Origin: Thermoleophilaceae bacterium
Lineage (GTDB): Bacteria; Actinomycetota; Thermoleophilia; Solirubrobacterales; Thermoleophilaceae
Length of the DNA stretch: 64,000 nucleotides
Assembly (NCBI GenBank): GCA_030447905.1
Contig: JAUJNZ010000011.1
Location: forward strand, 1-64,000
Direction: 5' to 3'
Made by a program: the position numbers and the translations under genes
Notes under the pieces: generated by a model
Database searches by the model: none
What the model saw: only the letters and a program-made list of their open reading frames with translations
Told to the model about the DNA's origin: nothing
Shown here: in pieces, positions 1-64,000 of the stretch
Numbering within the stretch: position 1 is the stretch's first letter
Layout: each line of letters begins with the position of its first letter

Positions 1-1786
1 CGAGCTCGGCGTCGCGGATCTTGCGTCCGACCGACTCCGTCCGGCCGTCGACCTCGACCCGGATGCCGTCTCCGCGAAGGGTCTCCTCCACCCGGCGCGC
101 GTCGTCGAGGTGGCGGTCGGCCACCGGGAGGACGAGCACCTGCGTCGGCGCGAGCCACAGCGGCAGCTCCCCCGCGTAGTGCTCGATCAGGATGCCGATG
201 AAGCGCTCGAACGAGCCCATCAGGGCGCGGTGGATCATCACCGGACGGTGCTCGGCGTCGTCGGCGCCGGTGTAGGCCAGGTCGAAGCGCTCGGGCATTC
301 CGTGGTCGAGCTGGACCGTGCCGAGCTGCCACGAGCGCCCGATCGAGTCGGTCATGTGGAGGTCGATCTTCGGCCCGTAGAAGGCGCCGTCGCCGGCGTT
401 CAGCTCGTAGTCGAGTCCTTGGGCGCGCAGCGCGCCCTCGAGCGCCCCTTCGGCGGCATCCCACATCGCGTCGGTCCCGATGCGGCGCTCGGGGCGGGTC
501 GAAAGCTCGAGGCGCGGCTCGAAGCCGAACAGATCGTAGACGAAGAAGCCGAAGTCGAGACAGCCGATGACCTCGCGCTCGACCTGCTCCTCGGTGCAGA
601 AGATGTGGGCGTCGTCCTGGGTGATGTGGCGCACGCGCAGGAGGCCGTGCAAAGTGCCGCTCGGCTCGTGGCGGTGCACGAGCCCCGCCTCCGACAGGCG
701 CAGCGGCAGGTCGCGGTACGAGCGGCGGTCGGCCTTGTAAATCTGGATGTGGGCGGGGCAGTTCATGGGCTTGAGCCCCATCTGGCGTCCCTCGACGTCG
801 GTGAAGTACATGTGCTCGCGGAACTTCTCCCAGTGGCCCGACTGGCGCCAGAGGTCCGCGTCGTAGAGGATCGGCGTCTGGACCTCGCCGTAGCCGCGGC
901 GGCGGTTCTCGGTCCGCCACAGGTCCATCAGCTCGTTGAGGAGGATCATGCCGGCGGGTTGCCAGAACGGCGACCCGGGCGAGACGTCCGAGAACAGGAA
1001 CAGGTCGAGCTCGCGCCCGAGCTTGCGGTGGTCGCGGGCGCGGGCCTCCTCGAGGCGGGCCAGGTACTGCTCGAGGTCGTCCTTGGACAGGAACGCCGTG
1101 CCGTAGATGCGCGTGAGCATCGGCCGGCTCGAGTCGCCGCGCCAGTAGGCGCCGGCGAGCGACAGGAGCTTGAAGGCTTTGATGCGCTTGGTGGACGGCG
1201 CGTGCGGACCGCGACAGAGGTCGACGAACGGTCCGTTGCGATACAGCGAGACGGTCTCGACGCCCTCGTCGCGTGCGAGGTCCTCGATCAGCTCGACCTT
1301 GTAGTCCTGACCCTCGGCGCGGAAGCGCTCGAGAGCCTCGTCGACGGTGACGTCCGAGCGCTCGAACGGCTCGTCCGCCCTGACGTGCTCGCGCATGTGG
1401 GCCTCGATGCGCTCGAGGTCGGCCTCGGAGACCTTCACGCCCTCGGGGAACTCGAAGTCGTAGTAGAAGCCGTCGGCGATCGGCGGGCCGATCGAGACCT
1501 TGGTCCCCGGATAGAGCTCGACTACGGCGGTGGCGAGCACGTGCGCGGCGTCGTGGCGAATCAGCTCGAGCGCGTCCTCATGGCTTGGAGTCACGACCTC
1601 GATGGTCGCGCCGTCTTGCAGCGGGGCGGCGAGGTCCCGCACGCCGTCGGCGTCCGCCCCGTCGCCTCCCTGCTTGACGGCGAGCGCGGCGCGGGCGAGC
1701 CCCTCCCCCACCGCGCGCGCGGCGTCGGCGCCGGTGGCGCCCTCGGCGAGCTCGAGCGGTGTTCCGTCGGGGAGCGTGACCTGCAT
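1..1786 (-). CDS. thrS: threonyl-tRNA synthetase (3' end cut by window edge)
   Basis: Charges tRNA-Thr with threonine in the cytoplasm. Reading from the ATG at 1786 gives MQVTLPDGTPLELAEGATG, a TGS domain. It is followed by the second additional domain with the editing-site motif HDAAH near residue 80 and later the class II catalytic core (TENRRRGYGEVQTP, GLKPMNCPAHIQIYK, LRVRHITQDDAHIFC). The anticodon-binding domain has begun (LAPTQVLVLPV) when the window ends, so about 595 residues are present and roughly 40-60 are missing. The start is chosen because the TGS domain begins directly there. The opposite strand has a long open frame through this gene, which is a shadow. Identification is secure; only the C-terminus is unseen. 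Confidence 0.97.
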   Translation of the reverse strand, partial: MQVTLPDGTPLELAEGATGADAARAVGEGLARAALAVKQGGDGADADGVRDLAAPLQDGATIEVVTPSHEDALELIRHDAAHVLATAVVELYPGTKVSIGPPIADGFYYDFEFPEGVKVSEADLERIEAHMREHVRADEPFERSDVTVDEALERFRAEGQDYKVELIEDLARDEGVETVSLYRNGPFVDLCRGPHAPSTKRIKAFKLLSLAGAYWRGDSSRPMLTRIYGTAFLSKDDLEQYLARLEEARARDHRKLGRELDLFLFSDVSPGSPFWQPAGMILLNELMDLWRTENRRRGYGEVQTPILYDADLWRQSGHWEKFREHMYFTDVEGRQMGLKPMNCPAHIQIYKADRRSYRDLPLRLSEAGLVHRHEPSGTLHGLLRVRHITQDDAHIFCTEEQVEREVIGCLDFGFFVYDLFGFEPRLELSTRPERRIGTDAMWDAAEGALEGALRAQGLDYELNAGDGAFYGPKIDLHMTDSIGRSWQLGTVQLDHGMPERFDLAYTGADDAEHRPVMIHRALMGSFERFIGILIEHYAGELPLWLAPTQVLVLPVADRHLDDARRVEETLRGDGIRVEVDGRTESVGRKIRDAEL

Positions 1787-1939
1787 CCTGCGACCGAAGA
1801 TTAGGCGCTGCGCGGCGACCAGCGCCTCGGCCGGTGGCGAGGGCGACCCGGCGGAGGCCTCGGAGTCCGAACAGGACCGTCGTGCGGCGAAGCTCTACGC
1901 GCGCTCGGGGGGTAAGCGCGTGGCCGGCGTGCGGTTGAG

Positions 1940-1963
1940 TGCGGTGAGCGGGCGCCCACCGCA
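1940..1963 (-). terminator. hairpin after the MBL-fold gene
   Basis: TGCGGTG (1940-1946) and CACCGCA (1957-1963) form a perfect 7-bp stem with a 10-nt loop. It begins 2 nt after the stop codon of the hydrolase gene and lies in the gap before thrS. There is no U-tract, so it may be an RNA 3'-end stabiliser, a weak terminator or a leader structure for thrS. Confidence 0.35.
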
Positions 1964-1965
1964 GG

Positions 1966-2787
1966 TCAGATCGGGCCGCGCCCCCGCGTGCGGTCCTGCC
2001 AGGGCGGGGTGACCGGAGGCTCCTCCCGCTCACCTTCCCGCTCGACGGCGCTACCCGGGACGATGTCGTCGCGGCCGGTCTCGTCCCACCGCACCCAGGC
2101 CTTGTGCCCGCCGTCGTAGTCGGGTCCCCACAGCACGAGCGTGGCCGGCTCGTCGCCGACGCGACAGCGCTCGGCTCCCTCCTGGTCGAGGCCGCGCCAC
2201 AGGCGGACGAACGGATTGTGCTCCCACTCCTCTCCGATCGTGGTGGGTCCCGAGTGGCCCGGGTGGACCTCGGTCTCGGGCGGAAGCTTCATCAGCACCT
2301 GCATGATCGAGCGCTGGAGATCGTCGAAGGTGGTCGAGCCGGGGGCGCGGACACCGCCCACCGAGCGCTTGAACAGGGTGTCGCCGGTGAACAGGTGCTC
2401 GTCGCTGACCCGGATGGCGACCATGCCGTCGGTGTGGCCGGGGGTGTGGAGGGCATCGATGCGCAGGTCGCCGACGGTCAGCAGCTCGCCCGGCTCGAAG
2501 GCCCGGTCGACGTCGAGCAGGCGCTCGGCCTCGAGTGGGTGGGCGAGGATCTCCACGCCGAAGCGCTCCTTGTAGACATGGTTCTCGGCCACGTGGTCTG
2601 AGTGGTGATGGGTGAGCAGGAGGTGGCTCGGCGTGACGCCGTGGCGCTCGATCTCGGCGAGCAGCGCCTCGGAGGGACCGCCGGAGTCGACGATCACCGC
2701 GCGGCCACCGGGCTCGTCGGCCACGAGGTAGGCATTCGAGAGCCACTCGGGGTGCATGGAGCGCTCGACGATCACGGGCGTCACCAT
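1966..2787 (-). CDS. metallo-beta-lactamase-fold hydrolase (glyoxalase II-like)
   Basis: A 273-residue cytoplasmic metallohydrolase. The dinuclear-metal signature THHHSDH is at residues 59-65, with further ligands in HTPGHTD (about 114-120), GDTLF (135-139) and HPGHSGPTT. This is the ligand set of the glyoxalase II / persulfide dioxygenase / hydrolase group of the fold. The N-terminus YLVADEPGGRAVIVDSGG also matches that group. The C-terminal 80 residues carry no second recognised domain and end in a charged, proline-rich tail. It starts 38 bp from the divergent aminotransferase gene and ends about 180 bp before thrS. The substrate cannot be read from sequence. Confidence 0.88.
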   Translation of the reverse strand: MVTPVIVERSMHPEWLSNAYLVADEPGGRAVIVDSGGPSEALLAEIERHGVTPSHLLLTHHHSDHVAENHVYKERFGVEILAHPLEAERLLDVDRAFEPGELLTVGDLRIDALHTPGHTDGMVAIRVSDEHLFTGDTLFKRSVGGVRAPGSTTFDDLQRSIMQVLMKLPPETEVHPGHSGPTTIGEEWEHNPFVRLWRGLDQEGAERCRVGDEPATLVLWGPDYDGGHKAWVRWDETGRDDIVPGSAVEREGEREEPPVTPPWQDRTRGRGPI

Positions 2788-2824
2788 AGACCGGCGCGGG
2801 GCGAGGGCGCGTAAGATCGCCGCC

Positions 2825-3928
2825 GTGGCCGACCTCGCCGCCCTCCGCGCCGAGTACCCGGTGCTCGCCGCGAAGGCCTACCTCAACGCCGGCACGCAGG
2901 GACCCATCCCCCGCCGTGCCGTGTCCGCGGGCCAGCATGAGCTCGAGGCCGAGCTGCGCGACGGGCGGGGAACCCGCCGGAGCTTCGAGGCCATCGGCGG
3001 GCTGATGGAACGCCTGCGCGCCGCGGTCGCCCCGCTGCTCGGCTGCGACGGCGCGGAGGTGGCGCTGACCCGCTCGACCACCGACGGAGTGAACACCGTG
3101 CTCGGCGCGCTCGATCTCGGCGCCGACGACGAGGTCCTCACCTCGGACGAGGAGCACCCCGGCCTGCTCGCCCCGCTCGCGGCCGCCCGCGCCCGGCGGA
3201 GCTTCAGCGTGCGGACCGTCCCGTTCGAGCACCTGGTCGAGGGGGTCGGAGAGCGGACCAGCCTCGTCGCGTGCTCGCACGTCTCGTGGGTCTCGGGGCG
3301 GGTCGTCGACGGCGCGGGGCTCGCGGCGGCCGCTCGCCAGAGGGGCGCGCTCGTCCTGCTCGACGGCGCCCAGGGCCTCGGCGCCGTACCCGTCGACGTG
3401 CGCACACTGGGCTGTGACTTCTACGCGGCCGCGGGCCAGAAGTGGCTCTGCGGACCGGACGGGAGCGGCTACCTGTACGCGCGCGCCGACCTGTGCGAGC
3501 GCCTCATCCCCGCCTGGCCGAGCTTTCTCTCGCTGTCGGACCCCGGCCGGCCGAGCGAGCTGCCGCTCAGGCCCGGCGCCGCCCGCTTCGACCTCGGCGT
3601 CTTCGCCCGCTCCCAGACCGCGGCCTCGCTCGGCGCCATCGAGACCCTGGGCGAGGCGGGCTGGGAGCGGGTCCTGCGACGAGGGCCCGATCAGGCCGCG
3701 CGCCTAGCCGAAGCGCTTGCCGACCGCGGCCTCGAGGTCGCCGACCGGGGGTCGTCGACGCTCGTCTCCTGGGCGGCCGGCGACGCCGCCGCCGAGGTCG
3801 AGCGGTTGGCCGCGGCCGGCTTCGTCGTGCGCGACCTGCCGGGCCGGGGCCTGGTTCGGGCGTCGGTCGGCGCCTGGTCGAGCGAGGAGGAGCTCGACCG
3901 CCTCGTCGAGCTCGCCGCACCCGCGTAG
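2825..3928 (+). CDS. class V aminotransferase (PLP-dependent, cysteine desulfurase-like fold)
   Basis: A PLP enzyme of about 367 residues. Family features are the N-terminal AYLNAGTQGPIPRRAV, the cofactor-phosphate region ALTRSTTDGVNTVL, SHVSWVSGRVVD, the aspartate region LLDGAQGLGAVPVDV and the Schiff-base lysine in AAGQKWLCGPDG. The frame is open further upstream to an ATG at 2756, but that overlaps the divergent hydrolase gene by 32 bp. The GTG at 2825 starts just before the conserved N-terminus and is preferred. The overall pattern resembles isopenicillin N epimerase-like and selenocysteine-lyase/desulfurase-like members. Which reaction it catalyses (desulfuration, epimerisation or kynureninase-like) is open. 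There is no neighbouring iron-sulfur gene. Confidence 0.85.
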   Translation: MADLAALRAEYPVLAAKAYLNAGTQGPIPRRAVSAGQHELEAELRDGRGTRRSFEAIGGLMERLRAAVAPLLGCDGAEVALTRSTTDGVNTVLGALDLGADDEVLTSDEEHPGLLAPLAAARARRSFSVRTVPFEHLVEGVGERTSLVACSHVSWVSGRVVDGAGLAAAARQRGALVLLDGAQGLGAVPVDVRTLGCDFYAAAGQKWLCGPDGSGYLYARADLCERLIPAWPSFLSLSDPGRPSELPLRPGAARFDLGVFARSQTAASLGAIETLGEAGWERVLRRGPDQAARLAEALADRGLEVADRGSSTLVSWAAGDAAAEVERLAAAGFVVRDLPGRGLVRASVGAWSSEEELDRLVELAAPA

Positions 3929-3940
3929 ACCCCGGGGCGG

Positions 3941-4558
3941 CTAGCCCCGCTTGACCGCGATCCCCTCGAGGATGTGGGCCACCGTCTCGCACGCGTCGAT
4001 CGCCTCCTCGAGCCGCTCGAACACGTCCTTCCAGCGGATGATGAGGATCGGGTCGATCCCGCCCGCGAACAGAGACGCCAGCGCCTCGCGCACGATCCGG
4101 TCGCCCTCGTTCTCGAGCCGGTTGACCTCGACGAGGTAGGGGCTCAGGGAGGCCATGTCGCCGAGGTTGGCGAGCGCCTCAGAGACGTTGCGACAGGCCT
4201 CGAGCAGGATCCCCGCCAGCGCCTGGGCCTGGTCCATCGGCGCCTCGATCCCGTAGAGGGCCATGAAGTCGGCGACCTCCTCGGTCAGGTCGACCACGTC
4301 GTCGAGGGCGGTGGCGAGCGCGTGCACGTCCTCGCGCCCGATCGGCGCTCGGGCGCTGGTGGTGTTGAGCAGGTGGATCAGGTCGTGGGTGATCCGATCC
4401 CCCTCCTGCTCGGCGATCAGGATCTCCCGGCCGAGGCCCTGGTCCTCGGGCCAGCCGCGTATGAGCTGCTCGAGCAGCTCGGCCGCCCGCAGGACGTTCG
4501 CGCCCGCCTCGCCGAAAAGGCGGAAGAAGCCGGGGTCCCGGCGAGGAAGCAGTTGCAT
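3941..4558 (-). CDS. DUF47 / PhoU-like phosphate-transport accessory protein
   Basis: 205 residues, all helical, with the DUF47 layout: MQLLPRRDPGFFRLFGEAGAN at the start, then EGDRITHDLIHLLN, DVHALATALDDVVDLTEEVADF and NRLENEGDRIVREAL. These are the paired E/D-rich metal-binding helices of PhoU-like proteins. The family usually sits beside a Pit phosphate permease and modulates it. No pit gene is adjacent here, so the partner must be encoded elsewhere or the protein acts alone. It is convergent with the aminotransferase gene, with only 12 bp between the stops. The ATG at 4558 starts right at the conserved N-terminus. The 276 bp upstream to the next gene hold nothing I recognise. Confidence 0.85.
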   Translation of the reverse strand: MQLLPRRDPGFFRLFGEAGANVLRAAELLEQLIRGWPEDQGLGREILIAEQEGDRITHDLIHLLNTTSARAPIGREDVHALATALDDVVDLTEEVADFMALYGIEAPMDQAQALAGILLEACRNVSEALANLGDMASLSPYLVEVNRLENEGDRIVREALASLFAGGIDPILIIRWKDVFERLEEAIDACETVAHILEGIAVKRG

Positions 4559-4834
4559 GCCGCCGGCCGCTACGCCGGGGCCACCGGCCGCGCGACCAGC
4601 GGTACCGGCTCGCGGAGTCCGAGCCGTCGTGCGCGCGGGCAGTTGCGCCGCGCCCTACTGCCCGACCCGGCTGGCCTCACGGTGCGGATCCGTCTCCCCC
4701 GGGCCTCACCGCGAGAAACCTACCAGCGGTCAGGGCGTCGCCCGCCTCGCCTGGTGAGGGAGTCGCTTTTCCCAGGTCGGGCCCGTCGCCTCGAGCCGGG
4801 CGTCCGAGCGCGAGGGCACGGCCCGATGGCCCAC

Positions 4835-5566
4835 TCAGTCGACGTCGAAGAGACCCGACTCGATCCGCCGCGCGACGGTCTCCGTCCAGTCGCCGTCGAA
4901 GCGCTCGCGCACGGCCGCCGCGGCGGCCGCGTGGTCGTAGTCGATGCGGCGGTGCTCGAGCTCGCCGCCGTCGTCGACGAGGGCGTAGGCGGCGCGGGGG
5001 TCGCCGTCGAAGGGCATTCCGATGCTGCCGGGGTTGAAGAGCTCGATCTCTCCCCCCTCCGGGGTCGTCGCCTGGCGGCGGAAGGCGAGGTGGGTGTGGC
5101 CGAAGACGAGCCGCGGCTCGGTGACGTCGGCGAGCAGCTCCGCCTCGTCGTCGGCCGGCTCGGGGAAGAAGGAGCGCACGTCCGAGAGGGGCGAACCGTG
5201 GCAGTAGCGCACGCCGTCGAGGATCGCCTGCCCGGGAAGACCGGCAAGCCGCCGCACGCGCTGCTCTCCCAGTTCCTCCGCGCAGGCTGCGGCCGCGCCC
5301 TGCACGAGCTCGGTATCGGGGGCGTCGGCGGGGTCGGCCGTCCAGCGCTCGCCGTTGCCGCGGATCCACTCGGCGTCAGGCAGGGCGTCGAGCCGGTCGA
5401 GCGTCTCCCGGGGCCAGGGGCCGAAGAGGGCGTAGTCGCCGCCGAGCAGGTAACGACGGGCGCCGGCGCGCTCGGCGTCGGCGAGCACGGCCTCGAGAGC
5501 GGGCAGATTGCCGTGGATGTCGTAGAGGAGAGCGAGCACGCGGCCTTTGATCGTCCCGGCGGGCAC
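4835..5566 (-). CDS. metallophosphoesterase, YfcE/MJ0936 type
   Basis: 243 residues of the calcineurin-like phosphoesterase fold. Metal ligands are visible in YDIHGN (residues 15-20), LLGGDYALFG, IRGNGERW, CHGSP and FGHTHLAF, in family order. Members are small cytoplasmic phosphodiesterases or phosphatases of uncertain physiological substrate. It starts with GTG, only a few bases from a degenerate tRNA-Val 3' fragment at 5571-5613, so it marks the chromosomal side of the putative island junction. It is transcribed away from the island. Confidence 0.88.
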   Translation of the reverse strand: MPAGTIKGRVLALLYDIHGNLPALEAVLADAERAGARRYLLGGDYALFGPWPRETLDRLDALPDAEWIRGNGERWTADPADAPDTELVQGAAAACAEELGEQRVRRLAGLPGQAILDGVRYCHGSPLSDVRSFFPEPADDEAELLADVTEPRLVFGHTHLAFRRQATTPEGGEIELFNPGSIGMPFDGDPRAAYALVDDGGELEHRRIDYDHAAAAAAVRERFDGDWTETVARRIESGLFDVD

Positions 5567-5570
5567 GGGG

Positions 5571-5613
5571 CGGGCCGTGCTGGGCCCGAACCAGCGACCC
5601 CCCCAGCCTGTCG
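5571..5613 (-). pseudogene. tRNA-Val 3'-half remnant (putative att-site copy)
   Basis: On the minus strand this reads as the 3' half of tRNA-Val(GAC) from the anticodon loop to the last acceptor base. It aligns with 15082-15121 with stretches of 14 and 15 identical bases, two substitutions and a 2-nt insertion in the variable region. The conserved T-loop A is G here, and there is no 5' half, so it is not a functional tRNA. It has the same orientation as the intact gene. A 3' tRNA copy starting at the anticodon loop is the usual footprint of tyrosine-recombinase integration into a tRNA gene. Confidence 0.75.
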
Positions 5614-5740
5614 CGCTTCGTCTCGGCTTTCGGGTGTCGGTCCGACCGAGCTTATCGCCTTATGCCCCGAGCCCGTTTGCCAGAACGCGTGCCCCGGAAC
5701 CGCCGGAACCAAGGAGGTGTGGAGAAGGTCGTCAACGGAC

Positions 5741-6628
5741 TCAGCTCTTCGTGTCGGGGCGGTCGCGCGCTCGGTCAAGTTCAGGCCCCCGCCTCGCGTT
5801 GGGTGACTCAGTCTCATTCCCACCGCACCACCGTCCTTGCCTGGACCGCCGGCCGTCCGGTTGATGCCGACGCCTCGCCCCGAGCGCCCCGAGCCCCGCG
5901 ACGAGAACCAGAACGACGCTCGTCCATTGGGTCCCCGAGAGCCCGAGCGCGAGCTCGATTTCGTCGAGGCGAAAGGGCGACTCGACGAAGCGCCCGGCGG
6001 CGTACAGGGCGACCACTGCCCACACGAGCATGGTCGGGCGGCGAAACCGGTGGCGGAGGGGCCAAAGCAGCGCGAAGATCGCCGCGCCGAGCAGAACCTC
6101 GTAGAGGCCACCCGAATGGAAGGCGACCGCGGGGTCGGGCGTGTCCGCCTCCGGGTGGGTGTTGCGCACGGCGAGGAGGAAGTCCGACGGCGGGCCGTAG
6201 TGCTCGCCGTTGATGACGTCGCCGATTCGCCCGATCGCGAGGCCGAGCCCAAAGCCGATCGCGACAGCGTCGAGGTAGTGCAGGCTGAGGCGCTCGCGGC
6301 GGACGTACACGCCGATCGCCACGGCGACGAGAACGACGCTGCCGTTCAGGGAGAAGCCGCGGGTCCCGAGCCAGCGCCCGGGATAGGCGATGTCCCCGCT
6401 CTCGATCAGATAGAGCAGTCGAGCGCCCAAGAGGCCGAAGACGACCAGCAGCAGTCCGATGGTCGCCAGGCGCTCAGTGTCGAGGCCCCGCTCTCGGGCG
6501 TGGCGTGCCGTCGCGAGGCCACCGATGACGATCCCGACCGCGATCGTGATGCCGTGCCAGGCGAGGGAGATCGGCCCGAGCTCGATCGTCGGGTCGATCC
6601 CGATCTCGATGACCGAGAGCGCGGTCAC
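5741..6628 (-). CDS. lgt: prolipoprotein diacylglyceryl transferase-like membrane protein
   Basis: 295 residues with about seven membrane segments. Lgt landmarks are WHGITIAVG near the start, GLLGARLLYLI, the signature GRIGDVINGEHYG and RFVESPFR. Lgt moves diacylglycerol from phosphatidylglycerol to the lipobox cysteine of prelipoproteins. The signature has D where N is usual (GRIGN), and the protein ends in a long Arg-rich tail, so it is divergent and probably an accessory copy. It is the last gene of the tlpA-SCO-ccdA run (3 bp after ccdA). Lgt-like genes beside SCO and CcdA genes are familiar from metal-handling islands. Whether it retains normal Lgt activity is uncertain. Confidence 0.8.
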   Translation of the reverse strand: MTALSVIEIGIDPTIELGPISLAWHGITIAVGIVIGGLATARHARERGLDTERLATIGLLLVVFGLLGARLLYLIESGDIAYPGRWLGTRGFSLNGSVVLVAVAIGVYVRRERLSLHYLDAVAIGFGLGLAIGRIGDVINGEHYGPPSDFLLAVRNTHPEADTPDPAVAFHSGGLYEVLLGAAIFALLWPLRHRFRRPTMLVWAVVALYAAGRFVESPFRLDEIELALGLSGTQWTSVVLVLVAGLGALGARRRHQPDGRRSRQGRWCGGNETESPNARRGPELDRARDRPDTKS

Positions 6629-6631
6629 CGA

Positions 6632-7360
6632 CTACAGCGACTGCCACACGTTGAGCCCTAGTCCGTCCAGGGCCTGCTGAGCCTGGATGTTGAGGCGAAA
6701 GAGCTCGCCGGTGAGCACGAGGCCGCCCATGGCGACGAGCACGAGCCCCGAGGCGACCTGGACGAGCGGATAGCGTCGCCGCAGCCAGGTAAAGCGCTGG
6801 GTGCCGGCGGTGTAGGCCAGCGATGAGAGAAGGAAGGGCACGGCCAGACCGGCAGAGTAGATCGCCAGCAGGACGGCTCCCTGGCCGACCGTCGCCTGAG
6901 TCGAGGCCAGCCCGAGAACCGCCCCGAGCGTCGGTCCGACGCACGGCGTCCAGGCGACGGCGAAGGCCGCTCCGGCGACCACCGGACCACCGCGCCCGGC
7001 GCGCGCGGCCAGCCGCTCGGGGCGCCACTCGCGGTTGAGGCGCACAACGGCAACCGAGGCGATGAAGAAGAGCCCCATCGCCACGATGAGCACGCCGGCG
7101 ATGGAGTTGAGCGTCTCGCGGCTGTCGAAGAGGAGAGCGCCGAGGGCAGTCGCGGTCAGCCCGAGGAAGACGAAGATGGCCGAGAAGGTCCCGACGAAGG
7201 CGAGGCTGCGACCGAGGACCCGCCGGTCGAGGCGGCGCTCGCCGGGCGCGACACCGCCAATGGCGGCGAGATACCCCGGCACAAGCGGCAGGCAGCAGGG
7301 CGAAACAAACGAGACGAACCCGGCGGCGAAGGCGAGGGCCATGCCCGGCGCGTCGATCAC
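6632..7360 (-). CDS. ccdA: CcdA/DsbD-type transmembrane thiol-disulfide conduit
   Basis: 242 residues with six predicted membrane helices. The first redox motif is in SPCCLPLVPGY (Cys22, Cys23) and the second in WTPCVGPTLG (Cys140), the paired cysteines that carry reducing equivalents from cytoplasmic thioredoxin across the membrane. The duplicated glycine/proline-rich half-repeats are typical of CcdA. It lies 3 bp from the SCO gene upstream and 3 bp from the lgt-like gene. With TlpA and SCO encoded in the same run, its role is probably to keep their exported cysteines reduced. The extra Cys in the first motif (CC) is noted. Confidence 0.9.
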   Translation of the reverse strand: MIDAPGMALAFAAGFVSFVSPCCLPLVPGYLAAIGGVAPGERRLDRRVLGRSLAFVGTFSAIFVFLGLTATALGALLFDSRETLNSIAGVLIVAMGLFFIASVAVVRLNREWRPERLAARAGRGGPVVAGAAFAVAWTPCVGPTLGAVLGLASTQATVGQGAVLLAIYSAGLAVPFLLSSLAYTAGTQRFTWLRRRYPLVQVASGLVLVAMGGLVLTGELFRLNIQAQQALDGLGLNVWQSL

Positions 7361-7363
7361 CGG

Positions 7364-8050
7364 CTAGGAGCGCTCCGCCTCGTCGAGGAGGACGCCGAGG
7401 TCGTGGGCGATGTCCTCCGGGGGCACCGGTGGCCCTGCAGAGAACTTCGTGCGCCAGCGCCCGCGGGCATCAACGAGCCACATGTTGGCCGTGTGGCGGC
7501 TCAGCTTGGTGGCGGGATCCTGTGACCCCACGTAGTAGCTGTTCCAGACCGGCTCGAGCTCTCGCCTCGACCCCACCAGGAATCGGAAGTTGTCGGGGAG
7601 GCGATGGCGGCGCAGCCAGCGCCGCGCTGCGCGCGGGGTGTCGCCCTTTGGCTCGACGCTGACGGCGAGGATGGTGACGTCCTCCGCCCGAGCGTCGAGG
7701 CGCTCGAGGGCTTGGCGGAGCTCGGCCGCGATAGTCGGGCAGGTGTCGCCTGGCGGGCAGTTCGTGTACAGGAACGTCACGAGATAGGGCCGGCCGCCGA
7801 GGCGCCGGGTGTCGACGCGCCGGCCGCGGGCGTCCACGAGCCGAAAGTCGGGAGCGGACCGGCCGACGATGCCGTCCGGCAGCTTGCTGCCGCGGAACGG
7901 GCCGGGCCTGGGCTCGGACTGGGCGACCTGACCGCTCGTCGACGCCGTCCCTCCGCGGGAGCGCTCGATCGTGAGGTAGGCAAGCGCGCTCGCCCACGCG
8001 ACAAGGAGGGCGGTCAGGCCGAAAAGCAGCGGGCGGCGGAGGCGATCCAT
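7364..8050 (-). CDS. SCO1/SenC family copper chaperone, membrane-anchored
   Basis: 228 residues: one N-terminal membrane anchor (residues 8-26), a low-complexity linker, then a thioredoxin-fold SCO domain from about residue 65. SCO proteins bind copper through a CxxxC pair and a distal His and deliver it to, or reduce, the CuA site of cytochrome oxidase. The His is present (SRHTANMWLVD, His186). The cysteines are Cys98 and Cys104 in TNCPPGDTCPT, giving CX5C instead of CX3C. The thioredoxin-like lysine and proline elements are otherwise in place. Genes on either side encode an Asp-box protein and CcdA, with 3-bp gaps, so this is one transcription unit. Confidence 0.88.
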   Translation of the reverse strand: MDRLRRPLLFGLTALLVAWASALAYLTIERSRGGTASTSGQVAQSEPRPGPFRGSKLPDGIVGRSAPDFRLVDARGRRVDTRRLGGRPYLVTFLYTNCPPGDTCPTIAAELRQALERLDARAEDVTILAVSVEPKGDTPRAARRWLRRHRLPDNFRFLVGSRRELEPVWNSYYVGSQDPATKLSRHTANMWLVDARGRWRTKFSAGPPVPPEDIAHDLGVLLDEAERS

Positions 8051-8053
8051 CGG

Positions 8054-9007
8054 TCAGACCTGCGTGCGGACGCTCCAGGTGGCACCGCCGTCGGTCGAGC
8101 GCATTATCCGGTTGTCGGCGAGCGCGACGTAGAGGTCGTCGCCGGCGGCCATGAAGGAGACGGGCTCTCCGGGCGTCTGGCCGCTCGGACGGAAGCTCCT
8201 TCCTCCGTCAGGGCTCGCGGCGACCTGCCCCTCGGCACCCAGGATGAAGAGACGCTCGGGCGCCGCCCAAGCCACGAGCGCGATCTGCTCGTCCAGGCGC
8301 CTCCAGCTGCGGCCGCCGTCGCTCGAGGCGAAGAGCCCAGAGTCGGTCGATGCGACCAGGCGATCGGGGTCGCGCGGGTCGATGGCGAGGTCGATGAGCG
8401 TCCCGGATGGTTGGGGCAACTCGGCCCACGTCCGTCCTTCGTCGCGGCTGGCCAGGAAGCGCCCGTTCGAGCTGTCGAAACCGTAGACGCGGCTGCCGGA
8501 CGCTCGCAGAACATGGAAGTCAGCCTCGCCCAGCAGCGAGACCGGACGGAAGGTGCGGCCCGCATCGGTCGAGAGGATCAGCCCGAGGCTTGACGGTAGG
8601 TCCTCCCCGGCGCCCGGGTGCCCCGATCCCACGAACCGGTTCGGCCCGACGATCGAGAAGCCCATGACGTCCTTGCCGGTTGGCCCGACCGGCCGAGCTT
8701 GCGCCTCCCCACGCGCCGCCCGGAAGAGCCCGTTGTGAGCGGCCACGAAGACAGCTCCGTCGGCAGGGTTCACCCCGAGGCCGTGGACGTGGCCTGCTCC
8801 GCCCGCCTCGGCCGCCGGCTGGCCGGCGCCACGATCACCCCCGCCGCCCAGAGCGGCCACGAGGACCGCCGCTACCGCGGCCACGCCAAGCACTCCGGCG
8901 AGGGCGTAGCCACGCAGCTTCTTGCGCCGCTCGGCGGCGAGCGCCGCCCGCTCTCGTGCTTCACGTTGTGACCGGCGCCTGTCTCGCTTCTCTTGTTGCG
9001 TCGCCAC
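8054..9007 (-). CDS. membrane-anchored Asp-box (BNR) repeat protein, F510_1955-like
   Basis: 317 residues. A charged cytoplasmic N-terminus (1-32) is followed by one membrane helix (33-52), a Gly/Ala linker and an exported beta-propeller. Asp-box repeats are visible as STDAGRTF, SRDEGRTW, SSDGGRSW, SPDGGRSF and STDGGATW. The opening HVHGLGVNPADGAVFVAAHNGLF is the hallmark of the F510_1955 glycosylhydrolase-like family, as I recall it. No catalytic function is established for that family. It starts with GTG at 9007, which overlaps a perfect inverted repeat interpreted as a BlaI-type operator. It sits in the tlpA-SCO-ccdA-lgt run. Confidence 0.82.
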   Translation of the reverse strand: MATQQEKRDRRRSQREARERAALAAERRKKLRGYALAGVLGVAAVAAVLVAALGGGGDRGAGQPAAEAGGAGHVHGLGVNPADGAVFVAAHNGLFRAARGEAQARPVGPTGKDVMGFSIVGPNRFVGSGHPGAGEDLPSSLGLILSTDAGRTFRPVSLLGEADFHVLRASGSRVYGFDSSNGRFLASRDEGRTWAELPQPSGTLIDLAIDPRDPDRLVASTDSGLFASSDGGRSWRRLDEQIALVAWAAPERLFILGAEGQVAASPDGGRSFRPSGQTPGEPVSFMAAGDDLYVALADNRIMRSTDGGATWSVRTQV

Positions 9008-9030
9008 CTACTAGCAGTGTAGTAGGTGGC
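9003..9030 (-). promoter_or_regulatory. BlaI/CopY-type operator 1 with -10, in front of the Asp-box gene
   Basis: GCCACCTACTA (9003-9013) and TAGTAGGTGGC (9020-9030) form a perfect 11-bp inverted repeat with a 6-nt centre. It fills the space between the tlpA stop and the Asp-box GTG. On the coding strand it contains TACACT (9021-9016), a good -10 sequence 8 nt before the start codon, implying a leaderless transcript. The half-site GCAGTGTAGTAG (9014-9025) recurs exactly at 9743-9754. TGTAGTA/TACTACA half-sites are of the kind bound by BlaI/MecI-type repressors. A transcription terminator is the alternative reading. Confidence 0.6.
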
Positions 9031-9735
9031 CTACTCCATCGGCTCGAGACGAAGGGCCGGTCCGGCGCCGTCGCTGTCGACCCGTCCCGCGCGACCGGAA
9101 AGGGCGGCGGCGATCCCTTGGCGCAGCTCAACAGCCGAGACGGCTCCCACCACATGCGCGGCCACCCTACCGTCGGCGGTGAGGAAGAAGGTCTCGGGCA
9201 GACCCGTCGCGCCCCAGTCCTGGGCCACGCCGTTCCCCTTGTCGCGGACGTTGAGGTAGCTGATGCCGAACTCCCGCAGGAACCGGCGTGCGTCCCCGGC
9301 GATGTCCTGCTGGTTGAGGCCAACGAACACCACGCCCCGGCCGCGGTGCTCCAACCATGCCCGCTCGAGCAGCGGTGCCTCCTCCCGGCAGGGCACGCAC
9401 CAGGAGGCCCAGAAGTTGACCACCACCGGCCGTCCTCGCACCTCCCGGAGGCCGAGTTGCCGATCGGCGAGGGCGGGTTCGAGCGCGCTCGACAGCGGGC
9501 CCGGATCGCCGGGCTGGAGCACAGGTAGCGAGAAGGCGGTCGGCTCGACCGTTTTTCCCCGGGCGAGCGCCTCGTCGATCGTCTGGCTCGGCGCCGTGGT
9601 CAAGAGCCCGTAGGTGAGCAGGCCGAGAAACGCTGCGACCGCGGACATGGCCGCTGCGAGTGCGACCCGGCCTGCGCGCCGTCGGCGGATAGGCGCTGGG
9701 CCGCCGGGCACACCGTTGGCGGCCTGGTGTTCCAT
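9031..9735 (-). CDS. TlpA-like membrane-anchored thiol-disulfide oxidoreductase
   Basis: 234 residues: one N-terminal membrane segment (about 22-47), a linker, then a thioredoxin fold with NFWASWCVPCREEAPLLE. The redox pair is Cys113 and Cys116, and the cis-proline region is GLPETFFLTADGRV. Such proteins reduce cytochrome c or copper-chaperone cysteines outside the membrane, using electrons from CcdA, which is encoded three genes downstream. The open frame runs upstream to 10095, but the ATG at 9735 is preferred. It lies after the M56 gene and 9 nt downstream of a TACACT -10 in operator 2. The longer start would overlap M56 by 300 bp. Confidence 0.88.
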   Translation of the reverse strand: MEHQAANGVPGGPAPIRRRRAGRVALAAAMSAVAAFLGLLTYGLLTTAPSQTIDEALARGKTVEPTAFSLPVLQPGDPGPLSSALEPALADRQLGLREVRGRPVVVNFWASWCVPCREEAPLLERAWLEHRGRGVVFVGLNQQDIAGDARRFLREFGISYLNVRDKGNGVAQDWGATGLPETFFLTADGRVAAHVVGAVSAVELRQGIAAALSGRAGRVDSDGAGPALRLEPME

Positions 9736-9742
9736 CTCCGAG

Positions 9743-9765
9743 GCAGTGTAGTAGTTCCGCGGAAC
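9743..9765 (-). promoter_or_regulatory. BlaI/CopY-type operator 2 with -10, in front of tlpA
   Basis: GCAGTGTAGTAG (9743-9754) is identical to the half-site in operator 1. Its complement contains TACACT, 9 nt before the tlpA ATG at 9735, so the mRNA is probably leaderless. Directly adjoining is a 12-bp palindrome GTTCCGCGGAAC (9754-9765). No convincing -35 is seen. Confidence 0.5.
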
Positions 9766-9779
9766 GGCTCCTCGAGGGT

Positions 9780-10700
9780 TCAGCAGCGACGCCGGGCGGA
9801 CAGCCCGATCGGCACGAGGATGGCGTAGAGCGCCGCCACCGTCATGAGGACCATGCAGCTCTGGCTGACCAGCAACGCGAGGTTCACGCTCCCGGCGCCC
9901 CCGGCGAGCGCGGCCACTAGGCCGGCCAGGGCAAGGGCCGATAGTGCGAGCGCGGAGAGGAGCATGGGCGGGCGGGCGAGTCGCCAGTGCGGGCGCTCGC
10001 CGAGCAGATGGTCGACGCGCTCGGAAGCCATGCTCACGACCGAGCCATCGTCCTGCGCCGAGACCCGGAGCAGGGCGGCGGCGAGGGGCCGACACCCTCC
10101 GACGGCGCGGACGGCCGCCTCGTCGGCGGCGAGCTCGGCGAGCTGTCGATAGCGGTCGCCCAGACGACGGAGCACCGGCAAGAAGAAGAGGGCCTCGGCG
10201 AGGGACTCCGCCAACAGGAGGCGCAGGGGATCACGGCGATCCCTGTGATGTGCCTCGTGAGCGACGACGGCAGCGAGCTCGCGCTCGGTCAAGCGGACCA
10301 GCGCACCGGTCGAGAGGAAGATCCGAGGCCGCAGGTAGCCGGCACAAAATGCGTACGCGCGGTCGTCGGCGACCAGCTCGACCCGTTTGCCGGTCACCTC
10401 GAGTGGCTCCCCGCCCGGCAGGCGGCGCAGCAGGCGGCGTCCCGCTCGAACATGGCGGGCCGTCGCGGCGGCGCCCCGGAACCCGACGACGACCGCGAGC
10501 GCCGCCAACCCGACGATCACCAGCTCGGCCGGCTCGGTCGACGGCAAGAGGTGCCGGCACGCCGCCCGCAGCGCGTCGAGCGGCGGCGTCTCGAGGCTGA
10601 GCGAGCCGGCGGCCACCGCCCCGGCGAGCGCGAGCACGGCCAACCCGAGCGCGCCCAGGGCGAGGTTCCCCCGATAAAGCCGCCTCGCGCTAGCCCTCAT
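9780..10700 (-). CDS. M56-family membrane metalloprotease (BlaR1/MecR1-like signal transducer)
   Basis: 306 residues with four or five membrane helices. The zinc-protease motif HEAHH is at residues 148-152 in ELAAVVAHEAHHRDRRDPL, followed by the third ligand region QLAELAADEAAVRA. It lacks the extracellular penicillin-binding sensor domain of BlaR1, as do most actinobacterial M56 proteins. The expected role is signal-dependent cleavage of the partner BlaI repressor. The ATG at 10700 overlaps the end of the repressor gene by 11 bp, indicating translational coupling. The frame is open further upstream inside blaI, but that part is out-of-frame shadow. The inducing signal is unknown; the island context suggests redox or metal stress. 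Confidence 0.87.
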   Translation of the reverse strand: MRASARRLYRGNLALGALGLAVLALAGAVAAGSLSLETPPLDALRAACRHLLPSTEPAELVIVGLAALAVVVGFRGAAATARHVRAGRRLLRRLPGGEPLEVTGKRVELVADDRAYAFCAGYLRPRIFLSTGALVRLTERELAAVVAHEAHHRDRRDPLRLLLAESLAEALFFLPVLRRLGDRYRQLAELAADEAAVRAVGGCRPLAAALLRVSAQDDGSVVSMASERVDHLLGERPHWRLARPPMLLSALALSALALAGLVAALAGGAGSVNLALLVSQSCMVLMTVAALYAILVPIGLSARRRC

Positions 10701-11064
10701 CAGCCAACCTCCGCAGCGCCGCCAAGCGCTCGGGGTCGAGGGCCTCGACCTCCCGGGCGAAGTGCACGAGCGCAACGTCTCCGAACTCGTCGATGAGGGC
10801 GGCAACCTCGGCTTGGGCGCGCGCGTCCAGGTAGACCTTCCGGTCCACCGCCGGGGCGTAGACATCGCTCTTTCCGTGGCGCCGCCGGGTGAGGAGGCCC
10901 TTGCGGTGGAGGCGCGTCATGATCGTCATGACCGTGGTGTAGGCACGCTGCTTCGGTCCACGGTTGAGTATCTCGAGTACGTCGCGGACCGTCGCCGCTC
11001 GCTGGCGCCAGACCTCCTCCATCACCTCGGCCTCGAGCTCGTGGAGGGGGGGAGGGACGCTCAT
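10690..11064 (-). CDS. BlaI/MecI/CopY-family transcriptional repressor
   Basis: 124 residues: an N-terminal winged helix (PLHELEAEVMEEVW, TVRDVLEILN, AYTTVMTIMTRLHRKGLL) followed by a dimerisation region (ARAQAEVAALIDEFGDVALVHFA). The recognition helix TTVMTIMTRL is typical of BlaI. Paired with the M56 gene that overlaps its 3' end, it should be a repressor inactivated by proteolysis. There are no CopY-type C-terminal CxC motifs, so direct copper sensing is unlikely. Likely targets are the TGTAGTA-containing sites at 9003-9030, 9743-9765 and 11693-11725, the last being upstream of its own operon. Confidence 0.92.
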   Translation of the reverse strand: MSVPPPLHELEAEVMEEVWRQRAATVRDVLEILNRGPKQRAYTTVMTIMTRLHRKGLLTRRRHGKSDVYAPAVDRKVYLDARAQAEVAALIDEFGDVALVHFAREVEALDPERLAALRRLADEG

Positions 11065-11136
11065 CCGGGAGAGATCATCGCGCCGGAGCCCGGGGGCGCG
11101 TGTACGAGGGCGAGGACGCCAACCCGACCCCTGCCC

Positions 11137-11376
11137 TCAGCGCCTGCGCGCCGATCCCGCGGTGCTGCGTAGGGCGGCCTGGCGCTCGTGATAGTCGTCG
11201 ACGTCGATCTCCCCGGACGCCAGGCGGCGCGCGAGTTGCTCGTGCGCCGACTCGCGGTCGGTGGTCGGGCGTGCCAGCCGGAGGGCCAAGTACACCGCGC
11301 CGCCGATCGCGGCGATCAGCACCAGGGCAGCGACGACACCGAGCACCGCCATCCCCCCGAGCATCCCGTCCATCAC
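11137..11376 (-). CDS. small membrane protein with C-terminal SHOCT domain
   Basis: 79 residues: one membrane helix (residues 8-34) and a C-terminal short helical SHOCT motif, HEQLARRLASGEIDVDDYHER. SHOCT proteins are small, abundant in actinobacteria and of unknown biochemical role. They are often encoded beside copper and mercury genes. It lies between the other small membrane protein and blaI in the same orientation, so it is probably co-transcribed with them. Confidence 0.78.
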   Translation of the reverse strand: MMDGMLGGMAVLGVVAALVLIAAIGGAVYLALRLARPTTDRESAHEQLARRLASGEIDVDDYHERQAALRSTAGSARRR

Positions 11377-11399
11377 GTCGGTATCTCGCCTGGCGCCCG

Positions 11400-11648
11400 T
11401 TAGGAGAGCCGCGCCTCGAGGTCGGTCAGGCGGCGCTCGAGCTCCTCGACCGACCGATCGCCCTCCGGGCGCTCTACGGGTCGGTCTCCGCCTCGAGCTG
11501 GCGTGGCTGCTCGAGATAGCTCACGTGGCGAAGCGGCGCGCTTCGCCCGCCGCGAGCCCGCCTTGGGGCTACGCATCATGAGCCACATCATCAGTCCCAT
11601 GCTCAGGGGGCAGACCAGCAGCAACAGCAGCGAGACCGCGCTCTCCAT
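11400..11648 (-). CDS. small single-pass membrane protein, first gene of the blaI operon
   Basis: 82 residues. One hydrophobic helix near the N-terminus, SAVSLLLLLVCPLSMGLMMWLMM, is methionine-rich with one Cys. A basic stretch and a C-terminal helix (VEELERRLTDLEARL) suited to coiled-coil pairing follow. The ATG at 11648 is preferred over one 24 bp upstream because GAGGAG lies 6 nt before it. Small Met/Cys-rich membrane proteins of this shape occur in copper and mercury islands. I assign no function. Confidence 0.65.
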   Translation of the reverse strand: MESAVSLLLLLVCPLSMGLMMWLMMRSPKAGSRRAKRAASPRELSRAATPARGGDRPVERPEGDRSVEELERRLTDLEARLS

Positions 11649-11692
11649 AACCGCTCCTCGTCGTTCGATCACGACGGTAGCATCCTAACGAC

Positions 11693-11725
11693 GCATAGTA
11701 GTAGCAGTAATCGCGCGCTCGTCAA
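11693..11725 (-). promoter_or_regulatory. promoter and operator 3 of the blaI operon
   Basis: On the minus strand TTGACG (11725-11720) and TACTAT (11700-11695) are separated by 19 nt, a fair sigma-70 type promoter about 47 nt before the first gene. GCATAGTAGTAG (11693-11704) matches the half-site of operators 1 and 2 in 10 of 12 positions and covers the -10. This suggests autoregulation by the BlaI-type repressor. Confidence 0.5.
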
Positions 11726-11797
11726 GGACGCTCGGGCTGGGCCGCGCGGACAGTCCTCGGGTTCACATCGGATCTGGCTGATATGTTGTAGGCGAGA

Positions 11798-12157
11798 ATG
11801 ACCCTCGCCGCACCTCCCTTCACGCTCTCAGAGGATCCCTCCGAGACCGAACTCGTTGCGAAGTACTTCCGCGCGCTCGGGGACCCGACTCGCCTGCGCA
11901 TCCTCGAGCTGCTGGCGGAGGCCGAGCTGTCGGTCAGCGAGATCGTCGACCGCCTTGACCTGCCTCAACCGAAGGTCTCGAACCACCTCGCCTGCCTACG
12001 CTGGTGTGGGTTCGTGGCTAGCCGTCGCGAGCACCGGGTGGTCCACTACCGGCTCGCCGACGAGCGAGTGGTGCGCGCGATAGAGCTCGCTCGTAGCCTT
12101 CTCGCCGACAGCGCCGATCGGATCGCCGCGTGCGACCGAATCGACGGTGGCTGCTGA
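11798..12157 (+). CDS. ArsR/SmtB-family metal-sensing repressor (CmtR-like cysteines)
   Basis: 119 residues with the ArsR winged helix: YFRALGDPTRLRILELLAEAELSVSEI and the recognition helix PQPKVSNHLACLRWCGFV. Two cysteines in and after the recognition helix (Cys66, Cys70) plus C-terminal Cys112 and Cys119 match the CmtR Cd(II)/Pb(II) ligand layout (helix CxxxC plus a tail Cys) better than the ArsR CVC motif. It is the first gene of the rightward unit with the thioredoxin-like, DUF2892-like and rhodanese genes, and diverges from the blaI operon across 149 bp. A -10-like TATGTT lies about 10 nt before the ATG, so the mRNA may be leaderless. Confidence 0.88.
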   Translation: MTLAAPPFTLSEDPSETELVAKYFRALGDPTRLRILELLAEAELSVSEIVDRLDLPQPKVSNHLACLRWCGFVASRREHRVVHYRLADERVVRAIELARSLLADSADRIAACDRIDGGC

Positions 12158-12212
12158 TGTCTCAGCCTGGCGTTTGGACCCTTCTCGGTGGCTCTTCTCC
12201 CGCCGGGCGCCC

Positions 12213-12527
12213 ATGAAGGTGGAGGTCCTCTACCTCGACGGCTGCCCCAGCCACGCGGCTCTCCTGCCTCGCCTACAGAAGCTCGCGTCCGAGGCGGGCG
12301 TAGAGGAGCAGATCGTGCTACGCCGGATAGACACTACCGAGGCAGCGGAGGGCGAGCGCTTCCTGGGCTCGCCGACCGTGCGCGTCGACGGCGTGGACGT
12401 CGATCCGGGCGCCGCCGACCGGACGGACTTCGGGCTCAAGTGTCGTATCTACCGATCGAAAGGTTCGGTTTCGTCGACTCCGGCCGATGAGTGGATTCGC
12501 TTGGCGCTCGACGGGAGGGCTCAGTGA
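12213..12527 (+). CDS. small thioredoxin-like protein with CPSH motif
   Basis: 104 residues. The N-terminus MKVEVLYLDGCPSHAALLPRL places a single Cys (residue 11) at the end of the first strand of a thioredoxin-like fold, and SPTVRVDGVDVDPGA matches the cis-proline region. TDFGLKCRIYRS follows. I recall this as a family found in mercury and arsenic gene clusters of actinobacteria, where some relatives are listed as possible selenoproteins; here the residue is an ordinary TGC Cys. The ATG at 12213 is chosen over an in-frame ATG 66 bp upstream that overlaps arsR. The stop overlaps the next start by one base. Confidence 0.7.
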   Translation: MKVEVLYLDGCPSHAALLPRLQKLASEAGVEEQIVLRRIDTTEAAEGERFLGSPTVRVDGVDVDPGAADRTDFGLKCRIYRSKGSVSSTPADEWIRLALDGRAQ

Positions 12528-12892
12528 TGACTCAGGCGGCCACGGGCTACGCGGGCCCGGTCCTCTCGGATAGCCAGCGACGCGCGCGAGGCATCGCCGG
12601 GATCGGCTTCCTCGCGTTGGGGTGGGCGGTCCTCCGCTGGCCGCGAGCCTTGAGCGTCCCTACAGCGCTTGCGGCTGGTTGGCTCGGCGCCTCCCACATC
12701 GTCGCGGCGGCCACTCGCTACCAGGGCTGCCCGGAGCTCGGTGCGATACCGACGCTGCTGGTTGGGCGACGAGTCGAAACCCGGTGCGGTCCGTGGGAGC
12801 TCCTGGACGACCGCCTTGGCCTGTCTGAGTCATATACAGAAGGAGGAGGAGGAGGAGGAGGAGGCGACCGTGCCGCGTGCTGCGCTCTATGA
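12527..12892 (+). CDS. DUF2892-like small membrane protein with poly-Gly tail
   Basis: 121 residues with two membrane helices: IAGIGFLALGWAVLRW and VPTALAAGWLGASHIVAAAT. This is the shape of DUF2892/YgaP-type membrane domains, which are often joined to or next to rhodaneses. Conserved-looking cysteines occur in YQGCPELGAIP and ETRCGPW. Near the end an AGG tract encodes eight glycines before DRAACCAL. The ATG overlaps the preceding TGA by one base, and the 3' end overlaps the rhodanese start by 23 bp, so the run is translationally coupled. Confidence 0.65.
   Translation: MTQAATGYAGPVLSDSQRRARGIAGIGFLALGWAVLRWPRALSVPTALAAGWLGASHIVAAATRYQGCPELGAIPTLLVGRRVETRCGPWELLDDRLGLSESYTEGGGGGGGGDRAACCAL
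12841..12864 (+). repeat. (AGG)8 triplet repeat doubling as Shine-Dalgarno tract
   Basis: Eight perfect AGG units. They encode eight Gly in the DUF2892-like gene and end 5 nt before the GTG (12870) of the rhodanese gene, so they also provide a tandem array of GGAGG ribosome-binding cores. Slippage would change the number of Gly codons but not the frame. Confidence 0.8.
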
Positions 12893-13556
12893 GGAGGTCC
12901 GGAAGCTGGTCGACGACGGCGCCCAGCTCGTCGAGGTCCTGCCCGAGGGCGAGTACGCAAAGCTTCACCTGCCTGGAGCCCGCAACATCCCGTTGAAGCG
13001 TCTCGACGCGGAGACCACCGCCGACCTAGATATCGCTCGACCGGTCGTCGTCTACTGTCACGACGCGCTGTGAGACCTGAGCCCGCGAGCCGCGTGTCGG
13101 CTCGAGATGCTCGGCTTCGAGCAGGTCTTCGACTACCTCCCCGGCAAAGCGGACTGGCTCGCTCGCGGCCTTCCGACCGAAGGAGATCGAGCAGGCGAGC
13201 GCCGGGTCGGCGAGCTCGCCCGCCAGGACGTCGCCACCTGCCACCTCTCCGAGCGGATGGGCGACGTCCGTCCCCGCGTCGAGGCCTCGCCGTACGGCTT
13301 TGCGCTGGTGGTCGCCGACAGTGACGTGCTGCTCGGGCGGCTTCGGCGGGAGGTCCTCGACGGGGACCCGGACCGGCGCGCCGAGGAGGTGATGGAGCCC
13401 GGCCCCTCCACCGTGCGAATGGACACGGCCCCAGACTCGCTCGCCGAGCGACTCGACCGGAGTAACCTCAAGACCGCTCTGGTGTCGACGCCGGACGGAG
13501 CGCTCGTCGGGGTTGTGCGCCGTGCGGACCTGCCCGGAGCCGACCCTGCCCCGTAG
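12870..13556 (+). CDS. rhodanese-CBS protein with in-frame TGA: candidate selenoprotein
   Basis: Read through the TGA at 13071-13073 this is one 228-residue protein. Residues 1-100 form a rhodanese domain (LVEVLPEGEYAKLHLPGARNIP, VVVYCHDAL-U-DLSPRAACRLEMLGF, YLPGKADWLARGLP). About 115-228 form a CBS pair (RDV... for ARQDVATCHLSERMGDV, VVADSDVLLGRL, VEQ-like EEVMEPGPSTVRMD, VSTPDGALVGVVRR). Codon 68 is TGA, placed as Cys63-x4-Sec68, where I recall relatives having a second Cys. The frame is identical before and after, with no other stop. A 7-bp stem with a CGTGT loop begins 12 nt downstream. Start is GTG at 12870 with GGAGG 5 nt before it. If TGA is a real stop, the product is only 67 residues and truncated inside the rhodanese domain. 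Confidence 0.75.
13086..13104 (+). promoter_or_regulatory. candidate bacterial SECIS hairpin of the rhodanese gene
   Basis: CGAGCCG (13086-13092) pairs perfectly with CGGCTCG (13098-13104) around the 5-nt loop CGTGT, which has G in second position. Nineteen nucleotides separate the TGA from the loop. A short stem with G among the first two loop bases at roughly 16-37 nt from the UGA is the bacterial SECIS description as I know it. Confidence 0.6.
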
Positions 13557-13701
13557 GCGTGGCCGCTACATACCTCGAAAGACGCGGCCGCACCTCCCGC
13601 GGTCTGGGCTCGCGGACTCGGCGCTCGTAGTGAGCAGCCGGCTCGACGCGAGCAGGCCGGCGGCGGGATCCGAGGCCTCCGCACCGCAAGACCGCATCGC
13701 G

Positions 13702-14931
13702 ATGCCGGACGAGGGCGAGAGCGTGCTCGCCGGGCTCGCCAACGTGGCGGCGATGACCTTCCTCGCCGCGAGGGCGGTCCCCGGTGGCTTCGTCGTCGCG
13801 CTCGCGGCCGGAGTCCCCCTCGCCCGTGCGGCGGGGCTAAACGGCGCCCGTGCCGGCTACGCCACCGCGGGGGCGAGCCTCGTCGAGACCCTGGCGGTCA
13901 TGGGACCGGCTCGGATGGGCATTCCCGTCCCTCACGCCGCCAGCGCACCCGCGCTCGGGTCACTCGAGAGTCGCGGGGCGGCCCTCATCACCATGGCGCT
14001 CGCCGGAGCGGGCATCCGCTTTGGCTACTACATCGTGACGAGCGCTTTCTACATCGTCGTCCTCGTCGGCCTCGATGCCTATACCGGCACCTATGCCGCG
14101 ATCCGCGAGACGCTCGCCTTCCTGCCGCCGGGCAAAGGGGCGGCCATGGCGGTGACTGCCGCCTTCCTCGGTCTCTGGTCGCTCGGCGCGGGGCTGATCC
14201 AAGCCTGGGTCATCAGGCGTGGCCTGCGCCGGTGGTCGAACGCGGAGCCGGGCCTCGGCGAGCGGCCGGCCGCGGCACCTGACCGTGGCGCCCGGGTCGA
14301 CCCGCGGGCGGCCACGGCGGCGGGGCTCGTGGCGATCGTGGTCGCCCTCGCCAGCACCGAGCCGCTTCCCCTTGCGCTCGTCGCCCTCTGGCTGGCCGTG
14401 GCTTGGCTGATCGCAGGTGCCGGTGCCCGGAGCCTCTTCGGTGGGCTCGCCCTCGCGGCCCCGCTCGCGCTCGCGACGCTCGCCTTCGGCCTCACCGGCG
14501 GGCTCGGGAGCGAGCTCGCCGTCCGGCGCGCTGTCCGCGTCGCCCTGCTCGTGCTGACGGCGGTGTGGCTGCGCTCGGCGGCCGGAGCCGACGGCCTGCG
14601 GGCGGTTTCGCTGGGCGCCGTACGCCGGCTTCGGCGTCTGCCGACGCTGGCCCTCGCGGCCTCGGTGCTCGGCGCCTCAGCCGGGATCGGGAGCTATGGC
14701 GACTCGGCTCGCCGCCTCGGGCGCCGGATGCGCTCCGCCCGCAAGCGCCCGGGTCCGCTCCTCGGGGCAGCGCTCGCTTGGATCGCGTCTGAGGCGGCGC
14801 GGTTGCCGCGGCCGGCCGAGGTGGAATCGAGGTCCACGGGTTGGTCGCGCGCTGCGACCGCGCTCGTCGTCAGTGCGGGCGGCATGGCGGTTCTCGCCGT
14901 GGGCGCGCTGGCAGTCTCTGTCGCTGCATAG
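13702..14931 (+). CDS. polytopic membrane protein of unknown function
   Basis: About 409 residues with eight to ten hydrophobic segments, for example MTFLAARAVPGGFVVALAAG, FGYYIVTSAFYIVVLVG, TAAFLGLWSLGAGLIQAWV and AGLVAIVVALASTEPLP. A charged loop with RRLRRLP and SYGDSARRLGRRMRSARKRPG lies before the last helices. I do not recognise the family, and it matches none of the common transporter signatures. The frame is open to 13513, but the ATG at 13702 starts just before the first helix; an in-frame GTG at 13630 is an alternative. It is the last gene of the putative island, 150 bp from tRNA-Val, on the side where an integrase would be expected. Confidence 0.6.
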   Translation: MPDEGESVLAGLANVAAMTFLAARAVPGGFVVALAAGVPLARAAGLNGARAGYATAGASLVETLAVMGPARMGIPVPHAASAPALGSLESRGAALITMALAGAGIRFGYYIVTSAFYIVVLVGLDAYTGTYAAIRETLAFLPPGKGAAMAVTAAFLGLWSLGAGLIQAWVIRRGLRRWSNAEPGLGERPAAAPDRGARVDPRAATAAGLVAIVVALASTEPLPLALVALWLAVAWLIAGAGARSLFGGLALAAPLALATLAFGLTGGLGSELAVRRAVRVALLVLTAVWLRSAAGADGLRAVSLGAVRRLRRLPTLALAASVLGASAGIGSYGDSARRLGRRMRSARKRPGPLLGAALAWIASEAARLPRPAEVESRSTGWSRAATALVVSAGGMAVLAVGALAVSVAA

Positions 14932-15080
14932 ACGGTTTCGCCGAACCGGGTGTGGGCGGTCTCGCGATCAGCTGCTGCCGTCCCCATAGGCATCGCGCGC
15001 GCCGGTCGAACACCCCGCGTCTCAACCGATCGAAAGCGACCCCTCGCTCCGGAAACTCTTTGGGTGGGGCCCTGACTGAG

Positions 15081-15153
15081 TGGGCCGTGCTGGGCTCGAA
15101 CCAGCGACCCCCAGCTTGTCGAGCTGGTGCTCTCCCAACTGAGCTAACGGCCC
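15081..15153 (-). tRNA. tRNA-Val (anticodon GAC)
   Basis: A 73-nt cloverleaf on the minus strand. The acceptor GGGCCGT/ACGGCCC has discriminator A, the D-arm contains AGCTCAGTTGGGAGAGC, the anticodon stem CCAGC/GCTGG surrounds TCGACAA (anticodon GAC), and the T-arm is GCTGG-TTCGAGC-CCAGC. CCA is not encoded. Its 3' half is repeated at 5571-5613, making it the likely integration target of the adjacent island. Confidence 0.97.
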
Positions 15154-15415
15154 GGGACGGGCGAGGATACCCCAGAGAGCCTCCGGCCGCCGCATGAAAC
15201 GATCTGCTCCTGGCTCGTCGCTCCCTCGATCAGTGCGCGCGGGCGCCGATGACGGTCGCGCTGAGAAGACGCGCGTTGGGCGCCATGGGCCCGCCGCTGG
15301 TCGCGAGAGCCGACCATCGAGGTCTCTGTTCATCGGCCCCGGCTCGGCGTACACCCGGTCGGCCGCCCGGGGCTAGCAGCATAATCCCCGACGACGAGAA
15401 GGCCTGGAGGCCAGA

Positions 15416-15916
15416 TTGAGTCAGTCGACGCGCACCTTCTTGACCGTTGCAGCCGGAGTCGTGGTCGGCGGAGTGATGCTCGTGGTACTCGGGGCTCTGA
15501 TCGGAGTCGTAGCCGTGGGAGGGGTAGGCGCTGAGGAGAAGGGCGGCATGGAAGCCGACAAACGTGGGCAAGCGGAGGAGGCAATTGATCGATCGATCGA
15601 GGAAGAGCGACGCGACCCGTCTCTGGTGGGAGAGAGATGGTGCGATTCTCAGACGGGCGACCGGCTCGTCGAGCTCGGTGCCTTGCTCCTCGCGACCGAG
15701 AGCCCTGCTCGAGCAGTCGAGCTCCAGGACGCGATATTCGACCTCTCCGCTGACGCGCCGCCCGGAGCGTTCTGTGCTGTGGCGGAGCTCGACGCCCTGG
15801 TTACGCACTGGAACGACTACGCCGCCAGTTCGAAGGCACAGAAGTTCAAGCCACGCCAGCAGGTCAGGCGTGTCCGTGAATTTCAGAGAGAGCACAAGTT
15901 AAACGAGCCGCTCTAG
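15416..15916 (+). CDS. hypothetical membrane-anchored protein
   Basis: 166 residues starting with TTG, supported by GGAGG 5 nt before it. There is one N-terminal membrane helix (TFLTVAAGVVVGGVMLVVLGALIGVVAVGG in segments), then a charged soluble domain with two Cys (ERWCDSQTGD, GAFCAVAELD) that could form a disulfide outside the cell. No family is recognised. The interval 15154-15415 upstream contains no gene I can support. The opposite strand is also open but lacks a start or recognisable features. Confidence 0.55.
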   Translation: MSQSTRTFLTVAAGVVVGGVMLVVLGALIGVVAVGGVGAEEKGGMEADKRGQAEEAIDRSIEEERRDPSLVGERWCDSQTGDRLVELGALLLATESPARAVELQDAIFDLSADAPPGAFCAVAELDALVTHWNDYAASSKAQKFKPRQQVRRVREFQREHKLNEPL

Positions 15917-16065
15917 TGCCGTCGCTGAGATAGACCACGCCGACGTTCGTCACGAACGCTCCTTATCCCGGGGAGCGGGAGCGGCCGCGGGCCGCCGGAC
16001 GGATCCGCTCGACACACGGTGGGAGCACACTTACGTTCGACGAGCGCGGATCGGTCCGGAGTAAG

Positions 16066-16136
16066 AGGCGACGACCGGAATCGAACCGGTGTAAACGGCT
16101 TTGCAGGCCGCCGCGTAACCACTCCGCCACGTCGCC
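16066..16136 (-). tRNA. tRNA-Cys (anticodon GCA)
   Basis: A 71-nt cloverleaf on the minus strand. Acceptor GGCGACG/CGTCGCC with discriminator U (the identity base for Cys), anticodon stem CGGC/GCCG around CTGCAAA (anticodon GCA), T-arm ACCGG-TTCGATT-CCGGT. CCA is not encoded. The 15917-16065 gap beside it holds no gene I can see. Confidence 0.96.
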
Positions 16137-16222
16137 GCGACGAATGAGGCTAGCGTCCCACCACGAGATCTCGACGAAATCCCCGAGTTTGAGCCGCGTC
16201 ACACCGCGGGAGATCCCCAACC

Positions 16223-17166
16223 ATGGCGAGATGGACGGCCGACTCGATCCCCGACCAGAGCGGTCGGGTCGTGGTCGTCACCGGCGCCAACAGCGGCATC
16301 GGGCTCGTAACGGCGCGCGAGCTCGCGCGCGCGGGCGCACGCGTGATCATGGGCGTCCGCGACACCGTCCGCGGCGAGCGGGCCGCCCAGAGCGCACGCA
16401 CCGCCGCCCCGCAGCCGAGATCGAGACCATGGAGCTCGACCTGGCCGACCTCGCCTCGGTGCGCTCCTTCACCGAGGCCTTCGCCCAGCGCCACGAGGGG
16501 CCGGACGTGCTCATCAACAACGCGGGTGTCATGGCCCTTCCCCACCGCCACACCGCCGACGGCTTCGAGATGCAGTTCGGTACGAACCACCTCGGTCACT
16601 TCGCGCTCACCGGGCGGCTGCTGCCGGGGCTCATGGGGCGACCCGAGCCGCGCGTCGTCACGGTCTCGAGCGTCGCCCACAAGCAGGGCAGGATCAACCT
16701 CGACGACCTCCAGGGCGAGCAGCGCTACCGAAGGCGAGCGGCCTACACGCAGTCGAAGCTCGCCAACCTCATGTTTGCCCTCGAGCTCGCACGCCGGGCC
16801 GGCGCCGCCGGGCTCGCGCTGCGTAGCGTGGCCGCCCACCCCGGCTACGCGGCGACCAACCTGCTGTTCGTCGGGCCGCGCATGGAGGGCAGCAAGGCCG
16901 GCGAGAAGCTGATGGCGGTCGCCAGCCAGATCGCCCAGAGCGCTGAGCGGGGCGCTCTTCCGAGCCTTTATGCGGCGACCGTACCCGTCCTACCCAGCGG
17001 GTCCTACGTGGGCCCCGATGGCCCGATGGAGATATGGGGCTTCCCACGGCTCGTCGGCACGAGCGCCCGCGCCCGCGACCGGGAGACGGCGCGCCGCCTG
17101 TGGGAGGTCTCGGAGGAACTCACCGGCGTCCCCTACGACTTCGCCGCGTTGGCCGCCGCCCGTTGA
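16223..17166 (+). pseudogene. short-chain dehydrogenase/reductase with a frameshift
   Basis: From the ATG at 16223 the frame gives [19 protein letters not shown], the NAD-binding TGANSGIG and [13 protein letters not shown], then loses sense. The frame one base back picks up exactly there with [21 protein letters not shown], the catalytic YTQSKLA and [12 protein letters not shown] and runs to the TGA at 17164-17166. Together they make one retinol-dehydrogenase-like SDR of about 314 residues. A one-base loss (or two-base gain) in the C-rich stretch around 16395-16425 explains the break. It may be a genuine recent pseudogene or a sequencing error in a C-run. The substrate is unknown. Confidence 0.85.
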
Positions 17167-17211
17167 GCACGGGGCCGCCTCTTTCGCTCTGGCGGACCGC
17201 TTCCCGGTGGA

Positions 17212-17217
17212 TATACT
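17212..17217 (+). promoter_or_regulatory. -10 element of tRNA-Gly
   Basis: TATACT lies 10 nt before the first base of tRNA-Gly, in the gap after the SDR gene. No clear -35 accompanies it. Confidence 0.5.
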
Positions 17218-17227
17218 CGCGGCTCGC

Positions 17228-17301
17228 GCGGATGTAGCTCAGTTGGCTAGAGCGTCTGCTTGCCATGCAGAAGGTCGTGGGTTCGAGTCCCATCATCCGC
17301 T
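17228..17301 (+). tRNA. tRNA-Gly (anticodon GCC)
   Basis: A 74-nt cloverleaf. Acceptor GCGGATG/CATCCGC with discriminator U, D-arm AGCTCAGTTGGCTAGAGC, anticodon stem TCTGC/GCAGA around TTGCCAT (anticodon GCC), T-arm GTGGG-TTCGAGT-CCCAT. CCA is not encoded. A strong terminator follows 2 nt later. Confidence 0.96.
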
Positions 17302-17303
17302 CT

Positions 17304-17334
17304 GAGAAAGCGCCTGCAAGCGGGCGCTTTTCTC
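17304..17334 (+). terminator. intrinsic terminator of tRNA-Gly
   Basis: GAGAAAGCGCC (17304-17314) pairs with GGCGCTTTTCTC (17323-17334), leaving one bulged T and an 8-nt loop. The four T residues are inside the 3' arm. It follows the tRNA end by 2 nt. Confidence 0.85.
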
Positions 17335-17421
17335 GTTGGGATAACGGCCCGCGCGCGTGAAGCGCGATCCCGAGATCGGCCTGCTTGACGACCTGAGCGG
17401 CGCCTTCGCCGGGGTCACGCC

Positions 17422-17916
17422 CTAGAAGGTACCCCCGGGGGCCGTTCCAAGCGAAGCGAGCTTCCATTCGTCGCTGCTCTTCCATTTGAAGGTGCGCTCC
17501 CGGATCTTCTCCAGCTGGAGGGTCGCGGGCGTTTGAGTGGGTATCTGGATTCGCGCTGTCGCCCTCCGGCCCTGGACCCGTACGTCGCGTACCTCCACCG
17601 CCGCCAGCCGTCGCTTCGCCGCCCCCCCCGACAGCTGTCCCAGCTGGTTGATCGAGAACTCACACTGAAGGCCGCTCACGGGAGACCGAGCAGCGGGTGT
17701 CAGCTGCCTGCAGGCCTCCTTCCCGTCGCCCCGGGAGGCCGCCGTGTAGAAGCGCTGGATGGTCTCGGCGATCTCGCCCTCATCGTCGCCCCCGCACCCA
17801 GCCAGGGCGAGCGACGCGAGTACGCTCAGCGCAAGAACTACGAGCTTTGCGGCGAGTTTGCTGCTCAGACGGCTCTGCCCGAAGGTTTGGGGAGCTTCTC
17901 TGTGGTGATGCGGCAA
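17422..17916 (-). CDS. putative lipoprotein with a small NTF2-like domain
   Basis: 164 residues. The signal peptide ends in the lipobox LALAGC (Cys at about residue 41), after which GGDDEGEIAETIQRFYTAASRGDGKEACRQL resembles the opening helices of SnoaL/DUF4878-type NTF2-like domains. Two further Cys occur in EACRQL and LQCEFS. The start may be the TTG at 17916 or a codon nearer the signal peptide. It would be anchored to the outer face of the membrane. No function is assigned. It is convergent with tRNA-Gly and divergent from the CooC-like gene. Confidence 0.68.
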   Translation of the reverse strand: MPHHHREAPQTFGQSRLSSKLAAKLVVLALSVLASLALAGCGGDDEGEIAETIQRFYTAASRGDGKEACRQLTPAARSPVSGLQCEFSINQLGQLSGGAAKRRLAAVEVRDVRVQGRRATARIQIPTQTPATLQLEKIRERTFKWKSSDEWKLASLGTAPGGTF

Positions 17917-18136
17917 GGGTCTCAGAAGGCTCGTCTACGCGCGCCTCCTTCTTCGATTGCGCCGACGCGCCCCCTGCTCTCTCGCCCAGGCGGTGCCCTG
18001 GCCTCCGGCAAGCAAGTACAGACCGCCTAGAGGGTGGGTCTCAGGTTGCGGCCGGCGCTGGATGTCGCCCTCCGGCCCCTCCACCACGTCGACATCTGCA
18101 TCTCAGCGCATGACCCGGCTAGTGTTTCGCGCTGGG

Positions 18137-18904
18137 ATGAAGCTCGCGGTCGTGGGAAAAGGGGGCGTGGGAAAGACGTCCATCTCGGGGACGCTCGCCC
18201 GCCTGCTCGCTCGTCGCGGCCACCGGGTGCTGGCCGTCGACGGCGACCCCAACCCCACCCTCGCGCTTTCGCTCGGGGTCTCACCCGCGCGGATGGAGAG
18301 CATGCCGGCGTTGTCGTCCGAGCTGGTGGAGCGCACCGAGGAGGGATACAGGCTGACCAGTACCCTCGAGGAAGTCTGCGCGTCGCACTCGCTGCTGGCC
18401 CCCGACGGCGTGACGCTGCTGGCGATGAGGCCGGCAGAACAGGCGGGGACGGGCTGACTGGGGCTACTCCACGCTACGGTCCGTAGCGTCGTCGCGGTGG
18501 CCTCCGAGGCTCGTGAGGATGTGTGCATCCTGGACATCGAGGCTTCGCTGGAGCACTTCTCGCAGAACAAGGCCCTGCACGCCGACACGATGCTCGTGGT
18601 CGTCGAGCCGTACTTCCGCTCGTTGGAGACAGGGAGGCGCATGGTCGGGTTGGGCAAGCAACTCGCACCCGAACGGCTGGTTCTGGTCGCCAACAAGGTG
18701 CGCGACGAAGGCGAACTGGAGGCCGTCGAGCAGCTCGCCGCCTCGGAGGGGATCGCGGTGGCCGGTGCCGTGCCCTACGACGAGCGGCTGCTCGACGCCG
18801 AGCGGGCCGACAGTGCCCTGCTGGACCTGGACGCCCAGGCACCCGCGGTCACGGCCATCGACGAGCTCGCGACAGAGCTACTCGCGACCGACGGGGATCG
18901 CTGA
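18137..18904 (+). CDS. CooC/MinD-type P-loop ATPase with in-frame TGA: candidate selenoprotein
   Basis: Read through the TGA at 18455-18457 this is one 255-residue protein. It has a deviant Walker A, VGKGGVGKTS, at residues 6-15 and AVDGDPNPTLALSLG (residues 34-48). AMRPAEQAGTG-U-LGLLHATVRSV follows, with DVCILDIEASLEH (Walker B-type region) and VVVEPYFRSLETGRRM, ANKVRDEGE and AVPYDERLL after it. CooC proteins mature the nickel site of CO dehydrogenase, and relatives carry a conserved CxC at the position where codon 107 is TGA. The residue two further on is Gly. Frame is unchanged across the TGA with no other stop, and an 8-bp stem with loop GTC starts 13 nt after it. As a truncation the product would lack half of its fold. 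No CO dehydrogenase gene is in the window. Confidence 0.72.
18471..18489 (+). promoter_or_regulatory. candidate bacterial SECIS hairpin of the CooC-like gene
   Basis: ACGCTACG (18471-18478) pairs perfectly with CGTAGCGT (18482-18489) around a 3-nt loop GTC beginning with G. Twenty-one nucleotides separate the TGA from the loop. Geometry matches the candidate in the rhodanese gene and the published bacterial SECIS pattern as I know it. Confidence 0.6.
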
Positions 18905-18927
18905 GGGCGGGTCACGCCCGGCCCCAC

Positions 18928-19347
18928 CTAGCCGAGCGCGGCGTCGAGGGCCGCGTTGACGAGCTCGTCGGCACGGTGGTTCTGCTCGCGGCGGACGTCG
19001 CGCACCGACCACCGGTCGAAGCGCCCCAGCGCGGCCATCGCCTCCTGGTAGAGCGGTCGCAGCCCGGCGTGCTTGACCCGGTACTGCCCCCCGACCTGCC
19101 GCGCGACGAGCTGCGAGTCGCACACGACCGCGACCTCGCGCGCCCCGAGCGCCTCGGCGACCTGCAGCCCGAGCAGCAGCGCCCGGTACTCGGCCACGTT
19201 GTTGGTGGTCTCGCCGATGTAGGCGCTCTCCTCGAGGAGGGTCTCCCCGCCGACGCCGGAGGCCACGGCCGCGATGGCGGCCGGACCCGGGTTGCCCCGT
19301 GCCCCGCCGTCGACGTGGACGACCACCCTCTCGACCGCCTGGGCCAT
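18928..19347 (-). CDS. ribonuclease H-like protein (RNase HI family)
   Basis: 139 residues. The RNase H acidic residues are all present: HVDGGARGNPGPAAIA (first Asp), NNVAEYRALLLGL (Glu), VVCDSQLVARQV (second Asp) and NHRADELVNAALD (last Asp). This is the compact RNase HI type without the basic protrusion, which degrades RNA in RNA-DNA hybrids. The ATG at 19347 begins right before the first strand; the frame is open 45 bp more. It is convergent with the CooC-like gene and 51 bp downstream of the zinc-ribbon gene. Confidence 0.9.
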   Translation of the reverse strand: MAQAVERVVVHVDGGARGNPGPAAIAAVASGVGGETLLEESAYIGETTNNVAEYRALLLGLQVAEALGAREVAVVCDSQLVARQVGGQYRVKHAGLRPLYQEAMAALGRFDRWSVRDVRREQNHRADELVNAALDAALG

Positions 19348-19398
19348 TCGGGTGCCCTCCCTGCTAGGCGCGCGGCCGGTCGCCGCGCGCAAAGGCCT

Positions 19399-20361
19399 TC
19401 AGGACACTGACTCCAGGGCCAGGCCGAGGTGGCCATCTGCGTCGGCCTCCGCGTTCCAGATCCGGAGGTTCTCCTCGAGATCGCCGACCTCGTCACCTCG
19501 GTCGAGCAGCAGGACCGCCTGATCGGCATCGTCCAGAGCGACTCGGTAGCGATACCACGAGAGCTCCCAGGCCACGACGATGGCGACCTCGCGGGCGGCG
19601 GGCGCGTCCCCGAGCGGCGTAGCGCTCACCCATGGCTCACCCAGCGCGCGTCCTATCCCGGTGATCGTCCGCCGATGCTCGGAGGCGTTGAACAGCTCTA
19701 GCGCCCGCTCGAGCTTCCCCTCCCGGCTCGCCGGGACCGCCTGGACGGAACGCGGCTCGCGCCGGCGGCCGGGCAAGATTTCCCGCAGCGGAATGCCTCC
19801 GCCTGCTCGGGCTGGTCGCCGCGCCCATGCGGCGGTGCCGACGAGCTCGGCCGGCTCGTCGACGTCGGCCTCGGGCTCGGGACGCCGGCCCCCGTTCGAG
19901 GCCTCCACAGCTTCGGCAGTGCTCCGACCGGCCGACGAGCGCGTGCTCGAGGCCTCGCCGGCCGTCCGCTCGGCGGGCGCCGGCGCGGGCGACTCGGCGC
20001 GACGCCCTTGGTGCTCTTCCTGGGTGCGCGGCAATCTCGCTGCCGGCTCGGTGGGGCCCTCGGAGGGCGCACGCGGCGCTCCCCACAGTCCCTGGTCCTC
20101 GGCCCACTGAGCCGCCTTGGCCCACCACGAGCTTCGGGGGCGCCACTCGTTCTCCCGAGCGAGGGTCCTTTCCTCGACGGCGGACTCGCGCGGCCAGCGG
20201 GCGCGCACCGCGCGGAAGGTGCACAGCTCGCACACGCGACGGCGCTCCCCGCCCACCACGAACGTGTCGATTCGCTCGCCCTTGAGGATCGTGCGCTCAC
20301 ACAGATCGCAGGAGATGAGGTCGTGGACCGGCCGAAGTTCCTTGTGCATGACCCGCGGCAT
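19399..20361 (-). CDS. zinc-ribbon protein of unknown function
   Basis: 320 residues. The N-terminus has a CxxC...CxxC zinc-ribbon, CDLCERTI and RRVCELCTF (Cys18, 21, 44, 47). A long low-complexity Pro/Ala/Arg/Glu linker (about 70-215) follows, then a folded C-terminal region with LERALELFNASEHRRTITGIGRALGEP and VAIVVAWELSWYRYRVALDD. The end resembles a short WxWYxY-type module, but I do not recognise a family. A second in-frame Met is at residue 5. It may be a lineage-specific nucleic-acid or protein-interaction factor. It reads in the same direction as RNase H downstream. Confidence 0.7.
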   Translation of the reverse strand: MPRVMHKELRPVHDLISCDLCERTILKGERIDTFVVGGERRRVCELCTFRAVRARWPRESAVEERTLARENEWRPRSSWWAKAAQWAEDQGLWGAPRAPSEGPTEPAARLPRTQEEHQGRRAESPAPAPAERTAGEASSTRSSAGRSTAEAVEASNGGRRPEPEADVDEPAELVGTAAWARRPARAGGGIPLREILPGRRREPRSVQAVPASREGKLERALELFNASEHRRTITGIGRALGEPWVSATPLGDAPAAREVAIVVAWELSWYRYRVALDDADQAVLLLDRGDEVGDLEENLRIWNAEADADGHLGLALESVS

Positions 20362-20436
20362 GGTAGCGGTGGCTGCGGCGGAAAACCGTCCTTTGGCCGC
20401 TCACTGGGAGAAGTTTTCACCTAGCGCGCGGACCAC

Positions 20437-20458
20437 TTTACCTCAAGCTGAGGGTAAA
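20437..20458. repeat. imperfect inverted repeat upstream of the zinc-ribbon gene
   Basis: TTTACC-TCA (20437-20445) and TGA-G-GGTAAA (20449-20458) form an inverted repeat with one bulged base, about 75 bp upstream of the zinc-ribbon start. A partial copy of the left arm, TTTACTCAAG, lies at 20471-20480. It is an AT-rich island in a very GC-rich gap, so an operator or promoter is plausible. Confidence 0.4.
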
Positions 20459-20499
20459 TGAGGTCGAGACTTTACTCAAGGTCGTGTTTTTCGCCTCCT

Positions 20500-20531
20500 C
20501 CCCGCAAACCGGGGCTACTCCCGAGGGGAGT
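20500..20531 (-). terminator. tandem hairpins after the EF-G-like gene
   Basis: Two adjacent stems: CCCCG/CGGGG (20500-20504 with 20510-20514) and ACTCCC/GGGAGT (20517-20522 with 20526-20531, loop GAG). They lie about 55-85 nt beyond the stop of the EF-G-like gene. No T-tract is present. Termination is likely but unproven. Confidence 0.4.
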
Positions 20532-20585
20532 CGCGCGAGGTCCGAGCCAGCTTGACTCGCTCGGCCTCGCCCCGCATCCGTGCCC

Positions 20586-22691
20586 TCAGGCTCGGCTCGA
20601 GGGAGAAGCCGCCGCGCTAGCCCGAACCGCCTCCCCTACGTCGCCCGCCTGGGCGATCACCTTCTCGGCGAGGTGCGCCGGCACCTGCTCGTAGCGGGCG
20701 AACTCCATCGAGTACTCGCCGCGGCCGCCGGTGATCGCCCGCAGATCCGGCGCGTAGGAGAGCATCTCGGCCATCGGGACCTCGGCCTTGACCTCGGTCA
20801 TCGAGCCCTTGGGCTCCATGCCCAGCGGTCGCCCCCGACGAGAGTTGAGGTCCCCGATCACGTCGCCCACCGAGTCCTCGGGCACCGACACCGTCGCGGT
20901 CATGATCGGCTCGAGCAGGGCCGGGCTCGCCTTCTCCATCGCCTGCTTGAACGCCATCGACCCGGCGATCTTGAACGCCATCTCCGACGAGTCGACGGTG
21001 TGGTAGGAGCCGTCGTAGAGGCGCACGCGAACGTCCTTGACCGGGTAGCCGGCGACCGTCCCATGGGCCATCGCCTCCTGGATTCCCTTCTCCACCGCGG
21101 GGATGAAGCCCGAGGGGATGACCCCGCCCTTGATCTGGTCGACGAACTCGAACCCGCCGCCCTCGGGCAGCGGCTCGAGCTCGATGTGGCAGTCGCCGAA
21201 CTGGCCGCGCCCGCCGGTCTGCTTCTTGTAGCGCCCCTGGGCCTTGGCCGATCCCTGGATCGTCTCCTGATAGGGGACTCGCGGCGGATGGAGCGCGACC
21301 TCGGCGCCGAAGCGCTCGCGCATCCGCTCGACGATCACCTCCACGTGGACCTGCGAGAGGCCGGCGACGATCTGCTCGCCGGTCTGGGGGTCGCGATGGA
21401 AGTCGATCGTCGGGTCCTCCTCCTGCAGGCGCCGCAGCGCCGCTCCCACCTTCTCCTCGTCGCCCTTGGCCTTGGGCTCGATCGCAAACGCCATCACCGG
21501 CGCAGGGAGGTCGGGAAGCCCGAGGGCGAAGCTCCCGTCGCTGGCCGCCAGAACGTCGCCGGCGTGGGTCTCCTTGAGCTTGGCCACCGCGCCGATGTCC
21601 CCCGGTCCGAGATCTTCGGCGTGCTCGCGCTCGGCCCCCTGAGGGACGATCAGCTGGCCGAGGCGCTCCTTGTGGTGGACGCGGCAGTTGACGAGCTGAG
21701 AGTCAGACCGCACGACGCCCTGGTAGACGCGGAACAGGTTGATGCGCCCCGCGTACGGATCGGCGAGCGTCTTGAACACGAAGGCCACGGTGTCGCGGTC
21801 CTCCTCGGGCGCCAGCGTCGTGCCGCCGTCGAGCGAGATCTCGCCGACCATCTCCGGCGAGGGCAGGTCCTCGACCAGGGCGTCGAGCAGGCGGTTGGTG
21901 CCGAGGTTGCGGGTAGCCACGCCGCAGGTCACGGGGAAGATCCGTCCCTCGGTGACGCCCGCCTTGAGCGCGGTCACCACCTCCTGGTGGGAGATCTCCT
22001 CACCCTCGAGGTAGCGCTCCATGAGCTCGTCGGAGACCTCGCAGACCTCGTCCATCAGCTTCTCGCGGTACTCCTCGGCCTGGGCGACGAGCTCCTCGGG
22101 GATGTCGATCTCGCGGCTGTTGTCGCGGCCGTCGCCGTCGTACTCGTAGGCCTTCATGTCGACGAGGTCGATCACCCCGCGGACCTCGTGCTCGGTGCCG
22201 ATCGGGATCTCGGTGGCGACGACGTGCTGGCCGAAGGCCGCCTTCAGCGAGTCGAGGGTGCGAAAGAAGTCGGCACGCTCGCGGTCGAGCATGTTGACGA
22301 ACACGATCCGCGCGATCCCGAGCTCGTCGGCGCGCTGCCACAGGCGCTCTGTGCCGACCTCGACGCCCATCACGCCGTTGACCACGAACACCGCCCCCTC
22401 GCAGACGCGCATGGCGGCGAGCGTGTCGGCCAGGAAGCTGGACTCGCCCGGGGTGTCGATCAGGTTGATCTTGCGGTCCTGCCACCGGAAGGAGGAGAGG
22501 CTCGCGGCGATCGACATCGAGCGCGCCTTCTCGTCGGCCGCCGAGTCTGAGACCGTCGTCCCGTCGGCCACCGACCCGAGCCGTTTGATCGCGCCGGCCT
22601 GGTAGAGCAGAGCCTCGCTGGTCGAGGTCTTGCCGCCGCCGCGGTGGCCGACCAAGGCCACGTTGCGAATCCTCCCAGCCCCTTCGTGCAT
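20586..22691 (-). CDS. elongation factor G paralogue (EF-G-like GTPase)
   Basis: 701 residues. The G domain has GHRGGGKT (15-22), DTPGES and NMLDRERADF, where canonical EF-G has GHIDAGKT and NKMD. Domain II, III and IV-V follow, including GLPDLPAPVMAFAIEPK, GLSQVHVEVIVERM, TGGRGQFGDC, the domain IV stretch VDQIKGGVIPSGFIPAVEKG and RRGRPLGMEP. The altered GTPase motifs mark the EF-G-like paralogue group rather than the main translocase, which normally sits next to tuf and rpsG/L. Its role (ribosome rescue, recycling or specialised translation) is unsettled. It follows the whiG-type sigma gene by 61 bp in the same direction. Confidence 0.9.
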   Translation of the reverse strand: MHEGAGRIRNVALVGHRGGGKTSTSEALLYQAGAIKRLGSVADGTTVSDSAADEKARSMSIAASLSSFRWQDRKINLIDTPGESSFLADTLAAMRVCEGAVFVVNGVMGVEVGTERLWQRADELGIARIVFVNMLDRERADFFRTLDSLKAAFGQHVVATEIPIGTEHEVRGVIDLVDMKAYEYDGDGRDNSREIDIPEELVAQAEEYREKLMDEVCEVSDELMERYLEGEEISHQEVVTALKAGVTEGRIFPVTCGVATRNLGTNRLLDALVEDLPSPEMVGEISLDGGTTLAPEEDRDTVAFVFKTLADPYAGRINLFRVYQGVVRSDSQLVNCRVHHKERLGQLIVPQGAEREHAEDLGPGDIGAVAKLKETHAGDVLAASDGSFALGLPDLPAPVMAFAIEPKAKGDEEKVGAALRRLQEEDPTIDFHRDPQTGEQIVAGLSQVHVEVIVERMRERFGAEVALHPPRVPYQETIQGSAKAQGRYKKQTGGRGQFGDCHIELEPLPEGGGFEFVDQIKGGVIPSGFIPAVEKGIQEAMAHGTVAGYPVKDVRVRLYDGSYHTVDSSEMAFKIAGSMAFKQAMEKASPALLEPIMTATVSVPEDSVGDVIGDLNSRRGRPLGMEPKGSMTEVKAEVPMAEMLSYAPDLRAITGGRGEYSMEFARYEQVPAHLAEKVIAQAGDVGEAVRASAAASPSSRA

Positions 22692-22752
22692 GCCGAAGCT
22701 CCTCTCCTCGGTGTCCCTCGGGGGAATGTACCGAGCCGCCGGCCGCGACGAC

Positions 22753-23553
22753 CTAGACCGCCTCGTCGAGCGCCTCGTCTCCCAGGCGGCCCTTGAGCCG
22801 CAGGATCCCCTTGGTGTGCAGCTGCGAGACGCGCGACTCGGTCACCCCGAGCACCTCGCCGATCTCGCGCAGGGTCAGGTTCTCGTAGTAATAGAGGGCG
22901 ACGACGAGCTTCTCGCGCTCGGGCAGCCGGGCGATCTCGTCCGAGACCCGCTCGCGCATCTCGCCGGCGTCGAGTACGTGCGCCGGGTCGGGCGCATCGG
23001 GATCCTTGATGGTGTCGAGCAGCGAGACCTGGTCGCCCGAGGCATCCGACAGCGTCCACATCGCGTCGAGCGCGATGACCGAGGAGTTCGAGATCTGGGT
23101 CAGCGCTTGCTGGAAGTCGTCGACCGACATGTCGAGCGCCTGAGCCATCTCGACGTCGCTGGGCGCTCGGCGCAGCTCGTGCTCGAGCCTCGCGTTCACG
23201 CGCTCGATCTCGCGCGCACGGGCGCGCACCGAGCGCGGCACCCAGTCGAGCGACCGCAGCTCGTCGATGATCGAGCCCTTGATGCGGGTGATCGCGAAGG
23301 TCTCGAACTTGATCTCGCGGGCGAGGTCGAAGCGCTCGACCGCGGCGATCAGGCCGATCAGCCCGTAGGAGATCAGGTCGGCCTCCTCGACGTGCGCGGG
23401 AAGGCTCGCGGCCATGCGTCCGGCCACGTACTTGACGAGCGGCGAGTAGGCGAGGACCAGGCGCTCGCGTGCCTGACTATCATCTTCGCGCTTGTAGCGG
23501 CGCCAGAGCTCCGTGAGCTCGATCGCCTTGACGTTCGCTTCCATCTTGGCCAA
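22753..23553 (-). CDS. RNA polymerase sigma factor, WhiG/FliA type
   Basis: 266 residues with regions 1.2/2 (LWRRYKREDDSQARERLVLAYSPLVKYVAGRMAA, split here), 2.4 (ETFAITRIKGSIIDELRSLDWVPRSVR), 3 and 4.2 (LTLREIGEVLGVTESRVSQLHTKGI). RIKGSIIDELRSLDW and the lack of region 1.1 are typical of FliA/WhiG. In streptomycetes WhiG drives sporulation and in flagellates FliA drives late motility genes; nothing in the window tells which applies here. The ATG at 23553 lies 20 bp after the Xer recombinase stop, so the two are probably co-transcribed with the EF-G-like gene. Confidence 0.93.
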   Translation of the reverse strand: MAKMEANVKAIELTELWRRYKREDDSQARERLVLAYSPLVKYVAGRMAASLPAHVEEADLISYGLIGLIAAVERFDLAREIKFETFAITRIKGSIIDELRSLDWVPRSVRARAREIERVNARLEHELRRAPSDVEMAQALDMSVDDFQQALTQISNSSVIALDAMWTLSDASGDQVSLLDTIKDPDAPDPAHVLDAGEMRERVSDEIARLPEREKLVVALYYYENLTLREIGEVLGVTESRVSQLHTKGILRLKGRLGDEALDEAV

Positions 23554-23573
23554 ACGTGGGCGCGCCCGATCCG

Positions 23574-24530
23574 TCAGGCGCGTGGGTGCGATGAAGTGTA
23601 CGCGCTTTTCAGGATTCGCGTGTCAATGCGGGTGTAGATCTGCGTCGTCGAGATGCTCGCGTGGCCGAGCAGCTCCTGGATAGCCCGCAGGTCGGCGCCG
23701 CCCTCGAGCAGGTGGGTGGCGAACGAGTGACGGAGGGTGTGGGGCGAGACGCCCGCCGCGAGCGCCGCCCGACGCGTCCACACGTCGAGCCGGCGGCGGA
23801 CGTCCGAGGTCGACAGGCGACGCCCGCTCCTCGACACGAGCAGGGCGGGCTCGGGACGATCGCCGGCTGGCTTCGAGGCGAGCGCCGCCCGCCCGCGCGC
23901 CAGGTACCGCTCGAGCGCGCGCCAGCCGGGCTCGCCGAGCGGGACGACCCGCGAGCGACCTCCCTTGCCCTCGACGCGCACCTGCTCGGCGTCGGCGTCC
24001 AGGCTCACGAGGTCGAGGTCGACGATCTCCTGGGCGCGCAGCCCCGCCCCGTAGGCGAGCTCGAGCAGCGCTCGGTCGCGCAGCTCGATGGGAGTCGTCG
24101 CCGGGACGCAGTCGAGCAGCGCGGCCGCCTCGGTCGCCTTGAGCACGCGGGGGAGCTTCGACCCGCGCTTGGGGCTAGAGACGAGGTCGGCCGGGTTGGC
24201 GTCGAGCTCGCCGCGCTCGACCAGATGGCGGTAGAAGGTCCGGGCGGCGGCCAGGCGCCGGGCGACCGTGGCCTTCGAGTCACCGCCCTCCGACAGCGAC
24301 TGGGCGAAGCGGCGCAGGTCGCGCGGTCCGAGCTCGTGCGGGCCGAGGCCGAGCCTCTCGTCAGCGAAGGAGGCCAACCGGCCGAGGTCGAGGCCGTAGG
24401 CGCGCCGGGTGGCCTCGGCGACCGCGCGGGCGCCGAGCGCCCGGTCGAAGCCCGCGAGCGCCGCAGGCCACCTACCATCGTGGCCGATGGGACTGTTCTT
24501 CGTCAACACAGAGGACGGCCGGGTGGCCAC
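23574..24530 (-). CDS. XerC/XerD-type tyrosine recombinase
   Basis: 318 residues. The N-terminal SAM-like DNA-binding domain (TRRAYGLDLGRLASFADE, TVARRLAAARTFYRHLVERGE) is followed by a catalytic domain. Catalytic residues are visible: GAGLRAQEI (Arg), GKGGRSRVVPL (Lys), HTLRHSFATHLLEGGADLRAI (HxxR), LGHASISTTQIYTRI (His/Trp position and Tyr nucleophile). The length and compactness fit the chromosome dimer resolvases XerC/XerD rather than a mobile-element integrase. The only in-frame start is an ATG at 24530, whose first 44 bp overlap a small opposite-strand ORF. The WhiG gene follows by 20 bp. Confidence 0.92.
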   Translation of the reverse strand: MATRPSSVLTKNSPIGHDGRWPAALAGFDRALGARAVAEATRRAYGLDLGRLASFADERLGLGPHELGPRDLRRFAQSLSEGGDSKATVARRLAAARTFYRHLVERGELDANPADLVSSPKRGSKLPRVLKATEAAALLDCVPATTPIELRDRALLELAYGAGLRAQEIVDLDLVSLDADAEQVRVEGKGGRSRVVPLGEPGWRALERYLARGRAALASKPAGDRPEPALLVSRSGRRLSTSDVRRRLDVWTRRAALAAGVSPHTLRHSFATHLLEGGADLRAIQELLGHASISTTQIYTRIDTRILKSAYTSSHPRA

Positions 24531-24759
24531 GCAGGCTCAGCTCATCGAGGCCGGGCTCGACGACTCTCGCGGTGATCCCGGGCCCCCCTGGCATCGCATC
24601 CAGGGTCCGCGCGACGCCTCGACCATGTGGTACGGGGTACTGAGGAAACGGGAGCACGGAGTGTTCATCGGCGCGCTCTGCTTTCGACACGCGCCTCGCT
24701 TCGCCTCCCTCCGGGCCTCGGGCTGGGAGGAGGTGCCGGTCGAGGCGATCGGGTTGTGA
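24487..24759 (+). CDS. small conserved-looking hypothetical protein
   Basis: 90 residues, MGLFFVNTEDGRVATQAQL... with ASTMWYGVLRKREHGVFIG and a short C-terminus. Composition looks protein-like, and the frame closes neatly before the L,D-transpeptidase stop. It overlaps the first 44 bp of the divergent Xer gene, so one of the two starts may be misplaced. No family is recognised. Confidence 0.5.
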   Translation: MGLFFVNTEDGRVATQAQLIEAGLDDSRGDPGPPWHRIQGPRDASTMWYGVLRKREHGVFIGALCFRHAPRFASLRASGWEEVPVEAIGL

Positions 24760-24784
24760 GGGGCGCTGGCCGTCGCGGCGACGC

Positions 24785-25822
24785 TCAGCCGATGTACACC
24801 GGCGTTCCGACCGACACCCGGGCGTAGAGCTGCTTGACCTCGGGGATCGACATGCGGATGCAACCGTGCGAGGCGTTCGTTCCGAGCGAGGACGTCTCGT
24901 CGGTGCCGTGGATGCCGGCTCCGTCGTAGATGCCCATCCAGCGGGCCTTGAGCGGGTTGTCGGCCCGGCCGCCGGGGATGATCCGCCCGGCGAGATCACC
25001 GGCCCAGTCACTCTCGGGCACGTGCCAGGCCGGGTCGACGGCCATGTCCTGGACGCTGTAGAGCCCGGCCGGGGTCTCGAGGCCGACCTGGCCGACCGCG
25101 ATCGTGTAGGAGTCGGCCAGCTTCAGGTGGCGATAGAACCGCAGCCTGTAGCCCGAGCGATCGACGGTGATGTAGGCGGGATGGCGTCGGCGCAGGTCAG
25201 CGCGAGTGGTCTTCGGGCGCGTGACCTTGACCCGCGGCCGCACGGTCCGCACGCCGGGACGCTGTAACGCCAGCGCGACCTCCCGGCGCAGCTTCGCCCC
25301 GCTGATCTCGCGGCCGCTCCGGCCCTTGGTGAAGCTCAAGCCCGACGCCGACGGGGAGACGGCAGCCTCGACGACCGGGCGATCGGTGCTCCGCTTGACC
25401 CGGCGTACGAGCTTGGCCACCGCCCGGCGAGAGTAGGTCACGCGTGGGTCGATCTCCGCGCTGACCTCGCTTGCGGTCAGGTCGCGCGCTGCTCGGGTGA
25501 CCATGTTGCCCCCGCGGCTTCGCTCGAGGGCCTCGGCCACCGCCGCGTCGACGTCGGAGCGCAGGCGGGCGCGGCGAGCGCTCAGGGTGAAGGTGCGACC
25601 CTTGATCTTGACCTTCACCGGACGGCGCAGCGGCCGGGCCATGTCCCGCTCGAGCACCGCGCGGGCTTCGTGGGCTCGCATCCCGCCGACGTCCAGGTCT
25701 CCGACGCTCACGCCGTCGGCGATCACGTCGTCGCGCGAGGAGTCGTAGGCATAGACCGCCGCCGTCCCGCTCAAGAGCGCCACGACGAGGACCGCCAAGC
25801 CGATGAAGTAGGGACGGGGCAT
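24785..25822 (-). CDS. L,D-transpeptidase (YkuD) with peptidoglycan-binding-like N-domain
   Basis: 345 residues: one N-terminal membrane anchor (PYFIGLAVLVVALLSGTAAVYA in part), a domain like the VanW-associated PG-binding module (VSVGDLDVGGMRAHEARAVLE), a basic linker, then the YkuD catalytic domain. The active-site His and Cys lie in IHGTDETSSLG and ASHGCIRMS. YkuD enzymes make 3-3 cross-links between meso-diaminopimelate residues or attach proteins to peptidoglycan, consistent with the DAP-type MurE at 54.5 kb. The ATG at 25822 is preferred over a GTG 15 bp upstream. It is convergent with the small ORF before it. Confidence 0.92.
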   Translation of the reverse strand: MPRPYFIGLAVLVVALLSGTAAVYAYDSSRDDVIADGVSVGDLDVGGMRAHEARAVLERDMARPLRRPVKVKIKGRTFTLSARRARLRSDVDAAVAEALERSRGGNMVTRAARDLTASEVSAEIDPRVTYSRRAVAKLVRRVKRSTDRPVVEAAVSPSASGLSFTKGRSGREISGAKLRREVALALQRPGVRTVRPRVKVTRPKTTRADLRRRHPAYITVDRSGYRLRFYRHLKLADSYTIAVGQVGLETPAGLYSVQDMAVDPAWHVPESDWAGDLAGRIIPGGRADNPLKARWMGIYDGAGIHGTDETSSLGTNASHGCIRMSIPEVKQLYARVSVGTPVYIG

Positions 25823-25919
25823 GGGCGTCGCCCCCACAGTCTACGCCGCCGGGAGGCGGTCCTCGAGTTGGCGTGGCCCGGGGCGGCGGGAGTCCTCGCG
25901 CCGCGCGCTCGACCCTTCG

Positions 25920-27155
25920 CTACCGGCCGGCAAGGGCGGCGTCGATCGCCGCCAGCACGTCGACCCTGGCACCCGTGGCCCGCTCGTGCTCGCGCAGGGC
26001 GGCGAGATCGTCGGCCTCGAGCGAGCCGAGCAGTGTGCCGAGCTCGCCGGCCTCGAGATCGTCGTAGCCGGCGACCGGCGCCGCCCGGCCGTTGGCCCCC
26101 TCGCGGGGGCGGGCGCGCCGGCGGTTGACGTGCGGGCTGCGGCGCAGGAACTCCTCGACCTCCTGCTCGTAGCGGTAGGGCTCTCCCGCCCCGCGCAGGA
26201 TCGGGGCGAGGCGCATGTGCTCGGCGAGCTTGAGCACGGTCTCGCGGGTCGTATACCGATAGGCGAAGCCGGTCGCCTTGAGCAGCCGGTTGTCGAGGCC
26301 GCGACCGTAGCGCAGTTGGGCGAGCATCTCGGGGCCCAGCTCAATCCCCAACGGCCGGACGATCGCCGCGGCCAGCCCCGTGCCCCAGGGCGGCAACGCG
26401 GGGACCATCCGCTTGCCGAGCAGGTCGATGACCTCGCTCAGGGCGAGCACGCCGTCCGCGCCGACGTTGAAAAGCCCCGGGAGGTCGGCGTGCACGACGT
26501 GCTCGAGCGCCCCGACGACATCGTCCTCGTGGACGAACTGGTAGCGCGGATCGAACCCGAGCACGACCGGAACGGCGGGTAGGTCGAAGAGCGCGCGATG
26601 GGAGCTTCGGACCTCGGGACCGAGCACGTTGGCAAAGCGCAGGATCGACACCGACACGTCCGGGCTCTGCTCGGCGAAGTCGGCCACCGCGGCCTCGGCT
26701 TCGACGATGTCGCGCTCGAGCGAGGTGCGCGGCGGGTGGGGTCGCTCCATGTCCTCGGTGAAGAAGGCGGGGTCGTCCTGCGCGCAGCCGTAGTAGTGCG
26801 CCGAGGACTTGAAGACCAGCTTGCGCACGGTCGAGCCGGGCCCCCCGCACGCGGCGAGGACGTTCATCGTCCCGATCACGTTGTTCTCGTGCGCGCGCCC
26901 GGGCGAGGCCCACCCGGAGTCGACGATCAGCCGCATGTCGATCACGGTGTCGATCTCCGCGGCCTCGACGATGCGGCGCAGCAGCGAGTGCTGGGCGCCG
27001 ACGCGGACGAACTCCGTTCGTTCGAGCGCGCGCGTCGGGTCGCGGGAGTCGACGCCGATTATCGCCTCGATCTCCTCGCTGGCCTCGAGCGCCTCGGCCA
27101 ACCGACCGCCCCAGTAGGTCGAAAGGCCGGTGAGGAGGACGCGGCGGGAGCTCAT
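25920..27155 (-). CDS. extended SDR / NAD-dependent epimerase-like protein
   Basis: 411 residues. The cofactor-binding GLSTYWGGRLAEALEA replaces the usual TGxxGxxG, and the acidic residue that selects NAD is in IIGVDSRDP. The catalytic-site region has VFKSSAHYYG with Tyr in the expected area, then LRFANVLGP and FVHEDDVVGAL. The C-terminal 80 residues are a charged extension. This long form, followed directly by an acyltransferase, recalls the galE2-Rv0502 pair of mycobacteria. The product is probably involved in envelope lipid or sugar metabolism, but the substrate is unknown. The acyltransferase gene is upstream on the same strand, with only 7 bp between. Confidence 0.85.
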   Translation of the reverse strand: MSSRRVLLTGLSTYWGGRLAEALEASEEIEAIIGVDSRDPTRALERTEFVRVGAQHSLLRRIVEAAEIDTVIDMRLIVDSGWASPGRAHENNVIGTMNVLAACGGPGSTVRKLVFKSSAHYYGCAQDDPAFFTEDMERPHPPRTSLERDIVEAEAAVADFAEQSPDVSVSILRFANVLGPEVRSSHRALFDLPAVPVVLGFDPRYQFVHEDDVVGALEHVVHADLPGLFNVGADGVLALSEVIDLLGKRMVPALPPWGTGLAAAIVRPLGIELGPEMLAQLRYGRGLDNRLLKATGFAYRYTTRETVLKLAEHMRLAPILRGAGEPYRYEQEVEEFLRRSPHVNRRRARPREGANGRAAPVAGYDDLEAGELGTLLGSLEADDLAALREHERATGARVDVLAAIDAALAGR

Positions 27156-27162
27156 GGGAGCG

Positions 27163-28122
27163 CTAGAGCCACACCGAGTCGCGCTCGCCCACCATCTCGA
27201 ACAGGGTTGCCTGGATTCGTGTGCGCACCTCTTCGGCGACGGTCTGGAGGGCGGCGCGCTCGTCGCCTCCCGCGTCCACCCGGACGGGCTCGAGGAACCG
27301 GATCCGGAACTTGGCCGGCAGGTAGGCAGCCGCGCCGAGCGGGCCGAGGTGCGGAAAGGCCGGGGTGAGCGGAAAGGACCAACGGCCGGTGAAGCGTTTC
27401 AGAAGGCCGATGTGGGCGAAGATCGGCGCTGCCTCCTCGGCTCCGACGACGCACACCGACACTATCGGCACATCGGCCCGTCGGGCCGAGCTCGCGAACT
27501 CTCCGCGCCCGAAGCGGCGCAACCGGTAGCGGTCCCTGTAGAGCTTTCGCGTGCCTTTCCGACCCTCCGGAAAGAGGAGCACGAGCGACTCCTCGTCGTA
27601 GAGGAGCCGCTGCACGTTGGCCGGGTGGGAGGCTACGCAGCCGAGCTTGGGCAGCAGCATCGAGAAGCCGGGGTATCCCGCGAAGAGATGCTCGACCATG
27701 ATGTGGAGCGGCCGCGGGTGGGGGTGCTCCTCCCGGATTGCCTTGGCGATCATGGCCGCGTCGGGCGGCAGGGCGCCGGAGTCGTTGGCCACGAGCAGCG
27801 CCCCTCCGCCCGCGGGGACCTTATCGATCCCCTCGACCTCACAGCGAAACCAGTGGTGATAGAGGAAGTCGGCCAGCGTGCGGTCGACGAGCCCCTCGAT
27901 TCGCTCCGAGCGCCCCCAATCGCTCAGGCGTCGCTCGGGCTCGACTCCGGGAAGGTGGCGCCGGAGGTCCTCGCGCAGCTCGATCGCCGCCGTGGTCGCC
28001 CGCCCCGAGCACCGTCCGTTGGCCGGCGCCGGGCGGCGGTCGTCGACGCGCGGATCGGTCCGGTCCCGAGCGGCTGCTCCGTCGGGAGCGACGTCGAGCG
28101 TTGACGGGCCTCCCCTGTCCAC
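27163..28122 (-). CDS. 1-acylglycerol-3-phosphate acyltransferase-like protein (PlsC/LPLAT fold)
   Basis: 319 residues. After an 80-residue polar N-terminus the LPLAT domain starts with VEGIDKVPAGGGALLVANDSGALPPDAAM and continues with LGCVASHPANVQRLL and the substrate motif LLFPEGRKGTRK. The catalytic His expected after Asn in the first motif (NHS in relatives as I remember them) is Asp114 here (NDS). Either the His is shifted, the enzyme works differently, or it is inactive. It is co-oriented with the epimerase gene. An esterification step in phospholipid or envelope glycolipid synthesis is the family role. Confidence 0.82.
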   Translation of the reverse strand: MDRGGPSTLDVAPDGAAARDRTDPRVDDRRPAPANGRCSGRATTAAIELREDLRRHLPGVEPERRLSDWGRSERIEGLVDRTLADFLYHHWFRCEVEGIDKVPAGGGALLVANDSGALPPDAAMIAKAIREEHPHPRPLHIMVEHLFAGYPGFSMLLPKLGCVASHPANVQRLLYDEESLVLLFPEGRKGTRKLYRDRYRLRRFGRGEFASSARRADVPIVSVCVVGAEEAAPIFAHIGLLKRFTGRWSFPLTPAFPHLGPLGAAAYLPAKFRIRFLEPVRVDAGGDERAALQTVAEEVRTRIQATLFEMVGERDSVWL

Positions 28123-28200
28123 CCCGCGATTGTGCCACGGCGGCGATCGCCGGGCACGCTGCGCGACCCCGGCCGCGCTCGTCCGGTACGGTGGGTTGTT

Positions 28201-29280
28201 ATGTCGGTGTTATCCTCTGGGAACCGTCTGCTCGATGAGGCGCACCAGGCTTTGGCGACGGTCTATCCGTCGAAGGCCCGCCCCGCCGCTCCCTGGGAGG
28301 CTCATCGCGCCCCGCAAGGCTACGGCGAGCGTGCGCAACCCGATTGGCGCGAGGTCGACTGGCCGTCGCTCGTGCGACGGGCCTGCCTGAGCACCGGCGA
28401 GGTGACCTACGTCGACCTCGGCGAGGGCGACGATCCGCCGATCGTCTTCCTACACGGCCTCGGCGGCAGTTGGCAGAACTGGCTCGAGAACCTTCCGCGC
28501 GCGGCCCAGGAGCGGCGGGCGATCGCCGTCGACCTGCCCGGGTTCGGTACCTCTCCGATGCCGAGCGAGGAGATCTCGATCTCGCTCTACGCCCGCATCG
28601 TGAAGGAGCTGCTCGATCAGCTCGGGATCGAGTGGCCGGTCATCGTCGGCAACTCCATGGGCGGGTTCGTGGCCGCGGAGCTCTGCCTCCGCTATCAACA
28701 GGTCGAGCGGCTCGTGCTGGCCGCGGCATGCGGGATCTCGACCGCCAGCCTGCGCCGAGGCACGACGCTGACCCTGTTCCGCGTGGGCGGGTGGATCAGC
28801 GCGGCGACCCTCCCCCGCAGCCGCGACGTCGTGGCGCGGCCGCGCCTGCGCCATCCGCTGCTTGCGACCGTAATCCGCCATCCCTCTCGCATGCGCCCCG
28901 ACGTGCTGCTCGAGATCATGCCCCGCTCCAACAACCCGGGCTTCATGCCGGCCCTCGAGTCCCTGCTCGACTACGACTTCACCGACCGCCTGGGCGAGAT
29001 CGGCTGTCCCACCCTCCTCGTCTGGGGCCGTGAGGACATCCTGGTCCCGGTCGAAGACGCGGACGAGTTCGAGCGGCGGGTTCCCGACGCGCGCAAGGTG
29101 GTCTTCGACGAGACCGGTCACATGCCGATGCTCGAGCAGCCGGGTGAGTTCAACGACCTCCTGATGCGCTTCGCGAGCGGTCGGCTCACCGGCGAGGCGA
29201 CCGAAAGCCCGGACGCGGACGCCGACGCTCCCGCTCCGGCCGGGGAAGGGGCGCACGCTCAGCCGGTCAGCGCTCCCTGA
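28201..29280 (+). CDS. alpha/beta hydrolase
   Basis: 359 residues. The oxyanion-hole motif FLHGLGGSWQNW, the acidic strand VDLPGFGTSPMP, the nucleophile elbow VGNSMGGFVAAEL (Ser), WGREDILVPVEDADEF (Asp) and DETGHMPMLEQP (His) form a complete catalytic triad. The pattern is that of small-molecule esterases/epoxide hydrolase-like enzymes without a lid specific enough to name a substrate. The C-terminal 30 residues are an acidic, Ala/Pro-rich tail. The ATG at 28201 is chosen because the upstream open frame reads only low-complexity sequence. Its 3' end overlaps the ilvD 3' end by 22 bp (convergent). Confidence 0.9.
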   Translation: MSVLSSGNRLLDEAHQALATVYPSKARPAAPWEAHRAPQGYGERAQPDWREVDWPSLVRRACLSTGEVTYVDLGEGDDPPIVFLHGLGGSWQNWLENLPRAAQERRAIAVDLPGFGTSPMPSEEISISLYARIVKELLDQLGIEWPVIVGNSMGGFVAAELCLRYQQVERLVLAAACGISTASLRRGTTLTLFRVGGWISAATLPRSRDVVARPRLRHPLLATVIRHPSRMRPDVLLEIMPRSNNPGFMPALESLLDYDFTDRLGEIGCPTLLVWGREDILVPVEDADEFERRVPDARKVVFDETGHMPMLEQPGEFNDLLMRFASGRLTGEATESPDADADAPAPAGEGAHAQPVSAP

Positions 29281-30947
29281 GCGGCCGAGCCGACCTGGCG
29301 GGCGTACTTCGCGAGGACGCCGGATGGGTAGCGAGGCGGTGGCCACTCGTAGGCTTCGATGCGGGCGCGGATCTCCTCATCCGGCAGCTCGACGTCGAGC
29401 CTGCGCGAGGCGACGTCGAAGGTGATCGTGTCGCCGTCGCGGACCGCGGCGATCGGCCCTCCCCGGCGAGCCTCGGGCGCGACGTGGCCGGCCATGAAGC
29501 CGTGCGTCGCACCCGAGAAGCGTCCGTCGGTGAGCAGGGCGACCGAGTCGCCGAGGCCCTCTCCCTGGAGCGCTGCGGTGACCTGGAGCATCTCGCGCAT
29601 CCCGGGGCCGCCGGCCGGGCCCTCGTTGCGGATGACCACCACCTCACCGGCCGCGATCGACCCCTCTCGGACGGCCGCGAACGCGTCCTCCTCGGACTCG
29701 AACACGCGCGCGCGGCCGCGGTGCTCGAGACGGTCGTGGCCCGCCAGCTTGACCACGCAGCCCTCGGGCGCGAGGTTGCCGCGCAGGATCGCGAAGCCTC
29801 CGTTCGGCTTGATCGGATCCGCTAGCGGCCTGATCACGGGCTGGCCGTCGGGCTCACGCGCGGCTCGGGCGATCTCGCCGATGGTCTGGGCGGTGACGGT
29901 GGGGGCCTCCTCGTGGAGCAGGCCGGCCTCGCTCAGACGCTTGAGCACGACCGGCACCCCGCCCGCCCGGTACAGGTCGGTGGCCACATACCGGCCGCCG
30001 GGCTTGAGGTCGGCGAGCAGCGGGGTACTCCAGGCGATCCGGTCGAAGTCGTCGATGTCGAGCTCGACGCCGGCCTCGCGCGCGAGGGCGAGCAGGTGGA
30101 GGACCACGTTGGTCGAGCCGCCGCTGAGCGCAGCGCCGGCGATGGCGTTCTCGAGCGAGTCACGGGTGATGATCTGGCTCGGGCGCAGGTCGCGCTCGAG
30201 CGCGGCCATCACGATGCGACCGCACTCCTCGGCCACGGCGCCCTTCCTGCCGTCCTCGGCCGGGACCATCGAGCTTTCGGTCGGGGAGATCCCGAGCACC
30301 TCGAAGGCCATGGCCATGGTGTTGGCCGTGTACTGCCCGCCGCACGCCCCCGCGCCCGGCGAGGCGCGGTCCTCTAGCTCGCTCAGCTCCCCTTCCGAAA
30401 TCCCCCCCGCGGCGTGCGTACCGACCGCCTCGAAGACGTCCTGAATCGTCACGTCGCGGCCGCGGAACCTCCCGGGGGCGATCGTCCCGCCGTAGAGCAT
30501 CACGCTCGGGACGTCGACTCGGGCGAGGGCCATCACGCAACCGGGGATCGTCTTATCGCAGCCCGACAGCGCGACGAGCGCGTCGAAGGCGTGACCGCGG
30601 GCGACGAGCTCGATCGAGTCCGCGATCACCTCCCGACTGACGAGCGATGTCTTCATGCCCTCGGTGCCCATGGTGATGCCGTCGGAGACGGCGACGGTGT
30701 TGAACTCCATCGGCGTGCCGCCCGCCGCACGCACCCCCTCCTTGACGCGGTCGGCGAGCCGGCGCAGGTGGAAGTTGCACGGCATGGTCTCCGTCCAGGT
30801 GTTGGCGATGCCGACGATCGGGCGCGCGAGCGCCTCCGCGTCGAAGCCGATGCCCTTGAGGTAGGCGCGGGCGGGGGCGCGCTCGGGCCCCTCGAGCACA
30901 GCCCGGCTCGGGCGGCGCCGGGTAGACGCGCCGTTCTGGATCGTCAC
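29259..30947 (-). CDS. ilvD: dihydroxy-acid dehydratase
   Basis: 562 residues, full length. It dehydrates dihydroxy acids to 2-keto acids in valine, isoleucine and leucine synthesis. Iron-sulfur ligand regions are NTWTETMPCNFH, SGCDKTIPGCVMA and GACGGQYTANTMAMA. Other hallmarks are SDGITMGTEGMKTSL, GGSTNVVLHLLAL, RNEGPAGGPGMREML and TDGRFSGATHGFMAGH. The start is the GTG at 30947, which overlaps the stop of the preceding gene as GTGA; the frame further upstream is shadow. No other branched-chain amino-acid gene is nearby. Confidence 0.96.
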   Translation of the reverse strand: MTIQNGASTRRRPSRAVLEGPERAPARAYLKGIGFDAEALARPIVGIANTWTETMPCNFHLRRLADRVKEGVRAAGGTPMEFNTVAVSDGITMGTEGMKTSLVSREVIADSIELVARGHAFDALVALSGCDKTIPGCVMALARVDVPSVMLYGGTIAPGRFRGRDVTIQDVFEAVGTHAAGGISEGELSELEDRASPGAGACGGQYTANTMAMAFEVLGISPTESSMVPAEDGRKGAVAEECGRIVMAALERDLRPSQIITRDSLENAIAGAALSGGSTNVVLHLLALAREAGVELDIDDFDRIAWSTPLLADLKPGGRYVATDLYRAGGVPVVLKRLSEAGLLHEEAPTVTAQTIGEIARAAREPDGQPVIRPLADPIKPNGGFAILRGNLAPEGCVVKLAGHDRLEHRGRARVFESEEDAFAAVREGSIAAGEVVVIRNEGPAGGPGMREMLQVTAALQGEGLGDSVALLTDGRFSGATHGFMAGHVAPEARRGGPIAAVRDGDTITFDVASRRLDVELPDEEIRARIEAYEWPPPRYPSGVLAKYARQVGSAAQGALTG

Positions 30948-31654
30948 CGGGGGGGCGCGTTGGGCGAGCGCCGGCGCCGGCGCTCCCACTCCTGGAGGCG
31001 CCAGAGGTCGCGCCGGACCCGACCCGGATCGAGCTGGCGTCCGGGCAGGTGCATGTTGGCGTCGCGCAGCAGGCGAGCCTCGTCCCCGGTGAGCGCCATC
31101 CACTTGGCCAGCACGTCGTCGGAGTCGGGGAGCCGCGATCCCGTCACGGCATCGCTCAGGTCGGGAAACTCGACGCAGTACTCGGAGAGCAGACGCCGGC
31201 TCTGGGGCTCGTAGGCGAGGATCGGTTTGTGGGGATACACCAGATACGCATACCGGGGCGTGTCCGCGAGAGGCTCCTCGGGCGGAGACGGTGCAGCTCC
31301 GCTGGGCGGGTCGGAAGGGCGGCCACGCAGGAGCGCCGCGCCGGTCTGCCCACCCTCGGCGCCGCCTCGGCGTGCACCTTCGACCTCACCGCGCCGAAGG
31401 CCGCGGCCGAAGACCCGAACGAACCCCAGGTCGCGGTACATCTCCCACTCCTCGTCGTTGACACAGGAGCGCAGGAGCTCGCGCGCACGCTGCTCGGCCC
31501 GTCGCTCGCGGCCGGGGTCGCCGAACGCCACGAGCTCCGATGGCCGGCGTCGTCGCGACCGCGGCCGGCGCGACCGGCGTCGCGCGGTCGCGACCAGCGC
31601 CGGGACGACCAGGGCCGCAACGAGCAGAGCGAGCGTCAGCAGGACGAGGAGCAT
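30944..31654 (-). CDS. hypothetical membrane-anchored protein
   Basis: 236 residues. An N-terminal membrane helix (LLVLLTLALLVAALVVPALVAT) is followed by a very Arg-rich stretch (24-40) and a soluble part with RELLRSCVNDEEWEMYRDLGFVRVFG and YAYLVYPHKPILAYEPQSRRLLSEYCVEF. The second stretch looks like a folded domain; I do not recognise it. It is coupled to ilvD by a 4-bp overlap. Function unknown. Confidence 0.7.
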   Translation of the reverse strand: MLLVLLTLALLVAALVVPALVATARRRSRRPRSRRRRPSELVAFGDPGRERRAEQRARELLRSCVNDEEWEMYRDLGFVRVFGRGLRRGEVEGARRGGAEGGQTGAALLRGRPSDPPSGAAPSPPEEPLADTPRYAYLVYPHKPILAYEPQSRRLLSEYCVEFPDLSDAVTGSRLPDSDDVLAKWMALTGDEARLLRDANMHLPGRQLDPGRVRRDLWRLQEWERRRRRSPNAPPR

Positions 31655-31741
31655 CTCAACCGAACCGGTCCGGACCGCTTCGGGCCGTCCGCAGGCGGAG
31701 AGCCGAAGCCCCGCGCCGGCGGCTCCTCACTTGCGACCGGA

Positions 31742-31975
31742 TCAACCTCCGGCTGCCCTGGGGAAGAAGATCACCCGCTCGGCCTCGGGCGGGATCTGGC
31801 CGTAGTCCTGGACCATCCGCGCCTGACGCCGACCGGTGTCGGGATCCTGTGTCGGCACTGCGGCCCACATCCCCTCGTCGAGCTCGCGACGAAAGGCCTC
31901 GACGAGCCGATCCTCGTCCTCGCGCAAACGAGGGTCGCCCTCCGTGAGAAGGACCTCGCCGTGACCGGGCTTCAT
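31742..31975 (-). CDS. small hypothetical protein
   Basis: 77 residues, MKPGHGEVLLTEGDPRLREDEDRLVEAFRRELDEGMWAAV and onward to ERVIFFPRAAGG, quoted in part. The ATG at 31975 is preferred; an AGGAG lies further upstream than usual, so an earlier non-ATG start within THPGDKIKFLR is possible. It sits between thiD and the membrane-anchored gene, in the same direction. The size and the RxVQDYGQIPPEAERV-like region suggest a small domain, but no family is recognised. Confidence 0.5.
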   Translation of the reverse strand: MKPGHGEVLLTEGDPRLREDEDRLVEAFRRELDEGMWAAVPTQDPDTGRRQARMVQDYGQIPPEAERVIFFPRAAGG

Positions 31976-32042
31976 GCGCAAGAACTTGATCTTGTCTCCT
32001 GGGTGAGTTAGAGGCCGGCTCGAATCGAGCCGAACGATTATG

Positions 32043-32936
32043 TCAAAGAGCCACCGAACCGGCCTCGGTCGAGGCTGTCGCCATCGCTCTGACCGCTCCG
32101 AGCGCATCCACGGGGCCCGCGCCGTCGCCGACCGCACGCAGGCCGTCGCGGACGGCCTCAGACGCGACCGCTCTGGCGCGCTGCGCCGCCGCGAGCGGAG
32201 CGTGCCCCAGCGCGAGGTATGCCGCCAGTGCCGAGGAGTGCGTGCATCCCGACCCGTGAGCGCCGCCCTCGGGATGCCGGTCGCCACGGATCGGCTCGAC
32301 CGCCTCGCCATCGAAGAAGGCGTCCGTGGCCTCCGCGGCATGCCCACCGGTGACCACCACGCAGCGAGCCCTCAGGGCGTGAACCGCCTCCGCGAGGGTC
32401 GCCATCTCGGCGAGGTCGGGGGCGACGGCGCTTGGCGCGCTCGATCCTCGCTCCAGCCCGTTGTCGCCGAAGCCCCCGGTCGCGAGCGCTCGGGCCTCGG
32501 CCACGTTGGGAGTGGCGACCGTCGCGCGGGGAAGCAGGCGTTCTAGCAGCGCCGCCCGCGTCTGCTCGTCGATCAGCGGGGCGCCGCTCTCGGCGACCAT
32601 GACCGGGTCGAGCACGACCGGCCCGTCGCCGACGAGATCGAGCGCTCGCTCGACCGCCTCGACCGCCTCGACCGACCCGAGCATGCCGATCTTGACGGCG
32701 TCGACCCCGATGTCGTCGGCGACCGCGGCCACCTGCGCGACGATGACCTCCGCCGGAACGGTTTGGACGGCCGTAACCCCGACCGTGCTCTGGGCCGTGA
32801 TTGCGGTGAGTGCGGTCATGCCGTGCACCCCGCAGCGGGCGAACGCCTTCAGATCGGCCTGGATGCCGGCACCCCCGCCCGAGTCGGACCCGGCGATCGA
32901 AAGCGCGCAGCGAGGGCGGTCATCGGCGGAGGTCAC
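32043..32936 (-). CDS. thiD: hydroxymethylpyrimidine/phosphomethylpyrimidine kinase
   Basis: 297 residues of the ribokinase fold. The substrate motif is [20 protein letters not shown] near residues 13-32, followed by [36 protein letters not shown] and the ATP-anion-hole motif [17 protein letters not shown]. ThiD phosphorylates HMP and HMP-P for thiamine pyrophosphate synthesis. No thiC, thiE or TPP riboswitch is nearby. The start overlaps the frameshift-corrected end of dprA by 17 bp. Confidence 0.94.
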
Positions 32937-34255
32937 GGGGAAGCGAGCGGCGGCGTAGGAGGGCCAAGGATAGGCGAGACCGGACTTCTACCCCCAGCGT
33001 GCGGGCGTAGCCCGCGAACCCCTGGCGGGTGACGAGTCCCATCAGCTCGAGTCGACCGAGCGTCGCCCGAGCCCGCCCGGGCGAAAGCCCCGCCTCGCGG
33101 GCGATCGCGTCGACCGTATCTCCCCCTCGACGAGGTCGAGGACGCGTCGCTCGAGGGGTCGAGGCCGAGCTCGTCGTCGCGCGAGCTCGGGCGCTGTCTG
33201 CCGGGATCATCGGTCGACAGGTCAGGAGGGGACGTGAAGTCATCCGCCCCCGCATCTTCCGGATCCGGTGCGCAGTCGCCGGCGGTCGCCGGTCCGGGGA
33301 GGCGTCCCGCCGGCGGGGCGTCGCCAGGCCCCCACACCCCCTCGCCTCGGCCGAAGCGCTGCTCGGTGCCGACGCCGAAGAGCTCGTCGAGCGCATCCTG
33401 GGCCGACCGGATCACCGCTGCGCCCTCGCGCAGTAGCCGGTTGCTGCCGGCGGCGCGGCGGGAGGTCACCTGCCCGGGCACCGCTCCCACGTCGCGGCCG
33501 AGCTGGGCGGCGAACTCGGCGGTGATGAGAGTTCCCGACGACTCGGTCGCCTCTACGACGACGGTCAGGCTCGCCAACCCGGCCATGATCCGATTGCGCG
33601 CGGGGAAGCTCCACCGCAGCGGGCGCTGGCCGGGCGGAAGCTCCGACACGACCGACCCGCGCCGGACCATGCGGTCGTACAGCGCCCGGTTGGTCTTCGG
33701 GTAGGGAACGTCCGCCCCTCCAGCCAGCACGGCGAGCGGGTGCCCTCCTCCCGCGAGCGCTCCGCGATGGACGGCGGCGTCGACGCCGAGGGCCAAGCCG
33801 CTGACCACGGTCACCCCCGCGAGGCCAAGCGTGCGCCCCAGCTCGTGGGCCACCTCGAGGGCATAGCGCGACGGAGTCCGCGTGCCGACGAGGGTGGCCA
33901 CTGGGCCGGCGAGCAGGTCCGCCAGGGCGCCGGCCCCGCCGGTGAAGTAGATGACCGGCGGCGGATCGGCCAGCGCCAGCAGTGAGCGTGGATAGGAGCC
34001 GGTGTGCCGACAGACTGCGCCCTGCCCCAGACGGCCGAGGGCTTGACGTGCGGCATCCGGCTCGAACTCGCTCAGAAAGGCCCGCGCCTCGCCGGTGCGC
34101 GGGCCCGCCACCGCTGCGACCAAGTCCTCCTCGGAGAGCCCCAGCACGCCGCCGAGCCGATGGTCACGCCCTCCTAGAACCGCCGCGAGCCGGCCCCCGA
34201 GAAAGCCGATCAGGGCGCTGCGGCGCAGGCACGCGGCGCAGGCGCGTGTGCTCAC
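32920..34255 (-). CDS. dprA: DNA processing protein A, C-terminal winged helix frameshifted
   Basis: DprA loads RecA on incoming single-stranded DNA during transformation. From GTG 34255 (GTGA overlap with comM) the frame has an N-terminal helical domain and the Rossmann core: [64 protein letters not shown] and [22 protein letters not shown]. The C-terminal winged helix is in other frames. [11 protein letters not shown] reads one frame back, and [25 protein letters not shown] two frames back, ending at 32920. Two single-base losses near 33150 and 33115-33125, the first in a CCC run, would restore one ORF. Unrepaired, the product is about 440 residues with a nonsense tail. The catalytic core is intact. 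Confidence 0.82.
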
Positions 34256-35763
34256 GCCGCGACGGTCTCGGCGCCGAGGCGAAAGCCGAGCGCCTCCTCG
34301 ACGTCCCCGGGTTGGATCGAGTCCCGCCCGGCTAGGTCGGCCACCGTACGGGCGAGCCGTAGCACGCGGTCGTGCCCCCGGCCGGTCAGCGCCCGCCGGG
34401 CGTGGCCCTCGATCAGCCGAGAGCGGGCGAGTCCCTCCGGCCGCACATGGCGGCGGGTAGACCGGGCGTCCATCTCCGAGTTCGACAGGGCGCCGGTCCC
34501 GGTGAGGCGCTCGCGCTGGCGGTCTCGGGCGGCCATCACGCGCGCTCGCACAGTGGCGCTCGTCTCCGCCGTCGTGCCCGCCTCCACGAGCTCGAGGGGA
34601 GCAGTGGCGTCGAGCTCGCAGACGAGGTCGATGCGGTCGAGGAGCGGCCCGCTCAGCCGGCGTGCGTAGCGCGCGTGATCGACCTCGTTGCAGACGCACT
34701 CGTCCTTCGAGCGCGCGCACGGGCAGGGGTTGCAGGCTCCAACCATGATCGCCGCAGCCGGGAAGCTGATCGCGCGTTGGCCGCGACTGACCTCGACGCG
34801 GCCGGACTCGAGGGGTTGGCGCAGCGCCTCGAGAGCCGAGCGCGAGAACTCGGCGAGCTCGTCCAGGAAGAGGACGCCTCGATGCGCGAGGCTGATCTCG
34901 CCGGGACGCGGCGTCGAGCCCCCGCCGACCAGGCCCGAAATCGAGATCGTGTGGTGGGGCGCCCGGAAGGGCCGGCGGCGGCTCAGAGTCCCGTCGCCCA
35001 GGCCCGCGACGCTGTGCACGCGGGTGATCTCCACGGCCTCCTCGAAGCTGGGATCGGGGAGGATCCCCGGGAGCCGCCGGGCGAGCATGGTCTTCCCGGC
35101 TCCCGGCGGTCCGATCATCAAGAGGTTGTGCCCACCGGCCGCCGCGAGCTCGAGCGCGCGCTTGGCGTCGGTCTGCCCGCGGACGTCGCCAAGGTCGTCG
35201 GCGGGCGCAGGCGCCGTGAACGGCGCCGGGGGTGCCGGTGCATCGGGACGCCACTCTCCGCGCAACACCGCCACCATGCGCGCGAGATCTGGCACGCCGA
35301 GTACCTCGAGCCTGCCCACGAGCGCCGCCTCCCCGGCGTTCTCGACCGGGACGATCAGCCGCTCGAAGCCGGCCGCTCGGGCTCCGAACGCCATCGCCAG
35401 GGCCCCACGGACCGGGCGCAGGGCGCCGCCCAACGACAGCTCGCCGCAGAGGGCATAGGAACCGAGCGCCTCGCGCGGAACCTGGCCGCTCGCGGCCAGT
35501 ACGGCGGCGGCGAGGGCGAGGTCGAAGCTCGGCCCGGCCTTGCGGACGTCGGCCGGGGCGAGGTTCGCGGTCAAGCGCTGGAGGGGGAACTCGAGGCCCG
35601 AGTTGAGCAGGGCCGCGCGCACGCGCTCGCGCGCCTCGCGGACGGCCGCGTCGGGAAGGCCGACGATCGTGAAGACGGGCAGACCGCGACGCAGGTCGGC
35701 CTCGACGACGACCTCCCGGCTCTCGACGCCCTCGATGGCGAAGGTGGCGACGCTTGCCAGCAT
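34252..35763 (-). CDS. comM: ComM/YifB-type AAA+ helicase-like protein
   Basis: 503 residues. A Lon-like N-domain (VEADLRRGLPVFTIVGLPDAAVREARERV) precedes the AAA+ Mg-chelatase-type domain with Walker A IGPPGAGKTMLA, RAPHHTISISGLVGGG, Walker B GVLFLDELAEFS, the CNPCPCARSKDECVCN cysteine cluster and a C-terminal Mg_chelatase_C region. ComM drives branch migration during recombination of transforming DNA; with dprA next to it, this is a small natural-transformation/recombination unit. The ATG at 35763 opens right at the conserved MLASVATFAIEG. The 249 bp to yraN hold the divergent promoters and nothing else visible. Confidence 0.94.
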   Translation of the reverse strand: MLASVATFAIEGVESREVVVEADLRRGLPVFTIVGLPDAAVREARERVRAALLNSGLEFPLQRLTANLAPADVRKAGPSFDLALAAAVLAASGQVPREALGSYALCGELSLGGALRPVRGALAMAFGARAAGFERLIVPVENAGEAALVGRLEVLGVPDLARMVAVLRGEWRPDAPAPPAPFTAPAPADDLGDVRGQTDAKRALELAAAGGHNLLMIGPPGAGKTMLARRLPGILPDPSFEEAVEITRVHSVAGLGDGTLSRRRPFRAPHHTISISGLVGGGSTPRPGEISLAHRGVLFLDELAEFSRSALEALRQPLESGRVEVSRGQRAISFPAAAIMVGACNPCPCARSKDECVCNEVDHARYARRLSGPLLDRIDLVCELDATAPLELVEAGTTAETSATVRARVMAARDRQRERLTGTGALSNSEMDARSTRRHVRPEGLARSRLIEGHARRALTGRGHDRVLRLARTVADLAGRDSIQPGDVEEALGFRLGAETVAA

Positions 35764-36012
35764 GTCGTGGACCGTACGCCGCGCCAGGAGACGCGTGGGT
35801 GGCGGATGTGACCTTTCGGCACCGTCTCTGTGACGGCGTCGTAAAGGGGCGCCAGGTCGCTCGACACCCCGCGAGCGAGGCACGTCCACGCCCGCCCACG
35901 CGCCGAACCACGGCATCGACGAGAGCGGTTGTAACGAACGCGCGCGTCGACGAGCGCCGAGTCTTTACAGCGGTCACCCGCCAGTGGGCGAGGTCGTCGT
36001 ACGTTCCCTTTC

Positions 36013-36399
36013 GTGTCCACAGACCCACGCACGTCTCGAGGCGCCATGGGCGAGAGCTTGGCCGAGAGGCACCTGCTCGCCGCCGGCTACTCGGTCCTCG
36101 AGCGCAACTTCAGGACGCGCTACGGCGAGCTCGATCTCGTCGCCTGCAGCGAGCATGCGCTCGTCTTCTGCGAGGTGAAGACCCGGGTCGCCGGTTCGCG
36201 CAGCGGCCCGCCCGGCCCACTCGACGCGATCGGCCCCAAGAAGCGTCGCCGGCTGCGGCTGATGGCCGCCCAGTGGCTGGCCGCGCGTGCGAGCGGGGAA
36301 CGTCCCCCACAGGACACGCTGCGCTTCGATGCGATCGGGGTCACGATCACGCCCGGAGGGTTACTCGCGAACCTCGAGCACGTCGAGGATGCGTTCTGA
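36013..36399 (+). CDS. yraN: UPF0102 / YraN family endonuclease-like protein
   Basis: 128 residues. The PD-(D/E)XK nuclease core is visible as MGESLAERHLLAAGYSVLERNFRTRYGELDLVA (quoted in part), HALVFCEVKTRV and LRFDAIGVTI. In most bacteria it is encoded between rnhB and comM, and here it faces away from comM with rnhB 2.4 kb off. The GTG at 36013 is used; an ATG at 36046 is an alternative. Function in vivo is not established. Confidence 0.9.
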   Translation: MSTDPRTSRGAMGESLAERHLLAAGYSVLERNFRTRYGELDLVACSEHALVFCEVKTRVAGSRSGPPGPLDAIGPKKRRRLRLMAAQWLAARASGERPPQDTLRFDAIGVTITPGGLLANLEHVEDAF

Positions 36400-36508
36400 C
36401 GCGAGGCCACCGGGGCGGCGGGCAGCGTGAACACGGCTGAGCGGCCTTGGCGACCGCACCCACGCAGCACCGACGAGCTAGTAGGTCGTCGTCAGGTCAC
36501 GCGCCAGC

Positions 36509-37333
36509 TCAGCTCATACGTCGATACCGCCACACGCACAGGGGGACGAAGACCGCCAGGATGCCCACGATCCACGCGAGCGACTGGAGCAGAGGCTCGC
36601 TCACCTCCCCCCCGAGGGAGAGTGCCCTGATGGCGTCGACGCTCACGGTCACCGGGCTTGCGGCCGCGAACTGCTCGAGTCCGGCCGGCATGGTCGAGAC
36701 CGGCACGAATATCGAGCTGGCGAAGATCAGCGGGAAGATCGCCACGAAGCCCGCCGACTGAGCGGCCTCGGCTCCGCGCACGGTCAGTCCCACGAAGCTG
36801 AATATCCAGCTCAGCGCGAAGCCGAAGGCCACGACCACCAGGATGGCCGCGGCCGCGTCGAGGGGTCCGCTTCTGAATCGAAAGCCGATGAGGTAGCCCA
36901 CCGCGGCCATCAGCAGCGTGACGAACACGTTGCGGACGAGGTCGGCGGCGGTGCGACCGACGAGCACCGCCGGTCGGGCGATTGGCATCGAGCGCAGGCG
37001 GTCGATCACACCGCGGTCGAGGTCCTCGACCAGGCCCACCGCGGTCTGGGTCGACCGGAAGGCCGCCGCCTGGATGAAGATCCCCGGCAGGAGGAAGTCG
37101 ACGTAGGCGACCCCGCGGGGCAGCGATGACTCGATCGCTCCGCCGAAGACGAAGGCGAAGAGCAGGACGAACATGATCGGCTGGATCGTCGAGAAGATCA
37201 GCAGCTGGGGCTGGCGCACGAAGTGGCGCAGGTTGCGGCCGGTGACGACGATGCAGTCCTCGACCGAGTAGCCGAAGCGCCTCAGCGCGGAGACCGGGCC
37301 CTGGGGTCGGACGGCCACGACCTCGCTGCTCAT
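36509..37333 (-). CDS. ABC-2 type exporter permease (DrrB-like)
   Basis: 274 residues with six membrane segments. N-terminal RFGYSVEDCIVVTGRNLRHFVRQPQLLIFSTIQPIMFVLLFAFVFGG is the usual DrrB opening (shown here only to identify it in pieces: RNLRHFVRQP, IFSTIQPIMFVLLFAF). FLLPGIFIQAAAF and DRLRSMPIARPAVLVGR form the ABC-2 core loop. It pairs with the ATPase whose stop overlaps its ATG by 4 bp. Such pairs export lipids, antibiotics or other hydrophobic compounds. Confidence 0.92.
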   Translation of the reverse strand: MSSEVVAVRPQGPVSALRRFGYSVEDCIVVTGRNLRHFVRQPQLLIFSTIQPIMFVLLFAFVFGGAIESSLPRGVAYVDFLLPGIFIQAAAFRSTQTAVGLVEDLDRGVIDRLRSMPIARPAVLVGRTAADLVRNVFVTLLMAAVGYLIGFRFRSGPLDAAAAILVVVAFGFALSWIFSFVGLTVRGAEAAQSAGFVAIFPLIFASSIFVPVSTMPAGLEQFAAASPVTVSVDAIRALSLGGEVSEPLLQSLAWIVGILAVFVPLCVWRYRRMS

Positions 37334-38337
37334 CGTCTCGCCTCCGCCGGGGCCTCGGCGGGCGCCTCGGGCTCGGACGAGTACTCGCCGTCGACGCCCC
37401 TCGTTGTGCCGGTCAGTTCGAGGAAGACGTCGTCGAGGGTCGGGCGCCGGAGACTCAGGTCGCGCACGGAGAGGTCTGCCTCCTCGAGGGCGCGAGCCGC
37501 CGCCGCGACCATGCCGACCCCGTCTCGAGCGGCCGCCAGGGTCAGCTCATCGGGCCGGTCGGCGGTCTTGGGCTCCCCGCACCCGAGCGTGAGCAGCACC
37601 TCGCGCGCCCGCTCCCTCTCCGCCGGCTGCTCGAGCCGGATCTCGACCATCGAGCCGCCGACGTTGTCCTTGAGCTCGTCGCCCGTACCCTCCGCGATCA
37701 CCCGCCCGTGATCGATGACCGCGATGCGGTCGGCGAGCTGATCGGCCTCCTCGAGGTACTGGGTGGTCAGGAGGAGCGTCATCCCCTCGCCCACGAGCTC
37801 TCGCGCGATCGACCAGATCTCGTTGCGACTGCGCGGGTCGAGCCCGGTCGTCGGCTCGTCGAGGAACAGGACGCGCGGCCGGGTGATGAGGCTCGAGGCC
37901 AGGTCGAGGCGCCGGCGCATGCCGCCCGAGTAGGTCTTCACCTGGCGGTCGCCCGCGTCGGCGAGCCCGAACCGCTCGAGTAGCTCGGACGCCCGCCGCG
38001 CGGACTGGCGGCGGGAGAGGCGAAAGAGCCGCCCGAACATGCGCAGGTTCTCCCGCCCGCTGAGCAGCTCGTCGACGGCGGCGAACTGACCCGTCAGCCC
38101 GATCAGCTCGCGGACCGCGCTCGCTTGGGTGACCACGTCGCGTCCGAAGACCTCGGCCCGTCCCTCGTCGGGGCGCAGCAGCGTCGCGAGGACCCGGACG
38201 AGCGTCGTCTTGCCCGCGCCGTTGGGTCCGAGCAGCCCCACCACCGAGCCCTCGGCCACTTCGAGATCGACACCTCCGAGCGCCTCGGCGTCGCCGAAGC
38301 GGCGAACCAGGGCCTGGGTGAGAGCCGCGGTGCTCAC
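37330..38337 (-). CDS. ABC exporter ATP-binding protein (DrrA-like)
   Basis: 335 residues. Walker A LLGPNGAGKTTLVRVLATLL, Q-loop GLTGQFAAVDELLSG, signature YSGGMRRRLDLASSL, Walker B VLFLDEPTTGLDPRSR and the H-loop TTQYLEEADQLADRIAVIDHG. The C-terminal 100 residues are the DrrA-type extension (LRRPTLDDVFLELTG). It energises the permease encoded immediately downstream. Starts at GTG 38337. The substrate is not predictable; a multidrug or lipid exporter is most likely. Confidence 0.95.
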   Translation of the reverse strand: MSTAALTQALVRRFGDAEALGGVDLEVAEGSVVGLLGPNGAGKTTLVRVLATLLRPDEGRAEVFGRDVVTQASAVRELIGLTGQFAAVDELLSGRENLRMFGRLFRLSRRQSARRASELLERFGLADAGDRQVKTYSGGMRRRLDLASSLITRPRVLFLDEPTTGLDPRSRNEIWSIARELVGEGMTLLLTTQYLEEADQLADRIAVIDHGRVIAEGTGDELKDNVGGSMVEIRLEQPAERERAREVLLTLGCGEPKTADRPDELTLAAARDGVGMVAAAARALEEADLSVRDLSLRRPTLDDVFLELTGTTRGVDGEYSSEPEAPAEAPAEARR

Positions 38338-38415
38338 CGTCTATCCGTGGATTCCGCCACGATATGAGGGTCGCAGACGGCGGTCGGTGAACCTAGGTTC
38401 CGGCGCCTGAAGCGC

Positions 38416-39216
38416 TCAACCGCGCAGAGAGAGCTGCTGGTAGGCGATCGAGGCGAAGGAGCGCCGGTGGAGCGGTGAGATCCCGTGCGCGGCGATCGCC
38501 GCGCGGTGCTCCGGCGTCGAGTAGCCGACGTTGGTGGCGAAGTCCCAGCGCGGATCGAGCTCGGCGATCCGGCGCATGTGGCGGTCGCGCGTGACCTTGG
38601 CCAGGACCGAGGCCGCGGCGATCGCCGCGCTGCGCCCGTCGCCACCGATCACCGCCCGCTGCTCGCGACCGAGCCTTGGCAGCGAGAACCCGTCGACGAG
38701 GCAGATCGCCTCTTCGCAGGCGACCCGGTCGAGCGCTGAGCAGAGCGCGTCGAGGTTGTTTACGTGCAGGCCACGGGCGTCGATGGTCCGCACGCAGCGC
38801 GAGACGATCGCCACCCGGGCCGCGGCCTGGATAACGAGCGAGTAGAGCTCCTCCCGCCCGGCCTCGGTGTGCTGCTTGGAGTCGTTGAGGCGAGCGAGCG
38901 AGCGGCGGTCGGACAGCTCGAGGCGCTCGAGGTCGAACAGCACCGCCGCGGCGACGAGGGGACCGGCTAGGGAGCCACGCCCGGCCTCGTCGGCGCCGGC
39001 GACGAAGCGCCGCCCGAGCGCCCGGTCGAACGCGAACAGGCGGCGGCCGGTCCGAGCCGGGCGGCGGCCGGTCCGCGACCCGCGGCCGCCTTCGGGCGCC
39101 GGTCGGCCGTTAGAGCGGCCCGATGCGGTCGATGGGCCAGTAGGTGAAGAACGCCTTTCCGATGATCCAATCCTCGGGGACGGGTCCCCACTCGCGGCTG
39201 TCGGCGCTCTCCCCAC
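38416..39216 (-). CDS. rnhB: ribonuclease HII
   Basis: RNase HII removes ribonucleotides from DNA. Motifs: VAGADEAGRGSLAGPLVAAAV, LNDSKQHTEAGREELY, LVDGF and the catalytic region SVLAKVTRDRHM. Conserved sequence begins only near 39040, yet no ATG, GTG or TTG occurs in frame between there and an ATG at 39216 that lies within the end of lepB. The true start is therefore uncertain. The stretch between contains a 16-bp direct repeat (39039-39054 and 39060-39075, 21-bp period), which may have altered the 5' end. It sits in the conserved lepB-rnhB order. Confidence 0.88.
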   Translation of the reverse strand: MGRAPTAASGDPSPRIGSSERRSSPTGPSTASGRSNGRPAPEGGRGSRTGRRPARTGRRLFAFDRALGRRFVAGADEAGRGSLAGPLVAAAVLFDLERLELSDRRSLARLNDSKQHTEAGREELYSLVIQAAARVAIVSRCVRTIDARGLHVNNLDALCSALDRVACEEAICLVDGFSLPRLGREQRAVIGGDGRSAAIAAASVLAKVTRDRHMRRIAELDPRWDFATNVGYSTPEHRAAIAAHGISPLHRRSFASIAYQQLSLRG

Positions 39217-39724
39217 GGTTGTCGCCCATCATAAAAAAGTGGTCGGCCGGGATCGTGATCTCCTCGGGCAGGTCGCAGATCGGGCAGGTGGCGTCAGGGC
39301 GCACGAACCGCTCCGGCTGGCGGGCGCCGTTTACGTAGACCCGACCGTCGATGACCTTGAGCCGGTCGCCGGGGGTCGCGACCACGCGCTTGATGAAGTT
39401 GGTCTCCGAACGCCGGCTCGTCGGCTCGGGGCAGGCCTGGTCGGCGGGAACCCCGAGGTCCCCGCAGGAGCCCTCGTCGGCCCCGTCGGGCGGGTGGAAG
39501 ACGACTACGTCTCCGCGATCGGGCTCGGAGAAGCGTCCGCCCACCCGGTCCACCAGCACCCGCTGTCCCACCGAGAGGGTCGGCACCATGGACTCGCTCG
39601 GGATCCGAAAGGGCTTTACCAGGAAGGCTTGGATACCCAGCGCGAGGCAGACCGCGACGATCACGATCGAGATCGTCTCGGTGAGCGGGTTCTTGCCCCG
39701 CGCCCTCTTTGCCGATACCGCCAT
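39110..39724 (-). CDS. lepB: signal peptidase I
   Basis: 204 residues: one N-terminal membrane anchor (LTETISIVIVAVCLALGIQAFLV in part), catalytic Ser in RIPSESMVPTLSVGQRVLV, catalytic Lys in NFIKRVVATPGDRLKV, and box E in GDNRGESADSREWG. It cleaves Sec and Tat signal peptides at the outer face of the membrane. Two Cys pairs in the large loop (SCGDLG...QACPEP and ATCPICDLP) are unusual and may form disulfides or a metal site. It follows rplS in the classic order. Confidence 0.95.
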   Translation of the reverse strand: MAVSAKRARGKNPLTETISIVIVAVCLALGIQAFLVKPFRIPSESMVPTLSVGQRVLVDRVGGRFSEPDRGDVVVFHPPDGADEGSCGDLGVPADQACPEPTSRRSETNFIKRVVATPGDRLKVIDGRVYVNGARQPERFVRPDATCPICDLPEEITIPADHFFMMGDNRGESADSREWGPVPEDWIIGKAFFTYWPIDRIGPL

Positions 39725-39744
39725 CTAACTGGGCGGGAGGAGCC

Positions 39745-40188
39745 TCACGAGGCGGAGCCCTCTCCGTCCTCGGGGCCGGGGGTGACCGGCTCGGCGCCGT
39801 CGGGCTCGGCCGCGGGGGGCGGCGAGGCCTTGGGGACGACCCGGACGTCCCGGCGCTCGCGCACGCGCGCCCGGCGACCGACCCGGCCGCGGAGGTAGTA
39901 GAGCTTCGCCCGGCGGACGTCGCCGCGGGCGGCGACCTCGATGCGCTCGATCTTCGGCGAGTGAACCGGAAACGTGCGCTCGACGCCGACTCCGAAGGAC
40001 TGCTTGCGCACCGTGAAGGTCTCGCGCGCGCCCGAGCCCTGACGCTTGAGGACGGTCCCCTCGAAGACCTGTGTGCGCCGCCGGGTCCCCTCGATGACCT
40101 GAAAGTGGACGCGCACCCGGTCGCCCGGGTCAAAGGACGGGCGCTCGCGGAGCTGCTCCCGCTCGAGGGTGTCGATGATTCCGCTCAT
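39745..40188 (-). CDS. rplS: 50S ribosomal protein bL19 with acidic C-terminal tail
   Basis: 147 residues. The bL19 core [60 protein letters not shown] and the final [15 protein letters not shown] is canonical and occupies about 115 residues. An extra Pro/Ala/Glu-rich tail of about 30 residues follows. The bS16 gene in the same cluster has a comparable tail. The ATG at 40188 is at the conserved start; the longer open frame is shadow. Confidence 0.96.
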
Positions 40189-40318
40189 CTCGGAGAAGGC
40201 GCGACCGCCCGAACCTGGCCCGCGCGCAAGGCGGGATGGTAGCGGAGGACGCCCGGCGCCCGAGACCCCGAGAAACCGGAGGCGAGCGGTCAGGTGCATC
40301 CGTCGGCCCTGGTGTGCG

Positions 40319-40993
40319 CTAGTCCGCGCGGCGCTCGCGGCTGCGCTCGCGCCGCCAACCGCGTATCCGGGCGTGATCGCCGGACACGAGCACCTCTGGC
40401 ACCTCGTGGCCTCGCCACCGGGCCGGCCGGGTGAAGTGCGGATACTCGGGACCGCCCTCGAGCGCAGGGCTGAAAGACTCCTCGAGCGCGCTCTCGGCGT
40501 GGCCGAGGGCGCCCGGCAGCTTGCGCAGGACGGCGTCGCAGACCACCATCGCCGCGAGCTCGCCGCCGGACAGCACGTACGGACCGATCGAGACGACGTC
40601 GGAGGCGAGGTGCTCGTGGACGCGCTCATCGAAGCCCTCGTAGCGCCCGCAGAGCAGGGTTAGCTCCGCCTCACCGGCGAGCTCGGCGGCGAGCGCGTCG
40701 TCGAAGCGGCGGCCGGCGGCGGAGAGGGCGATCACCCGGCGCTCGGCGGGGAGCTCGACTGGATCGGTTCCGTAGCGGGCGCGCAGCGCCGCCTCTACGA
40801 CGTCGACCCGAATCACCATTCCCGCCCCGCCTCCGTAGGGCGTGTCGTCGACCTTGCCGGCCGGCAGCGGCGTCGTCGCGCGCAGGTCGACCGCGCGCAG
40901 CTCGTGCCCGAGCTCCTCGGCGTTGCGCACGTGACGCTGCTCGCGCACCCACGCGAACCACTCGGGGAAGAGGGTGAAGACGTCGATCCTCAC
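40319..40993 (-). CDS. trmD: tRNA (guanine-37-N1)-methyltransferase
   Basis: 224 residues of the SPOUT trefoil-knot fold. Opening [13 protein letters not shown], then [19 protein letters not shown], the knot motif [13 protein letters not shown] and [17 protein letters not shown] with [12 protein letters not shown] are diagnostic. It uses S-adenosylmethionine to methylate G37 next to the anticodon. GTG start at 40993 overlaps the rimM stop (GTGA). The 130-bp gap to rplS is the longest in this cluster and may hold a separate rplS promoter. Confidence 0.96.
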
Positions 40994-41502
40994 CCAGGCC
41001 TCCCGCCTTCGCCATCGTCCTCGCCGAGACCGAGGAAGCGCCGATCGACCTCGATGACGCCCGCCCGGGAGTCGATGCCGAGCACCGCGTCGGACACGAG
41101 CGGGATCAGCAGCCCGTCCTCCCCGACCTCGAGCAGGTCGCACGAGGCCCCGGCGAGCACCCGGCGAACCTCCCCGAGTCCCTCGACCCGAGCGCCGACC
41201 AGATCCTCGACGAGCCACTCACCGGGGCCGAGCGGGGCGAGCTCCTCCTCGACGAGGACCGCCTCCCCCCGCCGCGCGGCCGCCGCGGCGCGAGTGTCGA
41301 CCCCGGTGATCCTCAGCAGCGGTCGTTCGCCCGTGCCCGCTCGGCGCTCGACCCGCGCGCGGCCCCCGGCCACGACGACCTCCGCACCCGGAGCCAGCGC
41401 CTCACGGGCCGCTTCGACCGCTCCCTCGACCCAGAAGCTCCCGTCGCGGCCGTGGGCGCCGCCCACCCGGCCGACGCTCACCAGACGGCCGCCGGCGCTC
41501 AA
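40990..41502 (-). CDS. rimM: ribosome maturation factor RimM
   Basis: About 170 residues. VSVGRVGGAHGRDGSFWVEG is the RimM N-terminal signature, and the PRC-barrel half has LVGARVEGLGEVRRVL, LIPLVSDAVLGIDS and VIEVDRRFLGL. It assists 30S head assembly around bS13/uS19. The TTG at 41502 overlaps the khpA TGA and is preferred; a GTG at 41481 is an alternative. Its end overlaps trmD by 4 bp. Confidence 0.9.
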   Translation of the reverse strand: MSAGGRLVSVGRVGGAHGRDGSFWVEGAVEAAREALAPGAEVVVAGGRARVERRAGTGERPLLRITGVDTRAAAAARRGEAVLVEEELAPLGPGEWLVEDLVGARVEGLGEVRRVLAGASCDLLEVGEDGLLIPLVSDAVLGIDSRAGVIEVDRRFLGLGEDDGEGGRPG

Positions 41503-41732
41503 TCCACGACGTCGATGAGCACGCGCCGGCCCTGCTTGACCGCGGCCGCGCGGGCGAGCTGGCGCATGGCGCCGATCGTGCGCCCGCCGCGACCGATGAC
41601 CTGGCCGACGTCGTCCTCGGCGACGCTCAGCTCGAGAACCAGGGTGCCGTCGTCCTCCTCGAACTCCTCGACCGACACCGCGTCGGGGTTGTCGACGAGC
41701 GCCCGAGCCAGAAAGGCGAGCAGCTCGACCAT
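41499..41732 (-). CDS. khpA: KH-domain RNA-binding protein KhpA
   Basis: 77 residues: MVELLAFLARALVDNPDAV, then a type II KH domain with the GxxG loop in VGQVIGRGGRTIGAMRQL and a terminal RVLIDVVD. KhpA with KhpB/EloR binds RNAs linked to cell-wall elongation. It lies in its usual place between rpsP and rimM and overlaps rimM at the stop. Confidence 0.94.
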   Translation of the reverse strand: MVELLAFLARALVDNPDAVSVEEFEEDDGTLVLELSVAEDDVGQVIGRGGRTIGAMRQLARAAAVKQGRRVLIDVVD

Positions 41733-41743
41733 TGCGAGCGCCG

Positions 41744-42181
41744 CTAGCCGGCGTCGCCGCTGGACGCGGCGTGCTCCTCGTCGACCGGCTCCCCGCTCGA
41801 AGCCGCCTGAGCATCAGACGCTTCCGGCGGCGCCTCTGTCTCCCCGGGCGGGGCCGTCGGTGGGGGCGCCTCCTCGGCGGGCTCGGGCACGGGCACCGGC
41901 TCCGCGGGGGCCTCGCTCGCCTCCGCCCGCTCGGGCGGGGCGCTGCGCTCGCTGGCGCGCAGCAGGCTCAGCACGGCCTCCGAGGGCTGGGCCCCGCGAG
42001 CGCGCCACGCGTCGATGCGCTCGCGGTCGAGGACGATCTCGGAGGGCTGGCGCTGGGGGTTGTAGCGTCCCACGGTCTCGATCACGCGGCCGTCGCGCTT
42101 CGAGCGGCCGTCGGCCACCACGACTCGCCATATCGGGTTCTTGCGGTTGCCCACGCGGGTCAACCGGAGGCGTACTGCCAC
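41744..42181 (-). CDS. rpsP: 30S ribosomal protein bS16 with long acidic C-terminal tail
   Basis: 145 residues, against about 80-90 in most bacteria. The core MAVRLRLTRVGNRKNPIWRVVV, VETVGRYNPQ (here IETVGRYNPQRQP) and LDRERIDAWRARGAQPSEAV is canonical. After residue 85 comes a Pro/Ala/Glu/Ser tail of about 60 residues with many repeated EAP/PEP units. The bL19 gene nearby has a shorter tail of the same kind. Such extensions are known in actinobacteria and probably lie on the ribosome surface. Confidence 0.96.
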   Translation of the reverse strand: MAVRLRLTRVGNRKNPIWRVVVADGRSKRDGRVIETVGRYNPQRQPSEIVLDRERIDAWRARGAQPSEAVLSLLRASERSAPPERAEASEAPAEPVPVPEPAEEAPPPTAPPGETEAPPEASDAQAASSGEPVDEEHAASSGDAG

Positions 42182-42230
42182 TTCTAGATCACCTCGGTCG
42201 GGCTCCTGGCGGAGACGGCAGCGCAGAACC

Positions 42231-43562
42231 TTAGCGCCCCCCCACCAGCTGCGACAGCGACGGCATTCGTCCCTGTGAGACCTGACGCATGACCTTCTGC
42301 ATCTGGGAGAACTGCTTGACGAGCTGGTTCACGGCCTGGACGGAGGTCCCTGACCCCCGCGCGATCCGCCGTCTCCGGGAGCCGTTGAGGACCCCTGGGT
42401 TGCGGCGCTCCTCCGGGGTCATCGAGGTGATGATCGCCCCCAGGCGGTCGAGCTCGCGGTCGTCGACATTCATGCCCGACAACTGAGCGCTGTTGAGCCC
42501 GGGGATCATCTTGAGCAGGCCGCTCAGCGGCCCCATCTTGCGTACCTGCTGCATCTGCTCGAGGAAGTCCTCGAGCGTGAACTGCTGGTTGCGCAGCTTT
42601 CGCTCGAGCTCGGCGGCGCGGTCCTCGTCGATCTGGGCCTCGGCCTTCTCGACCAGGGTCATGACGTCGCCCATGCCGAGGATCCGCTGGGCCATGCGGT
42701 CGGGGTGAAAGCGCTCGAAGGCGTCGAGCTTCTCGCCGGTCGAGGCGTAGATGATCGGCTTGCCGGTGACCGCCTTGACCGACAACGCCGCGCCGCCGCG
42801 GGCGTCGCCGTCGACCTTGGTGAGCACGACGCCGTCGAAGGCCGCCGTCGCGGAGAAGCTCTCGGCCACGTTCACCGCGTCCTGGCCGGTCATCGAGTCG
42901 ACGACGAGCAGCACGTTGTGGGGCTTCGTCCGCTTCTTGATCTTGGCGAGCTCGGCCATCAGCGCCTCGTCGACGTGCAGGCGCCCGGAGGTGTCGACGA
43001 TCAGCACGTCGCGCTCCTCGGAGCGAGCGCGCCCGAGCGCCCACTCGGCGATGTCGACCGGGTCGCGGCCGGTCCCCTGCTCGTAGACGGCGGCGCCGGC
43101 CTGGGCGCCGACCTTGACGAGCTGGTCGACCGCGGCCGGGCGGTAGACGTCGCAGGCGGCGAGGGCGACGTCCTTGCCGTTCTCCTCCCGCAGGTGGCGG
43201 GCGAGCTTGGCGCAGGCCGTCGTCTTGCCGGAGCCCTGGAGGCCGGCCATGAGGATGACGGTCGGCGACTTCGATCCGAACACGAGGTCGCGCCCCGCGC
43301 CGCCCATCAGGTCGGTCAGCTCGTCGCTGACGATCTTCACCACCTGCTGGGCGGGGTTGAGCGACTCCATGACCTCCTGCCCGAGCGCGCGCTCCCTGAC
43401 CTGCGCGGTGAAGCGCTTCACGACCTGGAAGTTGACGTCGGCCTCGAGCAGCGCGAGGCGGATCTGGCGCATCGCCTTGGAGACGTCGTCCTCGGTCAGC
43501 TTGCCCCGGGACCGGACGTCGCCGAGGGCGGCCTGGAGGCGCTCGGAGAGGGCGTCGAACAC
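42231..43562 (-). CDS. ffh: signal recognition particle protein Ffh
   Basis: 443 residues. N domain (MFDALSERLQAALGDVRSRG), G domain with GLQGSGKTTACAKLA, DVYRPAAVDQL, DTSGRLHVDEAL and TKVDGDARGGAAL, then a Met-rich M domain with LEDFLEQMQQVRKMGPLSG and RRRRIARGSG, which binds SRP RNA. It escorts ribosome-nascent chain complexes to FtsY. It leads the ffh-rpsP-khpA-rimM-trmD-rplS-lepB-rnhB cluster. Starts at an ATG or GTG at 43562, in the usual position. Confidence 0.97.
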   Translation of the reverse strand: MFDALSERLQAALGDVRSRGKLTEDDVSKAMRQIRLALLEADVNFQVVKRFTAQVRERALGQEVMESLNPAQQVVKIVSDELTDLMGGAGRDLVFGSKSPTVILMAGLQGSGKTTACAKLARHLREENGKDVALAACDVYRPAAVDQLVKVGAQAGAAVYEQGTGRDPVDIAEWALGRARSEERDVLIVDTSGRLHVDEALMAELAKIKKRTKPHNVLLVVDSMTGQDAVNVAESFSATAAFDGVVLTKVDGDARGGAALSVKAVTGKPIIYASTGEKLDAFERFHPDRMAQRILGMGDVMTLVEKAEAQIDEDRAAELERKLRNQQFTLEDFLEQMQQVRKMGPLSGLLKMIPGLNSAQLSGMNVDDRELDRLGAIITSMTPEERRNPGVLNGSRRRRIARGSGTSVQAVNQLVKQFSQMQKVMRQVSQGRMPSLSQLVGGR

Positions 43563-43643
43563 TGTCGGGGGAGACTAGCCCGTCCAACGCCGCCTCTTCG
43601 CGGGTTCGTGACCTCCACGAGTCCCGCGGGCAGACTGTGCTGG

Positions 43644-44279
43644 GTGGCTGAGCCGAAGACACACCGCGGACGCGAGACCCGTGAGCGAATCGTGCTCACC
43701 GCCGTGCGGCTCTTCCAGGAGAGCGGGGTGAGCGCGACGAGCGTCGACGAGATCCTCCGCGCCGCCGGGGCCGGTAAGGGCCAGCTGTACCGCTACTTCG
43801 AGAGCAAGGAGATGCTCGTCGCGGCCGTCGTAGCCCACCAGGTCGAGGATTACCTCGGCGGCCAGCTCGAGACGCTCGAGCGGCTGGAGACATGGGAGGA
43901 GCTCGAGGGCTACCTGGGCGGGCTCGTGGCGGGACACGAGGAGCGTGCTTTCCTCGGCGGGTGCCCGGTGGGCTCCCTGGCGCTCGAGCTGGCCGGCGAG
44001 GACGAGGATCTGCGCCGCCAGCTCGCCGAGGCGCTCGCCGCCTGGAGAGTTAGCCTGGCGGTCGGCCTCCGGCGGCTGATCGACCGGGGGCTGCTGCGGG
44101 GCGATGCCGTGCCCGAGCGCCTCGCCACCTCGCTGCTGGCGACCGTCCAGGGGGCCTATCTCCTGTCCACGGTGCACCGGGACGGCGACGTCATGGCGGA
44201 GGCCCTGCGGGAAGCGCTGGCGCACCTGCGCTCCCACGCCGAGACCCCCGGCGACCCGAGCGGCGGCGGTACCGTTTAG
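43644..44279 (+). CDS. TetR/AcrR-family transcriptional regulator
   Basis: 211 residues. N-terminal helix-turn-helix RERIVLTAVRLFQESGVSATSVDEILRAAGAGKGQLYRYFESKEML, quoted only to mark residues 10-55, is a typical TetR domain; the ligand domain carries RAFLGGCPVGSLALELAGED, a motif of the TetR subgroup with a C-terminal TetR_C region linked to organic stress ligands. GTG at 43644 is the likely start. The membrane protein gene 40 bp downstream is the obvious target or partner. Confidence 0.88.
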   Translation: MAEPKTHRGRETRERIVLTAVRLFQESGVSATSVDEILRAAGAGKGQLYRYFESKEMLVAAVVAHQVEDYLGGQLETLERLETWEELEGYLGGLVAGHEERAFLGGCPVGSLALELAGEDEDLRRQLAEALAAWRVSLAVGLRRLIDRGLLRGDAVPERLATSLLATVQGAYLLSTVHRDGDVMAEALREALAHLRSHAETPGDPSGGGTV

Positions 44280-44319
44280 TATCGTCGCCGGATCGTCCAG
44301 CCTTGGGAGGAGTCAGCGC

Positions 44320-44781
44320 ATGACCGAGTCCAACAGCCTCTCCACCACGCTCGGGCGCGGCACCACCGCCGGCCTGGTCGGCGTCGTCGTCATGACGGCC
44401 TTCCAGCGGCTCGTCGAGATGCCGCTCACCGGTCGCAAGGAGAGCTACGCCCCCGCCGATCTGGTCATGAAGCTCTCGCCCATTCGCCCCAAGCGCAAGC
44501 GTGACCGGCGCCGCCTCAACTACGTCGCCCACTTCAGCGTGGGGGCAGCCTGGGGCGCCGGGCACGCGGCGATCGCCGAGCGTGCCGGGCTACGGGGCCA
44601 GCGGGCCGTCGCCGCGGTCTTCGGAGCCTTGTACGTCGGCGACGTGGTCGCCAATACGGCTCTGGGCCTCTACAAGCCGTGGCAGTGGACCCGGCAGGAC
44701 TGGGTCGTCGACGTGGTCGACAAGCTCCTGCTCGCCGAGGCGACGGGGCTCGTCTTCGACGGGCTGAGCTCGCCGGTCTGA
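44320..44781 (+). CDS. small membrane protein, co-directional with TetR
   Basis: 153 residues with about three hydrophobic segments: TTAGLVGVVVMTAFQRLVEMP, FSVGAAWGAGHAAIA and AVAAVFGALYVGDVVANTALGLY. This resembles the DUF1440-type layout, but I am not certain. ATG 44320 has GGGAGGAG 8 nt before it. It is probably regulated by the upstream TetR protein. Confidence 0.7.
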   Translation: MTESNSLSTTLGRGTTAGLVGVVVMTAFQRLVEMPLTGRKESYAPADLVMKLSPIRPKRKRDRRRLNYVAHFSVGAAWGAGHAAIAERAGLRGQRAVAAVFGALYVGDVVANTALGLYKPWQWTRQDWVVDVVDKLLLAEATGLVFDGLSSPV

Positions 44782-45126
44782 GCGGCGAGCGCCGGTCGCC
44801 TTGCCTCGACTCGACTTCTCGCCACCATGCGGTCCGTGAGCGATCAGCGCGCGCTCCCGGCCTCCGCCGCCGTGTCGGGGGTGGTCTGAGAAGAGCCCGT
44901 CGACGCCGAGCCCATAGAAGCTCGAGTATCCTGGCAGTCACCCGCGCTGGCCCACGGCGTCGGACACGCGAGCGGCCGGACGAGCGCCAGCACGCCCAGG
45001 GAGCCGGTCAGAGGGAGAGCGCGTGCCCAGCGCGCTTAGGCGGCTCCGCAACTGCCTTGGGATGGTTCCTCATCGAGGTTGAGGTCGAATTTGGGCCGCG
45101 ATCGCCGTGGCGGTACGCTCCCCGTC
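44782..45126. other. intergenic region, 345 bp
   Basis: Between the small membrane protein and the rhodanese gene. Both strands have only low-complexity open frames without start signals. No tRNA, terminator with T-tract or known riboswitch is recognisable. The last 40 bp presumably hold the rhodanese promoter. Confidence 0.6.
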
Positions 45127-45477
45127 GTGCCCGTCTTCGACGACCCTCCATCGGAGATTTCGCCCGAGCGCGTGGCCGAGCTGTGGAGGCGAGGCGAGGT
45201 GCAGCTGATCGACGTGCGCGAGCCTTACGAGCACGCGGCCGGGCGCATCGCGGGCGCGCGCCACATCGAGCTCGAGCGGCTCGCCTCGGAGGCCGAGACG
45301 ATCGACGGCGACCGTCCCGTCGTCTTCCACTGCCGCCTCGGCGCGCGGTCGGGCATGGCGACGCAGGCCTTCCGAGCCGCTGACTACGACGCCTACAACA
45401 TGACGGGTGGCCTCCAGGCGTGGGCCGATGCGGGGCTCCCGCTGGAGCCGGCCGAGGGGTACGTGGCCGCGCACTGA
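45127..45477 (+). CDS. single-domain rhodanese
   Basis: 116 residues. ISPERVAELWRRGEVQLIDVREPYEHAAGRIAGARHIELE (in part) and the active-site loop VVFHCRLGARSGMATQAFRAA, with Cys as the catalytic residue, then NMTGGLQAWADAGLPLE. It transfers sulfane sulfur in the cytoplasm. GTG 45127 starts at the conserved N-terminus. Unlike the TGA-containing rhodanese at 12.9 kb, it has a standard CxxGxRS loop and no second redox residue. Confidence 0.9.
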   Translation: MPVFDDPPSEISPERVAELWRRGEVQLIDVREPYEHAAGRIAGARHIELERLASEAETIDGDRPVVFHCRLGARSGMATQAFRAADYDAYNMTGGLQAWADAGLPLEPAEGYVAAH

Positions 45478-45581
45478 GCGTTCGGCCTCCCGGCGGCCGT
45501 GCCCTTCAGCCGAGCAAGTCCGAAGGCGGAAGCTCCTCGGAGAATACGGACGGCACTGGCTAACCTGACGTGGTCGTAAGG

Positions 45582-46127
45582 TCACTGTTGTGAGTGAGCG
45601 GAGTGGCTGGAGTGCTTTGAGCCTGAGTGCTCGCCCTGGCTGGCGTCGTTGCCGTGGTCGTTGAGTTGGGCATCGAACCAAGCGCCGATGGCGGCCGCGA
45701 GCAGGGAATCGCTGGTTCGGTACGTGATCTCGGCGCCGTCGGGGAGGTCGCGGAAGCGCACCTCGATCCGCTGGAAGCCGGCGTTGAGTGCGGCGAGGCC
45801 GGGCATGTCGTCCCCGTGGATGGAGGCGGGGTCGGCGAACTCGCCGCGCCGGAAGGCGGCGGCCTCCTCGCGCAGGTGCTGGCGGATGAGGCGGATTTCG
45901 GTGCGGTCGCCGGGGTCGTGGGCAACGACGCGCTGCGTGCCACCGGTCGGGTCCTTGTCGAAGACGTGGGTGGTGGAGTCGAGCGAGAACGGCATGACGC
46001 TGGCGCCGCGCTGAGCGACCACCTCCTGGCGGGAGGTACCTTCCCCGCCGAACGTCACGGCGGCGGCGACTCCGAGGCCCGCGATCGCGGCGGCGGCCAG
46101 TACGGCGGCGATGCGTCGGTCAGACAT
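45582..46127 (-). CDS. exported protein with His-rich C-terminus, partner of MarR
   Basis: 181 residues. N-terminal signal/anchor helix (IAAVLAAAAIAGLGVAAAVTF), then VMPFSLDSTTHVFDKDPTGGTQRVVAHDPGD and GEFADPASIHGDDMPGLAALNAGFQRIEVRFRDLPDGAEITYRT (in part). The end is rich in His and Ser (SGSKHSSHSAHSQQ), which could bind metal ions. Similar proteins are common next to MarR genes in actinobacteria and are of unknown function. Its start overlaps the marR stop by 8 bp, so the two are co-translated. Confidence 0.78.
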   Translation of the reverse strand: MSDRRIAAVLAAAAIAGLGVAAAVTFGGEGTSRQEVVAQRGASVMPFSLDSTTHVFDKDPTGGTQRVVAHDPGDRTEIRLIRQHLREEAAAFRRGEFADPASIHGDDMPGLAALNAGFQRIEVRFRDLPDGAEITYRTSDSLLAAAIGAWFDAQLNDHGNDASQGEHSGSKHSSHSAHSQQ

Positions 46128-46569
46128 CGGCCGTCTCCGGGGGCTCGCTCTTCGCGAGGCTTGCGGTCAACAAGTCCAGCGTGCGCAGCACGGCATCACG
46201 CTCGTCGTCGGGCACCCCGGCGAGCAGCGTCGCCATGCGCGCCCTCCGCGCGCCCGCGAGACGATCGGCCGCCGCCCGTCCTTGCTCGGTCAGGACGAGC
46301 AGGACGGCGCGCTGATCTTGCCGATGGCGCTCGCGACGCAGCCAGCCGCAGCCGGCCAGCCCATCGGCAAGCCTGCTTACGACGCTGCGGTCCAGGTTCA
46401 GGCGCCGCGCGAGCTCGGACTGGGTGAGCGGCTGGTCGGCCAGCTCACTCAGCGCGTGCGCCTGCGAGACGCTGATCCGCTCGCCACAGGGGGTGCGTTC
46501 GGACTGGTGCAGCCCGAACGCGCGAACGAACGCGACAAGCCGCTGCTCGAGGTCGTCGATCGAGGACAT
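46120..46569 (-). CDS. MarR-family transcriptional regulator
   Basis: 149 residues. SISVSQAHALSELADQPLTQSELARRLNLDRSVVSRLADGLAGCGWLRRERHRQDQRAVLLVLTEQG (residues 33-100) contains the winged helix with recognition helix and wing. A Cys in ERTPCGERIS and one in LAGCGW could make it thiol- or oxidant-responsive. The Met at 46569 is used; another is 15 bp upstream. It is followed by the exported His-rich protein, which it may control. Confidence 0.9.
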   Translation of the reverse strand: MSSIDDLEQRLVAFVRAFGLHQSERTPCGERISVSQAHALSELADQPLTQSELARRLNLDRSVVSRLADGLAGCGWLRRERHRQDQRAVLLVLTEQGRAAADRLAGARRARMATLLAGVPDDERDAVLRTLDLLTASLAKSEPPETADV

Positions 46570-46918
46570 TGGTGCACGATACATCTATCACGGCGATGGT
46601 GGTAGCGGACCGCTGGGGCGGCTCGACTTCCGAGATGCGACGACTATGCGCTTCGAGGAAGAGCTGTCGGTCCCCTGCAGGGGGGTGAATCACCTCGACT
46701 TCTCCCGTTATGGCGGCTACTTCGTCGCGAGTTGCGAGTTGCGAGCGCACCCATAAAGGTCGACACCCGTCGCCGGAAGGACCTCGACGCCTCGACCTAC
46801 GCAGGCCGGAATGCTCCAGGACGGGGTGCCTTGACCTTGCGGGTGTCACCCTGGCACTGCGGGCTTGCGTCCCTTCTGGCCCGGAAGGCCGGGCATAGCG
46901 CTCGGCTAGCCTCAGACC
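46570..46918. other. intergenic region, about 350 bp
   Basis: Between marR and the Glu/Pro-rich lipoprotein gene, transcribed divergently. Both promoters should be here, but I can point to no convincing -35/-10 pair or MarR palindrome. The open frames crossing it lack protein-like composition. Confidence 0.6.
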
Positions 46919-47500
46919 GTGCCGATTCCGAGGCGCACTCGCCTGCTAGCGCTAGCCGTCGGAGCTGCTTCCCTCCTCGTCACCGGTTGTGGTGGCAGCG
47001 AGCTTCCGGGGACCGATGCAGAGGCGATGCTCCGGGACCTCGGCAAGGTCGAGCAGGGAGTCCGGGCGGGCGAATGCACGGCGACGCGACCGACGCTTCG
47101 ACGTCTCGATCGCAACGTCGCCTCGATTCCCCCCGATGTGGACGCCGAGGTGCGCACCACGCTCGACCGGGGCATCGACCACCTTGGGCGCCTGGTGGGC
47201 CAGGAGTGCAAGCAGCGGGAGCCTGACCCGGTAGTCACCGGACCCGAGCCGATCACTCCGCCGCCCGTCCAGTCAACGCCAGAGTTCGCCCCCCCGGTTA
47301 CCGAGCCACCGCCCGAGACCGAACATCAACATCAGGAAGAGCCGGCGGACGAGGAAGAGCCGGCGGACGAGGGGGAGCCGACGATCGAAGAGCCGGAGAT
47401 CGAGGAGCCCGAGGGGCCCGAGATCGAGGAGCCTGAGATCGAGGAGCCGGAGGAGCCGAACGTGCCCAAGAAGCTGAAGGGCAAGGGTTCGAAGCGGTGA
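46919..47500 (+). CDS. lipoprotein with Glu/Pro-rich repeat tail
   Basis: 193 residues. Signal peptide with lipobox SLLVTGC (Cys about 24), a small helical domain (TDAEAMLRDLGKVEQGVRAGEC through VGQECKQ, with two Cys) and a long tail of EEPADEEEPADEGEP and IEEPE/IEEPEGPEIEEPE repeats ending in a Lys-rich KKLKGKGSKR. The acidic tail probably spans or binds the cell wall. GTG start at 46919. Unknown function. Confidence 0.72.
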   Translation: MPIPRRTRLLALAVGAASLLVTGCGGSELPGTDAEAMLRDLGKVEQGVRAGECTATRPTLRRLDRNVASIPPDVDAEVRTTLDRGIDHLGRLVGQECKQREPDPVVTGPEPITPPPVQSTPEFAPPVTEPPPETEHQHQEEPADEEEPADEGEPTIEEPEIEEPEGPEIEEPEIEEPEEPNVPKKLKGKGSKR

Positions 47501-47711
47501 GGCGCCCGTCTGCCGGGTGTTTCAAGCGAGCGACGGCCGAGGTTGTGGCGCCGTTCGACTGCGGCGAGCTGAGGGTGGGAGCTGGCGCGGCGCGGCCCGC
47601 GCTACCGACGGGGCAGTGGCCGGGTGACGTGCGGCGCCAGCGAGCTCTTTCTGCGCTCCGTTTCGCCGAGGTGACTCGCGCGAACGAGGCGCATCCCAGC
47701 CTATGGCTAAG

Positions 47712-48215
47712 CTAGGCCCACCGCGGGAGCTCGAGCCAGACCCGGGTGTGCCCGTTCGCGTTCACTCCCCAGCGAGAGCTCATCCGCTCGACGAAGTGAA
47801 GTCCCCACCCCGAATCCTCGGGCGAGTCGAGCGTGCGCGCGGCCGGGGCGAAGCCGCTGCCACCGTCCTCGACTACCACGAGCACGCTGTCCGCACCCAT
47901 CGATACCTCGAGCCGGACGTGCGCCTCCGGGGCGGCGTCGGCGTGACGGACGCTGTTGGTCACGAGCTCGGTCACGAGCAGGCGCATGTCCTCGAGGACC
48001 TCGTGCTCGAGCTCACCCTCCAGTTGCTCGAGGGCATCACGGGCCTTGCCCGCGGCCTCGACGTCGGCATCGAGTCGCAGGCTCAGGCGCCGCGAGGTAC
48101 GCCATCCTGAGGGGACGGGGTCGTTGGAGGCTTGGCCATCCGTGCCTGCCGGAGCGCTCGCTGGACCCGGCCGCCCGCCGCCATCCCCGCGGCTCACCAT
48201 CATCGAGGCGGTCAT
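47712..48215 (-). CDS. RsbW-like anti-sigma factor serine kinase / HATPase
   Basis: 167 residues, GHKL ATPase fold: N-box MRLLVTELVTNSVRHADAAPE, G1 VVEDGGSGFAP and G2 SGWGLHFVERMSSRWG. This is the compact RsbW/SpoIIAB-like single-domain kinase abundant in actinobacteria, which phosphorylates anti-anti-sigma proteins and binds sigma factors. The N-terminal 40 residues are low complexity, and the start (one of several Met at 48200-48215) is uncertain. No sigma or anti-anti-sigma gene is adjacent; it follows murG by about 50 bp. Confidence 0.85.
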   Translation of the reverse strand: MTASMMVSRGDGGGRPGPASAPAGTDGQASNDPVPSGWRTSRRLSLRLDADVEAAGKARDALEQLEGELEHEVLEDMRLLVTELVTNSVRHADAAPEAHVRLEVSMGADSVLVVVEDGGSGFAPAARTLDSPEDSGWGLHFVERMSSRWGVNANGHTRVWLELPRWA

Positions 48216-48267
48216 TTGACCCCTTGTCCCCTTCGGTGAGTCGAAACAATCATCTTCGACCGACTCG

Positions 48268-49413
48268 TTAGGCGCAGGTACCGGTGGATCCGGGCTCGGA
48301 GTCGGCGCCGGAGGCGAGCCGGAGCAGCTCCTCGGCGATGTGGTGAGCGGCATCTGGCCGCGCCAGGGAGCGGGCCGCCCCGGCCATCCGGTCTAGCCGC
48401 GCCGGGTCGGCCAGGAGGTCCTCGACCTCCCGGGCCAGCCGATCGGCGTCGAGCTCGGAGTCGGTCACCACGGTCGCCGCGCCACCGGCCACCATCCAGC
48501 GCGCGTTGGCGCTCTGGTGGTCGCCGGTGGCTTGGGGGTAGGGCACGAGCACGGCCGGGAGCCCGGCGGCGGCGAGCTCGAAGATGGAGCCCCCGGCGCG
48601 GGCGGCGGCGAGGTCGGCGGCGGCGAGGGCGTCGGCGAAGGGCTCGATGTAGGGATGGAGGCGGTAATGGGAGGGCGACCCGAGCTTGGCCAGGCGCGCC
48701 GAGAGGAGCTCGTAGTCGCGCCGGCCGCAGGCGTGAAGCACCGACAGGGGCCCCGCCGGCCGGGCGAAGGCCTCGACCGCGGCCTCGTTTAGCGAGCGGG
48801 CGCCGAGCGAGCCTCCGAAGACGAGCAGGCAGGGCCGATCGGAGGGGAGGCCGAAGCGAGCACGCGCGGCCCCGCGGTCGGCGGCGAGGGTACCGGCGGG
48901 GATCGGGCGGCCAGTGAAGACCCTGCGCGCGGACCGACCACCTCCGCCGTCCTCGGGTGGAAAGGCGAGGAATATGCGGCGCGCGAGCGGGGAGAGCAGG
49001 CGGTTCGCGAGCCCCATGCGGCTGTCGGCCTCGCTCAGGGCGAGCGGGATGCCAAGCAACGCCGCGGCGAGGCCGACCGGTCCTGCGACGTACCCGCCCC
49101 CGCCGAGCACCACGCCGGGATGCAGGCGACGCAGGAGCCGCGGGGCACGAGCGGTCGCGAGGCCGGCGAGCCCGACCGCCCGGACCGCGCGGGCGGGGTT
49201 GCGGCGGTCGATGCCGACCACCCGCAGGCGGTGGAACGGATAGCCCGCGGCGGGCACGAGCTCGGCCTCCGCGCGCTCTCCGCCCACGAAGGCGACCTCG
49301 GCGCCGCGCTCGCGCAGAGCGTCGGCCACCGCCAAGGCGGGGACGACGTGGCCGGCGGTTCCGCCCGCCGCGACCACGACCCGCTCGCCCGCGCCTCTCG
49401 CGCCGCCGGTCAC
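48268..49413 (-). CDS. murG: UDP-GlcNAc:undecaprenyl-pyrophosphoryl-MurNAc-pentapeptide transferase
   Basis: 381 residues, GT-B fold. GGTAGHVVPALAVADAL, VLGGGGYVAGPVGLAA, the SEADSRMGLANRLLSP region in place of the usual HEQNAxxGxxN, FGGSLGARSLNE and AGGSIFELAAAGLPAVLVPYP are diagnostic. It makes lipid II at the inner membrane face. GTG 49413 starts 3 bp after ftsW. It is the last dcw gene; the next gene on this strand encodes an RsbW-like kinase, not murC or murB. Confidence 0.95.
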   Translation of the reverse strand: MTGGARGAGERVVVAAGGTAGHVVPALAVADALRERGAEVAFVGGERAEAELVPAAGYPFHRLRVVGIDRRNPARAVRAVGLAGLATARAPRLLRRLHPGVVLGGGGYVAGPVGLAAALLGIPLALSEADSRMGLANRLLSPLARRIFLAFPPEDGGGGRSARRVFTGRPIPAGTLAADRGAARARFGLPSDRPCLLVFGGSLGARSLNEAAVEAFARPAGPLSVLHACGRRDYELLSARLAKLGSPSHYRLHPYIEPFADALAAADLAAARAGGSIFELAAAGLPAVLVPYPQATGDHQSANARWMVAGGAATVVTDSELDADRLAREVEDLLADPARLDRMAGAARSLARPDAAHHIAEELLRLASGADSEPGSTGTCA

Positions 49414-49416
49414 CGC

Positions 49417-50751
49417 CTACGCGGCGCCCGAGCGGCGCGCGGCCCGCTCCGTCCGCCGCCGCGCCACGTCGGCCGAGCGCCGGCGCAGAGCGGCGATGTC
49501 GTCATCGTCATCGGTCACGCGCGCCCGCTTGCCGCGCGCGGCGATGTTGATCAGTAGGCCCATCGCCCCGAGCAGGACGATCATGTTCGAGTTCCCGTAC
49601 GAGATGAACGGAAGCGGCACACCGGTGATCGGTGCGAGCCCCATGACGGCAAACAGGTTGAGCGTCGCCTGGCACAGGATGAGCGCCGTGATGCCCGCCC
49701 CCAGCAATTTCGTGTAACGGTCGCCGGCGACCTTGGCCGCCCGCAGGCCCGCGTACCCCAGCAGTACGTAGAGAGCGACCACGCAGCCGATCCCGAGCAG
49801 GCCCAGCTCCTCTCCGATGATGGCGAGGATCATGTCGGTGTGGGCCTCGGGCAGGTAGAGGACCTTCTGCACCGACTCCCCGAGGCCGACGCCGAAGAGC
49901 CCCCCGGAGCCGATGGCGATCATGGCCTGCACGGCCTGGAAGCCCGTGTCGCCCGCATCTGCCCACGGATCGATGAACGCGGTGAGGCGGGCGCGACGGT
50001 AGGGCTCGGCCAGCGCAAAGACCAGCGCGACGATCGCGAGTCCGCCCCCCAGGAGGACGAGATGGCGGATGCGTGCGCCCGCGGCCATGAGCAGCGCCCC
50101 GACGGCGGCACAGATAACGAGCGCCGTCCCCATGTCGGGTTGCGCCATCAGAAGGGCGCAGGCCGCCCCGACCACGAGCGTGAGCGGCCTGGCGAGGCCT
50201 GCGAGCGTCCGCACGCGCCGCGGCCGAGCGGCCATCAGGGCGGCGGCGTAGAGGACGAGCGACACCTTGAGCAGCTCGGACGGCTGGAACCTCACCGGTC
50301 CCGCCCCGAGCCAGCGGGTCGCGCCGTTGACGTTGACTCCGACGCCCGGAACCATCACCGCCACGGTCAGGGCAAAGGCGAGCAGCAGCAGGACGGGCGT
50401 CGCGCGCTTGACCGCGGGCAGGGACATGCTCGAGCATGCGCGCATCACGATCAGGCCCACGCCGCCGTAGATCAGGTAGCGCTTGAGGTAACGCGCCGGG
50501 TCGCCCGACCCGCCGAGCAGGGCCTCGGCGGAGCTGGCCGAGTAGACCATCACCGCTCCGGCGGCGAGCAGGCAGAGGGTGACCGTGACGAGGATCGAGT
50601 GCTCGAGCGAGCGAGCGGGGGCGACGTCGGTGGGGGCGGCCTCGGCTCTGGCCTCGCTCTCGGGAGCGCGCGGAGAACGAGGCGGCGCGAGGGGGGGTCT
50701 GAGTGCCGCCGCGGCGCGAGCCGAAGCGACGAGGCCGCGGGCGGGTGGCAT
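49417..50751 (-). CDS. ftsW: FtsW, SEDS-family peptidoglycan polymerase
   Basis: 444 residues with ten membrane helices. SEDS landmarks are GVNVNGATRWLGAGPVRFQPSELLKVSLVLY, QPDMGTALVI, LFGVGLGESVQKVLYLPEAHTDMILAIIGEELG and PFISYGNSNMIVLLGAMGLLINIA (all in part). It polymerises septal glycan together with FtsI. An unusually long N-terminal cytoplasmic extension (about 45 residues, Ala/Arg/Pro-rich) and an Arg-rich tail are lineage-like features. Confidence 0.95.
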   Translation of the reverse strand: MPPARGLVASARAAAALRPPLAPPRSPRAPESEARAEAAPTDVAPARSLEHSILVTVTLCLLAAGAVMVYSASSAEALLGGSGDPARYLKRYLIYGGVGLIVMRACSSMSLPAVKRATPVLLLLAFALTVAVMVPGVGVNVNGATRWLGAGPVRFQPSELLKVSLVLYAAALMAARPRRVRTLAGLARPLTLVVGAACALLMAQPDMGTALVICAAVGALLMAAGARIRHLVLLGGGLAIVALVFALAEPYRRARLTAFIDPWADAGDTGFQAVQAMIAIGSGGLFGVGLGESVQKVLYLPEAHTDMILAIIGEELGLLGIGCVVALYVLLGYAGLRAAKVAGDRYTKLLGAGITALILCQATLNLFAVMGLAPITGVPLPFISYGNSNMIVLLGAMGLLINIAARGKRARVTDDDDDIAALRRRSADVARRRTERAARRSGAA

Positions 50752-50781
50752 CTCCCGCCGATTCGACGCCGAAGGGCGAAA

Positions 50782-52116
50782 TCATCCCGCGGGCGCGGTC
50801 TCGGGCATGCCGGCGAGGCGTCGCGCGAGGGCGCGGAAGACGGCTCCGCGGTGCTCGTAGTCGCTGAAGGCGTCGAAGCTCGCGCAGGCCGGGGAGAGCA
50901 ACACGGTCTCGCCCGGGCGCGCTGCCGCGGCGGCGCCCTCGACGGCGCGCTCGAGCGTGCCGCAGCGACGGAGCGCCACGGTGTTGTCGAGGTCGGCGGC
51001 GAGGCGCTCCTCGGCCTCGCCGACCAGGTAGCACGCGCGGCAGCGAGCGGCGACCGGCGCGCGCAGCGCTCGGAAGCTCCCGCCCTTGAGGCTGCCGCCG
51101 AGGATGGCGTGGACCCCGCCCGCGAAGGCCTCTATCCCGACGCGTGCGGAGTCCGGATTGGTCGCCTTCGAGTCGTTGACGAACAGTACCCCGTCGCGCT
51201 CGGCGACCTCCTCGAGGCGATGGGGCACGCCCGCGAACGTGCGCAGCGCCTCGCGGACGGCCTCGGGGGCGAGCCCGCGGGCGAGCGCCGTCGCCGCGGC
51301 GGCCATGGCGTTGTCGAGGTTGTGGGCGCCGCGCAGGCGGATCTCATCGATGGCCATGAGCTCGGAGCCCTCGTAGCGGAGCGTCCCCCCGACGCAGGAG
51401 AGCTCGGCTCCCTCCCCGCGCCCAAAGCGCACGACGCGCGCCGCCCCGCCCGGCGGCTCGAGCCCGAGTGGGAGCACGGCCACGTCCTCGGTGCGCTGGC
51501 GCGCGAAGATCCGCAGCTTGGCCTCGCGGTAGGCGGCGAAGGTCCCGTGGCGGTCGATGTGGTCCTCGGAGAGGTTGAGCAGCACCGCCGCCTCGGGCGC
51601 GAAGGCGGTCGCGTCCTCGAGCTGGAAGCTCGAGGCCTCGCAGACGACCACGTCGCCGCGCTCGCCCACGAGCTCGGCGAGGGGCGTCCCCACGTTGCCG
51701 GCCACGACGACCGGGACGCCCCCAGCCCGATGCATCGCCCCGAGGAGCTCGGCGGTCGTAGTCTTGCCGTTGGTACCGGTCACCCCCACGAACTCGGCAT
51801 CGATCAGGCGCCAGGCGGTCTCGAGCTCGCCGACGACCTCGATCCCGCGGGCGCGCGCCGCCGCCACCGCGGGCGCGTGCGCGGGCACCCCCGGGCTCTT
51901 GACCACCGTACCCGCCCTGCGCACGAGGTCGAGGCCGTCCGACTCGAGCTCGACCTCGACCCCGGCCGCGGCGAGCCCCTCGGCCTCGCGGGGGCGCCCG
52001 AGGTCACAGCCCATGACCTCGCCGTGGGCGAGCAACGTCCGCGCGGTGGCGGCTCCGGAGACCCTGAGGCCCATCACCAGGTAGGGACCCGGCGGAAGCG
52101 GCGGGCGGTCGCTCAC
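50782..52116 (-). CDS. murD: UDP-N-acetylmuramoyl-L-alanine--D-glutamate ligase
   Basis: 444 residues. Mur-ligase P-loop GVTGTNGKTTTAELLG, VCEASSFQLE, NLSEDHIDRHGTF, RGAHNLDNAMAAAA and VNDSKATNPDS, the MurD-specific last motif. It adds D-Glu. GTG 52116 overlaps the mraY stop as GTGA. The open frame continuing upstream is shadow. Confidence 0.96.
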   Translation of the reverse strand: MSDRPPLPPGPYLVMGLRVSGAATARTLLAHGEVMGCDLGRPREAEGLAAAGVEVELESDGLDLVRRAGTVVKSPGVPAHAPAVAAARARGIEVVGELETAWRLIDAEFVGVTGTNGKTTTAELLGAMHRAGGVPVVVAGNVGTPLAELVGERGDVVVCEASSFQLEDATAFAPEAAVLLNLSEDHIDRHGTFAAYREAKLRIFARQRTEDVAVLPLGLEPPGGAARVVRFGRGEGAELSCVGGTLRYEGSELMAIDEIRLRGAHNLDNAMAAAATALARGLAPEAVREALRTFAGVPHRLEEVAERDGVLFVNDSKATNPDSARVGIEAFAGGVHAILGGSLKGGSFRALRAPVAARCRACYLVGEAEERLAADLDNTVALRRCGTLERAVEGAAAAARPGETVLLSPACASFDAFSDYEHRGAVFRALARRLAGMPETAPAG

Positions 52117-53084
52117 GTCACCGACTGCTGGTAGAGGGTGAAGCCGATCGCCGAGCAGATCGCCGCCACGATCCAGAAGCGCAGGATGATCTTGGTCTCC
52201 GACCAGGCCAGCAGCTCGAAGTGATGGTGCACGGGCGCCATCAGGAACACGCGCTTGCGAAAGCGCTGGAACGCGAAGACCTGGATCGCCACCGAGAGCG
52301 CCTCGACGACGAAGATCCCACCGAGGATGAGCAACAGGATCTCGGTCTTCGTGACCACCGCGAGTGCGGCGATCGCCCCCCCGAGGCCGAGGGCGCCGGT
52401 GTCCCCCATGAAGATCGCCGCCGGGAACGAGTTGAACCACAGAAAGCCGACGCAGGCACCGACGAGGCAGGCGCAGATGAGCGCCACGTCCTCCTGGCCG
52501 CTGGTCAGGAAGGTCATCGCGGTGTAGGCAAAGAGGACGATCGCTCCGCAGCCCGCGGCCAGGCCATCGAGGCCGTCGGTCAGGTTGACGCCGTTGGTCG
52601 CCCCCGCCAGGACCAGGAAGATCAGCACCGGATAGAGGATCCCGAGGTCGACCGTGAAGTCGAAGATGCGGGTGTTGAGCTGCTCGTCGAGGCCCACGTA
52701 GCGGGTCGCGACCCACCACAGCCCGAGCGCGATGGCGGCCTGCGCGGCGATCTTCCAGCGCCCTGAGAGGCCGAGCGAGCGCTTCTTGGAGATCTTCGAC
52801 CAGTCATCGAGGAAGCCGAGCCCCGCGCTCGCCATCGCCGTGCCGAACACCGCCAGGCTCGCCGCGTCGTACTCGCCGAGGATCAGGAACGGGATCGACA
52901 CCGCAAGGAAGATCACGAGGCCGCCCATGGTCGGCGTCCCGGCCTTGCCGGCGTGGCCCTCCGGGACCTCCTCGCGGATGTGCTGGCCGAACTCCCGCGC
53001 GCGCAGGAACTCTATGAACCGGGGGCCGAGAAAGATGCAGATCAGCAGCGAGGCCATCCCCGCGATGAGGATCTCTCCGAGCAC
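52113..53084 (-). CDS. mraY: phospho-N-acetylmuramoyl-pentapeptide transferase
   Basis: 323 residues, ten membrane helices. EGHAGKAGTPTMGGLVIFLAV, the catalytic Asp pair in LGFLDDWSKISKK, NLTDGLDGLAAGC and the HIV-like MAPVHHHFELLAWSE are diagnostic. It makes lipid I. GTG start at 53084; the murF stop is 50 bp upstream. Substrate lipid is presumably decaprenyl or undecaprenyl phosphate. Confidence 0.96.
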   Translation of the reverse strand: MLGEILIAGMASLLICIFLGPRFIEFLRAREFGQHIREEVPEGHAGKAGTPTMGGLVIFLAVSIPFLILGEYDAASLAVFGTAMASAGLGFLDDWSKISKKRSLGLSGRWKIAAQAAIALGLWWVATRYVGLDEQLNTRIFDFTVDLGILYPVLIFLVLAGATNGVNLTDGLDGLAAGCGAIVLFAYTAMTFLTSGQEDVALICACLVGACVGFLWFNSFPAAIFMGDTGALGLGGAIAALAVVTKTEILLLILGGIFVVEALSVAIQVFAFQRFRKRVFLMAPVHHHFELLAWSETKIILRFWIVAAICSAIGFTLYQQSVT

Positions 53085-53134
53085 GCTGCGCTAGAGGGCG
53101 TCGGTCTCCGCCGGGCCCCGAACGGACGCCCGAG

Positions 53135-54514
53135 TCACCGCGCGTCGCCGAGCAGGCGCTCGAGGCCGGCCGAGCGCGATCCCTTGACGAGCACGCGGTC
53201 CCCGGGGCCGGCGAGCCGCTCGAGCAGGGCGCCCGCCGTTTCGGGATCGTCGACGGCGTGGCGCTCGGGACCTGCGAAGGCGGAGAGATAGGCCTGGGCG
53301 CCGCCGCCCACGGCCACGAGCACGTCGACTCCGGCGGCGTTCGCCTGCTCGCCGACTTCGGCGTGGAAGCGCTCGGATTCCGGCCCGAGCTCGGCCATCT
53401 CCCCGAGCACGGCGATGCGGCGGCGCGCCGGGGCCACGGCGAGGTGCTCGAGGGCGGCGCGCATCGACATCGGGTTGGCGTTGTAGCAGTCGTTGACCAC
53501 GGTCACTCCGCCGGGAAGCTCGACCTCCTGGCCGCGCAGTGGCGAGAAGTCGACGGCGACGCGTCCGCGCGGAGTGACCCCCACCGCCCGCGCCGCGGCG
53601 ACCGCGGCGAGCGTGTTCAGCAGGTTGTGGGGCTGGCGGTAGGGGAGGTCGAGGAAGACCCGCTCGCCGCCGGCTTCGATCTCGGCGCGCCCGGTCACGG
53701 CGTCGAGGGCTAGGAGCGCGACGTCGCCGCCGGGTCCGAAGGTCGTGGTGTCGAGGTCGTCACGGCGGTGGGCTTCGAGCAGCGGCTCGCTCACCGGGAC
53801 CACGGCCGCGGCCCCCGGACGCAGGTCGCGGATCAGCTCGGCCTTGGCCGCCGCGACCCGTTCGACGGTGCCGAGCAGCTCGAGGTGGACGGGGCCGACG
53901 TTGACGATCACCCCCACGTCGGGCTCGGCGATCGCGGTCAGCTCGGCGATCTGGCCCTCCCCGCGCATCGCCATCTCGAGGATCAGGATCTCCGTGCCGG
54001 GCTCGGCCTCGAGGATGGAGAGCGGCAGGCCGACCTCGGTATTGAGGTTCTGGCGGCTCGAGTGGGTGTGGCGGTGGGGGCGCAGCAGGGCGGCGAGGAT
54101 GTCCTTGGTCGACGTCTTGCCGGTCGAGCCGGTGACGCCCACCACGGCGGCGGCGAGCTCGCGGCGCCAGGCGCGGGCGAGGCGCTGGAGGGCGGCGAGC
54201 GGGTCGTCGGCGGCGATGATGGCGCCGGAGAGAGCGCCGACGGGCGCGCCGCGATCCTCGGGCCGGCTCGATTCGTCGCCCAGCGCCGCGGCATGCTCGG
54301 GCCGCACGAGTGCACCCCATGCCCCCTCGGCGACCGCGGCGCCGGCAAAGGCGCCACCGTCGGCCCGCTCGCCCGCGAGCCCCACGAACAGGTCGCCGGG
54401 ACCGGCCGCGCGTGAGTCGACGACCGCGCGCCGGGGCCCCGGCGCCTCGGGGTCTCCGGCGACGACCCGTCCGCCCGCGGCCGCGGCGACCCATCCGGCC
54501 GAGCGGTCGATCAA
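53135..54514 (-). CDS. murF: UDP-MurNAc-tripeptide--D-Ala-D-Ala ligase
   Basis: 459 residues. VVGVTGSTGKTSTKDILAALL is the P-loop. TEVGLPLSILEAE, EMAMRGEGQIAELTAIAEPDVGVIVNVGPVHLELLGTVE (in part), VNDCYNANPMSMRAAL and GEMAELGPESERFH are MurF-specific. It completes the pentapeptide. TTG 54514 overlaps the murE stop as TTGA. The longer frame upstream runs through murE out of frame. Confidence 0.95.
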   Translation of the reverse strand: MIDRSAGWVAAAAGGRVVAGDPEAPGPRRAVVDSRAAGPGDLFVGLAGERADGGAFAGAAVAEGAWGALVRPEHAAALGDESSRPEDRGAPVGALSGAIIAADDPLAALQRLARAWRRELAAAVVGVTGSTGKTSTKDILAALLRPHRHTHSSRQNLNTEVGLPLSILEAEPGTEILILEMAMRGEGQIAELTAIAEPDVGVIVNVGPVHLELLGTVERVAAAKAELIRDLRPGAAAVVPVSEPLLEAHRRDDLDTTTFGPGGDVALLALDAVTGRAEIEAGGERVFLDLPYRQPHNLLNTLAAVAAARAVGVTPRGRVAVDFSPLRGQEVELPGGVTVVNDCYNANPMSMRAALEHLAVAPARRRIAVLGEMAELGPESERFHAEVGEQANAAGVDVLVAVGGGAQAYLSAFAGPERHAVDDPETAGALLERLAGPGDRVLVKGSRSAGLERLLGDAR

Positions 54515-55977
54515 CGCCGCCGGGCCGCCGCCGCGGGGTCGGGACCCGTCGCCGCATCCTCTCCCCGAAGCACCTCCCGCGCCACCGTCACGTCGTCGAA
54601 GGGCTCCTTGCGGCCATCGGCGAACTCCTGGCCCTGCTCGTGGCCCTTGCCGGCGATGACCACCACGTCGCCCGACTCCGCGCCGGCCAGCGCGCGGGCG
54701 ATCGCGCGGCGGCGGTCGACGTCGCGCTCGACGTCCTCCCCCGTGCCGACGAGCACCTCGTCGACGATCGCCTCGGGGTCCTCGGATCGCGGGTTGTCGG
54801 AGGTCACGACGACGCGGTCGGCGAGCGCGCGCGCCACTCGGCCCATGAGCGGCCGCTTGGTCTTGTCGCGGTCCCCACCGGCGCCGAAGACCACGTGCAG
54901 GCGCCGGTGGCAGAGCTCGCGCGCCGCCGGGAGGACGTTCTCGAGCGCCTCGGGCGTGTGCGCGTAGTCGACGAGCACGGCGAAGCCTTGGCCCTCCTCG
55001 ACGGGCTCCATGCGCCCAGGGACGCGTTCGGCCTCGGCGAGAGCTCCGGCCGCGACCTCGAGCTCGACACCGAGCGCGCGGGCGACCCCGAGCGCCGCCA
55101 GCGCGTTCAGCACGTTGAATTGGCCGGGCAGCCGCGTGGTGACCTCGGCCGACCCATCGGGGGTCTCGACGCGAAAGGTCGATCCCTCGGCGCCGAAGCG
55201 CACCTCGTGCGCCCGCAGGTCGGCGGGGCGGTCGATCGCGTAGCTGACGACCCCCTCGACCTCGGCGGCGAGGCGCCGCCCCCACTCGTCGTCCACGTTG
55301 ACCACCGAGGTGCCGGGTTCGCCGCCCGCAACCTCGAACAACCGCCGCTTGGCCAAAAAGTAGTGCTCCATCGAGGGATGGAAGTCGAGATGGTCCTGGC
55401 TCAGGTTGGTAAAGACCCGGCACGCGAAGCGGATCCCGTCCGCCCGGCCGAGCTCGAGCGCGTGCGAGGAGACCTCGATCGCGCAGGCGCGGTCGCCGGA
55501 GTCGACCATGCGGCGAAAGCTGCGCTGCAGGTCGATCGCCTCGGGCGTCGTGCGCTCGACGGGCTCCTGGCGGCCGCCGATCACCGAGGTCACCGTGCCG
55601 AGCAGGCCGCAGGGCAGCCCCGCGGCCTCGAGGAGCGCGCGGACCAGGTAGGCGGTGGTCGTCTTTCCGTTGGTGCCCGTGACCCCCACCACGCAGAGCT
55701 CGCCGGTCGGGTCACCGTAAAACCGCGCGGCGACCGGACCCATCACCGGGCGCACCGCGGCGACGACGACCTCGGGAACCCCGAGCCCCAGTGGGCGCTC
55801 GCACACCAGCGCGGCGGCACCCCGCGCGACGGCCTCGGGGGCGAAGTCGTGTCCGTCGGCCGTGAAGCCGGGCACGCAGAAGAAGAGGGCGCCCGGCTCG
55901 ACCTGCCTGCTCGAGAAGGCCAGGCTCGTGATCGGGACGTCGGGCGCCTCGGGCCCCATGAGGTCGCGGAGCGTCAT
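54511..55977 (-). CDS. murE: UDP-MurNAc-tripeptide synthetase, meso-diaminopimelate adding
   Basis: 488 residues. P-loop GTNGKTTT at 101-108, EVSSHALELGRADGIRF, NLSQDHLDFH, and DNPR at 394-397 (TSDNPRSEDPEAIV), the meso-diaminopimelate-specificity motif. It adds mDAP to UDP-MurNAc-Ala-Glu, consistent with YkuD 3-3 cross-linking in this organism. The ftsI stop lies about 60 bp upstream. Confidence 0.96.
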   Translation of the reverse strand: MTLRDLMGPEAPDVPITSLAFSSRQVEPGALFFCVPGFTADGHDFAPEAVARGAAALVCERPLGLGVPEVVVAAVRPVMGPVAARFYGDPTGELCVVGVTGTNGKTTTAYLVRALLEAAGLPCGLLGTVTSVIGGRQEPVERTTPEAIDLQRSFRRMVDSGDRACAIEVSSHALELGRADGIRFACRVFTNLSQDHLDFHPSMEHYFLAKRRLFEVAGGEPGTSVVNVDDEWGRRLAAEVEGVVSYAIDRPADLRAHEVRFGAEGSTFRVETPDGSAEVTTRLPGQFNVLNALAALGVARALGVELEVAAGALAEAERVPGRMEPVEEGQGFAVLVDYAHTPEALENVLPAARELCHRRLHVVFGAGGDRDKTKRPLMGRVARALADRVVVTSDNPRSEDPEAIVDEVLVGTGEDVERDVDRRRAIARALAGAESGDVVVIAGKGHEQGQEFADGRKEPFDDVTVAREVLRGEDAATGPDPAAAARRR

Positions 55978-56039
55978 GGGCGGGGCTGAGTCTAAAGGCC
56001 AACCCGGGCGCTCAAAGGCCGGGTGGCGGACCCCGGCTT

Positions 56040-57728
56040 TCAGTCCGGTGGGATCCGCAGGTACGGCAGCGCAAAGGAGACGATCTTCTCGAACGCCGGG
56101 GCCGCGACGGCGCCGCCATAGATCTCGCCGCGCGGCTCGTCGACCGCCACCGCCACGAGCAGGCGCGGGTTGCGCGCCGGGGCGTACCCGATGAACGACG
56201 CCACGTACTTGGAATTCGAGTACCCACCGAAGCCGTCGGGCTTCTGGGCGGTACCGGTCTTGCCGGCGAGGCGGTAGCCCGGGACCTGCGCCTCCTGCGC
56301 GGTGCCTCCCGGCCCGAACACTCCCTCGAGCATGCGCGAGACCCGGCGGGCCGTGCGCTCGGAGATCACGCGCCGCGCCGGGGCGCGCGCTCCCGCGACC
56401 ACGTGCGGGCGGTGCACGATGCCGCCGTTGGCGATCCCCGCGTACGCGGCGGCCATCTGGATCGGTGTCGCCGCGAGCCCCTGTCCGATCGGCAGGTTCC
56501 CCATCGACGAGCCCGAGTAGTCGCCGGGGCGGGGGACGATGCCGGTGCCCTCGCCGGGTAGATCGACATCGGTCGCCTGCCCGAAGCCGAAGCGGCGGAC
56601 CCAGTGGTCGAAGCGCCGGGCCCCGAGCCGGAGCCCGATCGTCACCGAGCCGACGTTCGAGGATTGGGCGAGGATCTCGGCCGCGGAAAGAACGACGGCC
56701 CCGCGCCCGTGCGACTCCTTGATCACGCGGTCGGCGACCCGGATAGTGGGTGCGAGCGAGAACGGCGTCTCGGGCTCGATCAGGTCGTCCTCGAGCGCGC
56801 CCGACATCGTGAAGGCCTTGAAGGTGGAACCGGGCTCATAGCTCGCCGCCACCGCTCGGTTCTGGTGTGCCGGGCTGAGCGCCGCGTCGGGGCGGTTGGC
56901 GTCGACCGCTGGCCAGTTGGCCATGGCCAGTAGCTCACCCGTCCGCGGGTCGAGCACGAGCGCCGTGGCTCCTCGAGCCGCGTAGCGCTTTCCCACCTCC
57001 TCGAGCACGGATTCCGTGCGCTCCTGGATGGCGGCGTCGAGGGTGAGGCGGAGGTCGTCGCCGGGCACGGCACGGCGCTGATCGACGATCGAGATCGGCT
57101 TGCCGAGGGCGTCCTTGACGAGACGCCGCCGGCCGTTCTCGCCGTGCAGGGTCTCCTCGCGCGACTGCTCGAGACCCGAGAGGCCGTAGTTGTCGGTTCC
57201 CACCGTGCCGAGGAGCTGGGCGGCGAGCTCGCGCTGGGGGTAACGCCGGCGCGGCTCGGCTACGGTCTCGACCCCCTCGACCTCGAGCTTCTCCACCGCC
57301 CTGCCGACCTCGGGGTCGAGCTTGCGACCGAGGTAGACGAAACCCCGGCGGCGGTCGGACAGCTTGCCAGTCAGGCCCTTGACCGAGCGATCGAGCGGGC
57401 CGGCGAGCTGGCGCGCGACGATGTCGGGGCGCTCGATCAGGAAAGGATGTGCGAACACGGTCACCGTGTCCTCGGAGACCGCGAGCTCGACTCCGTGGCG
57501 ATCGGTGACGGCCCCGCGGCGGGCCGCCACCTCGAGGTCTGAGACCTGCTGGTCGGCGGCACGCCCGCGCAGGTCGTCGGCGCGCACCGTGCCCAGCCAG
57601 GCCGCCCGTCCCGCGGCGAGCGCGAGCAGGAGAAGAAAGGCCGCGAACAGGAGGCCGATGCGCCGCTCGACGAGGCGGGTGAGCCAGACTCTAGACGTGT
57701 CGTGCGGACGCAGGGGCGGTCCGCTCAC
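56040..57728 (-). CDS. ftsI: division-specific penicillin-binding protein FtsI/PBP3
   Basis: 562 residues. One membrane helix (25-45), a pedestal domain (AARRGAVTDRHGVELA) and the transpeptidase with SxxK at 301-304 (EPGSTFK), SSN at 356-358 and KTG at 490-492 (AGKTGTAQKP). It cross-links septal peptidoglycan with FtsW. GTG 57728 overlaps the ftsL stop by 4 bp. The length is normal for a class B PBP without PASTA domains, and there are none here. Confidence 0.96.
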   Translation of the reverse strand: MSGPPLRPHDTSRVWLTRLVERRIGLLFAAFLLLLALAAGRAAWLGTVRADDLRGRAADQQVSDLEVAARRGAVTDRHGVELAVSEDTVTVFAHPFLIERPDIVARQLAGPLDRSVKGLTGKLSDRRRGFVYLGRKLDPEVGRAVEKLEVEGVETVAEPRRRYPQRELAAQLLGTVGTDNYGLSGLEQSREETLHGENGRRRLVKDALGKPISIVDQRRAVPGDDLRLTLDAAIQERTESVLEEVGKRYAARGATALVLDPRTGELLAMANWPAVDANRPDAALSPAHQNRAVAASYEPGSTFKAFTMSGALEDDLIEPETPFSLAPTIRVADRVIKESHGRGAVVLSAAEILAQSSNVGSVTIGLRLGARRFDHWVRRFGFGQATDVDLPGEGTGIVPRPGDYSGSSMGNLPIGQGLAATPIQMAAAYAGIANGGIVHRPHVVAGARAPARRVISERTARRVSRMLEGVFGPGGTAQEAQVPGYRLAGKTGTAQKPDGFGGYSNSKYVASFIGYAPARNPRLLVAVAVDEPRGEIYGGAVAAPAFEKIVSFALPYLRIPPD

Positions 57729-58297
57729 GGCGTCGAGGATGCGGCCGGTCCGGCGGCAGCCGAAGGAGACGGCCAGCGCTCGAGGGCTCGTGCCGCGCGG
57801 TCAGCGTTCGCGGCGCCGAGGCGCAGGTAGCCGATCTCTCCGGGAGGAGCGGCGACGAAGCCGCGCGCCTCCGCGGCGCGGCGGATTCGCTCACTCGAGC
57901 CGAGGCGGGCCACGCGGAGGCGCAGGACGGCGTTCTCGCCGCGAAGCTCGCTCACCCGGGCCTCGGTCCGTGCGATGGCGCCGTTGAGCTCGAGCAGGGC
58001 GACGTTGAGGAACACGATCCCGGTCAGCAGCACCGCGATCATCGCCACCCAGACCCGTCCGCGCAGCAGCCGGTCGAGCAAAGCGGGCGCTCCCGCCACG
58101 ACCGCGCCCGCCCGTGACGGGGCGCGATGGCGCGCCACCCGCGGCGAGCGACGGCGAGCGGCGGTCGCACGCGCGCGGCCGGCGGAGCGGCGTTCGGGCG
58201 ACGCTGACGAAGCGACCCGCGACGCCGGTGCGCCTCCCGCAGCCTCCCGAGGACCTGCCGGGGCGCGGCGGACCCCCGACCGGGCGACCGCCGCCAT
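57725..58297 (-). CDS. ftsL: FtsL-like septum protein
   Basis: 190 residues. A long basic, Ala/Arg-rich cytoplasmic N-terminus (1-75) precedes a membrane helix (RGRVWVAMIAVLLTGIVFLNVALLEL in part) and a coiled-coil (LNGAIARTEARVSELRGENAVLRLRVARLG in part), then a short EIGYLRLG tail. The position between rsmH and ftsI and this architecture mark FtsL/DivIC-type protein. ATG 58297 overlaps the rsmH TGA by one base. Confidence 0.85.
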   Translation of the reverse strand: MAAVARSGVRRAPAGPREAAGGAPASRVASSASPERRSAGRARATAARRRSPRVARHRAPSRAGAVVAGAPALLDRLLRGRVWVAMIAVLLTGIVFLNVALLELNGAIARTEARVSELRGENAVLRLRVARLGSSERIRRAAEARGFVAAPPGEIGYLRLGAANADRAARALERWPSPSAAAGPAASSTP

Positions 58298-59253
58298 CAG
58301 CCGTCCGCCTCGGTGGCCGCCCGCACCCGGCGCGCCGCGCGCAGGCGGGCGGCCCGTGCGCGCGGGTTGTCGGCCACCTCGGCGCGGGAGGGGGTGACTC
58401 CGCCCGAGGCGACCAGCTCGGCCTCGGGCTCGTGCCCGCACACGCAGATCGGCAGCTCGGGTGGACACACGCAGCCGCGCGCCCGGTCGGCCAGGAAGCG
58501 CTTGACGAGCCGATCCTCGAGCGAGTGGAAGGAGATCGCTCCGAGGCGCCCTCCGGGAACGAGGATCCTCCAGGCGGCCGGCAGTGCGCGCTCGAGCGAC
58601 TCGAGCTCGCCGTTGACGGCGATCCGGATCGCCTGGAAGACCCGGCGCGCGGGATGGCCGGCGCCGAAGCGGGCCGGCGCCGGGATCGCCTCGTTGATGG
58701 CCTCGGCGAGCTCAAACGTCGTCTCGAGAGGGGCGCGCCGGCGCCGCCTCGCCACGACGCTGGCGATCTGACGGGCGTAGCGCTCCTCGCCGTAGGCGCG
58801 AAAGGCCTGGGCCAGCCGGCGCTCATCCCATTCGTTGACGACGGTCCGGGCGTCGAGCTCCTGGCGGGGGTCCATGCGCATGTCGAGCGGGGCGTCGTAG
58901 GCGTAGGAGAAGCCGCGCTCGAGGGTGTCGAGCTGCATCGAGGAGACGCCGAGGTCGAGATACACCAGGTCGGCACGGAGGCCCTCCCCGGCCAGGCGCT
59001 CGATCGCCTCGAGATAGTCCGATCCGAGGAAGCGCGTGGCGCAGGGCACCTCGCGCGCGAAGTCCTCGTAGCGGTCGGCGGCGGCCGGGTCGCGGTCGAC
59101 CGCCACGAGCGTCCCCTCCCGGCCGAGGCGCTCGGCGACGAGCCGGGCGTGGCCTCCCGCGCCGAACGTGCAGTCGATCGCGACCTCGCCCGGGCGCGGC
59201 CCGAGCAACTCGACCAGCTCGCGCGCCAGCACGGGGACGTGCTCTCGGGTCAT
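58297..59253 (-). CDS. rsmH: 16S rRNA (cytosine-1402-N4)-methyltransferase
   Basis: 318 residues. HVPVLARELVELLGPRPGEVAIDCTFGAGGHARLVAERLG (in part) includes the SAM motif; DLGVSSMQLDTLERGFSYAYDAPLDMRMD is the RsmH hallmark. A four-Cys-like CVCPPELPICVCG near the C-terminus is also typical. ATG 59253 follows the mraZ stop by one base and is preferred over a TTG 18 bp upstream. Confidence 0.96.
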   Translation of the reverse strand: MTREHVPVLARELVELLGPRPGEVAIDCTFGAGGHARLVAERLGREGTLVAVDRDPAAADRYEDFAREVPCATRFLGSDYLEAIERLAGEGLRADLVYLDLGVSSMQLDTLERGFSYAYDAPLDMRMDPRQELDARTVVNEWDERRLAQAFRAYGEERYARQIASVVARRRRRAPLETTFELAEAINEAIPAPARFGAGHPARRVFQAIRIAVNGELESLERALPAAWRILVPGGRLGAISFHSLEDRLVKRFLADRARGCVCPPELPICVCGHEPEAELVASGGVTPSRAEVADNPRARAARLRAARRVRAATEADG

Positions 59254-59254
59254 G

Positions 59255-59689
59255 TCAACCAGGATGGCCAAGGCCCTCGGCGATCTCCGCGACTTCGGCG
59301 CTCAACTCGTCCTGCCCGGCCAGCCAGCGGTCGCGTGCCCAGACCTCGAGGTAGTCGAGCACGCCAACCACGACCACCTCCCTATCGATCCCGGCGTGCT
59401 CCACGAGCGCGGGGTTGAGCGTGACCCGCCCGGCGGCGTCGAGGTCGGCGTCGAAGGAGTTGCCGGCGACGTAGCGGGTCAGCTTGCGGCGTTCGGCGCT
59501 GACCGGGTTCAGCCCGCCGAGGACCTGGGCGGTGAACGCCTCGAAGGCGCTGGGCGGCCACACCCACAAGCAGGGCTCGAGTCCCTGGGCCAGAACGACT
59601 CCATCGGAGAAGGCGGCGCGGAACTTCGGCGGGATGTTGAGCCGGTTCTTGGCGTCGAGGGAGTAGTCGAAGTGGCCGCGAAACGCCAT
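59255..59689 (-). CDS. mraZ: MraZ transcriptional regulator of the dcw cluster
   Basis: 144 residues with two AbrB-like SpoVT/MraZ repeats: FRGHFDYSLDAKNRLNIPPKFRAAF (residues 3-27) and DADLDAAGRVTLNPALVEHAG (about 80-100). MraZ binds direct repeats upstream of its own gene. Three AGTGG boxes 10 bp apart lie about 100-125 bp upstream of the ATG (59789-59813) over a clear promoter. It is the first gene of the dcw operon. Confidence 0.95.
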   Translation of the reverse strand: MAFRGHFDYSLDAKNRLNIPPKFRAAFSDGVVLAQGLEPCLWVWPPSAFEAFTAQVLGGLNPVSAERRKLTRYVAGNSFDADLDAAGRVTLNPALVEHAGIDREVVVVGVLDYLEVWARDRWLAGQDELSAEVAEIAEGLGHPG

Positions 59690-59735
59690 CCCTGCCTCTG
59701 GTCTCGGTCATGGGCAACGCAAGGGTGAAGGCTCC

Positions 59736-59776
59736 GGCCGGGGTGGCTGGGTGGGAGGAGCCCGGCCACCCCGGCC
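59736..59776 (-). repeat. inverted repeat in the mraZ leader
   Basis: GGCCGGGGTGGC (59736-59747) and GCCACCCCGGCC (59765-59776) form a perfect 12-bp stem with a 17-nt loop, between the promoter and the mraZ ATG. It would be a very stable hairpin in the 5' leader. No T-tract follows, so a simple terminator is less likely than an RNA-level control or stability element. Confidence 0.6.
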
Positions 59777-59788
59777 CGCAAAGCAACA

Positions 59789-59819
59789 CCACTGTAGCCC
59801 ACTTTCCTCCACTTTGCAA
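59789..59819 (-). promoter_or_regulatory. mraZ promoter overlapped by three MraZ boxes
   Basis: On the minus strand TTGCAA (59819-59814) and TACAGT (59796-59791) are 17 nt apart, a near-consensus promoter. AGTGG occurs three times at exact 10-bp spacing (CCACT on the plus strand at 59809, 59799 and 59789), matching the direct-repeat boxes MraZ binds in other bacteria. Repressor binding would cover the promoter from the -35 edge to past the -10. Confidence 0.85.
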
Positions 59820-59997
59820 CACAGCCCTCCACGGGAGACAGTGAATCCCCGCGGCGGCGCGCGGACGCGGGGCTCCGCGCGCCAAGCTGGGCTCGGTTAG
59901 GGACGCGCTTTCGAGCAGCCCGCGCCGGTCACCTGACGCGGAGGCGGGGCGCCAGCCGGTCCGTCCCGCCCGCCACTGCGGCTACCGGTCCCGGGCG

Positions 59998-61329
59998 CTA
60001 GAGATCGGGCACCGCGAGCTCGGGTCGCGCGGCGCCGCTGCGCTCGGCCGCCTCGCGCACGGCCTCGGCCACTCGCTCGTGCACGGTCGGGTCGAGCGCG
60101 TCGGGCACGAGCTCGGAATGCTCGCCGAGGTCGGCTATGGCGCGGGCCGCGGCGAGCTTCATCCCCAGGTCGATGTCCTCGGCGCCGGCGAGCAGCGCGC
60201 CGCGGAACATGCCGGGATAGCCGAGCACGTTGTTCACGATCGACCCCTCGAGGGCGAGGGCGGCGCCCGCGGCGAGCGCGTCGTCGGGACGGATCTCGGG
60301 GTCGGGATTGGTGAGCGCGAGGATTACCTGGCCCTCGCGCACCACCGCCGGCTCGATCAGCCCCGGTCGGCCGGTGGTGGCGACGACGACATCCGCACTC
60401 GCCATGACCTCCTCGAGCTCGGCGATGGCGACCCCCTTGTCGGCGGCGCGGGCGTGGCTAGCCGGGTCGGGGTCGCTGGCGACGACCCGCTCGACGCCGG
60501 CATCGACCATCAAGGCGGCGATGCCGAAGCCCGCGGCGCCCAGCCCGAGCTGGCCGACCGTAGCGCGAGAAAGCTCGATACCGACCTGGCGGCAGGCCCC
60601 CATGGCCGCGGCCAGAACCACCACCGCCGTCCCGTGGACGTCGTCGTGCATGACCGGGATCGGCAGGTCGTCGATCAGGCGGCGCTCTATCTCGAAGCAC
60701 TCGGGGGCGGAGATGTCCTCCAGATGTATCCCTCCGAACGTCGGCGAGATCCGCTTGACGGTGGCCACGAACTCATCAGGCTCGGAGGCGTCGATGAGAA
60801 CCGGCACCGCCGAGATGCCGGCGAACTGGCGGTAGAAGACCGCCTTGCCCTCCATCACCGGCATTGCCGCCCGCGGGCCGATGTCGCCGAGCCCGAGCAC
60901 CCGCGTGCCGTTCGTGCAGATGGCGACGGTGCGGCTGATCGTCGTATAGCGGGCGGCGAGCCCGGGGTCGTCGGCGATGACCCGGGCGACGCGTGCCACC
61001 CCCGGCGTGTAGATGTCCCTTGTGTCCTGGAGCGTCCGCGCCTCGATCCGCGCCTCGACGCTCAGCTTGCCGCCCTCGTGGCGCATCAGGGCGCGGTCGC
61101 GGTGCCAGATCACCTCGACGCCGTCGATGGCGTTCAGCTGCCCGGAGATGTCGGCGGCGTGGTCGTCGTCGCGGACCTCGACGGTTATCTCGCGGATCGT
61201 CGCCTCGCGGCCGAGCTTGACGGTCGTGACGTCGCCGATCAGCCCGTCTCGCTCGCCGATCGCCCGCGCGACCTTCGCGAGCTGACCGGAGCGGTGGCGG
61301 ATCCGGACCCGGTACGTGGTGTCGAGCAC
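59998..61329 (-). CDS. malic enzyme with N-terminal ACT domain
   Basis: 443 residues. An ACT-like domain (residues 1-75: YRVRIRHRSGQLAKVARAIGE, ITVEVRDDDHAADISGQL) precedes malic-enzyme N (RDIYTPGVARVARVIADD, GLGDIGPRAAMPVMEGKAVFYRQFAGISAVPVLID in part) and the NAD-binding C-domain (LGLGAAGFGIAALMVDAGV, NPDPEIRPDDALAAGAA). The metal/catalytic stretch FGGIHLEDISAPECFEIE is intact. It converts malate to pyruvate and CO2. ACT domains suggest allosteric control by an amino acid or similar ligand. GTG at 61329. Confidence 0.92.
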   Translation of the reverse strand: MLDTTYRVRIRHRSGQLAKVARAIGERDGLIGDVTTVKLGREATIREITVEVRDDDHAADISGQLNAIDGVEVIWHRDRALMRHEGGKLSVEARIEARTLQDTRDIYTPGVARVARVIADDPGLAARYTTISRTVAICTNGTRVLGLGDIGPRAAMPVMEGKAVFYRQFAGISAVPVLIDASEPDEFVATVKRISPTFGGIHLEDISAPECFEIERRLIDDLPIPVMHDDVHGTAVVVLAAAMGACRQVGIELSRATVGQLGLGAAGFGIAALMVDAGVERVVASDPDPASHARAADKGVAIAELEEVMASADVVVATTGRPGLIEPAVVREGQVILALTNPDPEIRPDDALAAGAALALEGSIVNNVLGYPGMFRGALLAGAEDIDLGMKLAAARAIADLGEHSELVPDALDPTVHERVAEAVREAAERSGAARPELAVPDL

Positions 61330-61346
61330 GAACGCCGATGAGGATA

Positions 61347-62324
61347 TTAGGCAAGCCTGCGGCCCAGCTCGCGGGCCAGTCGACCGAGCTGGCGGGCGCC
61401 GAGGTCTGAGTCGAGCAGCTCCGGAAGCGTGACCACAGGCGCCTCCGCGCCACGGCGCAGGCGTCGCAACTGCGCCTGCTGTGCCCGGGCGCGCCGACCG
61501 TGCGAGCGCGCCGCGACGAGCGCCGCCTCGATCTCGGGCGCACGCCCGTCGGATGGCTCGGCTTCAAGTCGCGCGAGCTCGGCGACCGAGAAGCGCTGCG
61601 CAAGCATCCCGTTCGCCACGACGACGGTCGGACCAATCCCGACCTCGTCGTGGAGCTCGTGTTGGAGCTCGAGGGTCTCGGTCACCGGCATCTCCTCGGG
61701 TAGCGCCACGACGACATAGGCCGTGCGCCGAGCATCGATGAGCAGCGAGCGGACCCGGTCGGCCTGGCGGCGGACGGTTCCGAAACGGGCAATGTCGCCG
61801 AACGTGCGCGGGGTCTGCAGCATGCCGAGCGCGTGGCCGTAGGCCGGCGCGTCCACGATGACGGTGTCGTAGCCCTGCTCCCGACCGCCCCAGCGCTGCG
61901 GTTGAGCAAGGTTCCAAGCCTGGGCGAGCGTGATCACCTCGCGCGCGCCCGGAACGGCGGCGAGGAAGAACCCGAAGACCGGCGACCGCGACAGCAGAGC
62001 GCTGAGCGGACGAGAACCCAACTGCACATCGAGCCAGTGCCGCAGAACCGCGTTGGGCTCGATCGAGGTAGTGGCCAACCCTGGTGCCACCTCCAGCTCC
62101 CCCCCACCCCCCGGAGGCTCGAGTCCGAAGAGCCGCGGGACTCTCTGCTGTGCGCCCACCTCGCAGACGATGCTTCGCCGGCCGCGGGCGGCGACCGCGA
62201 GGCCCAGGGCGGTGGCGACCGTCGTCTTGCCGACCCCGCCCTTGCCGGTGACGAAGACGAACTGCCGGTCGAGGGCCGGGATCACCGACCCACTCTGACA
62301 TCCGCGTTCGCCGTCCGCGATCAA
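61347..62324 (-). CDS. ArsA/GET3-like anion-transporting ATPase
   Basis: 325 residues. Deviant Walker A FVTGKGGVGKTTVATALG near residue 24-41, VCEVGAQQRVPRLFGLEP, VDAPAYGHALGML (Walker B-type Asp) and VVANGMLAQRF fit the ArsA/GET3/MinD superfamily. In actinobacteria such proteins often occur as pairs of unknown function; only one is seen here. It is co-directional with the malic enzyme gene but no arsenic gene is nearby, so arsenite export should not be assumed. Confidence 0.85.
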   Translation of the reverse strand: MIADGERGCQSGSVIPALDRQFVFVTGKGGVGKTTVATALGLAVAARGRRSIVCEVGAQQRVPRLFGLEPPGGGGELEVAPGLATTSIEPNAVLRHWLDVQLGSRPLSALLSRSPVFGFFLAAVPGAREVITLAQAWNLAQPQRWGGREQGYDTVIVDAPAYGHALGMLQTPRTFGDIARFGTVRRQADRVRSLLIDARRTAYVVVALPEEMPVTETLELQHELHDEVGIGPTVVVANGMLAQRFSVAELARLEAEPSDGRAPEIEAALVAARSHGRRARAQQAQLRRLRRGAEAPVVTLPELLDSDLGARQLGRLARELGRRLA

Positions 62325-62331
62325 GGTCGGT

Positions 62332-63141
62332 TCAGGCGGAGGTCTCCTCGACGATCGGTAGTTCCAGGGTGACTCTGGTCCCCCGGCCGGTGCTCGCCGG
62401 GCGGCGACGGTCGCCCGCTTGCGTCAGGCTTCCGGTCGCCGCCCCGTCCCCCCCGCCTCCTCCCGCGGTCTTGAGGCCGTGAGCGAAGTCGGGAGTCTCG
62501 AGCGACCCGCGAGCGTGCCGGAGCGCGGCGGCCGCAATCCCGAGGCCCCGCCCGCGATCGTGACCTTGCATCGCCGGCTCCCCGGAGGCCCGCTCGCCGG
62601 CCCCGAGCCCAGATATCGCCCCCTCGTCGCAGACGGCGACGCGGACTCTGCCGCCGACGCGCTCGGCTCGCACCTGGACACGACCGCCTCCGTGCTCGAC
62701 CCCGTTGGCGAGGACGTTGCCGAGCGCCTGCGAAAGGCGGGCTCGATCCGCTCGAACAGCCACCTTCCCCGCGCGCCAGTCGACCTGGATTTCTCCGCCC
62801 GCGCGCCGAGCCGCGGGCTGCCAGGCCTCGGCGGCCGCCTGGGCGAGACCCTCCATGGGTACCTCGGCGTGGCATGGGGCGGCCCGGCGGCCCGACCGTG
62901 CCGCCGCGAGGTCCGCGAGGCCGAGGCGCAGTCGGTCGAGGTGGGTCTCGAGCGCGAGGGCCCGGCGGCTCAGCTCCGGGCGGCGCCCGAGCGACTCCAC
63001 GGCAAGGCTCAGCGCCGACACGGGCCCGCGCAGCTCGTGGTCGGCCTCGGCGACGAGGTCGAGCCGGCGCGCCAGGCGGGCGGCCCGAAGGGCGAGGCAG
63101 ACGACCAGCACCCAGCCGGCGACGGCTGCCCAGAACGTCAT
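62332..63141 (-). CDS. membrane sensor histidine kinase
   Basis: 269 residues. One N-terminal membrane helix (FWAAVAGWVLVVCLALRAARLA in part), dimerisation/phosphoacceptor helix with His35 in AEADHELRGPVSALSLAVE, and the ATPase domain with N-box LSQALGNVLANGVEHGGG, G1 AVCDEGAISG and a GRGLGIAAAALRHARG G2. There is no extracellular sensor domain. The C-terminal half carries a Gly-rich stretch GLKTAGGGGGDGAATG. It overlaps the response regulator by 4 bp. Confidence 0.88.
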   Translation of the reverse strand: MTFWAAVAGWVLVVCLALRAARLARRLDLVAEADHELRGPVSALSLAVESLGRRPELSRRALALETHLDRLRLGLADLAAARSGRRAAPCHAEVPMEGLAQAAAEAWQPAARRAGGEIQVDWRAGKVAVRADRARLSQALGNVLANGVEHGGGRVQVRAERVGGRVRVAVCDEGAISGLGAGERASGEPAMQGHDRGRGLGIAAAALRHARGSLETPDFAHGLKTAGGGGGDGAATGSLTQAGDRRRPASTGRGTRVTLELPIVEETSA

Positions 63142-63854
63142 GCAGCCTCCGTCAATCGGTAGCCGACACCCCGCACATTGAGGACCAGGGGTCGCGGCGA
63201 GCGGCCGAGCTTGCGACGGAGACGACAGGCGTGCGCGTCAAGCGTACGGGTGGTGCCAATGGCGGCGTAGCCCCAGACGTCGCGGAGCAGATCGTTCTTC
63301 AGGTGCACCCGGGTCGGATCCGTTGCGAGGGCGTGCAGCAGGGCGAACTCCTTGGCCGCGAGCACAACGGGCTCGCCGGCAAGGCGCACCTCGCGCGTCG
63401 AAGGGTCGAGGCTGAGCTCGCCGACCCGTACGATGCCTCGTCGCGGCCGCCCCGCCGCCCGGCGCAGGAGGGCCCGGATGCGGGCTAGGAGCTCGGCGTA
63501 GGCGAACGGCTTGACCACGTAGTCGTCCGCGCCGCGGGCAAAGCCCCGGACGCGATCGGCCTCCGAGGCGCGCCCGCTCAGGACGATCACCGGCAGGTGG
63601 GCGTCGATGCGCGAGGCGAGCCCGTCGGCGGTGCGGATTCGGTCCAGCACGACCAGCCCGGAGCCGTCGCCGAGCTTCACGTCGAGTATCGCGAGATCCG
63701 GCCGGCGAGCCTCGATCGCCCGCATGCCTTCGGCGACACCGCGCGCGCACGCGACCCGGAACCCATCGGCCGAGAGATTGTCGGCCAGGTAGGTCGCCAG
63801 CGCCTCGTCGTCCTCGACGACGACTACTGACGAAGATGCTCCGTTGGGGTTCAT
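63138..63854 (-). CDS. OmpR-family response regulator
   Basis: 238 residues. Receiver domain with acidic pocket VVVVEDDEALATYL (Asp15/16), phospho-Asp58 in LAILDVKLGDGSGL and Lys in DYVVKPFAYAELLARI; then a winged-helix output domain with RTLDAHACRLRRKLG and VRGVGYRLTEA. It should be phosphorylated by the kinase encoded immediately downstream. ATG 63854 opens the receiver; the frame further upstream is shadow. Nothing recognisable lies between it and the window end at 64000. Confidence 0.94.
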   Translation of the reverse strand: MNPNGASSSVVVVEDDEALATYLADNLSADGFRVACARGVAEGMRAIEARRPDLAILDVKLGDGSGLVVLDRIRTADGLASRIDAHLPVIVLSGRASEADRVRGFARGADDYVVKPFAYAELLARIRALLRRAAGRPRRGIVRVGELSLDPSTREVRLAGEPVVLAAKEFALLHALATDPTRVHLKNDLLRDVWGYAAIGTTRTLDAHACRLRRKLGRSPRPLVLNVRGVGYRLTEAA

Positions 63855-64000
63855 GCCCCTCCAAGCTCCGAGACGGCCAATCTCTCCCCCTTGCGGGTGC
63901 AAATCGGCTTGCAGGGCGGCGGCGGTGAAGGACTCCGGCCTAACATGCCGACGCCTCGGCGCCGACAATCCTCCGAGCGGACCTATGGACACCACGCGAC

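Follow-up and report, generated by a model that had tools for sequence, protein, structure and literature searches.

The window, that is, the whole stretch of 64,000 nucleotides that was analysed, holds on its forward strand a rhodanese–CBS gene at 12870–13556, which runs in one frame from a GTG start to a TAG stop and is interrupted by a single internal stop codon, TGA at 13071–13073 (codon 68). Read through this codon, the gene would encode a selenoprotein of 228 residues with selenocysteine (Sec) at residue 68; the starts and ends of homologues fall at matching positions. The TGA sits in the predicted active-site loop, VVYC-HDAL-U-DLSPRAA, four residues after Cys63, in a column that homologues fill with TGA or Cys. 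Cys63 itself (TGT, 13056–13058, forward strand) occupies the position of the rhodanese catalytic nucleophile, a column that is invariably Cys or Sec and is encoded by TGA in one clade. Shortly downstream, at 13086–13104 on the same strand, lies a hairpin resembling the bacterial SECIS (bSECIS).

Both domains of the predicted product were recognized. The Pfam rhodanese profile PF00581 spans the TGA (44.1 bits, cut-off 22.2, residues 8–98), and the CBS profile PF00571 matches after it (24.5 bits, cut-off 24, residues 172–221), which is the second motif of a tandem CBS pair placed at about residues 109–226 by profile as well as by fold; the fold matches of this C-terminal half are CBS pairs, e.g., those of MgtE and IMP dehydrogenase. 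AlphaFold2, run on the family alignment, returned a single confident rhodanese fold across the TGA residue (mean pLDDT 96.5). Comparison with a relative of the same genus gave dN/dS values of 0.28 upstream of the TGA and about 0.18 beyond the SECIS region. Judged from the sequences, purifying selection persists downstream of the TGA and acts on the protein as a whole.

The original prediction had taken 12870–13556 for one protein frame with the TGA as its only stop and had located this codon in the rhodanese loop as Cys63-x4-X68; the former is borne out by frame reading and by the Pfam domains, the latter by the sequence. It had also regarded an AGG tract coding for Ser/Gly as the ribosome-binding site. 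A GGA-repeat tract of this kind (12841–12864, forward strand), GGAGGAGG, does end a few nucleotides short of the GTG start, but in the overlapping open reading frame (ORF) at 12491–12892 it codes for Gly and not for Ser/Gly.

Upstream on the same strand lie a gene for an ArsR/SmtB-family metalloregulator (11798–12157; NF033788, 94.6 bits, cut-off 55; PF01022, 64.6 bits), a gene of the DF family of (seleno)proteins in its Cys form, with a thioredoxin-like N-terminus bearing LDGCP (12213–12527; NCBIfam NF049942, 110.7 bits, cut-off 70), and a small membrane-protein-like ORF of 121 residues (12527–12892 within the ORF span 12491–12892). The last overlaps the start of the rhodanese gene, is retained in the same-genus relative G043 and found no match in Pfam or NCBIfam. 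Downstream, a membrane-protein-like ORF of 436–472 residues (13513–14931) is likewise without a Pfam or NCBIfam match. A second rhodanese-domain gene of the window (45079–45477, 66.6 bits) has no in-frame stop, and the genome yields ten rhodanese matches in total.

Codon 68 and the hairpin across relatives

Of 201 genomes from the order of the window's own genome, 23 gave a homologue match at E ≤ 1e-15, and in a search of 397 genomes spread across the phylum, 57 had a match. When codon 68 was scored by position in 56 distinct full-family loci, it proved to be TGA in 51 and TGC or TGT in five (L022, L023, L036, L041 and L043), the Cys forms being single continuous genes. The TGA counted in G083 is the terminator (codon 68 there is TGT), so all genome-search counts of stops inside the gene were verified at the level of single positions. 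In a second actinobacterial order, that of genome G524, all 22 further loci have TGA at codon 68, as do three plasmid copies, from Pseudonocardia broussonetiae, P. autotrophica and Rubrobacter marinus. Taken together, about 75 loci, drawn from many families of actinobacteria, carry the same TGA, and among the family members examined codon 68 was never TAA or TAG. The patchy distribution within the order (23/201 genomes) and the plasmid copies fit the accessory character that had been ascribed to the gene at the outset. In RefSeq, the Pseudonocardia copies L173 438–1103 (NZ_CP053565.1) and L174 7986–8654 (NZ_AP018921.1) are each entered as two CDS, "rhodanese-like" and "CBS domain-containing", cut exactly at the TGA. 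One contig (L158, G374:C13) carries two oppositely oriented TGA-form copies separated by about 6 kb, and one of them adjoins a MerR-type gene.

The hairpin, CGAGCCG-CGTGT-CGGCTCG, starts 12 nt after the TGA and has a stem of 7 bp (13086–13092 with 13098–13104) and a 5-nt loop containing a G (13093–13097), a geometry that had been noted at the outset and that is conserved under strong synonymous constraint. Bacterial SECIS elements are hairpins that lie shortly 3′ of the UGA and carry a small apical loop containing a G (PMC1088965), and the present one agrees with them in position and in loop. It is the minimum-free-energy structure, but as a single sequence it folds only mildly better than its shuffles (z −1.8); comparative tests were therefore used. 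All seven stem pairs are intact in 48 of the 51 TGA genes as against none of the five Cys genes (Fisher p about 1.5e-5, relatedness uncorrected), and 98.8% of alignment cells pair, a share that drops to about 50% or lower once the partner is shifted. Synonymous identity over codons 74–80 reaches 0.886 where 0.417 is expected, an excess of 0.47 that makes these the most constrained codons of the gene, the rest of which has a median excess of 0.03 (sd 0.04); the string GCC-GCG-xxx-CGG-CTC hardly varies among TGA genes and is unconstrained among Cys genes. A compensatory change from C-G to U-A occurs at one stem pair in L092 and, in the other order, in L117 and L133, covariation being limited because most stem pairs never vary. 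A covariance model of the hairpin, trained on 47 TGA genes, gave 48–63 bits to TGA genes outside the training set and 36 bits or less to Cys genes. Searched with this model, the window's own genome has no second convincing SECIS of the same type (next match at E about 4), and an Rfam search returned no relevant match.

Decoding of the UGA

The search for selA, selB, selC and selD that the original prediction had called for found all four in the window's own genome, which is 95% complete. The tRNA-Sec (selC) scores 68.7 bits and has the anticodon TCA, SelA scores 424 bits, SelB, which adjoins SelA, 285 bits (cut-off 242), and SelD, in its Cys form, 343 bits. Within the order, SelB exceeds its cut-off in 13 of 19 TGA-form genomes versus 54 of 182 others (p about 0.001, relatedness uncorrected). 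Six of the 19 TGA-form genomes are without SelB over the cut-off, and a tRNA-Sec is present in two of these; four TGA-form genomes, all fragmented MAGs (G037, G021, G155 and G178), gave neither a SelB match over the cut-off nor a tRNA-Sec. In other lineages, the TGA-form genomes G243, G385 and G587 have no tRNA-Sec match, and one is present in G524, a TGA-form genome that is complete in a single contig. As for the Cys-form genomes, G083 and G126 match neither SelB nor tRNA-Sec, and G198 has a tRNA-Sec. No inside stop was seen in the molybdopterin oxidoreductases of the window's own genome. One such gene, apparently nitrate-reductase-like (G000:C19:12666–13951), was matched in two pieces overlapping by 1 base, which points to a frameshift or an assembly error.

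The conservation of the TGA, its exchange with Cys, the hairpin, the sel genes and a dN/dS of about 0.18 together make selenocysteine essentially certain by comparative evidence. The UGA at 13071–13073 is almost surely decoded as selenocysteine, with the whole gene encoding one selenoprotein; on the same comparative grounds, this UGA is a Sec codon that exchanges with Cys and the hairpin is its bacterial SECIS. The codon-68 pattern, hairpin, sel genes and purifying selection thus support what had at first been put forward as probable. The second Cys that had been expected in relatives was found in five of them, the alignment holds TGA or Cys at this codon and nothing else, and the signs of a pseudogene for which a check had been advised did not appear, the gene having no further stops and a low dN/dS after the TGA.

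Three other readings of the codon were weighed. The RefSeq plasmid records with two CDS cut at the TGA, together with an ATG (DMSPRAA) that stands just past it in some relatives, would suit a pair of independent products, namely a rhodanese fragment of 67 residues that stops at the TGA and a CBS protein restarting downstream. Such a division, however, would cut the rhodanese active-site loop, whereas the Cys forms are single and continuous, residues 69–105 belong to the best-conserved part of the family, the stop is always TGA and never TAA or TAG, and the predicted structure places the site within a single, confidently modelled rhodanese fold; we consider it very improbable. Even less credible is a nonsense mutation, a sequencing error or a decaying pseudogene, with TGC or TGT turned into TGA in one lineage: the codons do differ by one base and the gene is patchily distributed, but the recurrence of the TGA in independent assemblies, families and plasmids, the dN/dS after it and the constraint on the hairpin speak against decay. 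Decoding of the UGA as some other amino acid, through Trp reassignment or programmed readthrough, would likewise yield a full-length product, but its probability is negligible, given that TGA is the commonest normal stop of the 32 called window genes (17 TGA, 11 TAG, 4 TAA), that Cys alone takes the position in relatives, and that the gene has a SECIS-like hairpin and the genome the full set of four sel genes. TGA conservation, the continuous Cys forms, the use of TGA as a normal stop, and the hairpin with the sel genes led to the rejection of all three.

The double-Sec clade and the proposed function

Position 63 is likewise TGA in most loci from the order of G524, which would give U-x4-U, and a single hairpin follows both UGAs; the two codons are 15 nt apart, the first lying 34 nt before the hairpin loop. 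This pattern goes beyond the original prediction, as do the recurring regulator and DF neighbours described below. In a midpoint-rooted tree of 76 proteins, computed with positions 63 and 68 left out, CxxxxU is spread throughout, UxxxxU is confined to a single clade, which also contains one or more CxxxxU members, and about three changes are required to explain CxxxxC. The predicted motifs CxxxxC, CxxxxU and UxxxxU thus form a real series, to which the tree, being midpoint-rooted, assigns no direction. One UxxxxU locus (L020, JACZUI010000074.1) is titled "Acidobacteria bacterium"; a matching contig (L126/L166) occurs in G699, which is placed in an actinobacterial order, and the taxonomy of the title looks wrong.

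In the mechanism proposed here, SelB with tRNA-Sec, recruited by the hairpin 12 nt downstream, would decode the UGA to give an N-terminal rhodanese domain with the loop Cys63-x4-Sec68 and a C-terminal CBS pair. Cys63 would take up sulfane sulfur as a persulfide, and Sec68 would attack this persulfide and release sulfide, leaving a Cys63–Sec68 selenylsulfide that could be reduced by a thioredoxin-like partner, for which the DF protein encoded next to it is a possible candidate. The CBS pair may sense a nucleotide or a metabolite and tune the activity, while an ArsR or MerR metalloregulator would control the unit in a response to persulfide or metal(loid) (Hg/As-type) stress. To the sulfur-relay chemistry of the Cys63/Sec68 protein, as deduced from sequence, we give about an even chance. 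In broader terms, its likely role would be in a redox relay of sulfur and selenium under persulfide or metal(loid) stress.

Across the family, 21 of 57 loci have a DF gene on the same strand no more than 1.3 kb upstream (among the loci examined, no Sec form of the DF protein was found), and in the order of G524 the arrangement MerR–DF–rhodanese/CBS is frequent. About 33 of the 57 loci are without both the DF and the regulator neighbour, and for this reason the operon logic is not universal; since many loci stand alone, the link to the DF and regulator neighbours is only suggestive. The main functional rival would be a selenoprotein that chiefly binds or detoxifies metal(loid)s (Hg, As) through its Cys/Sec pair, without sulfane-sulfur chemistry. 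ArsR- or MerR-type regulators within 3 kb of 23 of the 57 loci would agree with such a role, as would P. autotrophica, in which genes for MerR, an alkylmercury lyase (PF03243, 93.9 bits), DF and the rhodanese/CBS protein form an apparent operon beside arsenic-resistance genes, and selenocysteine is generally known as a strong ligand of mercury. On the other hand, the fold and the position in the catalytic loop are of the rhodanese type, a MerB-like neighbour occurs in only two of the 57 loci, and the solitary loci count against it as well; metal(loid) binding as the chief function is possible, though we would not expect it. On a Pseudonocardia plasmid (L174 6472–8654), the alkylmercury lyase gene overlaps the MerR-type and DF genes directly 5′ of the split selenoprotein gene, with arsenic-resistance genes near.

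Returning to the sulfur relay, the fullest version of the proposal is a tentative one, namely a CBS-regulated rhodanese family of the Actinomycetota whose active site would span the forms CxxxxC, CxxxxU and UxxxxU, the last with its two UGAs served by one SECIS, and that might act as a selenylsulfide/diselenide sulfur relay in metalloregulator-controlled operons for persulfide or organomercury/arsenic stress. With CC, CU and UU forms of the same active site, a single family lends itself to comparing what Sec does at the catalytic and at the second position, and the UxxxxU clade offers a test case for one bacterial SECIS decoding two UGAs. The rhodanese–CBS selenoprotein gene is present in named strains of Pseudonocardia and Rubrobacter.

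Comparison with known systems

The gene adds a widespread selenoprotein subfamily of the Actinomycetota that curated models have missed and that is cut at the UGA in at least two RefSeq plasmid records. TsoB, a known selenoprotein that shares the motif spacing of the double-Sec clade, was reportedly described by Haft and Tolstoy in 2025. A literature search whose scope left that description outside gave no paper joining rhodanese, CBS domain and selenocysteine, and "CxxxxU" was absent from the eight best-ranked papers of a further search. NCBIfam 20 has no CxxxxU rhodanese–CBS family and no model over its cut-off for the window protein (P0001) or a UxxxxU relative. A 2026 review of prokaryotic selenoproteins distinguishes five rhodanese forms (UxxS, UxxG, CxU, UxxG and the UxxxxU of TsoB) and lists neither a CxxxxU rhodanese nor a CBS fusion (PMC13188914). 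The deep-Sep paper makes no mention of rhodanese; its hypothetical protein DF is the DF family (seleno)protein (PMC12013277; NF049942), whose Cys form is encoded next to the present gene as a protein separate from the rhodanese–CBS product.

The first four rhodanese-like forms (UxxS, UxxG, CxU of NF041203, UxxG) share with the window protein Sec in a rhodanese fold, but differ in Sec motif, position and architecture; NF041203 gives the UxxxxU relative 22.9 bits (cut-off 115). TsoB (NF045694; form 5 of PMC13188914) has a UxxxxU rhodanese domain with the same spacing as the double-Sec clade, yet it carries a DsbD-like membrane part over a model of 572 positions, has no CBS domain, and is UxxxxU instead of CxxxxU (Table 1, PMC13188914). 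The window protein, without a DsbD part, scores 23.8 bits against that model (cut-off 805) and falls outside TsoB. The CBS pairs of MgtE, IMP dehydrogenase and PH1780 resemble the C-terminal half in fold but are not fused to a rhodanese domain. Among solved rhodaneses, the best match is BH2092 of Bacillus halodurans (PDB 3nhv/3o3w), whose YCWGPACNG places C-x4-C at the same columns; unlike the window protein, it is a single-domain protein with Cys at both positions and no CBS pair.
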